In this document: positions 1 to 64,000 of the stretch, in pieces
How the letters are laid out: each line of letters begins with the position of its first letter
How positions within the stretch are numbered: the stretch's first letter is position 1
Source: Brevibacterium renqingii
GTDB taxonomy: Bacteria > Actinomycetota > Actinomycetes > Actinomycetales > Brevibacteriaceae
Reading direction: 5' to 3'
Length of the DNA: 64,000 bases
Assembly (NCBI RefSeq): GCF_017808105.1
Contig: NZ_JADBHF010000010.1
Coordinates: 62,001-126,000, forward strand
Notes under the pieces: model-generated
What the model saw: only the letters and a program-made list of their open reading frames with translations
What the model was told of the DNA's origin: nothing
Databases searched by the model: none
Made by a program: the position numbers and the translations under genes

Positions 1-841
1 GAAGGTTGTTCTCGTGCGCGGCGTGGAGGATGAGCTTGACTCCGATGAACGCCAGGATCGCGGCGATGCCGTACTTGAGGTAGATGAGACGGTCGAGGAG
101 GCCGCCGAGGAGGAAGTAGAGCTGACGCAGACCCATCAGGGCGAAGATGTTCGCGGTGAACACGATGAAGGGGCTCTGGGTGATGCCGAAGATCGCCGGA
201 ATGGAGTCGAGGGCGAACATCACATCGGTGGTGCCGATGGCGATGAAGACCAGCAGCATCGGGGTGAAGTGCTTCTGCCCGTCGATCGTCGTCTTGAGCT
301 TGTTGCCGTCGAAGTCATCGGAGATGTTCACCCGCCCCTTGAGCCATCTGACGAAGCGGTTGTCCTCATCGTTGTCCTCTTCGCTGCCGAAAGCCTGGTT
401 CCATGCCGTCCACAGCAGGAAGATGCCGAAGAGGTAGAACACGGAGATGAAGAGGTTGATGACGACAGATCCGGCGAGGATGAACACACCGCGGAAGACC
501 AGGGCGATGATGATGCCCACCATCAGCACTTCCTGCTGATACTGGCGAGGCACCTTGAACCGGGTCATGATGATGACGAAGACGAAGAGGTTGTCGATGC
601 TCAGGCTGTATTCGGTGAGCCAGCCGGCGAGGAACTGGCCTGCGTGCTCCCCGTCCGCGAAGAAGTACATGGCTACGGCGAAGAGAAGAGCGAGCGTGAC
701 GTAGAAGCTCACCCAGAGTGTGGCTTCGCGCATCGATGGGATGTGCGGTCGCTTGATCACCAGCAGGAGATCGGCCACGAGGATCAGGACGAGAACGATG
801 AGTGAACCGGTCTCGAACCACAATGGCAATTCGGTTGTCAT
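1..841 (-). CDS. TerC/Alx-family integral membrane protein (3' end outside window)
   Basis: The frame runs from an ATG at 841 off the left edge of the window, giving 280 codons so far. The protein is strongly hydrophobic with several membrane helices. It carries the two TerC/Alx hallmark segments, SIDNLFVF around residue 78 and GTTDVMFALDSIPAIF around residue 205, whose acidic residues lie in the membrane. Alx/TerC/MntP-type proteins are linked to manganese export and to tellurite resistance, and no ter cluster is present here. A manganese-type riboswitch lies in its leader, which favours a role in metal homeostasis. The family assignment is secure; the exact substrate is inferred. Confidence 0.93.
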   Translation of the reverse strand, partial: MTTELPLWFETGSLIVLVLILVADLLLVIKRPHIPSMREATLWVSFYVTLALLFAVAMYFFADGEHAGQFLAGWLTEYSLSIDNLFVFVIIMTRFKVPRQYQQEVLMVGIIIALVFRGVFILAGSVVINLFISVFYLFGIFLLWTAWNQAFGSEEDNDEDNRFVRWLKGRVNISDDFDGNKLKTTIDGQKHFTPMLLVFIAIGTTDVMFALDSIPAIFGITQSPFIVFTANIFALMGLRQLYFLLGGLLDRLIYLKYGIAAILAFIGVKLILHAAHENNL

Positions 842-889
842 GGAAGCCTTTCGCTGTTGTCCGTGCGTGTCGAGCACGGCTGGGCAATT

Positions 890-987
890 CGAAAGTCTCT
901 CCCGCGGCGTGATTCGACCGCGCCCGAACCCGGATCCAAGACAAGATCGTGATGACGGGCTCGGAGCTTTTGGGATACTCCCCTCCG
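890..987 (-). promoter_or_regulatory. yybP-ykoY-type (manganese) riboswitch in the terC leader
   Basis: On the minus strand the leader begins GGAGGGGAGTA (about 986-976), continues to CGTCATCACG (957-948) and ends GAGACTTTC (about 899-891), 49 bases before the terC ATG. These match the conserved blocks of the yybP-ykoY aptamer: GGGGAGUA on the 5' side, CGUCA-x-CG in the middle, and AGACYUUU on the 3' side. The 5' and 3' blocks can pair (GAGGG with CTTUC) as the P1 stem. yybP-ykoY RNAs bind Mn2+ and often precede alx/terC/mntP genes. I have not folded the element computationally. Confidence 0.75.
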
Positions 988-994
988 GCGCTCC

Positions 995-1000
995 AGTCTA
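995..1000 (-). promoter_or_regulatory. -10 element of terC
   Basis: TAGACT on the minus strand. A start site 6-8 bases downstream would fall at about 988, immediately before the first conserved riboswitch block, so the transcript would begin with the aptamer. No convincing -35 hexamer was seen. Confidence 0.5.
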
Positions 1001-1029
1001 CACGGGCGCCCCGCGGCCCGATGCTCGCT

Positions 1030-1045
1030 GCCGCCCGCGGGCGGC
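1030..1045 (-). terminator. Hairpin after uvrB
   Basis: GCCGCCCGCGGGCGGC is a perfect 16-base palindrome 7 bases after the uvrB stop codon. No U-tract follows, so it is a plausible but non-canonical terminator separating uvrB from the terC promoter. Confidence 0.4.
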
Positions 1046-1052
1046 TCCCCGC

Positions 1053-3185
1053 TCAGGCGTGGCCGGCTTCCTTCATCTGCCGCAGTTCCTGTTTGAGCTC
1101 GGAGAGTTCATCGCGCAGCCGCGCGGCGAGCTCGAACTGCAGTTCGGCGGCCGCCGAGTGCATCTGCGAGGTCAGCGATTCGATGAGCTCGGTGAGATCG
1201 GCTGCCGGCGGCCGCAGCGATCCCGACTTGTTCGCGGCTTCTCGCTGTTCGTCGCTCAGCGTCGAATTGTAGCCGCGCTTGCCCTTTCCGTAGTCGAACT
1301 CGGTGAGCAGCTCGCGGGTGTCCTCGTCCTCGCGCTGCAGCCGTTCGGTGATGTCGGCGATCCGTTTGACCAGCGGCGTCGGATCGATGCCGTGTTCCTC
1401 GTTGTAGGCGATCTGGATCGCGCGCCTGCGATCGGTCTCGTCGATGGCCGTGCGCATCGAGTCGGTGATCGTATCGGCGTACATGTGCACCTGTCCGTGC
1501 AGGTTGCGGGCCGCACGCCCGATCGTCTGGATGAGCGAGGTCGAGGACCGGAGGAAGCCCTCCTTGTCGGCGTCGAGGATGGCCACGAGGGACACCTCGG
1601 GCAGGTCGAGGCCCTCGCGCAGCAGGTTGATCCCGACGAGGACGTCGAACTCGCCGGCGCGCAGTTCGGTGAGCAGTTCGACGCGACGGAGGGTGTCGAC
1701 GTCCGAGTGGAGGTACTGGACGCGGATCTCGTGTTCGAGCAGATAGTCGGTGAGATCCTCGGCCATCTTCTTCGTCAGGGTGGTCACGAGCACACGTTCG
1801 TTCGCATCGACCCTGGTTCTGATCTCGTCGAGCAGATCGTCGATCTGTCCCTTCGTCGGTTTGACCTTGATCTCCGGATCGACGAGTCCGGTGGGTCGAA
1901 TGATCTGCTGGACGTAGCCGTTGGAGTTTCCGAGCTCGAAGTTGCCGGGCGTGGCCGACAGGTAGACGGTCTGGCCGACGCGTTCGCGGAACTCGTCGAA
2001 CTTCAGGGGCCTGTTGTCCATGGCGCTGGGCAGACGGAATCCGTGTTCGACGAGTGTGCGTTTGCGAGACATGTCGCCCTCGTACATGCCGCCGATCTGC
2101 GGGACGGTGACATGGGACTCGTCGACGACGAGCAGGAAGTCTTCCGGGAAGTAGTCGAGCAGACAGTTCGGCGCCGATCCGGGGTCACGGCCGTCGATGT
2201 GACGTGAGTAGTTCTCGATGCCGGAGGTGAAGCCCATCGACTCCATCATCTCGAGGTCGTAGCTCGTGCGCATCTTCAGCCGCTGGGCCTCGAGGAGCTT
2301 GTTCTGCGACTCGAATTCGCTCAGCCTGTGCTGGAGTTCCTCTTCGATGCCGCTGATGGCCGTGGCCATCCGGTTCTCACCGGCGACGTAGTGGCTGGCC
2401 GGGAACACATGGATAGTGTCCTCGTCGCGCACGATCTCACCGGTCAGCGGGTGCAGCGTCTGCAGACTTTCGATCTCGTCGCCGAAGAACTCGATCCGCA
2501 GGGCCAGCTCCTCGTACTGCGGGATGATCTCGACGGTATCTCCGCGGACGCGGAAGGTGCCGCGGGTGAAGGCCATGTCGTTGCGGGCGTACTGCATGGA
2601 CACGAAGCGTTTGAGGAGCTCGTCGCGGTCGCACTCGTCGCCCTTGTGCAGGGTGACCATCCGGTCGACGTACTCCTCGGGGGTGCCGAGGCCGTAGATG
2701 CATGAGACCGTCGAGACGACGACGACATCGCGCCTCGTCAGCAGCGAGTTCGTCGCCGAGTGGCGGAGCCGCTCGACCTCGTCGTTGATCGAGGAGTCCT
2801 TCTCGATGAAGGTGTCCGTCTGCGGCACATACGCTTCGGGCTGGTAGTAGTCGTAGTAGGAGACGAAGTACTCGACCGCGTTGTGCGGCAGCAGCTGACG
2901 GAACTCATTGGCCAGCTGCGCGGCCAATGTCTTGTTCGGAGCCATGATGAGGGTGGGACGTTGGACCTGCTCGATCAGCCACGCGGTCGTCGCGGACTTG
3001 CCCGTGCCGGTGGCGCCGAGCAGCACGATGTCCCTCTCCCCCGCGTCGAGCCGTTCGGAGATCTCCTGGATCGCAGTCGGCTGGTCGCCGGAGGGCGAGT
3101 ATTCGGAGACGACCTCGAAGGGCGCCACCTCTCGGGTGACGTCGGGACGGTGGCCGATCGCGGGCAGGGGGCGTGCTGAGCTCAT
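1053..3185 (-). CDS. uvrB: UvrABC excinuclease subunit B
   Basis: A 710-residue UvrB, the damage-verifying ATPase of nucleotide excision repair. It is loaded by UvrA and recruits UvrC. Walker [10 protein letters not shown] is at residues 57-65. The tyrosine-rich beta-hairpin ([12 protein letters not shown]) that probes the DNA strands is near residue 110. The helicase motif DESH and the C-terminal UVR domain ([20 protein letters not shown]) for UvrC contact are present. The ATG at 3185 is supported by a TAGTGT box 6 bases upstream. No LexA-type GAAC-N4-GTTC box was seen in the short upstream gap. Confidence 0.98.
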
Positions 3186-3191
3186 ATCCCC

Positions 3192-3197
3192 ACACTA
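3192..3197 (-). promoter_or_regulatory. -10 element of uvrB (leaderless)
   Basis: TAGTGT, then 6 bases, then the ATG. This places the transcription start at or within a base or two of the start codon. Confidence 0.45.
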
Positions 3198-3240
3198 ACC
3201 CTCGGCCCTGACATTGGGCAGTCGCGATCTCCGGACTCGG

Positions 3241-4416
3241 TCAGGCGAAGCTCTCCGGCACCAGCCGCTGACGCATCCGGAGGAAGTACGGCTCCTTCGC
3301 GTCGGCATAGGCATTCGTCGTCTCCGCCTCCGTGTCCGTCGCTTCGCCGATCCGTTCGATGAGCTCGCGTTTGAGCTCGAGGTAGCGCTCCCTCTCCCCT
3401 GCATCGGTGCGCAGCAGGCTCCGGAAGGCTCGGGCGAAGCGGGCACCGACGGAGTCCTCGGTGCGCACGTGGAGGTTGACTGCGCGGCCCGGGTCCGAAT
3501 TCTTGTGGAACCATTTGCCCTCGGACCCGCCCTCGCCGAGGTGGTCGGTCAGTTCCCCACCCGGGTACCCGAGCTCTGCCAGGCGGGGTGCAAGCCGTTC
3601 TGCAGTCGCGAGATCAGGCACGAGGAGCTGGAGGTCCACGACGTCCTTGGCCGGAAGGCCCGGCACCGAGGTCGAGCCGATATGCTCGACGGCGAACTCC
3701 GCGTCGGTTCCGTGCCTCAGCTTCGCCATCACCCGCTCGGCCTCACCAGCCCAGTCCTTGTCCGCGGGGTCAGTGAGCTCGAGCCGGCCGCGCGGAGCCG
3801 GACGCCGCTGGGACAGGTTCGCGGCGAAGGGCCCGATCCGGTCGTCGATGAGCTCGCGGACTCTGTCGCGAGTGGACTCGATCGGACCAGAATTGTCGAT
3901 GATGACATCGCATGCCGCTCGTCGTTGCCAGTCTTCGGCTTGGCGGGTGATCCGCGCTTCCGCATCATCGCGATCCATGCCGCGGGAGTCCATCAGCCTG
4001 CGCAGCCGCACTTCGGCGGGCACGTCGACGAGGAGGTTGAGATGGTAGGCAGGCGTCATCGAGTTCTCGACGAGCAGCGGGACGTCGTGGACGACGATCG
4101 CAGCCTCGGCATGTCGGGCGAAGTGTGCGGCCGTGCGGTCCCTGATCGCCGGGTGCATGAGCCCGTTGAGCCTGGCCGTGCTCTCGGCGTCGGCGAAGGC
4201 CGCTGCTGCGAGTCGGACCCGATCGAGTCCTCCCTCGGCGTCGATGATCTCCGGGCCGAAGGCCTCGGCCAGTCGGGGCAGCAGCGGCTCGCCGGGGGCG
4301 ACGACTTCGCGCGCGATCCTGTCGGCGTCGATGAGCACTGCCCCGTGTTCGACGAGCATCTCGGACACGGTTGACTTGCCGGCGCCGATTCCGCCGGTGA
4401 GACCGATTCTCAGCAT
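3241..4416 (-). CDS. coaE: Dephospho-CoA kinase fused to a GrpB/UPF0157 domain
   Basis: 391 residues. Residues 1 to about 200 are dephospho-CoA kinase, the last step of coenzyme A synthesis, with P-loop GLTGGIGAGKST at residues 5-16. Residues from about 215 on are a GrpB/UPF0157 nucleotidyltransferase-like domain with the signature HIGSTSVPGLPAKDVVD. The same two-domain arrangement is known in other Actinobacteria, such as the mycobacterial CoaE; the function of the GrpB part is unknown. The gene lies between uvrB and a membrane protein gene downstream of rpsA. Its ATG is preceded by a -10-like TAGGAT that overlaps the stop codon of the upstream gene. Confidence 0.95.
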   Translation of the reverse strand: MLRIGLTGGIGAGKSTVSEMLVEHGAVLIDADRIAREVVAPGEPLLPRLAEAFGPEIIDAEGGLDRVRLAAAAFADAESTARLNGLMHPAIRDRTAAHFARHAEAAIVVHDVPLLVENSMTPAYHLNLLVDVPAEVRLRRLMDSRGMDRDDAEARITRQAEDWQRRAACDVIIDNSGPIESTRDRVRELIDDRIGPFAANLSQRRPAPRGRLELTDPADKDWAGEAERVMAKLRHGTDAEFAVEHIGSTSVPGLPAKDVVDLQLLVPDLATAERLAPRLAELGYPGGELTDHLGEGGSEGKWFHKNSDPGRAVNLHVRTEDSVGARFARAFRSLLRTDAGERERYLELKRELIERIGEATDTEAETTNAYADAKEPYFLRMRQRLVPESFA

Positions 4417-4422
4417 GGGCTC

Positions 4423-4428
4423 ATCCTA
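4423..4428 (-). promoter_or_regulatory. -10 element of coaE, overlapping the upstream stop codon
   Basis: TAGGAT with 6 bases to the coaE ATG. Its first three bases (4428-4426) are the TAG stop of the preceding membrane-protein gene. Confidence 0.45.
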
Positions 4429-6264
4429 CTGATCGAGCCGGTAGACCAGCACGCCCTCGTCGGCGAATTCCGGATCTCCGACTGCCTCATCGAGGAATTG
4501 CGCGTAGGCTCCCTCCCCGCCGGGCAGAAGCGGGGCCTCGGGCACCAGCACGATGAAGTCGACTCCCGCCGCGCGCAGGTCCGCGATCGCCGCGGCGGTC
4601 TCGGGGCTCTTCGGGTCGGGCAGATCCGCGCCGTCGAAGACGGACGCGTGGAGCAAAGCGTCGAGGCTGTCCTCGGGGGCGGAATAGATCACGGGGGCGT
4701 CCGCGCCGGAACCGATGAAGTAGCCGCCGGTCTCCCGGTAGCGGAAGCCGCTCACCGCCTGCCACACCATCGCCTCGTCGGCATGCGGTTCGGCCCAGGC
4801 CAGCGGACGGGGCAGGGTCTTGACGGTGGATCCGGGCGGGATCACCTCGGCGACGGATTCTGTGTAGAACTCGGGCACCGTCACCTCGCGCGCGGTCTGG
4901 GGACCGGGGACGACGCATACGGCGGCGAGCACGAGCAGCCCGATCAGCAGTCGGGCACGCAGCAGCCGACGGTGGGCCCACGCCCAGTCGAGCCCGATGC
5001 CGAGGACGGCGAAGAGGGCGATGGTCGAGTGGAGGACCAGTCGCATGGGCAGGATGTTGTTGAGCACGGGGACGGCTTCGATGAGGGCGAATGGCCCGCT
5101 CCCGGCGATCACGCGCCCGCCGAGGAGGATCGGCGAGCCCAAGGCGAGGGAGAAGACGAGCAGGCCTGTCGCGGCCGCGATGCGCAGGGCCGAGCGGTGC
5201 CGGGAGCGGCGACCGAGGCCGATGAGGATGACGACCGCGGCCAGCAGTGCGGGCGCGCCGACGTATGCGCCGAGTTCGGCGGGGTCGATGTCCATCACGC
5301 GCGGCAGCGGGGAGACCCCTGCACTCAGCCAGGCGGGGGCCGCGGGCAGGACGGGGTCGAGCAGATCGGTGTTCCAGACGCCGTGGGGACGCAGCGTCCC
5401 CGCGGGCGCGTTCGCCCCGGTCATGGTCTTGAGCAGCGGCGCCGCGCAGAGCAGTGCCACCGCTCCGGCGATGAGCGAGCCCGATCCCAGCTTCATCCAC
5501 GAGTGCATGGTCAGCATCCGGCGGGCGAATGCTGCGAGGCAGAGGAGGAAGCAGAGAGCCGCGAGGAAGGTCCCGGCCAGCACCTCGGTGGAGACATAGA
5601 ACTGGAAGCCGAGCAGCAGGCCGAAGCTGAGGCCGATCGACCACACACGGCGACTGCGCCAGAGCACGGACGATGCGAAGGAACGGGAGGTGCTCGCCGA
5701 CTGCCCGGCCCCGCGGGCGGAATCGAACCGAGTGTCGGCCTGCCCGCGACCGGAGCCGCCGAGGCCGAGGAGGGCGAGGATCGCCGCGGCGGTCAGGGGC
5801 GGTGTGACGGCGAACGCGAGATTCGGGTGGCCGCCGAGCTGTGCGATGACGTAGCTCGAGAAGCCGACTCCGCCGGCGGCGATGAAGGCCGGAAGCCGGT
5901 GGAGGAAGCGGCGGAAGAGCACCGCGACGGCCAGGCTGTTCAGGACCGGGATCGTGAGGATGAGCAGGTTGTAGCTGACGATCGGACCCGCCAGCCAGGT
6001 GAGAGGGGCGAGGAGAAGGGCGATGCCGACCATCGAGGTGTTCCACGCGCCGTTGACTCCTCCGCCGAGCGCATTCATCGAGTCCGTGAATAGGAGACCG
6101 CCGGTTTCGCCGTGTCCGAAGCCGAGGCGGTCGGCAAGCACCTGAGCACCGTGTCCGAGCCACCACACGAAGAGGGAGGTGTCATCGTTGTCGGCGACGA
6201 CCACCTCGCCGGGGCGTGCCGCGACGGAGCCGAATACGGTGAGGCTGACCAGGGACAGCAGCAC
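4426..6264 (-). CDS. Polytopic membrane protein, possibly GT-C-type glycosyltransferase-like
   Basis: About 612 residues from the GTG at 6264. The open frame continues upstream through the rpsA terminator into rpsA, so the true start is uncertain; no RBS or in-frame ATG lies between the terminator and this GTG. The first helix (LLSLVSLTVFGSV) is followed by an acidic loop (ADNDDTSLFVWWL), many further hydrophobic helices, and a C-terminal non-membrane domain of about 150 residues with one conserved-looking aromatic and acidic stretch. This layout resembles GT-C glycosyltransferases, where an early acidic loop holds the catalytic residue, but no family signature is decisive. It sits between rpsA and coaE, which are adjacent or close in many actinobacteria. 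Residues upstream of the chosen start (RLRPWLWF) look like a positive-inside N-terminus, so a non-ATG start upstream is possible. Confidence 0.7.
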   Translation of the reverse strand: MLLSLVSLTVFGSVAARPGEVVVADNDDTSLFVWWLGHGAQVLADRLGFGHGETGGLLFTDSMNALGGGVNGAWNTSMVGIALLLAPLTWLAGPIVSYNLLILTIPVLNSLAVAVLFRRFLHRLPAFIAAGGVGFSSYVIAQLGGHPNLAFAVTPPLTAAAILALLGLGGSGRGQADTRFDSARGAGQSASTSRSFASSVLWRSRRVWSIGLSFGLLLGFQFYVSTEVLAGTFLAALCFLLCLAAFARRMLTMHSWMKLGSGSLIAGAVALLCAAPLLKTMTGANAPAGTLRPHGVWNTDLLDPVLPAAPAWLSAGVSPLPRVMDIDPAELGAYVGAPALLAAVVILIGLGRRSRHRSALRIAAATGLLVFSLALGSPILLGGRVIAGSGPFALIEAVPVLNNILPMRLVLHSTIALFAVLGIGLDWAWAHRRLLRARLLIGLLVLAAVCVVPGPQTAREVTVPEFYTESVAEVIPPGSTVKTLPRPLAWAEPHADEAMVWQAVSGFRYRETGGYFIGSGADAPVIYSAPEDSLDALLHASVFDGADLPDPKSPETAAAIADLRAAGVDFIVLVPEAPLLPGGEGAYAQFLDEAVGDPEFADEGVLVYRLDQ

Positions 6265-6324
6265 CGTGAACCACAGCCAGGGGCGCAGCCTCTGCAGCGG
6301 CGTGCCGGTCGTGGGGGCATATAC

Positions 6325-6355
6325 AAAGGGCTCCCGGCCTTCCGACCGGGAGCCC
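6325..6355 (-). terminator. rpsA terminator
   Basis: On the minus strand a perfect 10-bp stem (GGGCTCCCGG/CCGGGAGCCC) with an 8-base loop is followed by TTTGTAT, starting 16 bases after the rpsA stop. This is a canonical intrinsic terminator. Confidence 0.85.
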
Positions 6356-6370
6356 CTGTGATGGCTGCTA

Positions 6371-7855
6371 TCAGCTGCCTGCAAGCTTCTCACGCAGGGC
6401 TGCGAGAGCTTCGTCGCTGGCCAGCGTACCTTCGTCGCCCGCCTCTTCCGAGGAGTACGATCCGGTGGCCGGAGCGGCATCGGCAGAACCGACGGCATCG
6501 GCTGCGGAGGCCTCGGCGTCCGCTGCGATGGCCTTGGCGACCTGCTTCTTGTGCTCTTCCCATCGTTCCTGAGCGGCGGCATACTGCTGCTCCCAGGCCT
6601 CGCGCTGCGCCTCGTAGCCCTCGACCCATTCGTTGGTCTCGGGGTCGAAGCCCTCGGGGTACTTGTAGTTGCCGTCCTCGTCGTACTCCTGCGGCATGCC
6701 GTAGAGAGCGGGGTCGAGGAACTCCTCGGCCTCGGGATCGACGCCCTCGTTGGCCTGCTTCAGCGACAGCGAGATGCGGCGGCGTTCGAGGTCGATGTCG
6801 ATGACCTTGACGTAGATGGTCTCGTCGACCGAGACGACCTGCTCGGGCAGATCCACGTGGCGCACAGCCAGCTCGGAGATGTGGACGAGGCCTTCGATGC
6901 CGTCCTCGACGCGCACGAATGCGCCGAAGGGAACGAGCTTGGTGACCTTGCCGGGCACGATCTGTCCGATGACGTGGGTGCGGGCGAAGTGCTGCCAGGG
7001 ATCTTCCTGGGTGGCCTTGAGCGAGAGCGAGACGCGCTCGCGGTCCATGTCGACGTCGAGGACCTCGACGGTGACCTCGTCGCCCACGGTGACGACCTCA
7101 CCCGGGTGATCGATGTGCTTCCACGACAGTTCGGAGACGTGGACGAGTCCGTCGACACCACCGAGGTCGACGAAGGCACCGAAGTTGACGATGGAGGACA
7201 CGACACCGGGACGGACCTGGCCCTTCTGCAGGGTCTGCAGGAAGTCGTGGCGGACGGCCGACTGGGTCTGCTCGAGCCAGGCACGACGCGAGAGGACCAC
7301 ATTGTTGCGGTTCTTGTCGAGCTCGATGATCTTGGCCTCGACCTGCTGGCCGATGTAGGGAGCGAGGTCGCGGACGCGACGCATCTCGACCAGGGAAGCG
7401 GGCAGGAAGCCGCGCAGTCCGATGTCGACGATCAGGCCGCCCTTGACGACCTCGATGACGGTGCCGGTGACGACGCCGTCGTCTTCCTTGATCTTCTCGA
7501 TGTCGCCCCAGGCGCGCTCGTACTGCGCACGCTTCTTCGACAGCATGAGACGACCCTCTTTGTCCTCCTTCTGGAGCACGAGGGCTTCGATCTCGTCCCC
7601 GACCTCGACGACTTCGCCGGGATCGACATCGTGCTTGATGGAAAGCTCACGTGCGAGGATGACGCCTTCCGTCTTGTATCCGATGTCAACGAGGACCTCG
7701 TCACGGTCAACCTTGACGACGGTTCCTTCGACGATGTCACCATCGTTGAAGTACTTGATGGTCTCGTCGACGGCGGCGAGAAAATCCTCAGCGGTTCCGA
7801 TGTCGTTGACAGCGACCTGCTTCGGCTGCACCGATTCCGGCGTGGTGGTGGTCAT
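6371..7855 (-). CDS. rpsA: 30S ribosomal protein S1
   Basis: 494 residues with four S1 RNA-binding repeats at roughly 36-105, 120-190, 207-278 and 292-363. The repeats show the usual NFGAFVDLGG.DGLVHVSEL pattern. The acidic, Ala-rich C-terminal tail is typical of actinobacterial S1, which has four repeats rather than the six of E. coli. S1 brings mRNA to the 30S subunit. The ATG at 7855 has GGAG 11 bases upstream. It ends in a strong terminator. Confidence 0.98.
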   Translation of the reverse strand: MTTTTPESVQPKQVAVNDIGTAEDFLAAVDETIKYFNDGDIVEGTVVKVDRDEVLVDIGYKTEGVILARELSIKHDVDPGEVVEVGDEIEALVLQKEDKEGRLMLSKKRAQYERAWGDIEKIKEDDGVVTGTVIEVVKGGLIVDIGLRGFLPASLVEMRRVRDLAPYIGQQVEAKIIELDKNRNNVVLSRRAWLEQTQSAVRHDFLQTLQKGQVRPGVVSSIVNFGAFVDLGGVDGLVHVSELSWKHIDHPGEVVTVGDEVTVEVLDVDMDRERVSLSLKATQEDPWQHFARTHVIGQIVPGKVTKLVPFGAFVRVEDGIEGLVHISELAVRHVDLPEQVVSVDETIYVKVIDIDLERRRISLSLKQANEGVDPEAEEFLDPALYGMPQEYDEDGNYKYPEGFDPETNEWVEGYEAQREAWEQQYAAAQERWEEHKKQVAKAIAADAEASAADAVGSADAAPATGSYSSEEAGDEGTLASDEALAALREKLAGS

Positions 7856-8062
7856 ATAGGTAGGGACTCCGATGGAATATTGGTCCAGATCCGGTACTCT
7901 GTCGGCAGGTCAGTAAGTCTTGCCGCAGTTGACGGATCCGGTCTCGATTGCGAATTTGGACTTGCATGCACAGGCGCATACGGTTGTCAATGCTAGCACC
8001 AACACGGGCGTGAATGCACGCCGAGGATCCGATTTTTCAGCACCCGCGGCTACGGAGGAACG

Positions 8063-8902
8063 ATGAGCGAGGGAACCGACGGAGCCGAGGTCATCAGCGG
8101 CGGGTATCTGCCGATCGACGAAGAGGCCTCTGTCCGGGCCAATCGCAGCTATTGGGACAATTCCGCAGAGGAGTACCTGGCCGAGCACGGCACGTTCCTC
8201 GGAGCCTCGGATTTCATCTGGTGTCCGGAGGGAATTCACGAGTCCGACGTCCGCCTCCTCGGCGATGTCGACCGCCGGCAGGTCCTCGAGGTCGGCTGCG
8301 GTGCCGGCCAGTGCTCCCGGTGGCTCGCCGAGCAGGGCGCCATCACCACCGGCGTCGATGTCTCGGCCGGAATGCTCGAACAGGCATCACGCCTGCAGCG
8401 GGAGCATCCCCTGAGCTCCGCGGCCACTCCCCCGACGTTCCTCCTCGCCGATGCCCGCCAGCTGCCGTTCGCGTCGAACAGCTTCGATGTCGCCTTCTCC
8501 TCCTACGGCGCACTCCCCTTCGTCAAGGACGCCGAGGTGGTGTTCGCCGAGGTCGCCCGTGTCGTGCGTCCCGGAGGGCACTGGGTCTTCTCGACCACGC
8601 ATCCGATTCGCTGGATGTTCCCGGATGTGCCCGGCGAGGCCGGCCTGACGGTGGAGTACTCGTACTTCGACCGCACCCCGTACGTCGAACTGTCATCGGC
8701 CGGTCAGCCCGTCTACGCCGAACACCATCGGACGATGAGCGACTGGGTCCGCCTGCTCGTGAGCGCCGGATTCACCATCGACTCGGTGACCGAACCCGAA
8801 TGGCCCGAGGGCAACCACACCGCCTGGGGCGGGTGGTCGCCGCTGCGCGGAGCCCTCATGCCGGGCACTGTGATCTTCTCGACCACGCTGCACAAGGACT
8901 GA
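8063..8902 (+). CDS. Class I SAM-dependent methyltransferase
   Basis: 279 residues. Motif I (VLEVGCGAGQC) starts at residue 74, the acidic end of beta-2 is TGVDVS, and the motif III/IV region is FDVAFSSYGALPF. The fold is that of Methyltransf_11/25 small-molecule methyltransferases. GGAGG lies 5 bases before the ATG. It is divergent from rpsA across a 207-base gap and convergent with polA, with 19 bases between the two stop codons. The substrate cannot be told from sequence. Confidence 0.9.
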   Translation: MSEGTDGAEVISGGYLPIDEEASVRANRSYWDNSAEEYLAEHGTFLGASDFIWCPEGIHESDVRLLGDVDRRQVLEVGCGAGQCSRWLAEQGAITTGVDVSAGMLEQASRLQREHPLSSAATPPTFLLADARQLPFASNSFDVAFSSYGALPFVKDAEVVFAEVARVVRPGGHWVFSTTHPIRWMFPDVPGEAGLTVEYSYFDRTPYVELSSAGQPVYAEHHRTMSDWVRLLVSAGFTIDSVTEPEWPEGNHTAWGGWSPLRGALMPGTVIFSTTLHKD

Positions 8903-8921
8903 GGACTCGCCGGCGCTCCGC

Positions 8922-11582
8922 TCAGTGGGCGGCGGCGTGCCAGGAGATTCCGGTGCCGACGTTGACGTCGAGCGGCACGTCGAGTTCGAAGGCCGACCCC
9001 ATCTCCTCGGTGACGATCGCCGTCACCTCGTCGACTTCCTCCGGGTGGAGGTCGACGATGATCTCGTCATGGACCTGCAGGAGCATCGGGGAGCGCAGAC
9101 TCTCGAGGCGGTCGGCGACCTTGAGCATCGCGATCTTCATGATGTCCGCGGCCGAACCCTGGATCGGAGCGTTGAGCGCCGCCCGCTCGGCCATGTCCCG
9201 CAGCTGTCGTCGATCGCTGTGCAGAGCCGGCAGGTAGCGCCGACGTCCCATGATGGTCTCCGTGTATCCGTTCGCCCGGGCCTGCTCGACGATCTCGTCG
9301 AGATAGTCCTTGACCGCACCGAAGCGTTCGAAGTACTGCTCCATGAGACCCTTGGCCTCGTCGACACCGATCGCCAGCTGTCTGGAGAGCCCGTAGGCGG
9401 ACAGTCCGTAGACGAGGCCATACGACATCGCCTTGACCTTCGAACGCATCTCGGAGTCCACCTCGTCGATGCCGACGCCGAACACCTTCGACCCGACGTA
9501 GGAGTGCAGGTCCTCGCCGTCCTTGAATGCCTGGATGAGTGCGGCATCGCCGGACAGATGCGCCATGATGCGCATCTCGATCTGCGAGTAGTCGGCTGTG
9601 AGCAGGCGACCTCCTGTGACGCCGGGATCGGCGATGAAGATCTCTCGGATGCGACGACCGGATTCGGTGCGGACGGGAATGTTCTGCAGGTTCGGGTCGA
9701 GCGAGGACAGCCGACCGGTGGCGGCGACCGTCTGCTGGTAGGTCGTGTGGATGCGACCGTCGTCGGCGACGGTCTTGAGCAGTCCGACGACGGTCTGCTT
9801 GAGCTTCGTCGAGTCCCGGTACGCCAGGAGGTGCTGGAGGAAGGGGTGTTCGGTCTTGACGAAGAGTTCGGCCAGCGCATCGGCGTCGGTCGTGTAACCC
9901 GTCTTCGTGCGCTTCGTCTTGGGCATATCGAGTTCGTCGAAGAGCACGGCCTGCAGCTGTTTCGGCGATCCGAGGTTGACCTCATGGCCGATCGCCTCGT
10001 AAGCCTGCTGTGCGCTGGCCTCGGCCTGCCGGGTGAATTCCCCGATGAGGCCGGACAGGCCGTCCTCGTCGACGGCGATGCCTCTGAGCTCCATTCGAGC
10101 GAGCACCGGCACGAGCGGCAGTTCGATCTCGCGGTAGACCCGGGTCATGTTCGCATCCTCGACGGCCTTCGCCAGCACATCGTGGACTTCGAGCAGCGCT
10201 GCGGCGCGCTGCCCGTGCGTGCTCACGGTCGCATCGGAGTCGAGGTCGAGCGCGAGTTGCCCCGAATCGGCCGCGGGTTCGCCGAGGTCGATTCCGGCGC
10301 GTTCGGAGGCGATCTGTCCGAGTTCGTAGGAGCGGGCGTCGGGAACGAGGAGGTAGGCGGCGAGTGCTGTGTCCCCGCCGATGTCGGTCACTGAGAGGCC
10401 GATCGATTCCCAGGCCTTGATCTGCAGCTTCGCACTGTGGAGGATGAGCGAGCGTCGGGCCAGGGCGGCGCCGAGCTCGATGATCGATGCTTCGCTCGCC
10501 TCGGCGAGGTCGACGACCCAGGCCTGAGCGGGTTCGGCGGAGACCGCGAGGACTCGCGCGTCGCCGTGGCCGAGCTCGAACCGCGCGTCGGAGTCGAGCG
10601 CCAGCACGTCGTGGTCGGCGATGTTCGCCAGCAATGTGTCGACGCCGACGGACTCGACAGCGGTTTCGCGGGCCGGCATGTCTTCGGTCTCGGCGGCGTC
10701 CGGGAAGATGGCGGCCAGTCGCTTGCCCAGGGCTTGGAACTCGAGCTGGTCGAACAGGCTGGACAGTTCTGCGGGATCGCCCTCGCCCCAGCCGAGATCG
10801 TCGAAGCTCAGCCCGAGGTCGACGTCGTCGAGGAGACGGTTGAGACGGAAGTTCCGCTCCACCTCGGCGAGGTGGTCGCGCAGCTTCTGCCCGACCTTCC
10901 CGCCGATCGAATCGGCGTTGTCGAGGACCCCGCGCAGGTCCCCGTGAGCGGCGATCCACTTCGCCGCGGTCTTGTCCCCCACGCCGGGGACTCCGGGCAG
11001 GTTGTCGGCCTTCTCACCGACGAGCGCTGCCAGCCCCCGGTAGTTCGCGGGACTGACGCCGTACTTCTCCTCGATGGCCGCGGGCGTCATCCGGTTGAGG
11101 TCGCTGACTCCGCGCTTGGGATAGAGGATCGTCACCGTTTCGGATGCGAGTTGGAAGGAGTCCTTGTCCCCGCTCATCACTGCCACGGCTGCGCCGGCTT
11201 CGGTGCCGATGCGCGTCATGGTCGCCAATGCGTCATCGGCTTCGAACCCCTCCTTCGTCACGACCGTGATGCCCATGGCCAGCACGATGTCCTTGATGAG
11301 GTCGATCTGGGAGTGGAACTCAGGCGGGGTCTTGGCCCGACCGGCCTTGTATTCGGCATACTCCTCGAGGCGGAACGTCTGCCGACCGAGGTCGAAGGCG
11401 ACCGCCACATGGCTCGGTGCTTCGTCGCGGAGGACGTTGATGAGCATCGAGATGAAGCCGTAGATGGCGTTCGTCGTCTGCCCCGTGCTGGTGGAGAAGT
11501 TCTCCACCGGGAGGGCGTGAAAGGCCCGGTAGGCAAGGGAGTGTCCGTCGATGAGCAGGAGGGATTCGTTTGAGTGACTCAC
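8922..11582 (-). CDS. polA: DNA polymerase I
   Basis: 886 residues from the GTG at 11582. The N-terminal 5'-3' exonuclease domain begins LLLIDGHSLAYRAF. The middle 3'-5' exonuclease-like domain appears inactive: the DxE of Exo I is LALDSDA, and the Exo II Asn/Asp are not conserved. The polymerase domain has motif A DYSQIEMRI, motif B KAMSYGLVYGLSAYGL and motif C QVHDEIIVD. It fills gaps in repair and removes RNA primers. The frame is open further upstream, but the GTG sits 7 bases after TAGGCT and matches the family start, suggesting a leaderless mRNA. Confidence 0.97.
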   Translation of the reverse strand: MSHSNESLLLIDGHSLAYRAFHALPVENFSTSTGQTTNAIYGFISMLINVLRDEAPSHVAVAFDLGRQTFRLEEYAEYKAGRAKTPPEFHSQIDLIKDIVLAMGITVVTKEGFEADDALATMTRIGTEAGAAVAVMSGDKDSFQLASETVTILYPKRGVSDLNRMTPAAIEEKYGVSPANYRGLAALVGEKADNLPGVPGVGDKTAAKWIAAHGDLRGVLDNADSIGGKVGQKLRDHLAEVERNFRLNRLLDDVDLGLSFDDLGWGEGDPAELSSLFDQLEFQALGKRLAAIFPDAAETEDMPARETAVESVGVDTLLANIADHDVLALDSDARFELGHGDARVLAVSAEPAQAWVVDLAEASEASIIELGAALARRSLILHSAKLQIKAWESIGLSVTDIGGDTALAAYLLVPDARSYELGQIASERAGIDLGEPAADSGQLALDLDSDATVSTHGQRAAALLEVHDVLAKAVEDANMTRVYREIELPLVPVLARMELRGIAVDEDGLSGLIGEFTRQAEASAQQAYEAIGHEVNLGSPKQLQAVLFDELDMPKTKRTKTGYTTDADALAELFVKTEHPFLQHLLAYRDSTKLKQTVVGLLKTVADDGRIHTTYQQTVAATGRLSSLDPNLQNIPVRTESGRRIREIFIADPGVTGGRLLTADYSQIEMRIMAHLSGDAALIQAFKDGEDLHSYVGSKVFGVGIDEVDSEMRSKVKAMSYGLVYGLSAYGLSRQLAIGVDEAKGLMEQYFERFGAVKDYLDEIVEQARANGYTETIMGRRRYLPALHSDRRQLRDMAERAALNAPIQGSAADIMKIAMLKVADRLESLRSPMLLQVHDEIIVDLHPEEVDEVTAIVTEEMGSAFELDVPLDVNVGTGISWHAAAH

Positions 11583-11588
11583 ATGGCA

Positions 11589-11595
11589 TAGCCTA
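11589..11595. promoter_or_regulatory. Overlapping divergent -10 elements of polA and the thioesterase
   Basis: The 7-mer TAGCCTA reads TAGCCT on the plus strand (11589-11594) and TAGGCT on the minus strand (11595-11590). Both fit TANNNT. On the minus strand 7 bases separate it from the polA GTG; on the plus strand a start near 11601 gives a short leader with an RBS for the thioesterase. Confidence 0.5.
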
Positions 11596-11624
11596 GCGTT
11601 CGAACCTGACTCGAAGGAGAACCG

Positions 11625-12083
11625 ATGCTGCGTCCCGAAGTTTCCCTGACCTCGCACACGCCCGCCGACCAGATCGAGCGGCTGCTCGAGCAGCTGCGCT
11701 CACCGGGAGCGGGCGGCGACCTGGCGGGGAAGATGGGCATCGAGTTCGTTGAGCTCGGTCACGGTCATCTCACCGCCACCGCTCCTGTGCAGGGCAATAC
11801 TCAGCCGATGGGACTCTTCCACGGCGGGGCTCATGTCGTGCTCGCCGAGTCGTTGGCCTCGATGCATTCCTACCTGCTCGCGGGCGGGAAGGGCGTCGTC
11901 GGCGTCGACCTCAACGCCACGCATCTGCGTGCGGCTCGTGAGGGTGTCGTCACCGGCCGCGCCGAGGTGCTCCACCAGGGACGCACGATCGTCTCGCACG
12001 AAGTGAGGATGACGGATGCGTCGGAGCGCCTGCTCTCGATCGTGCGGATCACGAATATGATCCTCAGGACCGAGGCGAAGTAG
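11625..12083 (+). CDS. PaaI-family hotdog thioesterase
   Basis: 152 residues, a single hotdog domain. It carries the acyl-CoA thioesterase pattern GLFHGGAHVVLAESLAS (about 63-79), where the HGG loop and following acidic residue form the active site, then GVDLNATHLRAAREGVVTG. It probably hydrolyses aromatic or other small acyl-CoAs. The RBS GAAGGAGA lies just before the ATG. It is divergent from polA and convergent with the response regulator. Confidence 0.9.
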   Translation: MLRPEVSLTSHTPADQIERLLEQLRSPGAGGDLAGKMGIEFVELGHGHLTATAPVQGNTQPMGLFHGGAHVVLAESLASMHSYLLAGGKGVVGVDLNATHLRAAREGVVTGRAEVLHQGRTIVSHEVRMTDASERLLSIVRITNMILRTEAK

Positions 12084-12160
12084 CCGGCGGCCGAGGCACC
12101 GGCGACGGCTGCGGCGGCCGACCGACCACGATGGTGGACGCGCGGCGCCAGCCGACGAAG

Positions 12161-12193
12161 GAGGGCCCCGACTGCTGAGCAGTCAGGGCCCTC
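12161..12193. terminator. Bidirectional hairpin between convergent genes
   Basis: GAGGGCCC and GGGCCCTC flank an inner GACTGC/GCAGTC stem with a 3-base loop and one C-A mismatch between the two stems. The 14-bp structure sits midway between the thioesterase and response-regulator stop codons and can serve both. There is no U-tract. Confidence 0.65.
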
Positions 12194-12210
12194 GACGGAC
12201 GTGGGGTGGG

Positions 12211-12831
12211 CTACTTCTTCGAGCCGATCTGATTGAGAACGGTCTCGGCGACCTCGCGCATGGTCAGTCGGCGATCCATGGAGGTCTTCTGGATCCAGCG
12301 GAAGGCCTCGGGCTCGCTCAGGCCCATCGAGGTCTGCAGCAGGCTCTTGGCGCGTTCGACGAGCTTGCGGGTCTCGAAGCGCTCGGTGAGATCGGAGATC
12401 TCAGATTCGAGGGAGCTGATCTCCGCATGGCGCGAGAGCGCGATCTCGAGCGCCGGAATGAGATCGGCCGAGGTGAACGGCTTGACCACATAGGCCATCG
12501 CACCGGCGTCACGGGCGCGCTCGACGAGTTCCTTCTGCGAGAACGCGGTGAGCAGCACGACCGGGGCGATGCGGGCGCGGGCGATGCGCTCGGCCGCGGA
12601 GATGCCGTCGAGGATCGGCATCTTGATGTCCATGACGACGAGATCGGGACGGAGCTCCTCGGCCAGGCGGATGGCGGACTCACCGTCGGCGGCCTCGCCG
12701 ACGACGTCGTAGCCGACCTCGCGCAGCATTTCTACGATATCGAGACGAATCACTGCCTCGTCTTCGGCCACGACGACGCGGCGGACCGGCACGGACTCAT
12801 CTGCAGTTGACTGTTCGCTGTTTGAAAGCAC
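12211..12831 (-). CDS. pdtaR: ANTAR-domain response regulator (PdtaR-like)
   Basis: 206 residues. The receiver domain (about 17-135) has the acidic pocket E23/D24, phospho-acceptor D68 (VVMDIKMP), T95 and the switch Lys in YVVKPFT. The ANTAR domain (about 145-200, KLVERAKSLLQTSMGLSEPEA) binds paired RNA hairpins to promote antitermination. The length and layout match mycobacterial PdtaR, the partner of the kinase PdtaS. No kinase gene is adjacent. The GTG start lies 6 bases after TAGACT, implying a leaderless mRNA. Confidence 0.93.
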   Translation of the reverse strand: MLSNSEQSTADESVPVRRVVVAEDEAVIRLDIVEMLREVGYDVVGEAADGESAIRLAEELRPDLVVMDIKMPILDGISAAERIARARIAPVVLLTAFSQKELVERARDAGAMAYVVKPFTSADLIPALEIALSRHAEISSLESEISDLTERFETRKLVERAKSLLQTSMGLSEPEAFRWIQKTSMDRRLTMREVAETVLNQIGSKK

Positions 12832-12837
12832 GGCACC

Positions 12838-12843
12838 AGTCTA
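12838..12843 (-). promoter_or_regulatory. -10 element of the ANTAR regulator (leaderless)
   Basis: TAGACT, 6 bases, GTG. Confidence 0.5.
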
Positions 12844-12972
12844 GACCAGGCCCGGCTCCTCCTGACCAGCGGGCGGGAAAGTTTCTTCTGTGAGGGTGGC
12901 CACCAGCGGTGACCACGGCCACCGGCGCACTGCTGCCGCTCGACGGATTGTGCAATCCCAGACGCCTGGCAG

Positions 12973-12978
12973 TAGAAT
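12973..12978 (+). promoter_or_regulatory. -10 element of tRNA-Leu
   Basis: TAGAAT 42 bases before the mature tRNA 5' end. It predicts a 5' leader of about 35 bases removed by RNase P. The nearest -35-like hexamer (TTGTGC) is 19 bases upstream. Confidence 0.5.
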
Positions 12979-13020
12979 CATCCACGTCGCGTGGCGGCCT
13001 TCGAACGGGCGCCGGTGCGA

Positions 13021-13102
13021 GCCGGATTGGCGGAATCGGTAGACGCGGTGCACTCAAAATGCATTGTCGAAAGACGTGCGGGTTCGAGTCCCGCATCCGG
13101 TA
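13021..13102 (+). tRNA. tRNA-Leu (CAA)
   Basis: 82 bases. Acceptor arms GCCGGAT and ATCCGGT pair with one terminal G-U, and the discriminator is A. The anticodon stem GTGCA/TGCAT encloses the loop CTCAAAA with anticodon CAA at 13055-13057, reading UUG. The T-arm is GCGGGTTCGAGTCCCGC. A short variable arm before the T-arm gives the class II form. CCA is not encoded. Confidence 0.97.
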
Positions 13103-13109
13103 CGGAACC

Positions 13110-13142
13110 CTGAGCCGCGGCCTCGACCAGGTCGCGGCTCAG
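13110..13142 (+). terminator. tRNA-Leu terminator
   Basis: A perfect 10-bp stem CTGAGCCGCG/CGCGGCTCAG with a 13-base loop starts 8 bases after the tRNA and is followed by the T-rich TCGTCTTC. Confidence 0.75.
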
Positions 13143-13172
13143 TCGTCTTCGCGGCGAGCCCCGCGCCGCTTT

Positions 13173-13239
13173 CCCGCAGCACTCAGCACTTCCCCCGTTT
13201 CTCGCGCCCGCAGCCCTCAGCACTCCTCCGCCCCTCGCG
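13173..13239. repeat. Two-copy tandem repeat, 34 and 33 bp
   Basis: Copy 1 (13173-13206) and copy 2 (13207-13239) both begin CCCGCAGC, continue CTCAGCACT and end CTCGCG. They differ at a few positions and one indel. A third CCCGC follows but the copy does not continue. Confidence 0.7.
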
Positions 13240-13272
13240 CCCGCGGGGTTCCTGCACGCTCCCTGCGCCGTC

Positions 13273-13335
13273 TGTGGTCACGGAACCGAGGAGAATCCGC
13301 CGAATCGCGGCCATTTCCTCGGTGCGCTGACCACA
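13273..13335. repeat. Imperfect 20-bp inverted repeat
   Basis: Left arm 13273-13292 reads TGTGGTCA, 4 bases, ACCGAGGA. Right arm 13316-13335 is TCCTCGGT, 4 bases, TGACCACA, the reverse complement except for the central 4. Partial pairing continues 3-4 bases outward. The arms are 23 bases apart. Confidence 0.7.
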
Positions 13336-13443
13336 AACAGTGCTCGACTGGGCGGCGGCTCGCAGGAGCACAGGCGAGGGAGCCGCAGATCCCGACAGTC
13401 CGGTCGTCCTCACCGCGCAGACCGCGGGTGTCAGACACGCTGA

Positions 13444-13470
13444 CCGGCATGAACGAGACGCTCATGCCGG
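13444..13470. repeat. Perfect 9-bp inverted repeat beside the dctA terminator
   Basis: CCGGCATGA and TCATGCCGG with a 9-base loop, 11 bases from the hairpin assigned as the dctA terminator. It may be a second terminator or a REP-like palindrome. Confidence 0.6.
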
Positions 13471-13481
13471 CCCGGCTGTCA

Positions 13482-13501
13482 CCGGGTCGCGTTCGACCCG
13501 G
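13482..13501 (-). terminator. Terminator of the dicarboxylate symporter gene
   Basis: CCGGGTCG/CGACCCGG with a 4-base loop starts 8 bases after the stop codon on the minus strand. No U-tract follows. Confidence 0.55.
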
Positions 13502-13509
13502 GCTCCGAC

Positions 13510-14919
13510 TCAGTCGCGCATCCGGCCGACGGCGGCTTCGCCGACGGGTTCGCGTGCGGCGCCTTCTGCGGCGATCGCCTCCTCGGTCTCGGCCTCCTCC
13601 TCGACCGGAACGTAGCCGTTGATGCGCTGCGCATCAAAGCGTTCGACATCCAGGATCTCATGCCGCTTGGCCACGATGGCCGGGATGAGCGCCTGACCTG
13701 AGACGTTGAGCGCTGTCCGGCCCATGTCGACGATCGGCTCGATCGCCAGCAGCAGGCCGACGCCCTCGAGAGGCAGGCCCAGAGTCGACAGCGTGAGCGT
13801 GAGCATCACGGTGGCGCCGGTGGTGCCCGCCGTCGCCGCCGATCCGATGACCGCGACGAAGATGATGAGCAGGTACTGGATGAGTGAGAGGTCGACGCCG
13901 AAGAACTGCGCGACGAACACCGCGGCGATGGCCGGATAGATCGCGGCGCAGCCGTCCATCTTCGTCGTCGAGCCGAAGGGCACGGCGAAGGCCGCATAGC
14001 TCTGCGGCACACCGAAGTTGTCGGTCGCGACCTTCTGCGTCACGGGCATCGTCCCGATCGAGGACCGGGAGACGAATCCCATCTGAGTGGCGGGCCACAC
14101 ACCGGAGAAGTACTGCCGGACCGAGAGACCATTGGCCTTGGCCAGTGCCGGATAGACGCCGAAGAACACGATGGCCAGTCCCACGTAGACGGCCACGACG
14201 AACCACAGCAGCGAACCCATCGTCGACCAGCCGTAGGAGTTCACCGCATTGCCGATCAGGCCCAGGGTGCCGATCGGGGCGATGCGCACGATCCACCACA
14301 CGACCTTCTGCACCACGGCCAGGGCCGCCTCGGTGAACTCGAGGAACGGTTCCGCGGCCTTGCCGACCTTGACGGCGGCGATGCCGATGGCACCCGAGAC
14401 GATGATGAGCTGGAGGATGTTGAAGTCGACTTCGGAGCTCAGTCCTCCGGCTTCATCGGCCGAGGTGGCCACTTCGAGTCCGAGGAAGTTCACCGGCACC
14501 AGCCCGGTGAGGAAACCGATCCAGCTGCCCTGCGAATCCGGAGCGGATCCGCTCAGTGAGGTGGCATCGGCGTGCGCGCCCGGTTGGATGACGACGCCGA
14601 GGATGAGGCCGATGAGCACGGCGATGAGGGCGGTGAGCGCGAACCACAGCAGGGTCGACACGGCGAGTCGGGCGGCATTGGTGACCTTGCGCAGATTGCC
14701 GATGCTCGCGATGATCGCGGTGATGACCAGTGGGACCACAGCGGCCTTGAGGAGAGTCACATAGGACGATCCGATGGTGTCGAGCGTCTGCCCGAGCCAG
14801 TTGTCTTCGGTTCCGCTGACCGGACCCCATGACCGCGCGATGAGCCCGAGGATGACACCGGCGATGAGTGCGATGGTCACCTGCACTCCGAATGACTTGC
14901 TCCATGCGGGCAGTCTCAT
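13510..14919 (-). CDS. Dicarboxylate/amino acid:cation symporter (DAACS family)
   Basis: 469 residues, DctA/GltP-type sodium- or proton-coupled carrier with about eight membrane helices. The first helical hairpin carries SRSSIGTMPVT, the counterpart of the serine-rich substrate-binding motif. Helix 7 has KMDGCA in place of the NMDGT cation-binding motif, a noticeable variation. The C-terminal tail is acidic and Ala-rich. AGGAGA is 8 bases before the ATG. It is a single-gene unit with its own terminator. The substrate may be C4-dicarboxylates or glutamate/aspartate; the sequence does not settle which. Confidence 0.92.
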   Translation of the reverse strand: MRLPAWSKSFGVQVTIALIAGVILGLIARSWGPVSGTEDNWLGQTLDTIGSSYVTLLKAAVVPLVITAIIASIGNLRKVTNAARLAVSTLLWFALTALIAVLIGLILGVVIQPGAHADATSLSGSAPDSQGSWIGFLTGLVPVNFLGLEVATSADEAGGLSSEVDFNILQLIIVSGAIGIAAVKVGKAAEPFLEFTEAALAVVQKVVWWIVRIAPIGTLGLIGNAVNSYGWSTMGSLLWFVVAVYVGLAIVFFGVYPALAKANGLSVRQYFSGVWPATQMGFVSRSSIGTMPVTQKVATDNFGVPQSYAAFAVPFGSTTKMDGCAAIYPAIAAVFVAQFFGVDLSLIQYLLIIFVAVIGSAATAGTTGATVMLTLTLSTLGLPLEGVGLLLAIEPIVDMGRTALNVSGQALIPAIVAKRHEILDVERFDAQRINGYVPVEEEAETEEAIAAEGAAREPVGEAAVGRMRD

Positions 14920-15038
14920 GTGATAACTCTCCTAGCTGTTCCTTCCCGCGTTCTGCTGCGGGGAGTGTTCGACAGGAACAACTGTTGAGCAATTCTGGAA
15001 ATTCCGCAAATCCGTGTGAGCTGCGCCGCATGCGCAAA

Positions 15039-15078
15039 CCGGCGGCGCCCGACCCTGATTCGGATCGGACGCCGCCGG
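15039..15078 (-). terminator. pyk terminator
   Basis: A long stem starts 21 bases after the pyk stop. CCGGCGGCG/CGCCGCCGG extends inward through G-U and C-G pairs to about 14 bp, with a 12-base loop. It lies between pyk and the dctA-like gene, both on the minus strand. Confidence 0.7.
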
Positions 15079-15098
15079 CATCGTCGACTCTCGCGGGC

Positions 15099-16646
15099 TC
15101 AGTGCCGGGGCGAGCCGCCCTCCCGGACGATCGGGACCTCACGGGTGATCGGGGATTCGGGAACGACCCCGTATCCGGCCAGCGGATCCTCCTCGGAGTC
15201 CGAGGCGTCCTGGTAGGCGGCCGTGACGCCCTTGGCGGCATCCCCGATGGAATGGATGCGCAGGGCGTTCGTCGAGCCGGGGATCCCAGGAGGAGAACCG
15301 GCCACGAGGATGCTCTGGTCCCCTTCGCGAGCGGTGCCGTCGGCGAGCAGGACCGCGTCGACCTGCCTGGCCATCTGGTCGGTGTGCCGCACCGGCTTGA
15401 CGAGATACGGCCGCACTCCCCAGGTCAGGGCCAGCTGATGGCGGACCTGCGCGTCGGGGGTGAAGCCGAGGATCGGCCAAGCCGGGCGCAGACGCGACAT
15501 CCGGCGCACCGAATCACCGGTCTGTGAGAACGTGCACAGCAAGTCGATGTCGAGTTGCTGAGCAATCTGTACGGCAGCCGCGGTCACCGCTCCGCCCTTC
15601 GTATGCGGCACAGTGCCCAGCGGCGGAATCCGGTCGAGACCGTGCTCCTCGGTGGAGCCGATGATCCGACTCATCGTCCGGATCGCCTCGATCCAGTGGG
15701 CGCCGACCGACGTCTCCCCGGAGAGCATGAGCGCATCGGCGCCGTCGAGGACGGCGTTCGCGCAGTCACTGGCCTCGGCCCGGGTGGGGCGCGAAGCTTC
15801 GATCATGGTCTCGAGCATCTGCGTGGCCACGATGACCGGCTTCGCCTGCTGACGCGCGATCTCGACAGCGCGCTTCTGCACGATCGGGACCTGCTCGAGC
15901 GGCAGCTCGACTCCGAGGTCTCCCCGGGCGACCATGATGCCGTCGAATGCGTCGATGACCTCATCGAGCCGGTCGACGGCCTGAGGCTTCTCGAGCTTGG
16001 CGATGACGGGCGCGGTGATCCCGACCTCGTCCATGACGGCGCGCACATCGTCCATGTCCTCCGGGCTGCGGACGAAGGACAGCGCGACCCAGTCGAAGCC
16101 GAGCTGCAGCCCCCACTTGAGGTCGTCGATGTCCTTCTCCGACAGGGCCGGGACGGACACCGGCACGCCGGGCAGGTTGATGCCCTTGTGGTTGGAGATG
16201 GTTCCGCCGATCTCCACCTCGGTGACCACCTCGGTGTCGGTGACCTCGGTGGCGCGCAGGCGCAGGCGCCCGTCGTCGATGAGCAGCGGATCGCCGACGG
16301 AGACGTCCTCGGCCAGGGTCGGAAGCGTTGTGCTCACGATTTCGGCGGTGCCGGACACATCACGGCTGGTGATCGTGAAGGCGGATCCTTCGGTGAGCTC
16401 CTCCTTGCCGTTGGCGAAGGTGCCCACGCGGATCTTCGGCCCCTGCAGGTCGAGCAGCACGGCGACCGCCCGTCCGGTGTCGAGGGCCGCCTGTCGGACC
16501 CATGCGAACTTCTCCTCGTGTTCGTCTCGGGTTCCGTGGCTGAGGTTGAATCGCGCGACGTCGACTCCTTCATCGACGAGTGCGCGGATCTCTTCGTAGG
16601 AATTCTGGTTCGGACCTAAAGTTGCGACTATCTTTGCACGCCTCAT
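15099..16646 (-). CDS. pyk: Pyruvate kinase
   Basis: 515 residues from the ATG at 16646 (MRRAKIVATLGP). It converts phosphoenolpyruvate and ADP to pyruvate and ATP. FNLSHG, the K+-site region, is near residue 35. The catalytic Lys is in APVIAKLEKPQ and the Mg2+-binding segment is GIMVARGDLGVELP. The C-terminal allosteric domain is complete and is followed by an acidic 35-residue tail not needed for the core fold. A GTG 9 bases upstream is also open, but TAGGGT 7 bases before this ATG and the family N-terminus favour the ATG. Confidence 0.97.
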   Translation of the reverse strand: MRRAKIVATLGPNQNSYEEIRALVDEGVDVARFNLSHGTRDEHEEKFAWVRQAALDTGRAVAVLLDLQGPKIRVGTFANGKEELTEGSAFTITSRDVSGTAEIVSTTLPTLAEDVSVGDPLLIDDGRLRLRATEVTDTEVVTEVEIGGTISNHKGINLPGVPVSVPALSEKDIDDLKWGLQLGFDWVALSFVRSPEDMDDVRAVMDEVGITAPVIAKLEKPQAVDRLDEVIDAFDGIMVARGDLGVELPLEQVPIVQKRAVEIARQQAKPVIVATQMLETMIEASRPTRAEASDCANAVLDGADALMLSGETSVGAHWIEAIRTMSRIIGSTEEHGLDRIPPLGTVPHTKGGAVTAAAVQIAQQLDIDLLCTFSQTGDSVRRMSRLRPAWPILGFTPDAQVRHQLALTWGVRPYLVKPVRHTDQMARQVDAVLLADGTAREGDQSILVAGSPPGIPGSTNALRIHSIGDAAKGVTAAYQDASDSEEDPLAGYGVVPESPITREVPIVREGGSPRH

Positions 16647-16653
16647 GCACTCC

Positions 16654-16659
16654 ACCCTA
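16654..16659 (-). promoter_or_regulatory. -10 element of pyk (leaderless)
   Basis: TAGGGT, 7 bases, ATG. The GGAG inside the spacer is too close to the ATG to act as a normal RBS. Confidence 0.45.
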
Positions 16660-16761
16660 CCTGCATCGCGACGACGGCTTCGACTCGTCCGCCGGGATGC
16701 GTTCTCGTTCGGCTGCCGGCACCTCAGTGTGCCAGTGTCTCAATGTTCGACATTTTTCATC

Positions 16762-18196
16762 TTACTTGAACCCGATGTCACGCGGGGTGACGGGGGCAGG
16801 CAGCCGCGTCGATCCGGTGAGGTACCGGTCGACCTCGGCGGCCGCGGCACGTCCCTCCGCGATCCCCCAGACAATGAGCGACTGGCCGCGGCCGGCGTCT
16901 CCGGCGACGAAGACACCGGCGGTCGCGGTCTGAAAGGAGTCGTCGCGGCAGAAGGCTCCTGACTCATCGAGGTCGAGGCCGAGCGCTTCGGATTCGGGGC
17001 CGGAGAAGCCGAGGGCCAGCAGGACGAGATCGGCGTCGAGCACGTGTTCTGTGCCCGGGGTCGGGATCCGGCGTCCGTCGAGGAACTGCGTCTCGGATAC
17101 CTCGATGCCGCGGACCGCTGAGTTCCGGTCGCCGACGAAACCCGTGGTCGAGGCCAGGTAGCGCCGGACGCCTCCCTCCTCGTGCGAGGTCTGGACCTCG
17201 AAGATCCGCGGAACCGTCGGCCAGGGATCGCTCTCGCTGCGTTCGGTGGGAGGCTTGTCCCCGATCGCCAGGGTCGTCACCGAGGCGGCTTTCTGTCGCA
17301 GGGCCGTGCCGAGGCAGTCGGCGCCCGTGTCGCCGCCGCCGATGATGATGACATGTCTGCCCGCCGCGTCGATACCCGGAACGGAGTCCTCACCCGCCTG
17401 AGCCCTGTTCGAGGGCACGAGGTAGTCCATGGCGAATTCGACGCCTGCGAGTTCCCGTCCGGGCACGGGCATGTCCCGCGGCACCGTCGCACCGGTGCAC
17501 ACGACGACGGCGTCGAAGCGAGCTCGGACGTCCTCGAGCGTGAGTTCCGCGCCGATCTCGACCGCGGTCTCGAAGCGTGTGCCCTCGGCCCGCATCTGTT
17601 CGAGCCGGCGGTCGATGTGGTGCTTCTCGAGTTTGAAATCGGGGATCCCGTAGCGCAGGAGCCCGCCCAGGCGCTCGTCGCGTTCGTAGACGACGACCGT
17701 GTGTCCGGCCCGAGTCAGCTGCTGGGCGCAGGCGAGTCCCGCAGGTCCGGAGCCGATGACGGCCACGGTATGCCCGGAGATCCGGTCAGGGATCTCCGGG
17801 GCGATGAGGCCCGCGGCGAATCCCTGGTCGACGATGCTGACCTCGACCTGTTTGATCGTCACCGGCGGTTGGTTGATGCCGAGCACACAAGCGCTCTCAC
17901 ACGGGGCCGGACAGGCCCGGCCGGTGAATTCCGGGAAGTTGTTCGTCGCGTGCAGGAGTTCCACGGCGCGCGAGAGCTCGCCGCGGTGCATCGCGTCGTT
18001 GAATTCCGGGATGAGATTGCCCAGGGGGCACCCCTGATGGCAGAAGGGCACACCGCAGTCCATGCAGCGAGACGCCTGGCGGCGCAGCTGCTCGGGATCG
18101 CCTTCTTCGTGGACCTCGCGAAAGTCCATCAGCCGGATCGGAACGGGTCGCCGCTTCGGCAGCTCACGGTCGGTGACGGTGAGGAATCCGTGCGGA

Positions 18197-18204
<8 letters not shown>
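16762..18204 (-). CDS. gltD: Glutamate synthase (NADPH) small subunit
   Basis: 480 residues. It passes electrons from NADPH through FAD and Fe-S clusters to GltB. The N-terminal cluster ligands are CMDCGVPFCHQGC (from about residue 42) and CPAPCESAC (near 97). The FAD site is VIGSGPAGLACAQQL and the NADPH site is IIGGGDTGADCLGTA. The ATG overlaps the gltB stop by 8 bases (ATGGCTGA), so the two are translationally coupled. Confidence 0.97.
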
Positions 18205-22897
<4,693 letters not shown>

Positions 22898-22984
22898 CAG
22901 CTGCCTTCCCGGTGCGGTGCTTCCGAAAAGACGGCGCTGTCCTCTGCGGTTCGGACGTGTCATCGGAAGAGTTCCGAGGACTCA

Positions 22985-23006
22985 CCTGTGAGACGTCCCT
23001 CACAGG
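22985..23006. promoter_or_regulatory. Perfect palindrome in the gltB 5' region (candidate operator)
   Basis: CCTGTGAG, 6 bases, CTCACAGG. The 8-bp arms are perfect. It begins about 3 bases after the transcription start predicted from the TAGATT -10, so it could be a repressor operator or an RNA hairpin at the mRNA 5' end. The TGTGA/TCACA half-sites are 8 apart, not the 6 expected for CRP/GlxR sites. Confidence 0.55.
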
Positions 23007-23015
23007 CGGAATCTC

Positions 23016-23021
23016 AATCTA
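23016..23021 (-). promoter_or_regulatory. -10 element of gltBD
   Basis: TAGATT on the minus strand, giving a leader of about 110 bases to the gltB ATG. No good -35 was seen. Confidence 0.45.
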
Positions 23022-23079
23022 CACGAACCGCTGCCTGCGCTGAACGATCGGAAAGGCTCGAACTGTGAACCTATTCGTC

Positions 23080-24189
23080 TCAGCGCTCGGGACTTGAGGG
23101 CTCCTGTCCCGAAGACGGCGCCTCCACCCGGGCTCCGGGCTGGACACCCGTCCGGCCGCGGACATCGGGCACGATGGAGATCGCGGAGGTCACCGCACCG
23201 AAGAATCCGAAGCTGTGCGCACCTCGGAGGGCGATCGCTTCCTCGTCGTCGGGAGCGGGCGGCTGCGCCGCCCCGGCCGCTCGTGCGGCTTCCTGACGCG
23301 CGATGGACGGATGGCCGGCACCGGTGTCCGCGGCCGTCGGGTCCTGCGTGGACCGATCTGCCGGCCGCCGAACGTTCGTGCCGGTCCCCGTCTCGACGAC
23401 ATACGGTATGGATCCCGTCATCGGCGCGTTGACTTCGTATGTGTGCTTGCCGCGATCGCGACGTCGGATCAGGGTGCGGGCCTGATGGACGTAGACGCCG
23501 CGCTCCTGCGTCCGGTGACGCAGCCGCGAGACGATCAGCCAGACGAACCCGACGAACAGGGTCAGTGCAGCGGTCCACACATTGAGCGAGAGGCCCAGCA
23601 CCTCACGAGCGTGTGCCGCCGCCGGGGTGCCGATGCGCAGCGCCTCCAGCATGACTCGGCCGAGCCCGAAGAGGCACAGGTAGAGGGCGAAGACCTGCCC
23701 GTAGCCCAGACGCAGCCGCTTCGAGATGATGATGAGGGCGATGCAGCCGAACAGGTTCCATGCCGATTCGACGATAATGGACGGCAGGTTGACCCTGCCG
23801 TCGAACCAGTCGCCCCAGGCTCCGGCCACCTGACCGAGGATGAGGCCGGGAGCGACCGCATCGAGGAAGGGCAGGATGCGGATTCCCTGATATCGCGTGA
23901 GCAGCACGGCGGTGACCAACCCGACGAGCAGCGCGCCCCAGAAGCTGAATCCGCCGTCCCAGACGGCCAGCGCCCGCAGCGGGCTGATGCCGGGTCCGAA
24001 ATAGGTGTCCAGCGACAGCAGCACATGACCGAGACGACCCCCGACCACGGCTGCTGGGACCGTGACCACCGTGATCGCCCACAGGTCGCCCTTGTGACCA
24101 CCGCGTGCTCGCCATTGGATCGCCGTCATCCACAGGGCTAGGCCGATGCCGAGGATGACGAACAGGGCCCATGCCGGGCTGAAGCTCAT
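23080..24189 (-). CDS. lgt: Divergent prolipoprotein diacylglyceryl transferase (Lgt) family protein
   Basis: 369 residues from the ATG at 24189, which overlaps the trpA stop (ATGA) and has AGAAGG 6 bases upstream. The start of the family fold is clear: GGRLGHVLLSLDTYFG, VWDGGFSFWGALLVG, FLDAVAPGLILGQ, and a late GRVMLEALR helix. Its position after trpA matches lgt in mycobacteria. However, the Lgt signature G-R-x-G-N-(F/Y)-x-N-x-E reads GAWGDWFDGR here, so the essential Arg and Asn are lost. The arm segment of about 45 residues that normally follows is missing. A hydrophilic tail of about 130 residues is predicted disordered. Canonical lipoprotein-lipidation activity is therefore doubtful. 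Confidence 0.75.
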   Translation of the reverse strand: MSFSPAWALFVILGIGLALWMTAIQWRARGGHKGDLWAITVVTVPAAVVGGRLGHVLLSLDTYFGPGISPLRALAVWDGGFSFWGALLVGLVTAVLLTRYQGIRILPFLDAVAPGLILGQVAGAWGDWFDGRVNLPSIIVESAWNLFGCIALIIISKRLRLGYGQVFALYLCLFGLGRVMLEALRIGTPAAAHAREVLGLSLNVWTAALTLFVGFVWLIVSRLRHRTQERGVYVHQARTLIRRRDRGKHTYEVNAPMTGSIPYVVETGTGTNVRRPADRSTQDPTAADTGAGHPSIARQEAARAAGAAQPPAPDDEEAIALRGAHSFGFFGAVTSAISIVPDVRGRTGVQPGARVEAPSSGQEPSSPER

Positions 24190-24977
24190 GCACATCCTTC
24201 TGCGAGTTCGGCAGCGAGTTCGCCGAGCCCGCGCACCCCATCGGTGTCGAGGGACTTGACCAGCGCGGATCCGACGATGACGCCGTCGGCGTAGTCGGCG
24301 ACCTCTGCGGCCTGGGCGCGCGTGGAGACTCCGAGTCCGACACAGGCCCGCTGAGCGCCGGCCTCTCTGAGTCGGGAGACGAGGTCACGTGCGTGGTTGT
24401 CGACCTCGGCCCGGACTCCGGTCACGCCCATGGTGGACGCGGCATAGACGAATCCGCGCGTCTGGGCGACGATGCGTGCGATGCGCTCGGGTGTGGACGA
24501 GGGTGCGGCCAGGAAGATCCTGTCGAGGTCGTAGTCGTCCGAGGCGGCCAACCAGGGATCGGCTTCGTCCGGGATGAGGTCGGGGGTGATGATCCCGGCC
24601 CCGCCGGCGGAGTCGAGATCGCGGGCGAAGTCGGCGATGCCGTATTGGACGATGAGGTTCCAGTAGCTCATGACCACGGCCGTGCCGCCCGCCTCGGCGA
24701 TGGCGGAGACGGCGGTGAGCACGTCCCTGGTCCTAACTCCGCCCTCGAGCGCCCGTTCCGCGGCTCGCTGGATGACCGGGCCGTCCATGCCCGGGTCGGA
24801 ATAGGGCATTCCGACCTCGACGATGTCGACGCCGGACTTCACGAGTTCGACCATGGCCTCGATCGATCCCTCGACCGAGGGGAAGCCGACGGGAAGGTAG
24901 CCGATGAGGGCGGCCTTGCGACCGGCCTCGGCGACGGCGGTGAGAGTCGTGCCCGTGCGGGGACCTGCTGCTGTCAT
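24186..24977 (-). CDS. trpA: Tryptophan synthase alpha subunit
   Basis: 263-residue TIM barrel that cleaves indole-3-glycerol phosphate to indole. The catalytic Glu54 and Asp61 lie in [18 protein letters not shown]. The ATG overlaps the trpB stop by 4 bases (ATGA), fitting the obligate alpha2beta2 complex. Its stop overlaps the lgt start. Confidence 0.97.
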
Positions 24978-26188
24978 ACCTGCACAGCTCCTTCGTCGAG
25001 GTAGTCGAACCATTTGGCGGCGGTCGTCATGTCCTTGTCGCCGCGGCCGGAGAGATTGACGAGCAGAACTGCGTCGGGACCGAGTTCGCGGCCGACGCGC
25101 ATGGCACCGGCCAGAGCATGTGCCGATTCGATCGCGGGAATGATCCCTTCGGTGCGCGAGAGCAGGCGCATGGCCTCCATCGCGTCCTCGTCGACGACGG
25201 GTTCGTAGGTGACCCGTTCGATGTCGTGGAGGTGGGAGTGCTCGGGACCCACCGACGGGTAGTCGAGGCCGGCCGAAACCGAGTGCGAGCCGCGAGTCTG
25301 GCCGTCCTCGTCCTGCAGGATGTACGTGGCGGACCCGTGGAGGACGCCGGGCCGCCCGCCGGAGAAGCGGGCCGCGTGACGGCCGGAGTCGATTCCCTCT
25401 CCCCCGGCCTCGAAGCCGAAGATCCTGACGTCGGCATCGGCGAGGAAAGCGGCGAAGATGCCCATCGCGTTCGATCCTCCTCCGACGCAGGCGCAGACGG
25501 CGTCGGGCAGACGCCCGGCCGCCTCGATGATCTGTTCGCGGGCCTCGATGCCGATGACGTTCTGGAAGGAGCGGACCATCGCCGGGAACGGGTGCGGTCC
25601 GGCGACGGTGCCGATGACGTAGTGGGTGGCGTCGACGTTGGCCACCCAGTCCCGCATGGCTTCGTTCATCGCATCCTTGAGCGTGCGGGTGCCATTGGTC
25701 ACCGCATTTACCGTGGCGCCGAGCAGACGCATGCGCGCGACGTTGAGAGCCTGACGCTGAGTGTCCTCCTCGCCCATGTAGACGACGCACTCCATGTCCA
25801 GCAGAGCCGCAGCCGTCGCGGTGGCGACCCCGTGCTGACCGGCGCCGGTCTCGGCGATCAGACGGGACTTGCCCATGCGCTTGGCCAGCAGTGCCTGGGC
25901 CACGGCGTTGTTGATCTTGTGGCTGCCCGTGTGGTTGAGGTCCTCGCGCTTGAGGAACACACGAGCGCCGCCGCAGTGCTCGGCGAAGCGAGTGGCCTCG
26001 GTGAGCAGCGAGGGCCTGCCGATGTAGCTGCGCTGCAGCTCGAGGAGTTCGTCGGTGAAGGCGGGATCGACCTGGGATTTGCGCCAGGTCTCCTCGATCT
26101 CGTCGAGCGCCGGGATCAGCGCTTCGGGGATGAATCTGCCTCCGAACTCGCCGAAATACGGCCCGGTCTCCTGGCTCACATCGTTCAT
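24974..26188 (-). CDS. trpB: Tryptophan synthase beta subunit
   Basis: 404 residues from the ATG at 26188 (MNDVSQ), with GAAGGA 5 bases upstream; 7 more upstream codons are open but lack an RBS. It is the PLP enzyme joining indole and serine. The PLP Lys91 is in [10 protein letters not shown] and the phosphate loop is GGGSNAMG. It lies between trpC and trpA. Confidence 0.97.
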
Positions 26189-26240
26189 TGCGGTCCTTCT
26201 CGATCTCAACGTCGTCGGGTGAGGTGCGACCTCGCTCCCG

Positions 26241-26273
26241 TCAGACGGCCGGATGGGTGCACTCCTCGCCCAT
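26241..26273 (-). CDS. Possible 10-codon ORF between trpC and trpB
   Basis: ATG at 26273 with GAGGTGA 5 bases upstream encodes [10 protein letters not shown] and then TGA. It holds no Trp codons, so it is not a classical trp leader peptide. A short gene (trpX) occupies the same interval in Streptomyces trpCXBA, but I see no sequence similarity that I can claim. RBS and start lie in the loop of a hairpin (26264-26294). Confidence 0.3.
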
Positions 26274-26294
26274 GGTCGGTCACCTCGGGCGAGG
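26264..26294 (-). promoter_or_regulatory. Hairpin in the trpC-trpB gap
   Basis: A perfect 8-bp stem CCTCGCCC/GGGCGAGG with a 15-base loop, beginning 15 bases after the trpC stop. It could be an intercistronic terminator or attenuator, or a site that controls the small ORF and trpB. Confidence 0.5.
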
Positions 26295-26308
26295 GGCGGG
26301 GTCAGGGT

Positions 26309-27106
26309 TCAGGATGCGGACAGCCGGCGGCGCTCCCGGCCGATGGCTGTGTATTCCTCGACCGCGGCCTGCGGTCGGCCCCCGGTGACGAGGGCCTCGC
26401 CGACCAGCACGAGGTCGGCTCCGGCATCCGCGTACTTCGTGACCTCCGCCGCACCGGCGACGCCCGATTCGGCGACGAGGGTGCATCCCTGCGGGGCCAG
26501 ATCGGCCAGCGGCGCGAATCGGTCGGTGTCGACGCTGAGGTCCTTGAGATTGCGCGTGTTGACTCCGATGAGTTCGGCGCCGAGGTCGGCGGCGATCTCC
26601 AGCTCTTCACGGCTGTGGGTCTCGACGAGCGCGGTCATGCCCAGTTCCTTCGCCAGAGCGTGGAACTCACCCAGCTGCACGGGATCGAGGGCGGCCACGA
26701 TGAGCAGGACGATGTCGGCGCCGTGGGCACGAGCCTCATGGAACTGGTATTCGTCGACCATGAAGTCCTTGCGCAGGACCGGGACGTCGACGGCGGCCCG
26801 GACCGCATCGAAGTCGTCGAGGCTGCCGGAGAAGCGGCGGGACTCGGTGAGGACGCTGATGGCGTGAGCACCGCCGGCGGCGTAGAGGCCGGCCAGTGTG
26901 CCCGGATCGGGGATGTGGGCAAGGTCGCCGCGAGACGGCGACTTCCGTTTGACCTCGGCGATGACTCCGAAGTCGGCGTGGAGAGCGAAGGGGCGGACGG
27001 GTTCGGCCGCCTCGGCTCGGGCGATGATCTCCGGGAGCGGAAGGTCCCTCCGGCGTGCCTGCAGATCCTCACGCACGCCGGAGATGATCTCGGCCAGTAC
27101 CGTCAT
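26309..27106 (-). CDS. trpC: Indole-3-glycerol phosphate synthase
   Basis: 265-residue TIM barrel of tryptophan synthesis. Catalytic residues are visible in AEVKRKSPSRGDL, VLRKDFMVDEYQ and the ELIGVNTRNL segment, and the phosphate-binding end is VLVGEALVTGG. The ATG at 27106 overlaps the preceding stop by 4 bases (ATGA). Confidence 0.96.
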   Translation of the reverse strand: MTVLAEIISGVREDLQARRRDLPLPEIIARAEAAEPVRPFALHADFGVIAEVKRKSPSRGDLAHIPDPGTLAGLYAAGGAHAISVLTESRRFSGSLDDFDAVRAAVDVPVLRKDFMVDEYQFHEARAHGADIVLLIVAALDPVQLGEFHALAKELGMTALVETHSREELEIAADLGAELIGVNTRNLKDLSVDTDRFAPLADLAPQGCTLVAESGVAGAAEVTKYADAGADLVLVGEALVTGGRPQAAVEEYTAIGRERRRLSAS

Positions 27107-27372
27107 TTGGTCTTCGGCTTGTTGCCCAGTCCGACTGCGCGCAGGATGAGGCCGACGACGACGCCGAGAGCGACGATGCCGATGGAGATGTAGGTGATCA
27201 TCGCATTGTGGATCGTGAAGCCGACACAGCCGACGGAGACGCCGATGAGCATGATGATGACACCGGTCCACCCCGCCACCGAGTTGCCGTGGCCGGGATC
27301 GGCGATCGCTGCGTAGTCGATCGTGGATTTGTCGAGATCTGTGGCCCCGTTGCGGGCGAGGGACTGCGACAT
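27103..27372 (-). CDS. HGxxPAAW-type small membrane protein
   Basis: 89 residues from the ATG at 27372, with AAGGAG 4 bases upstream. It has two membrane helices and the segment DPGHGNSVAGWTGV, a variant of the HGxxPAAW motif for which the family is named. Such proteins lie just before trpC in many actinobacterial trp operons. Function is unknown; the location suggests an accessory role in tryptophan metabolism or transport. Confidence 0.85.
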   Translation of the reverse strand: MSQSLARNGATDLDKSTIDYAAIADPGHGNSVAGWTGVIIMLIGVSVGCVGFTIHNAMITYISIGIVALGVVVGLILRAVGLGNKPKTK

Positions 27373-27442
27373 GGCGCTCCTTAGAGTGACAGGCGTGGCA
27401 CGCGTGTGGAAACTTTCCTCCATTGTGTCACGCTTCGTGGGC

Positions 27443-27464
27443 TGACCGGACACCGACCCGGTCA
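27443..27464 (-). terminator. Hairpin between the Trp membrane protein and the HGxxPAAW gene
   Basis: A 7-bp perfect stem TGACCGG/CCGGTCA with an 8-base loop starts 5 bases after the upstream stop codon, in a 97-base gap. It may reduce read-through from the his-trpE part into trpCBA. No U-tract follows. Confidence 0.35.
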
Positions 27465-27469
27465 CAAGG

Positions 27470-28078
27470 TCATTTCGAATCCGGGTCGTCCGCATCGATG
27501 CCGGTCTCGGCGTCGTCCGCGTCGACGTGCGACTGTGCGCCGGACCCCGTCACATGGCCGGTCTCCGTCTCAGAGCCGGGACCGTCGGCGATCTCCTCGC
27601 CGCGGGAGAGCGCGTCCCAGGTCGCAGCCGAATCGAACTCTCCTTCGGCGGCTTCGGCGCTGCGAGCGTACCGGTTCGAGTTCGTCCACCCCGCCGAGGC
27701 GGTCGCGACCCAGACGATTCCGATGGTTCCGATGCCTGCGGCGACGGCCGCGATGATCGGCCAGGCGGTCGCTCCGGGGGCCGAGGCGGCGAAGAGCGCG
27801 GTGATGCCGTAGCCGACGGCTGCGATCCCCGCGAGTCCGAGCACGACGAAGCGTCCGGCCCGGCCGAGCATTGCGGCCAGCAGGCCGGTCACCGCGATGA
27901 TGGCCACGCAGGCGGTGGCGACGGGAGAGGCCTGCGAGCTCGGGTCCTCGGCGACGGTGGCCACACCGCTGGGCCCGAGGGTGTCTCCCACGGCACCGGC
28001 CTGCCAGGACGAGATCGTCAGCGCCCACAGGCCGGCGGCGATGACGAGGACGATGAGGACTCCGCGTGACTTCGACAT
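27470..28078 (-). CDS. Trp biosynthesis-associated membrane protein
   Basis: 202 residues with four predicted helices (first GVLIVLVIAAGLWALTIS) and an acidic hydrophilic C-terminus. Size, topology and place after trpE match the actinobacterial Trp-operon membrane family (TIGR02234 type). The biochemical function is unknown. It starts 6 bases after trpE. Confidence 0.85.
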   Translation of the reverse strand: MSKSRGVLIVLVIAAGLWALTISSWQAGAVGDTLGPSGVATVAEDPSSQASPVATACVAIIAVTGLLAAMLGRAGRFVVLGLAGIAAVGYGITALFAASAPGATAWPIIAAVAAGIGTIGIVWVATASAGWTNSNRYARSAEAAEGEFDSAATWDALSRGEEIADGPGSETETGHVTGSGAQSHVDADDAETGIDADDPDSK

Positions 28079-28084
28079 CTCAGA

Positions 28085-29665
28085 TCACTCCTGACTTCCG
28101 TCCGTCGTGTGCCGGCCCTGCGCCGATGACTCCGCAGACAGGGTGTTCGCTGCGGCAGCGGCGCGCAGCACGGCGGCGGCCTTGTTCTCGGATTCCTGGT
28201 ACTCGGTCTCCGGGACCGAATCGGCCACGATGCCTCCGCCGGCATACACGCTCATGGTGCCCCGGCGCAGCACGCCGGTGCGTATGGCGATGGCCAGGTC
28301 GAGGTCACCGGTGAAGGACATATAGCCGACGACTCCCCCGTAGATGCCCCGACCGATCGGTTCGAGTTCGTCGATGATCTGCAGGGCGCGTGGTTTGGGC
28401 GCACCGGACAGCGTTCCGGCGGGGAACGTCGCGCGCAGGACGTCGATGGCGGTGGTTCCCGGTTCGAGTTCGCCGCGGACGGTCGAGGTGATGTGCATGA
28501 TGTGGCTGTAGCGGACGATGTCCATGAATTCGCTGACGTCGATGGTTCCGGCAGAGCACACCTTCGCGAGATCGTTGCGGGCCAGGTCGACGAGCATGAG
28601 GTGTTCGGCCCGCTCCTTCTCATCGGCCAGCAGCTCCCTGGCCAGGGTGTCATCGGCCTCCGGGGTCGCCCCGCGGGGACGAGAACCGGCGATCGGATGG
28701 GTCACGACGTCGCCGGAGCGGACGGTGACGAGGGCCTCGGGCGAGGAGCCGATGATGCTTGCCGGCTCTCCTGCGTCGTCATGGAGGTTGAGCAGATACA
28801 TGAAAGGGCTCGGGTTCGAGTGCCGCAGCATCCGATAGACGCTCAGCGCGTCCGCCGCGCACGGGGTGTCGAAGCGCTGTCCGAGGACGACCTGGAAGAT
28901 CTCCCCGTCGATGATCTCCTGCTTCGCCTGCCGGACGCCGTCGAGGTAGATCTGCGAGGGGGTCCGGGTGGCCACCTCGGGGTCGGTCCTCTGCACGCGC
29001 AGGATGTCGGACGGACTGGGCCGCCGGAGGCGTTCGAGCATGGCGGTGATGCGCTCGACTCCCGCGGCGTGGGCTTCGTCGATCCCGGTGTCGGCCCCGT
29101 TGACGTTGAATACGTTGGCCACGAGGGTGACCGTGCCCGAATAGTGGTCGTAGACGGCGATGTCGCCGGGGATCATCAGCTGCACGGTGGGCAGGTGGTG
29201 TTCATCGGGCAGGGGTGGGCCGAGGCGCTCGAAGCGGCGGATGATGTCCCAGCCGAAGTAGCCGACGAGGCTCGAGACCATCGGCGGCAGAACCGACTCG
29301 CCTGCGTCCACGGCGAGCAGGTCGAGTGCGGCGGTGATCGCGTCGAGGACGTCCCCGTCGGTGGGGATGCCCACGGGCGGGGTCCCCGACCACCGGAAGC
29401 CGTCCGCCGTCGAGACGAGGGTGGCCACGGGCGCCGAGCCGATGAAGGAGTACCGGGCCCAGGAGCCGGCGACGGCGGACTCGAAGAGGAAGCTGCCCGG
29501 ACCGCCGTCGGTGAGTTTGCGGTAGAGGCTCAACGGGGTCTCGGAGTCGGCGAGGACCTGAGTGTGGACGGGCACGAGCCTGTGCTCGGCCCCGAGCGAG
29601 CGGAACTCCTCGAGGCTGGGACGGATCGGCAGGTCGCTCGGGTTCGCCGCTGAGTCAGTCGGCAC
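28085..29665 (-). CDS. trpE: Anthranilate synthase component I
   Basis: 526 residues from the GTG at 29665, with GAAGGA 6 bases upstream inside the end of hisI (11-base overlap). It converts chorismate to anthranilate with a TrpG partner that is not in this window. The segment SFLFESAV occupies the place of the LLES feedback-inhibition motif. The catalytic block includes [39 protein letters not shown] and GGGIVADS (each part of the chorismate-binding fold). The frame extends upstream through hisI but without support. Confidence 0.96.
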
Positions 29666-30017
29666 TGATGGTCCTTCCGGTGAAGCAGGTCGGTGTGTTC
29701 GTGTGGCAGGCGGGACCGGTCTGGTCGACGAGGAGGAGCAGAGCATCAGCGTCGCAGTCGAGGCTGAGAGAGCGCACGTGCTGGACATGCCCCGAGGTCT
29801 CGCCCTTCACCCAGTATTCCCGTCGTGAGCGCGACCAATAGGTGGCGCGGCGGGTGTCCAGAGTGCGCTCCACGGCTTCGATGTCCATCCAGGCGAGCAT
29901 CAGGACCTCGCGGCTCGTCGTCTCCTGGACGATGACCGGGACGAGCCCGTCGGAGTTCGGCCGGATGAGTTCGCGCCAGTTCTCCGGCGTCGCGTCGAGC
30001 GCGGTGTCCCCGCTCAT
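29655..30017 (-). CDS. hisI: Phosphoribosyl-AMP cyclohydrolase
   Basis: 120 residues, histidine step 3. Zinc ligands are present as C in [10 protein letters not shown] and the pair in [11 protein letters not shown], plus the [11 protein letters not shown]-terminal signature. It lacks the HisE domain, which is a separate gene here. The ATG overlaps the hisF stop (ATGA). Confidence 0.96.
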
Positions 30018-30778
30018 CGGACCTCGACCCCCTCGGCTCGCAGCGCGGATTTGACCTCGGCGATGCTCAGCGTGCCGAAGTGGAAGACGCTGGCGGCCAG
30101 CAGAGCGTCGGCTCCGGCGGCCACGGCCGGTGCGAAGTGCTCGACTTTCCCGGCCCCACCCGAGGCGATGAGCGGCACGTCGACGGCCGCGCGGGCGGCG
30201 GAGATGAGTTCGAGGTCGAATCCCTCCCGGGTGCCGTCGGCGTCGATGGAGTTGAGCAGGATCTCTCCGACTCCCCGCTCGGCCGCCTCCCGGATCCACT
30301 CGATCGCGCAGCGGCCCGTGCCCTCGCGACCGCCGCGGGTGGTGACTTCGAAGCCGGAGGGCGTCGCCGTCGACTGCACCCGGCGGGCGTCGAGGGAGAG
30401 GACGAGGACCTGATTGCCGAAGTGCCGGGAGATCTCACTGATCAGCCCCGGATCGGCCACCGCCGAGGTGTTCACAGAGACCTTGTCGGCCCCGTCGCGC
30501 AGCAGCCGGTCGACATCGGCGAGGCTGCGCACGCCGCCGCCGACCGTCAGCGGAATGAAGACCTGTTCGGCGCAGGAGCGGACGACATCGTGGACGGTCT
30601 CGCGGTCCCCGCTGCTGGCGGTGACGTCGAGGAAGGTGAGTTCGTCGGCGCCGGACTCTCCGTACCGCTTCGCGAGTTCGACGGGGTCGCCGGCGTCCTT
30701 GAGGTCGGCGAACTTCACTCCCTTGACGACGCGTCCGCCGTCGACGTCGAGACAGGGGATGATTCTCACAGCTACCAT
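30014..30778 (-). CDS. hisF: Imidazole glycerol phosphate synthase cyclase subunit
   Basis: 254-residue beta-alpha barrel. The catalytic Asp near residue 11 is in [15 protein letters not shown] and the second Asp is in [14 protein letters not shown] lies a few bases before the ATG. The glutaminase partner HisH and HisA are not in the window, so the his genes of this organism are split over at least two loci. Confidence 0.97.
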
Positions 30779-30787
30779 GCAGTTCTC

Positions 30788-32290
30788 CTAGATGCCCAGG
30801 CCCCGGTAGCGATCCATTCGGCGGGCCAGTCGTCTGGCCGATGGTTCGCGCATGAGCGAGATGAGTTCGAATTCGAGTGTCGCTCCCACGCGGGCGACGA
30901 AGTCGAGAGGTTCGTCGCTGGCGTCGGGGTGTTCGGCGATGATCCGGTCGACGACTCCCGTGGCTTGGAGCATCGGGGCGTGCACCCCCTGGCTCTGGGC
31001 CATCTCCGGGGCCCTAGCGGTGGTGCGGTGGACGATCGCCGAGGCGCCCTCGGGCGGCAGCGGTGAGAGCCAGCCGTGTTCGGCGCTGAGCACGCGGTCG
31101 GTCGGGATGAGCGCCAGAGCCCCTCCGCCGGAGCCTTCGCCGAGGATGAGCGAGACGGACGGCGCGTCGAGGTTGGCCAGCTCGGCGAGGCTGCGGGCGA
31201 TCTCTCCGGCGATCCCGCCCTCCTCCGCGGACTGGGACAGGGCCGCTCCGGGCGTGTCGATGACGGTGACGAGAGGCAGGTGCAGTTCGGCCGCCAGGCG
31301 CATGCCCCGGCGGGCCTCGCGCAGGGCCGCCGGGCCCAGTGGGGCACGGGAGTCCTGGCGGAACCGGTCCTGTCCGAGGACGATGCAGGGGGCGGAGCCG
31401 AATTTCGCCAGTGCCAGGAGCAGACCGGGGTCTTTCTCACCTTCGCCGGTGCCGTTGAGCGGCAGCACGGTGTTGGCCGCGGTGCGCAGCAGATCTCTGA
31501 CCCCTGGACGTTCGGGGCGGCGCGAGCTCGTGATCGCCGCCCAGGCGTCGGAGGCCGGGTCGGTCTCGGCGGGAGCCGTGTCCGGGTCGGGAACGCGGCC
31601 GGGCACCTCTTTGGCTCCCATGAGCACGTCGAGGACGCGGGAGACGGTGGCCGTGATCCGTTCGGGGCCGATGACGGCGTCGATGATGCCGTTCTTGTGC
31701 AGGTTCTCCCCGGTCTGGACGTTGTCCGGGAACTTCTCCCCGTAGATGGCCTCGAAGACCCGGGGGCCGAGGAAGCCGATGAGCGAGCCGGGTTCGGCCA
31801 CGGTCACGTGTCCCAGGGATCCCCAGGAGGCGAACACTCCCCCGGTGGTGGGATGCCGCAGGTAGACGAGGTAGGGCAGGCCGGCCCGGCGGTGGGCGAC
31901 GACGGCATTCGTGATCTTCACCATCGACAGGAAGGCGATCGTGCCCTCCTGCATCCGCGTTCCCCCCGAGGCGGGCCCGGCCAGCAGCGGCAGCCCCTCG
32001 AGCGTCGCCCTTTCGATGGCGTCGACGAGGCGTTCGGCTGCGGCGACGCCGATCGAGCCGGCGAGGAACCGGAACTCGCCGACGACCACGGCTACGCGAC
32101 GTCCGGAGATGGTTCCCTCACCGGTGATGATGGCCTCGTCGACCCCGGATTTCTCGGCTGCGGCGGCGAGCTCGGCTGCGTAGTCCTCGGAGACCCCGCC
32201 GGCCGGCTGGATGGGCGCGGTGTCCCAGGACCGGAAGGAGCCCTCGTCGAGGACGATGTCGACGAGTTCGTGTGCGTTCAGACGCGGCAT
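30788..32290 (-). CDS. Fused AccD/AccA-like acyl-CoA carboxyltransferase
   Basis: 500 residues. The N-terminal half (to about 245) is AccD (beta)-like: GGTRMQEGTIAF, HPTTGGVFASWGSLG, GFLGPRVFEA. The C-terminal half (from about 260) is AccA (alpha)-like: DTPGAALSQSAEEGGIAGEI, GEGSGGGALALIPTDRVL, and GVVDRIIAEHPD. No AccD zinc finger is visible. It would transfer carboxyl from carboxybiotin to an acyl-CoA and needs a separate biotin carboxylase/carrier, absent here. It lies 9 bases upstream of hisF and follows the CoA-transferase gene. Substrate unknown. Confidence 0.88.
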   Translation of the reverse strand: MPRLNAHELVDIVLDEGSFRSWDTAPIQPAGGVSEDYAAELAAAAEKSGVDEAIITGEGTISGRRVAVVVGEFRFLAGSIGVAAAERLVDAIERATLEGLPLLAGPASGGTRMQEGTIAFLSMVKITNAVVAHRRAGLPYLVYLRHPTTGGVFASWGSLGHVTVAEPGSLIGFLGPRVFEAIYGEKFPDNVQTGENLHKNGIIDAVIGPERITATVSRVLDVLMGAKEVPGRVPDPDTAPAETDPASDAWAAITSSRRPERPGVRDLLRTAANTVLPLNGTGEGEKDPGLLLALAKFGSAPCIVLGQDRFRQDSRAPLGPAALREARRGMRLAAELHLPLVTVIDTPGAALSQSAEEGGIAGEIARSLAELANLDAPSVSLILGEGSGGGALALIPTDRVLSAEHGWLSPLPPEGASAIVHRTTARAPEMAQSQGVHAPMLQATGVVDRIIAEHPDASDEPLDFVARVGATLEFELISLMREPSARRLARRMDRYRGLGI

Positions 32291-32298
32291 GACGGCGC

Positions 32299-33504
32299 TC
32301 AGTTCCCGTCGGCCAGCCAGGCCACGATCGATTCGGCGTCCTCGTCGAGCAGCGGCGGGGCGTCATGGGCGGTGCGGGTGGTCTCGACCTCGCCGTCTCC
32401 GGAGGCGTCGAAGAAGCGCAGCGGCGGTCCGGGCAGGTCGATGTCGCCGAGCACCGGGTGGTCGACGGAGACCTTGAGTCCCTGGCTGAGCGCCTGCTCC
32501 CACTGGTAGACCTCGGGCAGGGTGCGCACCGTGCCCGACGGGATGCCTGCCTCGGTGAGTTTGGTCAGCAGCTCGGCGGAGTCGTAGGCCGAGAACCGGT
32601 CCTCGATGAGTTCGATGAGCGCCGGCCGGTTCGCCACGCGGGAGGCGTTGTCGGCCAGTCCCGCGGCGGCGGGATCGATATCGAAGGCGGCGCAGAACTT
32701 CTGCCACAGGTTCTCATTGCCCACGGAGATCTGCACGGCACCGTCGCGGCAGGCGAAGAGTCCGTAGGGCGACAGGGAGGGGTGGTGGTTGCCGCCGGGC
32801 TGCGGTTCCTGTCCGGCCACGGTCGCCCGTGTCCCCTGGAAGGCGTGCACGCCGACCATTCCGGCGATGAGAGAGGTGCGCACGACCTTTCCCCTGCCGG
32901 TGCGTTCGCGTTCGAGCAGGGCGGCGAGCACGCCGTACGAGCCGTAGATGCCGGCCAGGAGATCGGCGATCGGCACACCCACGCGCTGCATGTCATCGGG
33001 TCCCGAACCGGTCAGGGACATCAGCCCGGCCTCGCCCTGGGCGATCTGGTCGTAGCCGGCGCGAGAGGCCTCAGGGCCGTCGTGACCGAACCCGGTGATC
33101 GAGAGGATGACCAGACGAGGGTTGATCTCCATGCACCTGGCGGTGGAGAAGCCGAGCCGGTCGAGGACCCCGGAGCGGAAGTTCTCGACGAGCACATCGG
33201 CCCGTGCGATGAGCCCTGTCAGCGTGTCCTTGCCCGTCTCCGACTTGAGATCGAGGGCGATGGATTCCTTGTTGCGGTTGCAGGAGAAGAAGTACGTGGC
33301 CTGCGGGTCGTCCTCGGGTCCGACGAACGGAGGCCCCCAGGAACGCGAGTCATCGCCCCTGCCGGGGTTCTCGACCTTGATCACACGGGCACCGAGGTCG
33401 CCGAGCATCATCCCCGCGTGGGGACCGGCGAGTGCGCGGGAGAGATCGACGACGGTGTAGCCGGTCAGCGGTCCCGTGCCCGCCTCGTGAGTCTCGTTCG
33501 CCAT
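32299..33504 (-). CDS. CaiB/BaiF (family III) CoA-transferase
   Basis: 401 residues from the ATG at 33504 with a strong AAGGAGG. The family N-terminus GYTVVDLSRALAGPHAGMML and ARVIKVENPGRGDD are clear. The catalytic Asp is in SRAGYDQIAQGEAGLMSLTG. Such enzymes move CoA between carboxylates. It is 2 bases after the PH protein stop and 8 bases before the carboxyltransferase, so the pair is probably co-translated within the his operon. Donor and acceptor unknown. Confidence 0.92.
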   Translation of the reverse strand: MANETHEAGTGPLTGYTVVDLSRALAGPHAGMMLGDLGARVIKVENPGRGDDSRSWGPPFVGPEDDPQATYFFSCNRNKESIALDLKSETGKDTLTGLIARADVLVENFRSGVLDRLGFSTARCMEINPRLVILSITGFGHDGPEASRAGYDQIAQGEAGLMSLTGSGPDDMQRVGVPIADLLAGIYGSYGVLAALLERERTGRGKVVRTSLIAGMVGVHAFQGTRATVAGQEPQPGGNHHPSLSPYGLFACRDGAVQISVGNENLWQKFCAAFDIDPAAAGLADNASRVANRPALIELIEDRFSAYDSAELLTKLTEAGIPSGTVRTLPEVYQWEQALSQGLKVSVDHPVLGDIDLPGPPLRFFDASGDGEVETTRTAHDAPPLLDEDAESIVAWLADGN

Positions 33505-33506
33505 TC

Positions 33507-33968
33507 CTAATCCTCCTTGAAGTGGGTGCGTCTGCTGATGAGCATACGCAATCGTGCGACGTCCGCATGGGCGCGGGGACCGTCGGCATGCTGGATGGCC
33601 ATCACAGCACATGTGGTGCCGTCAGTGAGGTCGAGCAGCGGCCAGGGGTCGTCGCCCTCGGGTGAGAACGACACTCCGAGGATCTGCCCCCATTCGAAGC
33701 GCCGGGTGCGCACCATGTTCTTGACCACCAGGCCCGTCTCGGTCGGTCGGGCCTGGATGTCGGCGATACGCAGCAGGGCGGCTCCGAAGAGGATGCCCAG
33801 CAGGTTCATCCATACCATGTCCAGAACGGTCCATGGTTCCCAGTCCACGATGAGCAGAGCCACGGACAGGATCGCGAAGCCCAGGGTCACGGCGATGGCG
33901 CCGACGATGCCGATGATTCGCACCTGTCGGGGCCGGAAGATGCGCAGATCAGATTCGGCAGGCGCCAA
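33507..33968 (-). CDS. PH-domain membrane protein
   Basis: 153 residues from a TTG at 33968 that lies inside the hisG end (20-base overlap) with GGTGA upstream. Two N-terminal helices are followed by a PH-like domain of about 80 residues (TETGLVVKNMVRTRRFEWGQILGVSF). A similar small protein follows hisG in other actinobacteria. Function is unknown. The TTG start is the weakest part of this call; an in-frame GTG inside the first helix would remove 14 residues. Confidence 0.8.
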   Translation of the reverse strand: MAPAESDLRIFRPRQVRIIGIVGAIAVTLGFAILSVALLIVDWEPWTVLDMVWMNLLGILFGAALLRIADIQARPTETGLVVKNMVRTRRFEWGQILGVSFSPEGDDPWPLLDLTDGTTCAVMAIQHADGPRAHADVARLRMLISRRTHFKED

Positions 33969-34788
33969 TGTTCGTCACCAGGATCGCTCGGGCACCGGCG
34001 CCGTAGAGCCGGTCCATCACGTTGTTGACCTCTTTCGCCTCGACCATCACGCGCACGGCGACCCATCCGGTCTCCTGCAGGGGCGAGACGGTCGGGGATT
34101 CCAGACCCGGGGTGAGCGCGATCGCCTCCGGCACGAGTCGCTGTTCGATGTTGTAGTCGACGAGCACGTACTGGCGGGCGACCATGACGGATTCGAGGCG
34201 GCGTTTGAGCACGCCGATGCGCTCTTCGGCTCCGGCGCGCTGGATCAGCACGCCCTCGGATTCGAGCAGCGGCTCGCCGAAGGTCTCCAGCCCCGCGGCT
34301 CGCAGGGTCGACCCGGTCTCGACGACGTCGGCGATGGCCTCGGCGACGCCGAGCTGGATCGAGACCTCGATGGCGCCGTCGAGCTGCACGGTGGTCGCGT
34401 CGATGCCGCGGGCGTCGAGGTCGGCGGCGACGAGGTTCGGGAAGCTCGTCGCGATGCGGGCTCCGGCGAGCTCCTCCGGCGAGGTGAAGGATCCGGCGGT
34501 GCCGGCGTAGAAGAAGCGGGAGGCGCCGAATCCGAGTCCGAGCACCTCCTGCGCTTCGGCCTGCGACTCGAGCAGCAGGTCACGCCCGGTGATCCCGGCA
34601 TCGAGGATGCCCGAACCGACGTAGATGGCGATGTCGCGGGGGCGCAGGTAGAAGAACTCGACCCCGTTCACCTCGTCCTGATGGACGAGCGTCTTGGCTC
34701 CGCGTCGAGTGGAGTATCCGGCTTCGCCGAGCATCTCGGAGGCGGCTTCGGACAGTGCGCCCTTGTTGGGCACGGCTACACGCAGCAT
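33949..34788 (-). CDS. hisG: ATP phosphoribosyltransferase (long form)
   Basis: 279 residues, histidine step 1 and its feedback-inhibited enzyme. The N-terminal signature is LRVAVPNKGALSEAA, the PRPP/ATP region GATIGLVETGST-like reads ADVVETGSTLR, and the C-terminal ACT-like histidine-binding domain (GWVAVRVMVEAKEVNNVMDRL) marks the long, HisZ-independent form. AAGGGA precedes the ATG. Confidence 0.97.
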   Translation of the reverse strand: MLRVAVPNKGALSEAASEMLGEAGYSTRRGAKTLVHQDEVNGVEFFYLRPRDIAIYVGSGILDAGITGRDLLLESQAEAQEVLGLGFGASRFFYAGTAGSFTSPEELAGARIATSFPNLVAADLDARGIDATTVQLDGAIEVSIQLGVAEAIADVVETGSTLRAAGLETFGEPLLESEGVLIQRAGAEERIGVLKRRLESVMVARQYVLVDYNIEQRLVPEAIALTPGLESPTVSPLQETGWVAVRVMVEAKEVNNVMDRLYGAGARAILVTNIGACRI

Positions 34789-34839
34789 GAGGTCCCTTGT
34801 GAGTTCGATGGCATCGGGTCGGTGGGATTCGTGAGGGTC

Positions 34840-35103
34840 TCAGAGGTGGGTGTTGACCTCGTCGAGGGTCACTCCCTTGGCGATCATCATCACCTGCACG
34901 TGGTAGAGCAGCTGCGAGATCTCCTCGGCGAGCTCCTCCTTGGTTTCGTATTCGGCGGCCATCCACACCTCGGCGGCCTCTTCGACGACCTTCTTGCCGA
35001 TCGCATGGACTCCGGCGTCGAGTTCGGCCACGGTCTTCGAACCGTCCGGCCGATCGTGGGATTTCTGCAGGAGTTCGGCGTAGAGAGAGTCAAAGGTCTT
35101 CAC
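34840..35103 (-). CDS. hisE: Phosphoribosyl-ATP pyrophosphatase
   Basis: 87 residues, histidine step 2, all-alpha MazG-like fold with the metal site [13 protein letters not shown] and the LLYHVQVMM helix. The GTG at 35103 sits 6 bases after TAGGCT, so this is the predicted leaderless first gene of the his/trp operon. hisG follows after 51 bases. Confidence 0.95.
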
Positions 35104-35109
35104 CCGACC

Positions 35110-35115
35110 AGCCTA
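35110..35115 (-). promoter_or_regulatory. -10 element of the hisE-hisG...trp operon (leaderless)
   Basis: TAGGCT, 6 bases, GTG of hisE. No room remains for a leader attenuator before hisE. Confidence 0.5.
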
Positions 35116-35138
35116 ATGCATCGTCTCCGGACGAAGCA

Positions 35139-35175
35139 CCACGGGTCTCATGTTCCGAGCGGGTCCGGCCCGTGG
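35139..35175 (-). terminator. pnuC terminator
   Basis: CCACGGG/CCCGTGG, a 7-bp stem with a longer loop, starts 3 bases after the pnuC stop and ends before the hisE promoter. Confidence 0.5.
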
Positions 35176-35178
35176 GGC

Positions 35179-35844
35179 TCAGTCATCCGGGTCGCGACCG
35201 ACATCGGTGGCCGAGCGGTGCGGTGCCGAGATCGTCTGCTTCGAGCGCTTCGACCAGTCGATGAGCCCGAGGACGACCATGACGAGGAAGATGAGGTAGA
35301 CGGCTCCGGAGAAGACCAGCCCGCCGGCCACGGCCAGCGGGATGCCGACGAGGTCGACGGCCAGCCAGACGAACCAGAATTCGACGATGGCACGCCCCTG
35401 GGCGTACATGGCCACGACCGATCCGATGAAGATATAGGCGTCCGGGTACGGGTTCCACGACCAGCCGCCGAGGGCGAGGACCCAGCCGAAGGCCGCGGTC
35501 CCGATGAGCAGGGCCGCCAGCAGCAGACCGCGTTCCTTCCAGCTCGCCCACCGGACGATGACCTCGCCGGAGACCTCCTTCGACTTCTTCCACTGGGACC
35601 AGCCCCAGACGGCGGCGACGATGATGACGACCTGCCGCGAGGCGTTGCCGCCGAGGCCGGCTGAGACGCTCGCGGAGAACAGGAGGATCGAGCCGAGGAT
35701 CTGCACCGGCCAGGACAGGATGCTGCGTCGCAGAGCGAGGACGACCGTGGCCAGGGCGCAGATATTGCCGAACAGGTCGGAATAGGGCACAAGTCGACCC
35801 AGCAGCTCGAATGCCGGGGTGTTCAACCAGTCGAACAGTTCCAT
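35179..35844 (-). CDS. pnuC: Nicotinamide riboside transporter PnuC
   Basis: 221 residues, about seven helices of the SWEET-like PnuC fold. Family features include YSDLFGNICALATVVLALR, SWPVQILGSILLF, the SGLGGNASRQ region (read as AGLGGNASRQ) and the late IVEFWFVWLAVDLVGIPL helix. It imports nicotinamide riboside by facilitated diffusion for NAD synthesis. No NadR-like kinase is nearby and no NMN riboswitch was recognised in the 47-base gap before the ATG. Confidence 0.92.
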   Translation of the reverse strand: MELFDWLNTPAFELLGRLVPYSDLFGNICALATVVLALRRSILSWPVQILGSILLFSASVSAGLGGNASRQVVIIVAAVWGWSQWKKSKEVSGEVIVRWASWKERGLLLAALLIGTAAFGWVLALGGWSWNPYPDAYIFIGSVVAMYAQGRAIVEFWFVWLAVDLVGIPLAVAGGLVFSGAVYLIFLVMVVLGLIDWSKRSKQTISAPHRSATDVGRDPDD

Positions 35845-35891
35845 CGGTGGCTCTCTTCGGACGGTGGGTCGGTCGTGCCGGCCCGGATCGG

Positions 35892-36554
35892 TCAGTGGGT
35901 GTGGGCAGCGGCCAGGGAACGCAGCTCGCTGATCGCCGCAGCGGCGTCAGCGGCGCCGTAGACGGCAGAGCCGGCGACGAGCACGTCGGCACCGGCGTCG
36001 ACGACCCGGTCGATCGTCGCCGCCGAGACTCCCCCGTCGACCTGCAGGCGGATCTCGAGACCGGTCGCGGAGATCGCTTCGCGGGTGCGGCGGATCTTCG
36101 GCAGACACACGTCGAGGAACTTCTGTCCGCCGAATCCGGGTTCGACGGTCATGATGAGGATCTGGTCGAACTCGTCGAGGAGGTCGACGAAGGGCTCGAT
36201 GGGGGTGGCGGGTTTGAGCGCGAGACTGGCCTTCGCGCCGAGTCGGCGGAGTTCGCGGGCCAAGCGCACCGGTGCTGCTGCCGCCTCGGCGTGGAAGGTC
36301 ACCGAGGCGCAGCCGATCTCCGCATACACCGGGGCGTGGCGGTCGGCGTCGGCGATCATCAGGTGCGCGTCGAGCGGGATCGGCGAGATCGCTTGGATCC
36401 TCTCGACCACGGGCGGGCCGAAGGTGAGGTTGGGGACGAAGTGATTGTCCATCACGTCGATATGCGCCATATCGGCGGTGTCGATCTTCGCGAGTTCGCC
36501 CCGCAGATCGGAGAAGTCCGAGGACAGGATGCTCGGGTTGATGTCGATGGCCAT
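35892..36554 (-). CDS. rpe: Ribulose-phosphate 3-epimerase
   Basis: 220-residue TIM barrel interconverting ribulose-5-P and xylulose-5-P. It shows [13 protein letters not shown], the metal/acid segment [31 protein letters not shown] and [18 protein letters not shown] lies 7 bases before the ATG, overlapping the end of rsmB. Confidence 0.97.
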
Positions 36555-36557
36555 GTC

Positions 36558-38024
36558 TCATTCCGCCTTTCGCAGGAGTGTCAGGAACATTCCGTCACTG
36601 TTGTGCAGGTGGGGCCACAGCTGAGCGCAGCGTCCTTCGCCTCGTGAGACCGAGGCGAAGTCGTCGGCGGCGGCACCGGTGATCGCCGCGAGTACGGACG
36701 GAGCGTCGAGGACCTCGACGTCCTCGTGCCCGTTCTGTGCGCGGGTCCGCAGCACTTCGTCGACGATGAGCACGGTTTCGGCGTAGTGCGGCGAGCAGGT
36801 CGAATAGGCGACCACTCCCCCGGGGGCGCAGGCGTCGAGGGCGGCGCCGAGGAGTTCGCGCTGCAGTCCGGTCAGTGCGGTGATGTCTTCCGGCTGTCTG
36901 CGGTAGCGGGCTTCGGGACGCCGACGCAGGGCTCCGAGCCCGGAGCAGGGCACGTCGACGAGGACCCTGACGTAGGGCCCGCTCGCTTCGCGTCCGTCCC
37001 GGACCTCTGCGGTGACATTGTGCAGAGCCTGGGTCGAGTCGCGGACGAGCTCGACCCGGTGCTCGCTCGAGTCGAAGGCGGCCACGGCCTCTCCCCGCTG
37101 GGCAGCTGCGGCGCCGAGCACAGCGGCCTTGCCGCCGGGCCCGGCACACAGATCGGCCCACGTGCCGGCGGGGGCGTCGACCTCGGCCAGGGCGAGTGCG
37201 ACGAGCGCCGATCCCTCATCCTGGACGCGGGCGCGACCGTCGGCGACAGCTCGGACCTCGCGCGGCACCGCCGTGTCCAGGGTCGCTCCGATCGGCGACA
37301 GCGGGGTCGCCTCTCCGGGCAGTTCGGAACGGTCGAGCAGGCCGGGCAGGGCGCTGACGCCGACCTTCGCGGGCGCGTTGTCGGCCGCCAGCAGCGCCTC
37401 GAGCTCCCCGGCATCGCGTTCGTGGCCCTTGAGCGCTTGGGTCAGGGCCCGCACGATCCATTCCGGATGGGAGTGTTCGATGGCCAAGCGCGTCGTCTCC
37501 GAGGTCCCCGCGGTGACTCGCTCGAGCCATTCCCGGCTGTCGGCCTCGGAGATGCGACGGAGCACCGCATTGACGAAGCCGGCGGTCTTCGCAGCATTCC
37601 GTTTGACCACGGCGACGGTTTCGGACAGGGCGGCGTGGTCGGGCACGCGCATGGCCAGCAGCTGGTGGGCGCCGAGGCGCATCGCCGCCAGGGGCTCTGC
37701 GTCGATCGCGTCGATCCGGCGGCGAGCTGCTGATTCGATGACGGCGTCGTAGAACTTCTGTCGGCGCAGGGCCCCGTAGGTCAGTTCGGTGGCGAATGCG
37801 GCGTCCTGAGCGTTCATGCGGGTGCGGGTGAGCTTCGCCGGCAGCAGCAGGTTCGCATAGGAGTCCTTCGTCGCCACATCGAGGAGGACCTCCCAGGCGA
37901 TGCGCCGGGGCAGGTTCACACCCGCACCTGAGCGAGGAGACGCGCCGCCTCCGCTGCGTCGCGGTCCCGCCGCGCCCCGACGGCGCTGCCCGCGACGTCG
38001 CTCTGATTCGGCCATTGCTCTCAT
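36558..38024 (-). CDS. rsmB: 16S rRNA m5C967 methyltransferase (RsmB/Fmu)
   Basis: 488 residues. A basic, Arg-rich N-terminus (about 35 residues) precedes a NusB-like RNA-binding domain (IAWEVLLDVATKDSYANLLL) and a SAM methyltransferase domain with CAGPGGKAAVLGA, VDVPCSGLGALRRRPE and the catalytic YSTCSPH. The ATG overlaps the fmt stop (ATGA), as in the common fmt-rsmB pair. Confidence 0.96.
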   Translation of the reverse strand: MRAMAESERRRGQRRRGAAGPRRSGGGASPRSGAGVNLPRRIAWEVLLDVATKDSYANLLLPAKLTRTRMNAQDAAFATELTYGALRRQKFYDAVIESAARRRIDAIDAEPLAAMRLGAHQLLAMRVPDHAALSETVAVVKRNAAKTAGFVNAVLRRISEADSREWLERVTAGTSETTRLAIEHSHPEWIVRALTQALKGHERDAGELEALLAADNAPAKVGVSALPGLLDRSELPGEATPLSPIGATLDTAVPREVRAVADGRARVQDEGSALVALALAEVDAPAGTWADLCAGPGGKAAVLGAAAAQRGEAVAAFDSSEHRVELVRDSTQALHNVTAEVRDGREASGPYVRVLVDVPCSGLGALRRRPEARYRRQPEDITALTGLQRELLGAALDACAPGGVVAYSTCSPHYAETVLIVDEVLRTRAQNGHEDVEVLDAPSVLAAITGAAADDFASVSRGEGRCAQLWPHLHNSDGMFLTLLRKAE

Positions 38025-38953
38025 GCTCCCTGGTCGGTGTGGTGGTCGAAGCGGATGTCGCCGTGACCGTGGAGGAAGTCAGCGGCCGCCATCCGCGGTT
38101 TGCCGAAGGGCTGGATCTCGGCGATATGGACCCAGCCGTCTCCGCAGCGCAGTACGGGAGCACCGTTCCAGCTCGTCAGCGTTCCGGCTTCGGCGCTCGC
38201 AGTCACCTCCGGTGCCCGGCTGAGGCCGAAGAGCTTCGTCCGCTTCCCGTCGAGTTCGACCCAGGGGCCGGGACTGGGGCTGGTGCCGCGGGCCCGGTCG
38301 ATCACGCGACCGACAGGGGCTGTGAGATCGAGTCGGGCGTCGGCGGCGGTGATCTTCTCCGCATGGGAGGACGGTCCGGTCTGCGGGGTCTCGTGGGCGG
38401 TGCCCGCGGCGAGGTCGTCGAAGGCGGCCACGAGTTCGTGAGCTCCGCGTCGTGCGTAGTCCTCCAAGGCGGAGCTGACGTCGAGGTGGCCGAGGTCGAG
38501 TTCGCGCCGACGCAGCACGGGGCCGGTGTCCATGCCCGTATCGATTCTGAAGACACTCACTCCGCTGCGGTCGAGGCCGTCGATGAGGGCCCGCTGCACG
38601 GGTGCCGCGCCTCTGTAGGCGGGAAGCAGGGAGAAGTGGAGGTTGAACCAGCCGAGCCGGGCGGTGGCCAGTGCGGCGGGCCCGGCGATGGCGCCGTAGG
38701 CCACGACGGCGACGGCGTCGACCTGCAGCTCCCGCAGCCTGGCGATGACCTCTCCGCGCAGCCGATCGGCCTCGATCACGTCGAGGCCGAGTTCGAGGGC
38801 GCGGGTCTTGACCGGCGAGGGGGTGAGGACGCGCCTGCGCCCGACGGGGGCGTCGGGGCGGGTGAGGACCGCACGGATGCGGTGCTCGGATTCGGCGAGG
38901 GCCTCGAGGGCGGGCACTGCGACATCCGGGGTTCCGGCGAAGACGATATCCAC
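38021..38953 (-). CDS. fmt: Methionyl-tRNA formyltransferase
   Basis: 310 residues from the GTG at 38953 (VDIVFAGTPDVAVPALEAL). It formylates initiator Met-tRNA. The catalytic Asn, His and Asp are in FNLHFSLLPAYRGAAPVQ and DTGMDTGPVL. A GTG overlapping the priA stop at 38986 is also in frame, but the family start and TAGAAT 7 bases upstream favour 38953. Confidence 0.96.
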   Translation of the reverse strand: MDIVFAGTPDVAVPALEALAESEHRIRAVLTRPDAPVGRRRVLTPSPVKTRALELGLDVIEADRLRGEVIARLRELQVDAVAVVAYGAIAGPAALATARLGWFNLHFSLLPAYRGAAPVQRALIDGLDRSGVSVFRIDTGMDTGPVLRRRELDLGHLDVSSALEDYARRGAHELVAAFDDLAAGTAHETPQTGPSSHAEKITAADARLDLTAPVGRVIDRARGTSPSPGPWVELDGKRTKLFGLSRAPEVTASAEAGTLTSWNGAPVLRCGDGWVHIAEIQPFGKPRMAAADFLHGHGDIRFDHHTDQGA

Positions 38954-38960
38954 GTCATGG

Positions 38961-38966
38961 ATTCTA
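38961..38966 (-). promoter_or_regulatory. -10 element of fmt (leaderless)
   Basis: TAGAAT, 7 bases, GTG. The spacer contains an out-of-frame ATG. Confidence 0.5.
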
Positions 38967-38982
38967 CTGGTTCTCCGGCCGG

Positions 38983-41067
38983 TCACAGCGAGCGGGGATC
39001 GTCGATGCGCACCCGGACCTGCGGCTGCTTCTTCGCCGAGCGGGAGGCGGTCATCTCGGCCACTCGGGTCCCGACCCGGTCTCCGGCGGAGATCGGGTAG
39101 GCCGAGACACTCCGCTGACCGTCCTCGGCCTCGTCACGCAGCAGCTCGTCGACCTCCCCGAGCTCGCTGAGCACGGCGTCGATGTCGGAGCCGGCGCCGG
39201 TGAGCTCGAGGATCCGCCGGTAGGGAGGAAACCCGAGCGCCTTCCGGTCGGCCAGCTGCCGGGACATGAACGTGATGGGGTCGAACCCGGTCAGCGTCTT
39301 CCTGATCAGTTCGTCCTCGTCGCCGAGGTAGACGACTCCGCCCTGGTCGCGTGAGCGCACGAGCGCGGCCGCGCGGAGGCGGCGGGACACGGCCTCGTCG
39401 ATCGAACGCATCCACGGCCCCGGCCACAGGGAGTCGAGCAGGATCGCCGCGGAGTAGCCGCCGAGCACATAGGGTTCGGCTCCGGTGGTGGCCACGATCA
39501 GCCGCGGCGCTTCGTCGAGGACGGTCACGATGTGCTCGCCGCCGGATTCGATGATCTCGACGTCCGGCATCGCCCGGCGCAGCTCCTCGACTGTCCGCGC
39601 TCGCCCCCGCACGACGGCGCGCACCTGATGCGAGCGGCAGCGGGAACAGGTGAATTCCTCGGAGTGATACCCGCAGGCGCGGCAGGCGAAGGGGCCCACC
39701 TCGGACTGAGTGGTCAGCGTGGCTTCGCAGCGGGGACAGCGAGCGACCTCCTGGCACCGGGCGCAGGCGAAGACCGGGTAGTACCCGGAGCGGGGCACCT
39801 GGACGAGGACGGGACCGGGGACGCCTCCGTCACGGGGCCGCGGCCGCAGAGCGGTGCGCATGATCTGCCAGGCGCGACTGGGGATCCGCTGCCAGGCGAA
39901 GGGGTCCCGGTCTTCGTCGGGGACGTGGGCGACGGGCGCCGCGTTCCGGCGTGCGGGCCCCGTGGGAGTGATGTCGGCGAGCCAGCCGATCTCGGCGAGC
40001 CGCTGCACCTCGGCGCTGCGTTCGGTGGAGACGAAGAGGAGCTCGGTGTCCTCGATCGTCGATCGCAGGAGGCTGACCTCCCGGGCATGGGGATAGGGAG
40101 CGTGCTGGTCGAGGTAGTTGCGGTTCGCGTCATCGGTGCAGATGATGAGGCCGAGTTCGGTCATCGGAGCGAAGGCCGCGGCCCGAGTGCCGATCGTCAC
40201 CCGCGTGTGTCCGAGCAGTCCGCGCAGCCATGACTGCCAGCGCTGTTCGGGCGGCTGGTCGGCGCTGAGCACGGAGACGTCCTCGATGCCTGCGGCGACG
40301 AGGCTGGTATGCAGGACTGTGAGCTCACGATGGTCGGGGACGAGCCACAGCACTGATCGGCCGGCCGCCAGTGTCCGCCGTGCCGCGGCGAGTCCGGCTC
40401 GGATCCAGCTCAGTCCGGGCGTGGGACCTGGGGTGCAGGCCAGCGTCCGTCGCCGAGGCACGGGACCGTCGTCAGGGGCCGTCGTCTCGGGCACCGCCTC
40501 GAGGAGCCATCCGGCGAGGCGACGAAGCAGCTGTGCTTCGGGCTCCCCGATCCCCGCGGCCGCCTGCGCCGCTTGCGTCCCGGTGTCGTCGGTCGCCGTT
40601 CCCTGCTGGGCAGGGGTGCCGCGGTCGGCGTCTTCGGTGCGCGCCTTCTCGGCTCTGAGCACGGCCTTCTCGCCGCGGGCATGGCGGGGTGGGATGGCCA
40701 GTCGGAGCACATCGGCGAGGGTGCCGCCGTACCGTCTCGCGGTGGCCTCACACAGAGCCAGGAGCTCCGGGCCGAGCACCTGCACGGGCCCGCTCAGGCG
40801 CTGGAGCGTCGCCAGCGGGCCGAGGTGCTCCGAGGAGCTCACGCGCTCCAGCAGATATCCGTCACGGAGCTTCCCGGCGAACTTCACGCGCACCCGCACC
40901 CCGGGCAGGGCCGCCTCGGCGAGCTTGGCGGGCACGGCGTAGTCGAAGACTCGCGCGAGATGGGGTACCGGGTGGTCGATGAGCACTCTGGCGACCGGAT
41001 CGTCAGAGGCCACCGGCACCTGGCCTTCGGCCGAGGTGCCGGTGTCGATCGGGAGGGGTTCGTCCAC
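38983..41067 (-). CDS. priA: Primosomal protein N' (PriA), actinobacterial helicase-deficient type
   Basis: 694 residues. The N-terminal 3' DNA-binding domain (VLIDHPVPHLARVFDYAVP) is present. Paired CxxC zinc sites are seen in CARCQEVARCPRC, CRACGYHSEEFTCSRC. The Walker A GxGKT of E. coli PriA is missing; the equivalent region reads TPGLSWIRAGL. Loss of helicase motifs is known for actinobacterial PriA, so replication-restart loading may rely on DNA binding alone. The GTG at 41067 lacks a good RBS and lies 14 bases after metK, so the start is uncertain by a few residues. Confidence 0.93.
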   Translation of the reverse strand: MDEPLPIDTGTSAEGQVPVASDDPVARVLIDHPVPHLARVFDYAVPAKLAEAALPGVRVRVKFAGKLRDGYLLERVSSSEHLGPLATLQRLSGPVQVLGPELLALCEATARRYGGTLADVLRLAIPPRHARGEKAVLRAEKARTEDADRGTPAQQGTATDDTGTQAAQAAAGIGEPEAQLLRRLAGWLLEAVPETTAPDDGPVPRRRTLACTPGPTPGLSWIRAGLAAARRTLAAGRSVLWLVPDHRELTVLHTSLVAAGIEDVSVLSADQPPEQRWQSWLRGLLGHTRVTIGTRAAAFAPMTELGLIICTDDANRNYLDQHAPYPHAREVSLLRSTIEDTELLFVSTERSAEVQRLAEIGWLADITPTGPARRNAAPVAHVPDEDRDPFAWQRIPSRAWQIMRTALRPRPRDGGVPGPVLVQVPRSGYYPVFACARCQEVARCPRCEATLTTQSEVGPFACRACGYHSEEFTCSRCRSHQVRAVVRGRARTVEELRRAMPDVEIIESGGEHIVTVLDEAPRLIVATTGAEPYVLGGYSAAILLDSLWPGPWMRSIDEAVSRRLRAAALVRSRDQGGVVYLGDEDELIRKTLTGFDPITFMSRQLADRKALGFPPYRRILELTGAGSDIDAVLSELGEVDELLRDEAEDGQRSVSAYPISAGDRVGTRVAEMTASRSAKKQPQVRVRIDDPRSL

Positions 41068-41081
41068 GCCGCGAAGCAGGC

Positions 41082-42287
41082 TCAGTGGGTGGACACGGCG
41101 CGCAGCAGGTCCTCGGCGCGGTCCGTGACCTCCCAGGTGAAATCGGGCAGCTCACGACCGAAGTGACCGTAGGTCGAGGTCTGTGAGTAGATGGGGCGCA
41201 GCAGGTCGAGTTCGGCGATGATCATCGCCGGGCGGAGATCGAAGACCTCCCGGATGGCTGCCGAGATCGCGTTCGGGTCGACCTTCTCGGTGCCGAACGT
41301 CTCGACGTAGAGGCCCATCGGATCCACGCGCCCGATCGCGTAGGACACCTGGACCTCGGCGCGATCGGCCAGCCCGGCGGCGACGACGTTCTTCGCCACC
41401 CAGCGCATGGCGTAGGCCGCGGAGCGATCGACCTTCGAGGGATCCTTGCCGGAGAACGCCCCGCCGCCGTGGCGGGAGAAGCCGCCGTAGGTGTCGACGA
41501 TGATCTTGCGTCCGGTCAGTCCGGCGTCTCCCATGGGACCGCCGGTGACGAACGGCCCGGCGGGGTTGATGTGGATGTTCGCTCCGGAGGTGTCGAGACC
41601 GGAGTCGGCGATCACCGGTTCGATGACCTCTTCCTGGATCTCCGCGTGCAGCTGGTACTGGCTGACATCGGCGGAGTGCTGGGTGGAGACGACGATGTTC
41701 TCGATGGACACGGCTTCGTCGCCGTCGTAGCCGAGCGTCAGCTGGGTCTTCCCATCAGGGCGCAGATAGTCGAGCCGACCGGTCTTGCGGACTTCGGACA
41801 GCCTCTCGGCCATCCGGGAGGCCAGATGGATCGGCAGCGGCATGAGCACATCGGTCGAATTGTCGGCATAGCCGAACATTAGTCCCTGGTCACCGGCACC
41901 GAGGCTGGTGCCGTGGTCGTCGGAGGCGACGGCCTCACGGAAGTCCAGGGGATTCGTCACTCCGGAGTGGATGTCCGTGGACTGGCTGCCGATCGAGACG
42001 GAGACTCCGCAGGAATGCCCGTCGAATCCGGTGTCCGAGGAGTCGTAGCCGATGCCGGTGATGAGGCTGCGGACGATGCCGGCGACATCGGCATAGGCCG
42101 CGGTATTGACCTCACCGGCCACGTGCACGAGCCCGGTGGTGACCATGGTCTCGACAGCGACCTTCGCGTTGGGGTCCTGTCGCAGCAGATCGTCGAGCAC
42201 GGCATCACTGATCTGGTCGCAGATCTTGTCGGGGTGTCCCTCGGTGACGGACTCGGATGAGAAGAAACGGAGATTTGAATGAGTCAC
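41082..42287 (-). CDS. metK: S-adenosylmethionine synthetase
   Basis: 401 residues. It makes SAM from methionine and ATP. Signatures are [28 protein letters not shown] and [16 protein letters not shown]. The GTG overlaps the coaBC stop (GTGA) and also sits 7 bases after TAGAAT, so it may be both coupled to coaBC and independently transcribed. No SAM riboswitch can fit upstream. Confidence 0.98.
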
Positions 42288-43558
42288 GTTGTCGATTCTA
42301 CGTGGGTGAGCTGGTCGATCACTGCCTCGATGACCTTTTGCGAAACATCGTCCTTGGTGCCGTGGAATTCCTCACCGACGAAGGTCTCTCCGGCTCTGGA
42401 GCCGATGATCTGCACCGCCGTGTGATCATGACCGAATGCGCGGTCGGAGGAGACGTCGTTGAACACGAGCAGATCCACGCCCTTGCGCAGGAACTTCGCC
42501 CGCGCGTAGTCGACGGCGGCAGTGTCCGGGTCACCGGTCTCGGCGGCGAAGCCGACGATGATCTGGCTCTCGGGTCGATCGTCGACGAGCCCGCGCAGGA
42601 TGTCCGGGTTCTGCACCAGACGCAGCGTCAGCCCGTCGTCGCCGGATTTCTTCATCTTCGACTCGGCGGTCGCGGCGGGTCGGTAGTCGGCGACGGCGGC
42701 CGCCATGATGAGGGCATCGGCGTCCGACTGGGCCGCGCGCATCGCCGCCTGCAGCTCGAGGGTGGATTCGACGTGCTGCACGTCGATGTCGGCAGGCAGG
42801 GTCCTGAGCAGGCCCGAATCGATATTGGCTGCAACGAGTTCGACCTGCGAGCCGGCGGCCCGGGCGGCTCTGGCCAGGGCGATGCCCTGTTTGCCCGAGG
42901 ACCGGTTGCCGAGGAAGCGCACCGGGTCCAGTGCCTCCCGGGTCCCACCGGCGCTGATGACGATGCGCCGGCCGGCCAGTCCCCCGGCTGTCGGCGGCGG
43001 TTCCTCGCCTCCGGCGGCAACGGCTCCGCGTGCGCCTTCCTTCGCGGACAGGGCGAAGGCGACGATGTCCTCGGGTTCGGGCAGTCTGCCCGGTCCCGAA
43101 TCAGGTCCGGTGAGTCGTCCGACGGCCGGTTCGAGCACGTGGACGCCGCGGGAGCGCAGGGTCGCGATATTGGCCACGGTCGCCGGGTTGTGCCACATCT
43201 CCGTGTGCATAGCCGGCGCCACGACCACCTCTGCCGTGGTGGTCAGCACGGTGGCTGTGAGCAGGTCGTCGGCGATTCCGGCGGCGATCTTCGCGATGAG
43301 GTTCGCCGTCGCCGGGGCGATGATGACGAGTTCGGCTTCCTGTCCGATGCGGACATGGTTGACGTCTTCGACCTCGGCGAAGACGTCGGTCGTCACGGAC
43401 TGTCCGGAGAGTGCCTCGAACGTGGGGGCACCGATGAAATTCAGCGCATTGGCCGTCGGGACGACCTTGACGCTGTGCTCGAGTTCCCGGAGTCGCCGGA
43501 CGATGTGCGCGGCCTTGTAGGCGGCGATCCCACCGGCGACGCCGAGTACGGTCCTCAC
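42284..43558 (-). CDS. coaBC: Bifunctional phosphopantothenoylcysteine decarboxylase/synthetase
   Basis: 424 residues. The CoaC flavoprotein half (1 to about 180) has [18 protein letters not shown] and APAMHTEMW. The CoaB half has [25 protein letters not shown] and FNDVS near the end. It makes 4'-phosphopantetheine for CoA. The typical LACG flap Cys is replaced by [13 protein letters not shown], as in other actinobacterial enzymes. The GTG overlaps the rpoZ stop (GTGA). Confidence 0.96.
42295..42300 (-). promoter_or_regulatory. -10 element of metK inside the end of coaBC (leaderless)
   Basis: TAGAAT, 7 bases, GTG. The hexamer is within the last coaBC codons. Confidence 0.45.
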
Positions 43559-43902
43559 TGGTCGCTGAAGTCGATCGCGCCGTCGTTGCTCACGGGAGCG
43601 GGCTGCTGCGGCTCGGCAGCGGTCTGGAGGAAGTCGGCCTCGGAGACCTCACGGGCGACGATCTTCGACTCGTTGACTTCGCGCAGAGCGATCGACAGCG
43701 GCTTCTCGTTCGTGCCGGGGGTGACGAGCGGACCGACGTTCTCGAGGAGTCCCTCCTGCAGCTGGGCGTAGTAGGAGTTGATCTGACGGGCGCGCTTGGC
43801 CGCGATGGAGACCAGTTCGTACTTCGAACCGGTGACGCTCAGCAGATCGTCGATCGGAGGATTGGTGATGCCTTCGGGCTGTGCGGGCAAGGGGGTTCCC
43901 AT
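43555..43902 (-). CDS. rpoZ: RNA polymerase omega subunit
   Basis: 115 residues. It binds and stabilises the beta' subunit. The conserved core is [30 protein letters not shown] and [10 protein letters not shown]. The N- and C-terminal extensions are typical of actinobacterial omega. The ATG directly follows the gmk stop with no clear RBS, suggesting coupling. Confidence 0.95.
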
Positions 43903-44466
43903 CTAATCGGAGGTGGATATACCCATCAATGATAGGAGTTCTTCGGCCGCAGTGCGAACGTGGTCGTTGACGATGGTCACGTCGAACTCGGCTTCGGCGG
44001 CCATTTCGCGCTTCGCAGTGGCCAGACGCCGCTGCTGCTCCTCGGCCGATTCGGTTCCCCGGCCGGTCAGCCGGGAGACGAGCTCGTCCCAGCTGGGCGG
44101 GGCGAGGAAGACGAATCGGGCGTCGGGCATCTTCTCCTTGACCTGGCGGGCGCCCTGCAGATCGATCTCGAGCAGGGCCGGGACGCCCTGCTCGAGTCTC
44201 TCGCGCACCGGCGCCGCCGGAGTGCCGTAGCGGTGACGTCCATGGACCACGGCGTATTCGAGCAGCTGTCCGTCGGCGATGAGCGCGTCGAAGTCGTCAT
44301 CGGACAGGAAGTGATAATGGACACCATCGACCTCGCCCGGTCGCCTCGGCCGCGTGGTGGCGGAAACGGAGAACCAGACCTCGGGATGATTCTGCCGGAT
44401 GTAGGTGCTGACGGTGCCTTTTCCGACGGCAGTCGGACCCGCGAGGACGGTGAGTCGAGTGTTCAC
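43903..44466 (-). CDS. gmk: Guanylate kinase
   Basis: 187 residues from the GTG at 44466. P-loop [10 protein letters not shown], the GMP-binding [20 protein letters not shown], and the LID region with [17 protein letters not shown] are visible. It phosphorylates GMP/dGMP. Neither an RBS nor a TANNNT box is apparent, so coupling to mihF 19 bases upstream is likely. Confidence 0.96.
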
Positions 44467-44485
44467 AGATCCGAGGTTGTCACAC

Positions 44486-44797
44486 TCAGGAGTATTTCTC
44501 CAACAGGGCGGACTTCTGGTGCACGCCCAGTCCCTTGATCCGGCGGGAGGTCGCGATGCCGACCTCTTCCATGGCTGCCTCTGCCCGGCGGTCTCCGACA
44601 CCGGGCAGTGCCCGCAGCAGATCGAGCACGCGCATCTTCGCGAGTGCCTCGTCGTCTGCGGCCTTCTTGAGCACGGCTGCGAGATCGGTTTCACCGTTCT
44701 TCAGTGCCGACTTGACTTCGGCCCGCGCCTGACGCGCCTTGAACGCCTTGTCCAGAGCAGCGGAACGCTGTTGCGGGGTCAACGGTTCGAGTGCCAC
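44486..44797 (-). CDS. mihF: Integration host factor, actinobacterial type (mIHF)
   Basis: 103 residues from the GTG at 44797 with GAGGAG 6 bases upstream. It is the H2TH-type nucleoid protein of actinobacteria: basic N-terminal helix ([20 protein letters not shown]), then [22 protein letters not shown], the DNA-contacting helix-two-turn-helix, and the conserved [15 protein letters not shown] end. It is unrelated to enteric IHF. A TAGACT box at 44849-44844 could be its promoter. Confidence 0.95.
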
Positions 44798-44957
44798 ATT
44801 ATCTCCTCTGTCACCATGAACGGGCAGGTAGGGAAGTTGTCTCAGTCTAAGACACATTCCCTGCGCAGAGGCGCAATGAGCCGAAGAAAACTCCTCACGA
44901 GTCCGATTTCGGCCCTTTCCGATCGCTCCTGGCATCGGGCAGAGCCCCCTGACCGAA

Positions 44958-44985
44958 GTCCGATGCTCGGACCGGGACTCCCCGG
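44958..44985 (-). terminator. Tandem small hairpins after pyrF
   Basis: GTCCGA/TCGGAC with a 3-base loop and CCGGG/CCCGG with a 4-base loop lie 19 bases after the pyrF stop, in the 206-base gap before mihF. They plausibly end the pyr operon. No U-tract follows. Confidence 0.4.
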
Positions 44986-45003
44986 CTCAGCGGCGACCGA
45001 TGG

Positions 45004-45857
45004 TCAGCGGAGCTCGGTCAGCGCTGCGTTGAGGCGGCGAGCGGCATCGGCCAGACCCTGCGGACCTGCTCCCAGCACCGCTCGCGAGGCGGTGGCCAGG
45101 ACCTGTCCGGAGGTCAGTGCCCGATCGCCGAAGACCGTGCGCAGTTCGGCGATGCCGGCGCCCTGCGCGCCGACCCCGGGTGCCAGGATCGGGCCTCCGC
45201 AGCCGCTGGGGTCGACACCGAGGTCGTGGGCGGCGGTGCCGATGGTGGCGCCGACGACGAGACCGAAGGGTCCGAGCCCTTCCCGTTCCCCAGCCTCGGC
45301 GAGGGCGAGGCTGTTGCGTTCGGCGACTCGGGCGACGATGGAGCCGGCCACCGAGCCCTCTGTGCCCTGCGCGTGCTGGACCTGCGCGCCTTCGGGATTC
45401 GAGGTCAGGGCGAGCACGAACACGCCCTTGCCGTGGGCGGCGGCCAGTTCGAACGCCGGCTCCAGCGCCCCGAATCCGAGGTAGGGCGACACCGTGATCG
45501 AATCGGCGGCCAACGCCGAGGCGGGGTCGAGATAGGCTTTCGCGTACGCAGCCATGGTCGAGCCGATGTCGCCGCGCTTGACGTCCAGGACGCTGAGGAT
45601 GCCGGCCTCGCCGGCCGCGGCCAGCGTCTCTTCGAGGGCGGCGACACCGGCCGAACCGTACTGCTCGAAGAACGCCGACTGGGGTTTCACCGCAGCCACC
45701 GTGCCCTTGAGCTCGGCGACCGTGCGCAGGGCGAACTCGCGCACGCCCTCGGCGCTGAGCGGCAGACCCCAGGACTGCAGCAGATGCTCGTGCGGGTCGA
45801 TGCCCACGCACAGCGGACCGTGCTCGGCCGTCGCGGCGGCCAGCCGGGTGCCGAACA

Positions 45858-45861
<4 letters not shown>
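45004..45861 (-). CDS. pyrF: Orotidine 5'-phosphate decarboxylase (type 2)
   Basis: 285 residues, the long type 2 form common in actinobacteria. The catalytic DxKxxD is LDVKRGDIG with Lys95; [16 protein letters not shown] is the N-terminal signature. It is the last step to UMP. The ATG overlaps the carB stop (ATGA). Confidence 0.96.
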
Positions 45862-49133
<3,272 letters not shown>

Positions 49134-49144
49134 GGGTGGTCTCC

Positions 49145-50305
49145 TTAGGCCTGGGCAGCCGTATCGGCCTGGGAAGCGGACATGAGGTCGATGAAGCGAT
49201 CGAACAGATAGCTCGAATCGTGCGGTCCGGCCGCGGCCTCGGGGTGGAACTGGACGGAGAAGGCAGGGATGTCGAGGCAGGCCAAGCCCTCGACGACATC
49301 GTCGTTGAGGCACACGTGCGAGACGATGACGCGCCCGTAGTCGGCCTTGTGCGGGGCGGTCGTCTCACCCTCGAGCGGGGCGTCGACGGCGAAGCCGTGA
49401 TTCTGCGAAGTGATCTCGACTCTGCTCGTCGTCCGATCCATCACGGGCACGTTGATGCCGCGGTGGCCGAAGGGCAGCTTATAGGTGCCGAAGCCCAGCG
49501 CCCGGCCGAGCAGCTGATTGCCGAAGCAGATGCCGAAGAAGGGGATCCCGGCGTCGAGGACGGACCGGAGCAGTTCGACTTGGTCATCGGCAGTGGCGGG
49601 GTCGCCGGGGCCGTTGGAGAAGAACACTCCGTCGACGTTCAGCGCTCGAATCTGGTCGAAGGTGGCCGACGACGGCACGAGGTGGACGTCGATGCCGCGT
49701 TCGGTCAGGCGTTCGGGGGTCATCGACTTGATGCCGAGGTCGACGGCGGCGACGCTGAACCTCTTCTCGCCGCGGGCCGGGATGAGCTTCGGTTCGGTGA
49801 TCGAGACCTCGTCGACGAGGTTGGCCCCGGCCATCTGCGGGGAGGCCTGCACTCGGGCCAAGAGCTCTGCCTCGGCGATCTCGGCGGACGGTCCGGAGAA
49901 GATGCCCACGCGCATGGCGCCCTTGTCGCGCAGATGCCGGGTCAGCGCGCGGGTGTCGACGTCGCTGATGCCCACGATGCCGGAGTCTGCGAGCCAATCG
50001 GCGAGGTCGCCCTCGGAGCGCCAGCTCGACGAGATCCGGGAGGCGTCGCGGACGACGTACCCTGCGGCCCAGATACGGGCCGATTCGTCATCGGTGCGGT
50101 TGATCCCGGTGTTGCCGATGTGCGGCGCGGCCTGGATGACGATCTGGCGATGGTAGGACGGGTCGGTCAGCGTCTCCTGGTAACCGGACATCGCGGTGAC
50201 GAAGACGGCTTCGCCCGTGGTCTCGCCGATCGCTCCGTAGGCGGAGCCGTGGAAGGTGCGGCCGTCTTCGAGGACGAGGACGGCGGGGGTGGTGGAAAAA
50301 CTCAT
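49145..50305 (-). CDS. carA: Carbamoyl-phosphate synthase small chain
   Basis: 386 residues from the ATG at 50305, which overlaps the preceding stop (ATGA). The N-terminal domain is [15 protein letters not shown]. The class I glutamine amidotransferase domain has nucleophile Cys in [14 protein letters not shown] and the His-Glu pair in [14 protein letters not shown]. It supplies ammonia to CarB. Confidence 0.97.
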
Positions 50306-50796
50306 TGTGCCTCTTCGATCATTGCGCGGATGCGGTCGACGGTGGGAGCGGTGGACGCTGCGTAGCGGGCGCGGAAGCCGGTGTCGACGAGGGTGTCTCC
50401 CAGGCGCCAGGTGATGCGGACGATGCCGCCGCGTTCGACGAATTTGCCGATCATCCCGGACGTGGTGTCCACGGACACGATGTCCCGGCGCGGGATGAGG
50501 AAGTCCTCGCGTCCGGCCAGGTCCATGATCACTCCGCCGTCGGTGATGACGAGTTCGGCGGTGGTGCGGATGCCCAGGCCGTGCACGGCCACGCGTTCGA
50601 GCGGATGTCCGGCCTTCGTCGTCGACACGTACGAGCCTTCGACGGGATCGGCCACGGGGGTGATCCCGAGATGCGGCTTCGGAGGGACGACGACTTGCGC
50701 TTGGTCTCGTTTGCGTCGGCTCCATCCCCAGGCGATCGCCAGAATCACGAGGATGATGACGACTGCGACGATGAGTGTGCCTAGTGATCTGTCCAT
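50302..50796 (-). CDS. Membrane-anchored PH-like protein (Rv1382-like)
   Basis: 164 residues. One N-terminal helix ([20 protein letters not shown]) and a basic stop-transfer segment are followed by a PH-like beta domain (about 60-160). A small membrane protein sits between pyrC and carA in mycobacteria (Rv1382) and other actinobacteria. Function is unknown. It overlaps pyrC by 16 bases and carA by 4, so it is translationally tied to the pyr operon. Confidence 0.85.
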
Positions 50797-52094
50797 GTTG
50801 CTCCTGCCGGGTGGGGTGTTGTCAGTGCCCCTGCGGCCAATACCCGGTGGCCGTAGAAGAAGGTGTCGGTGACCTGGGCGGTCACTTCGACGCCGGCGAA
50901 AGGGTTGTTGCGTCCCTTCGTGGCGTGTGCGGCGGGATCGATGGTGTGCGCAGCCGAGGGATCGACGAGGACGATGTTCGCGCTCGCTCCGATCTCGAGG
51001 CTTCCGTGGCCTGAGGCACCGGTGATCCGAGCCGGAGCGGTCGACATCACCCGTGCCACGTCACCGAAGCCGAAGTCGTAGTCGGCCATCGCTGCGACGA
51101 CGATGGACAGCGCCGATTCCATGCCGACCATGCCCATGGCCGCCGCGGTCCACTCGCTGCACTTGTGCTCGGCGGTGTGGGGGGCGTGGTCGGTGCCGAC
51201 GACGTCGATCGTGCCGTCGGCCAGTGCCTTGCGCAGGGCGGTGACATCGACATCGGTGCGCAGGGGCGGGTTGACCTTGTACACGGGGTCGAAGGTGCGC
51301 ACGAGTTCGTCGGTGAGCATGAGATGGTGAGGGGTCACCTCGGCGGTCACGGCCACTCCCCTGGCCTTCGCCCAGCGGATGAGGTCGACGCTGCCGGCCG
51401 TGGACACATGGCAGATGTGCAGCCGGGAGCCGACGTGTTCGGCCAGCAGCACGTCGCGGGCGATGATCGACTCCTCGGCCACCGCCGGCCAACCGGGCAG
51501 TCCGAGTTCGGCCGAGACCGCGCTCTCGTTCATCTGCGCGCCTTCGGTCAGACGCGGTTCCTGTGCGTGCTGGGCGATGATCCCGTCGAAGGTCTTGACG
51601 TATTCGAGCGCTCGGCGCATGAGCAGGGGATCCGAGACGCAGATGCCGTCGTCGGAGAACATCCGCACCCGTGCCGCCGACCGGGCCATCGCCCCGAGCT
51701 CGGCCAGCTGCCTGCCTTCGAGGCCGATGGTGACCGCACCGACGGGCACGACCTCGGTGAAGCCGGCCGAGCGGCCCAGCCGGTGAACCTGTTCGACGAC
51801 TCCGGCGGTGTCGGCCACGGGAGCGGTGTTCGCCATGGCGTGCACGCAGGTGAAGCCCCCGGCCGCGGCCGAGCGGGAACCGGTGAGGACCGTCTCTGCA
51901 TCTTCCTTGCCCGGTTCGCGCAGATGGGTGTGCATGTCGACGAGTCCCGGGAGAGCCACGAGCCCTGCGGCGTCGACGATCTCGGTCGCATCGGGGTCGA
52001 GGAGCTCGGGTTCGACGATGCGCCCGTCGCGGACGGCGATGTCGGCGGCACCGCGTCCGAGCACATCGGCTCCGCGGATGAGGTAATCAGTCAT
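50781..52094 (-). CDS. pyrC: Dihydroorotase
   Basis: 437 residues, class I amidohydrolase. Metal ligands are in [16 protein letters not shown], the later His residues in [10 protein letters not shown], and the catalytic Asp in [14 protein letters not shown]. It closes the pyrimidine ring. It overlaps pyrB by 8 bases. Confidence 0.97.
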
Positions 52095-53067
52095 TGGTCT
52101 CCTCCTGACCTGTCAGCAGACGGTAGAGGACCGCCATGCGCACGCTCACACCGTTCTCGACCTGGTCGAGGACGAGGGCGCGGGGTGAGTCCGCCGCGGC
52201 GGCGGAGATCTCGAATCCGCGATTCATGGGTCCCGGGTGCATTATGAACGTCTCGGCCGGCAGCTTCTCCAGCCGTGCGGCGCTCAGTCCCCACAGGCGG
52301 GCGTATTCGCGGGCGTTGGGGAAGAACGATTCGTGCATGCGCTCGTGCTGGACGCGCAGCATCATCACGGCTGCGAAGTCCTCGGCGCTCAGTGCGGCGT
52401 CGAAGTCGTAATGGACGGTGACCGGCCAATCCTCCACTCCCCAGGGCAGCAGGGTGGCCGGTGCGATGAGGTGGACGTCCGCGCCGAGGCCGGAGAGCAG
52501 GTGCACATTCGAGCGAGCCACTCTGGAGTGCAGGACGTCTCCGACGATGGCGACCTTCGCACCGTCCAGTCCCTGCCCGCGCGGGCCGCCGGCCACCGGC
52601 CCCGAGGCGGGCACCCCGGCGAGTGCCCGGCGCAGAGTGAAAGCGTCGAGAAGCGCCTGGGTGGGATGTTCGTGGGTGCCGTCGCCGGCATTGACGACGG
52701 GGACGTCGATCCAGCCGGTGTGGGCGAGCCGGTGCGCGGTGCCGGCGCCGGAATGACGGACGACGATCGCATCGGCGCCCATCGCGGAGATCGTCTGAAT
52801 GGTGTCCTGCAGGCTCTCGCCCTTCGACACCGAGGATCCCTTCGCAGAGAAGTTGAGCACATCGGCCGAGAGCCGTTTGGCGGCGGCTTCGAACGACAGG
52901 CGTGTGCGTGTGGAGTCCTCGAAGAACAGATTGACCACGGTGCGGCCGCGCAGCACCGGGAGCTTCTTGACCTCGCGTTCGGACACGAGGGCCATCTCCT
53001 CGGCGATGTCGAGGATGGCGATGGCGTCGTTCCGGCTCAGGGATGCGGTGTCGAGCAGGTGCTTCAT
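52087..53067 (-). CDS. pyrB: Aspartate carbamoyltransferase catalytic subunit
   Basis: 326 residues. The carbamoyl-phosphate loop is [12 protein letters not shown], with [14 protein letters not shown] and the aspartate-binding [11 protein letters not shown]. No PyrI regulatory chain is present. The ATG overlaps the pyrR stop (ATGA). Confidence 0.97.
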
Positions 53068-53615
53068 TCGCGGCCTCCCGAGATGGTGACCGCATCGCTG
53101 CCGTCGATCTCGGCCAGGGAGACGTTGACGCGTTCGCTGCTCGAAGTCGGAAGGTTCTTGCCCACATGATCGGCGCGGATCGGCAGATCGCGGTGGCCGC
53201 GGTCGACGAGGACGGCCAGCCGCACCCTCGCCGGACGGCCGAAATCTGCCAGGGCGTCGAGCCCGGCGCGGATGGTGCGGCCGGAGAAGAGCACATCGTC
53301 GACGAGGACGACGGTCTTCGCATCGATGCCCGAGGACGGGATGCTCGTCGGTTCGGGTGCCCGATAGGAGCCGCCGCGCAGGTCATCGCGGTACATGGTG
53401 ATGTCGAGGCTGCCGGCGAGTTCGCTCGCTGCCTCGGGTCGGCCTTCGATCGCGGCGATCGCCTCGGCGAGTCGGTGGGCCAGCGGGACCCCGCGGCGCG
53501 GGATGCCGAGCAGAACGAGATCCTCGCTGCCCTTGTTGGATTCGATGATCTCGTGCGCGATGCGGGTGATCGCCCTCGAGATATCGGGGGCGTCCAGCAC
53601 TGTTCGCTGTGTCAT
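53064..53615 (-). CDS. pyrR: Pyrimidine operon regulator PyrR / uracil phosphoribosyltransferase
   Basis: 183 residues. The PRPP-binding loop is [21 protein letters not shown], with an RNA-binding surface typical of PyrR. In actinobacteria PyrR represses translation of the pyr mRNA when UMP is plentiful. It is the first gene of the operon. Its RBS (AAGGGG, 4 bases from the ATG) lies inside a candidate PyrR-binding hairpin. Confidence 0.95.
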
Positions 53616-53619
53616 GTTT

Positions 53620-53655
53620 CCCCTTCTCCGCCTCTCCGGACGGTGGTTAAAGGAG
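53620..53655 (-). promoter_or_regulatory. Candidate PyrR-binding hairpin covering the pyrR Shine-Dalgarno
   Basis: The minus-strand leader contains TCCGGAGAGGC (53640-53630), an exact fit to the PyrR-binding loop core UCCNGNGAGGY. It is closed by CCG/CGG. Below an internal loop, CTCCTT (655-650) can pair with AAGGGG (625-620), which is the pyrR RBS. PyrR binding would thus hide the RBS. The pairing was worked out by eye. Confidence 0.7.
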
Positions 53656-53667
53656 TGGTTCGATTCG

Positions 53668-53673
53668 ATTGTA
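53668..53673 (-). promoter_or_regulatory. -10 element of the pyr operon
   Basis: TACAAT on the minus strand, 52 bases before the pyrR ATG. It gives an mRNA leader of about 45 bases that includes the whole PyrR hairpin. It lies just after the nusB terminator. Confidence 0.6.
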
Positions 53674-53696
53674 GACCCGGCGTCGACGGCGCCGGT

Positions 53697-53723
53697 CGAC
53701 GGGTCCGAATTGCGGACCCGTCG
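53697..53723 (-). terminator. nusB terminator
   Basis: A perfect 10-bp stem CGACGGGTCC/GGACCCGTCG with a 7-base loop, starting 3 bases after the nusB stop. It isolates the pyr operon from efp-nusB. Confidence 0.75.
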
Positions 53724-53725
53724 AT

Positions 53726-54136
53726 TCAGATGAGCGTCGGCTTGACGTCAAGGATGCGGGAGAGCAGACCCGAGACGAAACCGGGTGAGTCGTCGGTGGA
53801 GAACTTGCGGGCCAGGGAGACGGCCTCGTCGATGGCGACCTTGTCGGGGACGTCCTCGTTGAACAGGATCTCCCAGGTGCCGATCTCGAGCAGCGACCGG
53901 TCGACCGCCGGCATCCGATCGAGAGTCCAGCCCTGCGCATAGGTGGAGATGATCTCGTCGATCTCCGCCTGCCTCGCAGTGATGCCTTCGACGATCTCGA
54001 CCGCGTATTCCTTCATCGGATAGTCGGGATCGTTCGATCGCATGGTGACGAGTTCGTCCATCGCGAGTCGGCGCTGCCCGGCTTCGAAGAGCAGCTCGAG
54101 AGCCCTGCGGCGGGCTCGGGTGCGTGCGGATGCCAC
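53726..54136 (-). CDS. nusB: Transcription antitermination factor NusB
   Basis: 136-residue all-helical protein that binds boxA RNA with NusE during rRNA synthesis. The N-terminus [19 protein letters not shown] and the C-terminal [18 protein letters not shown]-to-FVSGLL signature are clear. The GTG follows the efp stop directly. Confidence 0.96.
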
Positions 54137-54697
54137 TTACTTGACGCGGCCGAGGTAGTCGCCGCTGCGAGTGTCGACCTTGACCTTGGTGCCCTCTTCG
54201 AGGAACAGGGGAACCTGGATCTCATAGCCGGTCTCGAGCGTCGCCGGCTTCGAGCCGCCGGTCGAACGATCGCCTTGGAGGCCGGGATCGGTCTGGGCGA
54301 TGGTCAGCTCGACCGAGGGCGGCAGCTCCACGGACAGCGGAGTGCCCTCATGGAAGGAGACCTGCAGCTGCTGGTTCTCGAGCATGTAGTTCGCGGCATC
54401 GCCGACGAGCGCTGCGGAGATGTTGACCTGGTCGTAGTCCTCGGAGTCCATGAAGACGTAGTCGGTGCCGTCATGGTAGAGGTACTGCATATCGCGACGA
54501 TCGACGTTGGCGGTCTCGACCTTGGTTCCGGCGTTGAAGGTCTTGTCGATGATCTTGCCGGAGGTCACGCTCTTGAGCTTGGTGCGGACGAACGCCGGAC
54601 CCTTGCCGGGCTTGACGTGCTGGAACTCCAGCACCTGCCACAGCTGGTTGTCGAGGTTGAGCACGAGGCCGTTCTTCAGGTCGTTGGTTGTCGCCAC
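54137..54697 (-). CDS. efp: Translation elongation factor P
   Basis: 186 residues from the GTG at 54697 (AAGGA 8 bases upstream). Three beta-barrel domains. The tip loop carrying the peptidyl-transferase-reaching Lys is KPGKGPAF (about residue 30). It relieves stalling at polyproline. A TAGAAT box about 107 bases upstream is the likely promoter. Confidence 0.97.
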
Positions 54698-54803
54698 TAA
54701 TTCGTCCTTCTTCGCTTCAGTCCTGAGCACCGACCGGTGATCGCAGTCGGCAGGCGCGATCCGGGCACCCATGCTGATGGGTCGACGAATGCGCCACTGA
54801 GCA

Positions 54804-54809
54804 ATTCTA
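54804..54809 (-). promoter_or_regulatory. -10 element of efp-nusB
   Basis: TAGAAT on the minus strand, giving a leader of about 100 bases. The three CAGCCGAGG repeats lie about 50-120 bases upstream of it. Confidence 0.5.
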
Positions 54810-54856
54810 GCAAGCCCGGACCTCCGCTTCCATCCGAGGCCACGCGCAGGCGGGCG

Positions 54857-54930
54857 CAGCCGAGGTCGAAGCGCGGCGGCGAGGACTCAGCCGAGGCCGG
54901 ACCTCGCCGATGGGCTCTCAGCCGAGGTCG
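54857..54930. repeat. Three 12-bp direct repeats at exact 31-bp spacing
   Basis: CAGCCGAGGYCG starts at 54857, 54888 and 54919. The third copy includes the aroB stop codon. Between copies the sequence is only loosely alike. The spacing is close to three helical turns, placing the copies on one face of the DNA upstream of the efp -10. Confidence 0.65.
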
Positions 54931-56033
54931 GTGCGCAGCGCGACCGTCGGCGAGGTCTCACCGATCTCCTGATAAGCGGTGTGCAGGATCGAGGCATCGG
55001 GGATCTCGACGGTGGACGGTTCGCCGATATCGGACAGCAGCACCATCCGCAGCATCGACCCGCGGGCCTTCTTGTCCCGCTTCATCGTCTCCAGCAGCTG
55101 CGGCCACACGTCCGAACGGTATCCGGTGGGCAGACCGAGCTTGCTCAGCAGCTCCCGATGCAGGTCGACGGTCTCGAACGGCAGGTTCTTGATCATGGAG
55201 GCCACCTCTGCCGCGAAGACCATGCCCACGGAGACCGCGGCTCCATGCCGCCACTGGTAGCGCTCCTTGTGTTCGATCGCATGGGCCAGCGTGTGCCCGT
55301 AGTTGAGGATCTCGCGCCGCCCGGACTCCTCGAAGTCCTCGGAAACGACTTCGGCCTTGACCCGGATGGAGCGCTCGATCAGCTCCCGGAGCACGGGCCC
55401 CTGGACGTCTCCGATCTCGTCCTTGGTATGGGCGGCCACGAGGTCGAGGATGCCGCGATCGGCGATGAAACCGGTCTTGACCACCTCGGCGAGGCCGGTG
55501 AAGAGTTCGTTCTGCGGCAGGGTGGCCAGAGTGTCGAGATCGACGAGCACTCCTGCGGGGGCGTGGAAGGAGCCGACGAGGTTCTTGCCTTCGGCGGTGT
55601 TGATGCCGGTCTTGCCGCCGACGGCCGCGTCGACCATGCCGAGGACGGTCGTGGGGATGTGGATGACCCGGATGCCGCGCAGCCAGGTGGCGGCGACGAA
55701 TCCGCCGAGGTCGCTCACGGCGCCTCCGCCCACAGTCACGATGGCATCGGTGCGGGTGAAATCGGACTGGCCGAGGACCTGCCAGCAGAAGGCGGCCACC
55801 TGGACGTGCTTGGCCTCTTCGGCGTCGGGGATCTCGGCGGCAACAGCCTCGAGCCCCGCCGCCGAGAGGTCGTCGCGGACCGTTTCACCCGTGGTCCGCA
55901 GGGCACGCGGGTGAATCACGAGCACCTTCTCGACGCGGTTTCCGAGGAGCTCGGGCAGTTCGCCCATCAGCCCCTGGCCGACGAGGACCGGGTAGGTCCC
56001 GCCGGCGTCGACATTGATGCGTGTGAAGCTCAT
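54918..56033 (-). CDS. aroB: 3-dehydroquinate synthase
   Basis: 371 residues from the ATG at 56033. NAD-dependent second step of the shikimate pathway. GGGAVSDLGGFVAAT, GMVDAAVGGKTGIN and the zinc ligands in LNYGHTLAHAIEH are present. The open frame extends 55 codons further without an RBS. It is separated from aroK by 161 bases, unlike the tight aroC-aroK junction. Confidence 0.97.
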   Translation of the reverse strand: MSFTRINVDAGGTYPVLVGQGLMGELPELLGNRVEKVLVIHPRALRTTGETVRDDLSAAGLEAVAAEIPDAEEAKHVQVAAFCWQVLGQSDFTRTDAIVTVGGGAVSDLGGFVAATWLRGIRVIHIPTTVLGMVDAAVGGKTGINTAEGKNLVGSFHAPAGVLVDLDTLATLPQNELFTGLAEVVKTGFIADRGILDLVAAHTKDEIGDVQGPVLRELIERSIRVKAEVVSEDFEESGRREILNYGHTLAHAIEHKERYQWRHGAAVSVGMVFAAEVASMIKNLPFETVDLHRELLSKLGLPTGYRSDVWPQLLETMKRDKKARGSMLRMVLLSDIGEPSTVEIPDASILHTAYQEIGETSPTVALRTDLG

Positions 56034-56070
56034 TCGTCCGTCTTCCTGATCGTCCATCGTCCTATCGGCA

Positions 56071-56125
56071 CGGTGCAAGCCTCCTCGGCGCTGCACCGTC
56101 CGGGCGCGGGTGCCGAGGCGGCACC
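56071..56125 (-). terminator. Two hairpins in the aroK-aroB gap
   Basis: CGGTGCA/TGCACCG (56071-56098, 14-base loop) and GGTGCC/GGCACC (56109-56125, 5-base loop). They may attenuate aroK read-through; aroB may have its own promoter in the remaining sequence. Confidence 0.4.
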
Positions 56126-56194
56126 GGCCCCGACCCAGCCTAGCCCTCAGTGGTCCGCGGCGGCCACACGGCTGCTGCTGTGGGCAGGAGCGTC

Positions 56195-56833
56195 TCACCG
56201 TCCGCCATCGGTGCCGTCCTCGTCGAGATGGGCGTACTTCGCATACTCCTCGGCCCGCTGCAGACCGGTGAGGACGTCGACGACCCGGTTGACCACCGTC
56301 GACGGCGGCGAATTCGAGGCCTGCACGCGGAAGGTCGCGACCTGCTGGTAGAGCGGTTCGCGTTCGCGGACCAGAGCCTGCCAGTTCTCCACCGCGGTTC
56401 CGGCGCCGCGCAGGAGCGGACGGTGCGGGGCATTGAGCCGCTGGGCGACGGTGTCGACGTCGATGTCGATGTGCACGACCTTGATCGCCGGGTGTCGCAG
56501 CTGAGCTCGGGTGCCGGGGTTGAGGATCGCTCCCCCGCCCAAGGACACGATGCCCGGGCGGTCGAGGAGGCGCCGCAGCGCCTTGCGCACGACTTCGCGT
56601 TCGAGGCGTCGGAAGTGGTCCTCACCGCGTTCGACGAAGATCTCGGCGATGACTCCGTACTGGTCCACGATATTGGCGTCGGTGTCGATCAGCGGCAGCC
56701 CGAGGCGGTCGGCCAGCAGCCGCCCGATCGTCGACTTCCCGGCCGCAGGCGGGCCGGACAGCACGATGCGCGAGAGCGCGGCGGGGACCGGTTCCAGTGG
56801 CGGAACCGGTTTCGGGATCGGGGGCTGGTTCAT
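56195..56833 (-). CDS. aroK: Shikimate kinase
   Basis: 212 residues. Walker [16 protein letters not shown], the shikimate-binding DTDANI, and GGGAI are visible. The N-terminal 20 residues are Pro-rich and extra to the core; the C-terminal 40 are also an extension. The ATG overlaps the aroC stop (ATGA). Confidence 0.96.
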
Positions 56834-58029
56834 CGTCCGATGCGGAGATTCTCCGGAATGGCCGCGACATAGGCGTCCAGGTTCCGTTTCGTCTCGGCGA
56901 CCGAGTCACCGCCGAACTTCTCGACCACGGCCTCGGCGAGGACGAGTCCGACCATCGCCTCGGCGACGACACCGGCGGCCGGGACCGCGCAGACGTCGGA
57001 GCGCTGGTGGTTCGCCTTCGCGGACTCCCCGGTGCTCACATCGACGGTCGACAGAGCGCGCGGGACCGTGGCGATCGGCTTCATGCCGGCCCGCACACGC
57101 AGCGGTCCCCCGGTGCTCATGCCGCCCTCGGTGCCGCCGGCGCGATTGCTCGTGCGCCGGAACCCGTCGGGCCCGACTTCGAGTTCGTCATGGGCTCTGG
57201 ATCCCGGTCGCTTCGTGGTGAGGAAGCCGTCGCCGACCTCGACGCCCTTGATCGCCTGGATGCCCATGAGGGCTCCGGCGAGGCGGGAGTCGAGGCGACG
57301 GTCCCAGTGCACATGCGAGCCGAGTCCGGGCGGAAGGCCGTAGGCGAGGACTTCGACGACGCCGCCGAGGGTGTCGCCCGCCTTCTTCGCGGTGTCGATC
57401 TCGGCGACCATGGCCGCCGACAGCTCCGTGTCGAAGCAGCGGACGGGGTCGGCGTCGAGTGCCGCCACGTCAGCGGCAGTGGGCAGTTCGGGCTCGGCCT
57501 CGCTGCCGTGCTCGGCCGTGCCGATCGCGACGGTGTGAGAGACGAGCGAAATGCCGAGTTCACCGAGGAACTTCGCCGCCACGGTGCCCAGAGCCACGCG
57601 CATCGCGGTCTCGCGCGCCGAGGCGCGTTCGAGCACGGGCCGGGCCTCGTCGAAGCCGTACTTCTGCATGCCGACGATGTCCGCATGTCCCGGGCGGGGC
57701 CGGGTCAGCGGGGCGTTGCGCGCCAGGCCCTCGAGTTCGCCTTCGTCGACGGGGTCCGCGCTCATCACGGATTCCCATTTCGGCCATTCGGTGTTGCCGA
57801 CCTCGATGGCCACGGGTGAGCCCAGGGTCTCGCCGTGGCGGACTCCGCCGAGGAGCCTCACCTCGTCGGCTTCGAACTTCATCCGCGACCCGCGCCCGTA
57901 GCCGAGTCGGCGGCGAGCCAGGCTCGCTCGAATGTCGTCCCTGGTGATCGGTACATGGGCGGGAAGCCCCTCAATGATCCCGGTCAGCGCCTCGCCGTGG
58001 GATTCGCCTGCAGTCAGCCATCTCAACAT
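56830..58029 (-). CDS. aroC: Chorismate synthase
   Basis: 399 residues, FMN-dependent last step of the shikimate pathway. Signatures are [32 protein letters not shown] and [26 protein letters not shown] split over the N-terminal third. The ATG at 58029 sits 7 bases after TAGAAT. Confidence 0.98.
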
Positions 58030-58036
58030 TCCACCG

Positions 58037-58042
58037 ATTCTA
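58037..58042 (-). promoter_or_regulatory. -10 element of aroC, overlapping the upstream stop codon
   Basis: TAGAAT, 7 bases, ATG. Its first three bases are the TAG stop of the prepilin-peptidase gene. Confidence 0.5.
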
Positions 58043-58813
58043 CAAAACGAATGGGGCGAGCACGGACCCGAGCCACATTCCGGATAGCATCGCCGGTCCG
58101 AAGGCGATCGTCACCCCGCGCAGGCGACGGGCCCGGATCGCTTCGATGAGCGCCCATACGCAGGAGACGAGCATCATCGCCACGAGGACCGGCGCTGCGG
58201 CCCAGGGGTGGAAGAGCGCAGCCGTGGAGAAGACGACGAAGGCGAGTTTGACGTCGCCGAGGCCCATCGTCCGGGCTCCCAGCACGCGACCGAGCAGATG
58301 CAGCCCGGCGAAAGCGAGGACAGCGATCGTACCGGCGATGAGCGCAAGGGACCAGCCGGGCCAGCGGCCGAGGACGGAGGCGAGAGCTGCGACGCCGAAG
58401 CAGACTCCGATGAGCGGCCAGACGATCCGATCGGGCAGCCGGCGCAGAAGCACATCGGCCCGGATGAGGAACGGCGTCGCTCCGGCGACCGTTCCGAGGA
58501 CGAGCGCGAGGCCGATGTGGTCGACCGGGCCGCTCGAGCCGGAGACGATGCCGACCGCGGCCGGAGACGCCGTCGGCGCCGGGCCGGTCGGACCGGCGGT
58601 GCCGACCGGGAAGAGCAGTCCCGCCGCCGCGGCGATGGCGATGCCGGTGACCACGGGGCGGACTGCGCCGGGTGCGCAACCGCGAGCGAATGCGGCGGCC
58701 TGCCCGTCGTCGGCGATCCAGGTCCGGGACGTGCGGGAGAGGACGAGTCCCGTGGCCAGGGCGATGAGCACCGTCAGGACGATGACCATCCCGTGCAGCA
58801 TCCCCGTCACCAC
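58040..58813 (-). CDS. A24-family prepilin peptidase-like protein
   Basis: 257 residues, about seven helices. The two catalytic Asp motifs of type IV prepilin peptidases are present: [12 protein letters not shown] (near 130) and [13 protein letters not shown] (near 190). The N-terminal cytoplasmic methylase domain of PilD is absent, so it is the short, TadV-like class. No pilin gene is in the window. It lies between aroE and aroC, as in several Micrococcales. Confidence 0.85.
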
Positions 58814-58825
58814 CGCGTCCTGCGA

Positions 58826-59755
58826 TCAGTCGCCGGACTCGGAGCCGGGGTGGTCGAGGGCGGCGTACATGGCCGTGCTGATCCGCTCGCGCAGCTCATC
58901 GCCGCTCATCGTCTCAGGCGGCATCTCCGAGTTCGGGGAACCCGTCGCTGCCCGCGCGGCGGTCAGGAACATCTCGAATTGGGCGACGGCCTGCTCGACG
59001 AGCATCGCCGTGCCCTCGACCGGACGCAGACCGTGCGCGGCGGCTGCGGCGAGGAACGCCGAGTCCTGCGCATAGGCGACGTCGAGGGCGACCCGGACGG
59101 GGGCGTCGCCGGCGGTGGAGGAATCGTCCCAGCGCAGCTCGGGAGCCGCCTCGGCGGGCAGGGTGGAGATGACGAGTGCCGACTCAGGGATCCTCTCCAG
59201 CGGTGCCGTCGATGCAGTGATGCCGAGCCGGTCGGCGAGTTCGAGGACCCGACGGGCACGGTCGGGGCTGCGGACGAGGAAGTCGACGTGGCCGATGCCG
59301 AGTTCGCGGCAGGCCACGAGCGCCGAGGCGGCAGTGGCTCCGGCGCCGAGGATCGTCGCCCGTGAGGCCTGCAGACTCGCCGGCTCTCCGGGAGCGCGGG
59401 CCGCCAGGTGCGGGGCGATCGCGCGCACGATCCCGCGCACGTCCGTGTTCGCGACCTGCACCTGCTCCCCCGTGCGCACGAGCGTGTTGCCGGCGCCGGT
59501 GAGCTCCGCCGTGTCCTCGATCGTCCAGCCGCGTGCGTCGGCGAGGTCGACCAACCGGTCCTTCAGCGGCATGGTCAGCGAGAAACCGGTGTGTGCGGGG
59601 TGGTCGTCGAGGAAGGTCTCGAGCTCATCGGCCCCGAGGTCGACGCGGGAGTATTCGCTCGTGTCCAGGCCGAGGGCCGCGAACGCGCAGCGGTGCAGCA
59701 GCGGTGACTTCGAATGGGCGATCGGCCGCCCGAGCACTGCGGCGAGGATCCTCAT
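58826..59755 (-). CDS. aroE: Shikimate dehydrogenase
   Basis: 309 residues. Substrate site: GRPIAHSKSPLLH, TMPLKD with the catalytic Lys, and NTDVRG with the Asp. The NADP domain has the glycine loop ILGAGATAASAL. The ATG overlaps the mltG stop (ATGA). Confidence 0.95.
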   Translation of the reverse strand: MRILAAVLGRPIAHSKSPLLHRCAFAALGLDTSEYSRVDLGADELETFLDDHPAHTGFSLTMPLKDRLVDLADARGWTIEDTAELTGAGNTLVRTGEQVQVANTDVRGIVRAIAPHLAARAPGEPASLQASRATILGAGATAASALVACRELGIGHVDFLVRSPDRARRVLELADRLGITASTAPLERIPESALVISTLPAEAAPELRWDDSSTAGDAPVRVALDVAYAQDSAFLAAAAAHGLRPVEGTAMLVEQAVAQFEMFLTAARAATGSPNSEMPPETMSGDELRERISTAMYAALDHPGSESGD

Positions 59756-60894
59756 CCCTCACCACTGTCCTCGCTGTGCTCCTTGAGCCATCTGCGGTAG
59801 ATCTCGACGTTCTTCTTGTGCTCGGCGTACGTGTCCGCGAACTTCGTCTCACCCGTGTCGGGGTTCGTGGCCACGAAGAACTGCCAGTCGCCCTTCGTCG
59901 GGTCGAGCGCGGCGTCCACGGCACCGGAGCTCGGGGCGTTGATCGGGCCGGGAGGCAGTCCCTTCTTCTTGTACGTGTTGTACGGAGAATCCGACTGACG
60001 TTCCTTCTTCGTCGTCGTCAGATCCGAACGGGCTCCGTGGATATAGGCCACGGTGGCATCGGACTGCAGCAGTCCGCCGGTCTTCGAATGGTCGGAGATC
60101 CGGTTGAGGAAGACCCGGGCGACCTTCTTGCGCACCTCTTCGTCCCCTGGGGACTCCTTCTCCACGAGGCTGGCCAGGGTGAGAACACGATTGGCGTCCT
60201 TGTCCTCGATGCCCTTCTCGTCGAGTTCGCTCGCGGTCTTGTCGACCATCTCCTGGACGACTTGCTCGGCGGTCTTCGTCTTGTCGAGGTCGTAGGTCGC
60301 CGGGTAGAGATAGCCCTCGAGGCTCGGTGCCTCGATCTCGAGTCCGTAGTCCTTCGGCGTCTTGTCGTCGATGGCCTTGTCGACCTCGTCGGCGTTCATT
60401 CCCGATTCGATCATGATCGATTTGATCTCTTCGACCTGTTTGCCCTCGGCGATGGTGATCTTCGGCGGCGCGATCGGGTTGATGAGCGCTTCGACCGCGG
60501 CCTCCGAGCTCATCTTCTCCCGCATCGTCCAGGTTCCCGCTTGGATGGTCGCGTCACGGCGTTCGACTTCGTCGAGGAAGGGTTCGGAGTTCATGATCAC
60601 GCCCTCTTCGACCAGCTGGTTGGCCACGGTGCGTGCGGAGGACCCGGGGGCGATCTCGATCGACACCTCATCGGTGCCCTTCCCCTCGTAGTCGCCTTTC
60701 GGGCCGAAGAGGTCGTCGAACACGCCGCCGGCGGCCCTGACACCGAAGAATCCCCCGATGCCGAAGACGAGGACGCAGATGACCACGATCGTCGTGGTGC
60801 GTCGCCTGCGCATCATCCGACGCCGCTTCTTCTCTCGGATCTCCGACCGGGTCAGGCCCTCGTCTGCCGAGAACTCACCTGGGAACGGGCTCAT
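59752..60894 (-). CDS. mltG: Endolytic murein transglycosylase MltG
   Basis: 380 residues. A basic cytoplasmic tail and one helix (TTIVVICVLVFGIGGFFG, about 34-51) anchor it. The LysM-like and YceG catalytic parts follow, with the catalytic Glu in LASLVEKESPGDEE and the YNTYKKKGLPPGPI signature. It cleaves nascent glycan strands and limits their length. ATGA overlap with ruvX. Confidence 0.96.
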   Translation of the reverse strand: MSPFPGEFSADEGLTRSEIREKKRRRMMRRRRTTTIVVICVLVFGIGGFFGVRAAGGVFDDLFGPKGDYEGKGTDEVSIEIAPGSSARTVANQLVEEGVIMNSEPFLDEVERRDATIQAGTWTMREKMSSEAAVEALINPIAPPKITIAEGKQVEEIKSIMIESGMNADEVDKAIDDKTPKDYGLEIEAPSLEGYLYPATYDLDKTKTAEQVVQEMVDKTASELDEKGIEDKDANRVLTLASLVEKESPGDEEVRKKVARVFLNRISDHSKTGGLLQSDATVAYIHGARSDLTTTKKERQSDSPYNTYKKKGLPPGPINAPSSGAVDAALDPTKGDWQFFVATNPDTGETKFADTYAEHKKNVEIYRRWLKEHSEDSGEG

Positions 60895-61367
60895 TGCTCA
60901 CTCTCCTCGTCGGGCATCTCGCGTCCGGCGGGGGCACCGGTGTTGTGTTCGAACTCGAGGGCGTTCTGCAGGATGATCACGGCCGCCTGGGCGTCGACGA
61001 TCTCTCGGCGCTGGCGCGACGTTTTCCCGGCCGCAGCCAGGGCGTGGTGGGCTTCGACGGTCGTGAAGCGTTCGTCGATCAGTCGGATGGGGGCGCCGGT
61101 CGCCTCGGCGATCGCGCGCGCGAAACTCAGCGCCGAGGCGGCCGCGGCCCGGGCGGCCCCGTCGAGGGACTTCGGGTCCCCCACGAGGATCTCGATGGGT
61201 TCGTACTCCGCGACGATCTCGCGCAGCTGCTTCAGTGCCGCCGGTTCGTCTTTGCGCCGCAACACGGTCAGCGGGGTCGCGAGGATGCCGTCGGGGTCGC
61301 TGGCTGCGACCCCGATCCGCACCGCACCGATGTCGAGGCCCAGACGGCGACCTCGGCGGAAACTCAC
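60891..61367 (-). CDS. ruvX: Holliday junction resolvase-like RuvX (YqgF)
   Basis: 158 residues, RNase H fold. The acidic residues are in GLDIGAVRIGVAASD, LIDERFTT and EIVDAQAAVIIL. It is linked to 16S rRNA 5' processing or junction resolution. The GTG overlaps the alaS stop (GTGA), the usual alaS-ruvX-mltG-aroE order. Confidence 0.95.
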   Translation of the reverse strand: MSFRRGRRLGLDIGAVRIGVAASDPDGILATPLTVLRRKDEPAALKQLREIVAEYEPIEILVGDPKSLDGAARAAAASALSFARAIAEATGAPIRLIDERFTTVEAHHALAAAGKTSRQRREIVDAQAAVIILQNALEFEHNTGAPAGREMPDEESEQ

Positions 61368-64000
61368 TGGATGGCCGCCTTGACGGCCGCGATGGCGGCC
61401 GGGATCGCTGCCGGGTCGCTGCCGCCGCCCTGGGCGAGGTCGGGTTTGCCGCCGCCTCCGCCGCCGAGCTCGCCGCAGGCCTGGGACACGAGCCGACCGG
61501 CCTGCAGTCCGACTGTGCGGGCCGCCTCGGTGGTCGCGATGACCACGACGGGTTTGCCGCTGCTCACACCGAGTCCCAGCACCACGGCCTGACGGTCGCT
61601 CACCCGTGCACGGAGATCGGTGACGACGGTGCGGACGTCTCCGCCGCTTGCGACCTCGCCGAGATCGGCGACGACGAAGAGCGTCGCGCCCACGGTCTGG
61701 GCGTCGTCGAGGAACTTCCCGGCCGAGGCCAGCAGCTGCTGGGAGTTCAGACGCGAGATCTCCTTCTCAGCATCCTTGAGGCGGCTCATCAGATCGGAGA
61801 CGCGGCCGGGCACGTCGGTGCCCGGGACCTTGAGCATCTCCGAGAGCGAGGACACGATGGTCCGCTCCGCGGCCAGGGACCGGAAGGCGTCCATGCCCAC
61901 GGCTGCTTCGATGCGCCGCACGCCGGAGCCGACGGAGGCTTCGGAGAGCACGGAGATCGGCCCGACCTGGGCAGACGCGCCGACGTGGGTGCCGCCGCAC
62001 AGTTCGCGGGAGAAGGGACCGCCGATGTCGACGACGCGCACGATGTTCGGGTACTTCTCGCCGAACAGTGCCATGGCTCCGGACTTCCGGGCCTCGTCGA
62101 AGGGCATGTACTCGGTGCCGACCTCGTAGTTCGAGCGCACCGCGAGGTTGGCGACCTCTTCGATCTCGGCGCGCATCTGGGTGCTCGGGGCTTCGGGGAA
62201 CGAGTAGTCGAAGCGCATATAGCCGGGCTGGTTGAGCGAGCCCGCCTGCACGGCGTGGTTGCCGAGGATCTCACGCAGCGCCGCGTGGACGAGGTGGGTC
62301 GCGGTGTGCGCCTGGGCGCCCTGGAAACGGTGGTCGTGGTCGACGGCGGCAAGCACCTCGTCGCCGGTGTGCAGCTCTCCGTCGATGATCTCCACGCGGT
62401 GGGCGGGCAGGCCCTTGACCGGGTTCTGCACGTCGGTGACGCGGGCGGTGAACCCATGGCCGGAGATCAGGCCGATATCGGCCCGCTGGCCGCCGGACTC
62501 CGCGTAGAAGGGGGTGAGATCGAGGACGACATCGCCGCTCTGCCCGGTCGTGAGCACCTCGGCGGCCGCGCCGTCGACGACGATTCCGCGGACGCGTGTG
62601 TCGGTTTCGAGCCGGTCGTAGCCGACGAACTCGCTCGTTCCTTCGTCGAGGAGGGCCGAATAGGCCGACAGGTCGGTGTGCCCGCCGCCCTTCTTGGCCT
62701 TCGCGTCGGCCTTGGCGCGAGTGCGCTGCTGGCTCATGAGCTCTCGGAAACCGGCCTCGTCGACGCTCAGTCCGGCCTCGGCGGCCATCTCGAGGGTGAG
62801 ATCGATGGGGAATCCGTGCGTGTCATGGAGGGCGAAGGCGATGTCGCCGCTGATGGTCTTCTCGGATCCGGCGAGGGACTCCGCCGCGTTCGCGAACAGC
62901 TGGGTGCCGGATTCGAGGGTGCGCAGGAACGCCTTCTCCTCGGCATAGGCCACGCGTGAGATCCGGTCGAACTCCGTTTCGAGTTCCGGGTACGACAGCT
63001 TCATCGCCTGCATCGACACGGGCAGCAGTTCGGGCAGGACTTCGTCCTTGACTCCGAGCAGGCGCATTGCGCGCACAGCACGGCGGAGCAGTCGGCGGAG
63101 GATGTAGCCGCGTCCTTCATTGCCCGGGCGGACTCCGTCGCCGATGATGATCAGCGCCGAGCGGACGTGGTCGGCGACGACGCGCATCTGCACGTCCGCT
63201 TGCTCATCATTGCCGTAGGCTCGGCCGGACAGACGGCTGGCGGCTTCGATGACGGGGAACACCTCGTCGATCTCGTACATGTTCTCCACACCCTGCAGCA
63301 GGAAGGCCACGCGCTCGAGACCCATGCCGGTGTCGATGTTCTTCGCCGGCAGCTCGCCTGCGATGTCGAAGTCGACCTTCGAGCGGACCTCGCTGAGCTC
63401 GAACTCCATGAACACGAGGTTCCAGATCTCGATGTAGCGGTCTTCGTCGGCCACGGGGCCGCCTTCGACTCCGTAGTCGGGTCCGCGGTCGAAGTAGATC
63501 TCCGAGCAGTACCCGCCGGGGCCGGGCTGGCCGGTGTGCCAGAAGTTGTCCTCGCTGTCGCGCAGCTGGATCCGATGGCGTGGGATCGAGGTCTCCTCGA
63601 GCCACAAGTCGATCGTCTCCGAATCGTCCTCGTGCACGGTCGCCCACAGGAGCTCAGGGTCGAACCCGAGTCCGCCCTCGGCGATGGGGTTCGTCAGCAG
63701 TCCCCAGGCGAACCGGATGGCCTCGCGTTTGAAGTAGTCGCCGAAGGAGAAGTTGCCGTTCATCTGGAAGAAGGTGCCGTGGCGCGTCGTCTTTCCGACC
63801 TCTTCGATATCGGCGGTGCGCACGCACTTCTGCACGCTCGTGGCACGGTTGAACGGAGCGGGTTCACGGCCGGTGAGGTAGGGGATGAACTGAACCATTC
63901 CTGCGATGTTGAACAGGATGGACGGATCGGAGCTGATCACCGACGCTGAGGGGACCACGGTGTGCCCGTTCGCTTCGAAGTAGTCCAACCAGCGTTGTTT
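61364..64000 (-). CDS. alaS: Alanyl-tRNA synthetase (5' end outside window)
   Basis: 878 codons are visible; the first few residues lie beyond 64000, as the frame still reads KQRWLDYFEANG at the edge. The class II catalytic core is N-terminal, with GTFFQMNGNFSFGDYFK. The editing domain has HTATHLVHAALRE and CGGTHV zinc ligands. The C-terminal DHHA1/C-Ala part ends with a glycine-rich GGGGGGKPDLAQGGG stretch. It charges tRNA-Ala and clears mischarged Ser/Gly. Confidence 0.98.
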   Translation of the reverse strand, partial: KQRWLDYFEANGHTVVPSASVISSDPSILFNIAGMVQFIPYLTGREPAPFNRATSVQKCVRTADIEEVGKTTRHGTFFQMNGNFSFGDYFKREAIRFAWGLLTNPIAEGGLGFDPELLWATVHEDDSETIDLWLEETSIPRHRIQLRDSEDNFWHTGQPGPGGYCSEIYFDRGPDYGVEGGPVADEDRYIEIWNLVFMEFELSEVRSKVDFDIAGELPAKNIDTGMGLERVAFLLQGVENMYEIDEVFPVIEAASRLSGRAYGNDEQADVQMRVVADHVRSALIIIGDGVRPGNEGRGYILRRLLRRAVRAMRLLGVKDEVLPELLPVSMQAMKLSYPELETEFDRISRVAYAEEKAFLRTLESGTQLFANAAESLAGSEKTISGDIAFALHDTHGFPIDLTLEMAAEAGLSVDEAGFRELMSQQRTRAKADAKAKKGGGHTDLSAYSALLDEGTSEFVGYDRLETDTRVRGIVVDGAAAEVLTTGQSGDVVLDLTPFYAESGGQRADIGLISGHGFTARVTDVQNPVKGLPAHRVEIIDGELHTGDEVLAAVDHDHRFQGAQAHTATHLVHAALREILGNHAVQAGSLNQPGYMRFDYSFPEAPSTQMRAEIEEVANLAVRSNYEVGTEYMPFDEARKSGAMALFGEKYPNIVRVVDIGGPFSRELCGGTHVGASAQVGPISVLSEASVGSGVRRIEAAVGMDAFRSLAAERTIVSSLSEMLKVPGTDVPGRVSDLMSRLKDAEKEISRLNSQQLLASAGKFLDDAQTVGATLFVVADLGEVASGGDVRTVVTDLRARVSDRQAVVLGLGVSSGKPVVVIATTEAARTVGLQAGRLVSQACGELGGGGGGKPDLAQGGGSDPAAIPAAIAAVKAAIQ

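Follow-up and report, generated by a model that had tools for sequence, protein, structure and literature searches.

The locus studied here raises the question of why a bacterium should keep, at the usual place of lgt behind trpA, an Lgt homologue devoid of the catalytic signature of the family, and what such a protein could still do. The window, i.e., the whole stretch of 64,000 nucleotides of Brevibacterium renqingii DNA that was analyzed, shows on its minus strand the gene order trpB-trpA-X-gltB-gltD, where X is the gene under study (23080..24189). Its neighbors were assigned by profile matches: trpB (24974..26209; TIGR00263, 600.6 bits), trpA (24186..24977; TIGR00262, 205.7 bits with a cut-off of 102.35), which overlaps the start of gene X, gltB, next downstream (18197..22963; glutamate synthase large subunit, 1553.9 bits), and gltD (16762..18204; TIGR01317, 623 bits). 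Gene X encodes a degenerate Lgt with a C-terminal, putatively cytoplasmic tail. The likely start is the ATG at 24189, which forms an ATGA overlap with the trpA stop and yields 369 amino acids; an alternative ATG at 24195 would yield 371 (open reading frame 23080-24195, 371 codons, minus strand). Within the trp operon, the window also encodes a small membrane protein with the sequence HGNSVAGW (27103-27495), which resembles the HGxxPAAW proteins known from trp operons of actinobacteria.

The degenerate Lgt encoded behind trpA

The preliminary description of the window had taken the product of gene X for an Lgt homologue at the trpA-lgt locus that keeps the membrane scaffold, and both points were borne out. 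The seven-helix domain (residues 9-221; 23533..24171, minus strand) matched Pfam LGT with 109 bits (E 2.8e-31; cut-off 24.9). The score with the lgt equivalog profile TIGR00544 was 75.4 bits, below the cut-off of 118.9, which the intact trp-locus Lgt of one relative passed with 165.9 bits. The AlphaFold2 model contained seven helices, with pLDDT mostly around 90 or more, a short TM4-TM5 loop, and a tail of low confidence from about residue 250 (pLDDT below 50, predicted as disordered). Compared to solved structures, the best match of the model was 5azb (Z 18.0; 3.6 Å, 215 residues), with 7.1 for the next one, so that the protein is, as far as the prediction goes, a seven-helix Lgt fold. The resemblance to canonical Lgt (PF01790; E. 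coli, 5azb/5azc) extends to GGR, WDGG, Arg239, Arg246 and the position after trpA; unlike canonical Lgt, the protein is without Tyr26, Arg143, Asn146 and the periplasmic head, bears an invariant tail motif, and coexists with an intact Lgt encoded elsewhere.

The signature was read in the preliminary description as GAWGDWFDGR, with loss of the Arg and Asn, and this reading is correct. It lies at residues 125-134 (23794..23823, minus strand), with the changes R143 to A, N146 to D and E151 to R, as against GRWGNWFNQE in 22/22 intact trp-locus Lgts of Brevibacterium. In the 19 degenerate Lgts of the genus, the Arg143 position is always Ala, and the Asn146 position is Asp in 18 and Glu in one. The Glu151 position is Arg in 19/19, and the Tyr26 segment is deleted in all of them, with about 13 residues gone from the start of TM1. 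The degenerate version is open in 19/19 species, with no internal stop, and this, together with the Ala and Arg that all of them have in common, rules out chance or sequencing error.

The claim of a missing stretch directly after the signature was right as to the deletion itself, while its assignment to the arm and its length of about 45 residues did not hold. The lost residues are those of the periplasmic head, which lies between TM4 and TM5 and in E. coli Lgt comprises E151-P197 (PMC4728403); eight residues remain, compared to 38-43 in the nearest intact homologues, i.e., 30-35 are absent.

Considering these losses together, the degenerate Lgt is probably catalytically dead. According to PMC4728403, the E. 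coli mutants R143A, R143E and R143K are inactive, R143A being more thermostable and similar in its lipid-binding pattern. Tyr26, His103, Arg143, Asn146, Gly154 and Arg239 are listed as absolutely required in E. coli Lgt (PMC13251419, section 13). The change of Glu151 was left out of the evidence for inactivity because the two sources conflict on E151A, inactive in one (PMC4728403) and supporting growth in the other (PMC13251419). The His103 position is Trp in the window protein, and likewise in 20/22 intact relatives.

Other residues were kept or newly fixed. Arg239 and Arg246 persist in 19/19 degenerate Lgts each and Glu243 in 18/19, so an altered lipid chemistry is still conceivable. After the last helix there is a juxtamembrane basic block, RTLIRRRDRGKH (residues 240-251; 23443..23478, minus strand), recognized in the alignment of trp-locus Lgts as RTLxRRxxRGKH; R240, R244, R245, R248, G249, K250 and H251 are invariant in the 19 degenerate proteins, and the block is absent from the nine intact Lgts aligned. 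It is a possible second interaction site. A126 and R134 are further invariants of the degenerate domain. One of the alignments of trp-locus Lgts took 20 of the 41 sequences.

The tail and its three carriers

The C-terminal tail ends in a motif that was not mentioned in the preliminary description. In the window it reads FGFFGAVTSAISIVP (residues 329-343; 23167..23211, minus strand), and it occurs in 57/57 genomes of the genus, with 10 of the 15 positions invariant (F, G, G, A, T, S, I, S, I, P). Each of the 35 Brevibacterium genomes searched gave a single strong match. The motif is followed by 10-53 variable residues. From known Lgt topology and the positive-inside charges, namely the arginine-rich stretch after the helix, the tail would be cytoplasmic. 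Its predicted disorder fits a docking peptide and proves nothing.

trpA was present in all 57 Brevibacterium genomes with gene X behind it, the position after trpA being inferred in G032, where the gene is cut by a contig edge and the motif is on another contig. Three types of gene X were distinguished: intact Lgt plus tail in 22 genomes, degenerate Lgt plus tail in 19, the window included, and a single helix plus tail in 16. The single-helix proteins have about 100 residues (94-125 where a start was assigned), and all 16 show one hydrophobic helix; in G033 there is no in-frame ATG, GTG or TTG between trpA and the helix, and the motif was counted from the open frame. No Pfam-A family exceeded its cut-off with the two of these 16 proteins that were scanned, and a plasmid match search with one of them gave none. 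The distance from helix to motif is 16-61 residues in the single-helix type, 49-101 in the intact type (21/22 measured) and 71-128 in the degenerate type. Such wide variation indicates that the length of the tether is free.

Outside Brevibacterium, the only occurrence found was in the Lgt of a sister genus, which carries the tail as FGAHGAMTSNIRIVPE; among three other genomes of the family, the tail appeared only in G058 (E 7e-12, the G058 variant having been included in the alignment). Profile A1 over 297 genomes of the order gave 24 matches, all in Brevibacterium. With the core profile A2, applied to 396 genomes of the order, strong matches were obtained in 35 genus genomes, none of the genus being listed without one, and the next best match had an E of 0.03. 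Over 394 genomes of the class, strong matches were confined to the two genus members, and the next best (E 0.0096) was taken as chance. FGxxGAxTSxIxI was absent in any frame from 71 other Lgt loci outside Brevibacterium, mostly of named Actinomycetota, nothing similar was seen by eye in the last 70 residues of 36 other actinobacterial Lgts, and no relative was found in the PDB (best E 1.3). A literature search with most subscription journals outside its reach found no paper on the Brevibacterium Lgt tail. M. tuberculosis Lgt resembles the present case in having a large extension of no known homology after its last helix (PMC13251419); FGxxGAxTSxIxI, in contrast, was seen in Brevibacterium and one sister genus only.

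Concerning selection, the motif showed no amino-acid difference among the 19 degenerate genes, with synonymous sites differing as elsewhere (pS 0.29), and the adjacent linker gave dN/dS values of 0.33-0.54. For the degenerate Lgt domain, the pairwise dN/dS values, when pooled, were 0.22-0.25 across all 19 species and 0.07-0.16 for subsets of more closely related ones, to be compared with 0.16 and 0.07-0.10, respectively, for TrpA. The domain is thus under purifying selection, which indicates that it is in use and not merely decaying; its own selection and its own invariants suggest that in its clade it does more than hold the tail. In the single-helix type, dN/dS was 0.40 for the helix part, 0.16 for the motif, 1.0 for the residues behind it and 0.08 for TrpA, so the motif is less strict there; these values were obtained with 13 of the 16 genes, as was the single-helix origin comparison.

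These data bear on the idea of a pseudogene on its way out, retained solely for its place in the trp operon. The stem branch of the degenerate Lgts is long (1.17 changes per column), and the loss of Lgt parts grows across species, as would be expected of decay. Yet the frame is open in every species that has it, the motif does not change, and the dN/dS of the domain contradicts decay, so that this idea is hardly credible.

The tail could also be a cis element that controls the next gene, as a nascent-chain arrest peptide, an RNA structure or a promoter. A protein of about 100 residues with one helix and a conserved C-terminal peptide does recall arrest peptides, MifM being a membrane-inserted one. 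In its codon entropy, the motif does not differ from invariant columns taken from trpA, trpB and gltB; the deviation is 0.03 bits, and 60% of draws made at random were equal or lower. This places the constraint on the protein and not on RNA or DNA. The T-S-I-S-I codons taken alone had an entropy lower than background by 0.19 bits; as 13% of draws fell equally low, this is no clear departure, and a small nucleotide-level constraint may exist there. Against a cis element stand this ordinary synonymous variation of the whole motif, the 10-53 variable residues that follow it, and the identity of the downstream gene. In the 21 intact-type genomes with the next gene visible, this is gltB in 12 and pyk in nine, pyk also being found in G058, with the motif unchanged; the tail is therefore not tied to one downstream gene. 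Control of the next gene in cis is accordingly a very improbable function of the tail.

A second Lgt without tail

The preliminary description had offered two readings, a second canonical lgt elsewhere with a new role for the present gene, or a lineage that lipidates its lipoproteins with an altered enzyme, and had suggested looking for an intact second lgt and building an Lgt tree. A short, tail-less Lgt was found in the same genome at G000:C6:41975-42733, with 308 amino acids, the intact signature GRFGNWFNQE and the Tyr26, R239, E243 and R246 positions present; it passes TIGR00544 (146.1 bits). This supports the first reading as far as sequence goes, and disfavors the second. The second Lgt would be the one that carries out lipidation. 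Monoderm Lgts tried in E. coli do not restore lgt function there (PMC13251419).

A short Lgt is present in 34 genomes, 19/19 of the degenerate type and 15/16 of the single-helix type; the exception is G049 (89% complete), where no Lgt gene was found. The 22 intact-type genomes have no Lgt besides the trp-locus copy. Therefore, in 56/56 Lgt-bearing Brevibacterium genomes the presence of the short Lgt matches the loss of the catalytic part at the trp locus (22 without short Lgt and intact, 34 with it and lost). The tail motif is absent from 34/34 short Lgts.

The short copies make up a single clade of the Lgt trees (support 99), and this clade is joined to L166 and L174, which come from another family of the same order (support 100); the trp-locus Lgts, intact and degenerate, group with genomes of their own family (support 95 with 20 order outgroups, 92 with five). 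The short Lgt therefore did not arise by duplication within the genus and, to judge from these trees, is foreign in lineage to the trp-locus Lgt. The first tree took five of the 22 order outgroup Lgts and left out G049, and the repeat took 20 of these 22, 11 of the 34 short and six of the 19 degenerate Lgts; one set of Lgt rows comprised 36, namely the window and 35 of the 55 extracted from 80 loci. The short Lgt may have been gained several times, or may be old in the genus and later lost where the trp-locus Lgt stayed intact; what bears on this is that it forms one clade in the trees, yet occupies two sites in the genus.

As to these sites, an aminotransferase-like neighbor was observed in the main group (30/34 loci), and in G023 and G001/G033 the gene is near yebC/ruvC-like genes, gene names being assigned by eye in both cases; the loci covered were G000:C6:41975-42733, L051-L069 and L086-L100. 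The survey of the order also revealed six LGT matches in one genome and four in another (G329 and G146).

Second or divergent Lgts have been described before. In M. smegmatis, also an actinobacterium, the second Lgt is MSMEG_5408, in which residues are likewise altered (Y26H, N146C) and activity is presumed to be low; it differs in that the accessible description reports neither loss of Arg143 or the head nor a surviving tail (PMC13251419). A divergent Lgt-like subgroup from Deinococci, Acidimicrobiales, Anaerolineales, Acidobacteriales and Myxococcales also is without Arg143; by its description, it is without R239 too, a residue kept in the window protein, and it belongs to other phyla or orders (PMC13251419). 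For such Lgt-like proteins without R143 and R239, another substrate or mechanism has been suggested in the same source. By analogy, gene X might encode an altered but active lipid transferase, using another donor or acceptor, and its conserved fold, its R239, E243 and R246 and the purifying selection on its Lgt domain would agree with that. It is nevertheless an improbable explanation, considering that Tyr26, Arg143, Asn146 and the head are gone, that an intact Lgt is present, and that three other lineages dropped the whole domain and kept the tail.

The distribution of the short Lgt suggests still another role. The dead copy, or the single-helix remnant, might bind an enzyme that matures lipoproteins, be it the foreign Lgt or another one, as a replacement in trans of a regulation formerly exerted by the tail in cis. 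The tail is fused to the sole Lgt in 22 genomes and is on a separate protein exactly where a tail-less Lgt is present, and inactive relatives of membrane enzymes often regulate the active ones. On the other hand, the genes are unlinked, the short Lgts lie at two different sites and the contact is putative, which makes regulation in trans possible, if rather doubtful. By sequence, it looks the same as the explanation preferred below.

Order of events and a proposed role of the tethered tail

Outgroups carry an intact Lgt after trpA, so the intact state is ancestral. The degenerate Lgts are one clade (support 100) inside the intact trp-locus Lgts. The single-helix genomes occupy three branches of the TrpB+TrpA tree and also of the GltB+GltD tree, i.e., the Lgt part was lost repeatedly. 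A single origin of the single-helix state was tried as a constraint and rejected, both for one clade (p-AU 9e-64) and for the three outlying genomes alone (1.6e-5). All trees were made by a quick method, and the GltB+GltD tree took 33 of the 49 genomes with gltB and gltD. G023 is placed differently by the two trees. The GltB+GltD tree also mixes degenerate and intact lineages (L033-L050, L131-L136), in contrast to the TrpB+TrpA tree, which separates them; this is a sign of recombination downstream of gene X.

The single helix fits TM1 of Lgt best (20-column block, 11 of 500 shuffles as good; 28 columns, 17 of 500). When the block had 34 columns, TM7 fitted as well as TM1 (49 of 500), and there was no fit in the degenerate profile. 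These comparisons are suggestive of a derivation from TM1 of Lgt; the change would then be an internal deletion that kept the start and the tail.

The explanation preferred for the whole set of observations, with a probability of about 0.6, is that the old Lgt had a second role borne by its tail, that a foreign Lgt took over catalysis, and that the remnant serves as an anchor for the tail. The ancestral trp-locus Lgt would have been a protein with two functions, a membrane diacylglyceryl transferase with a flexible cytoplasmic tail ending in a short docking peptide (FGxxGAVTSAISIVP). Once lipid transfer had passed to a tail-less Lgt whose relatives are in another family of the order, the old copy, freed of catalysis, would have lost its active site and its substrate-binding head. 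It would persist as a seven-helix, non-catalytic scaffold in the clade of the window, and would have shrunk to a single inward-pointing helix in three other lineages, selection having kept a membrane-tethered cytoplasmic peptide everywhere. This order of events is the one we infer from the trees and gene contents. Since the genome encodes an intact Lgt and sister lineages make do with the tail, a non-catalytic anchor of a docking peptide is the simplest account, and the tethered peptide would most probably bind a partner in the cytoplasm or the membrane. The retained Arg239-Arg246 pair and the purifying selection are also compatible with a dead scaffold that binds lipid or has a structural role. 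There is slightly more reason to accept than to doubt the wider proposal that the tail module outlived the enzyme through at least three takeovers by foreign Lgts, leaving anchor remnants, and that the dead scaffold of the window's clade was recruited as well, acquiring new invariants. So, it can be said that the interpretation of the preliminary description was partly supported; besides the C-terminal motif, the sister species with the tail only were absent from it.

Lgt is commonly regarded as an enzyme with one purpose and as a drug target; the single Lgt of C. glutamicum is reportedly non-essential, to go by the title of Dautin et al. 2020 (cited in PMC7775120). In Brevibacterium, nature has seemingly made the domain deletion three times, the catalytic domain being dispensable when another Lgt is present and the tail staying in place. 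If the preferred explanation is true, Lgt would couple lipoprotein maturation to a cytoplasmic process, at least in Brevibacterium. The single-helix proteins of about 100 residues would be a minimal bait for the partner, and the tails of other actinobacterial Lgts merit the same look.
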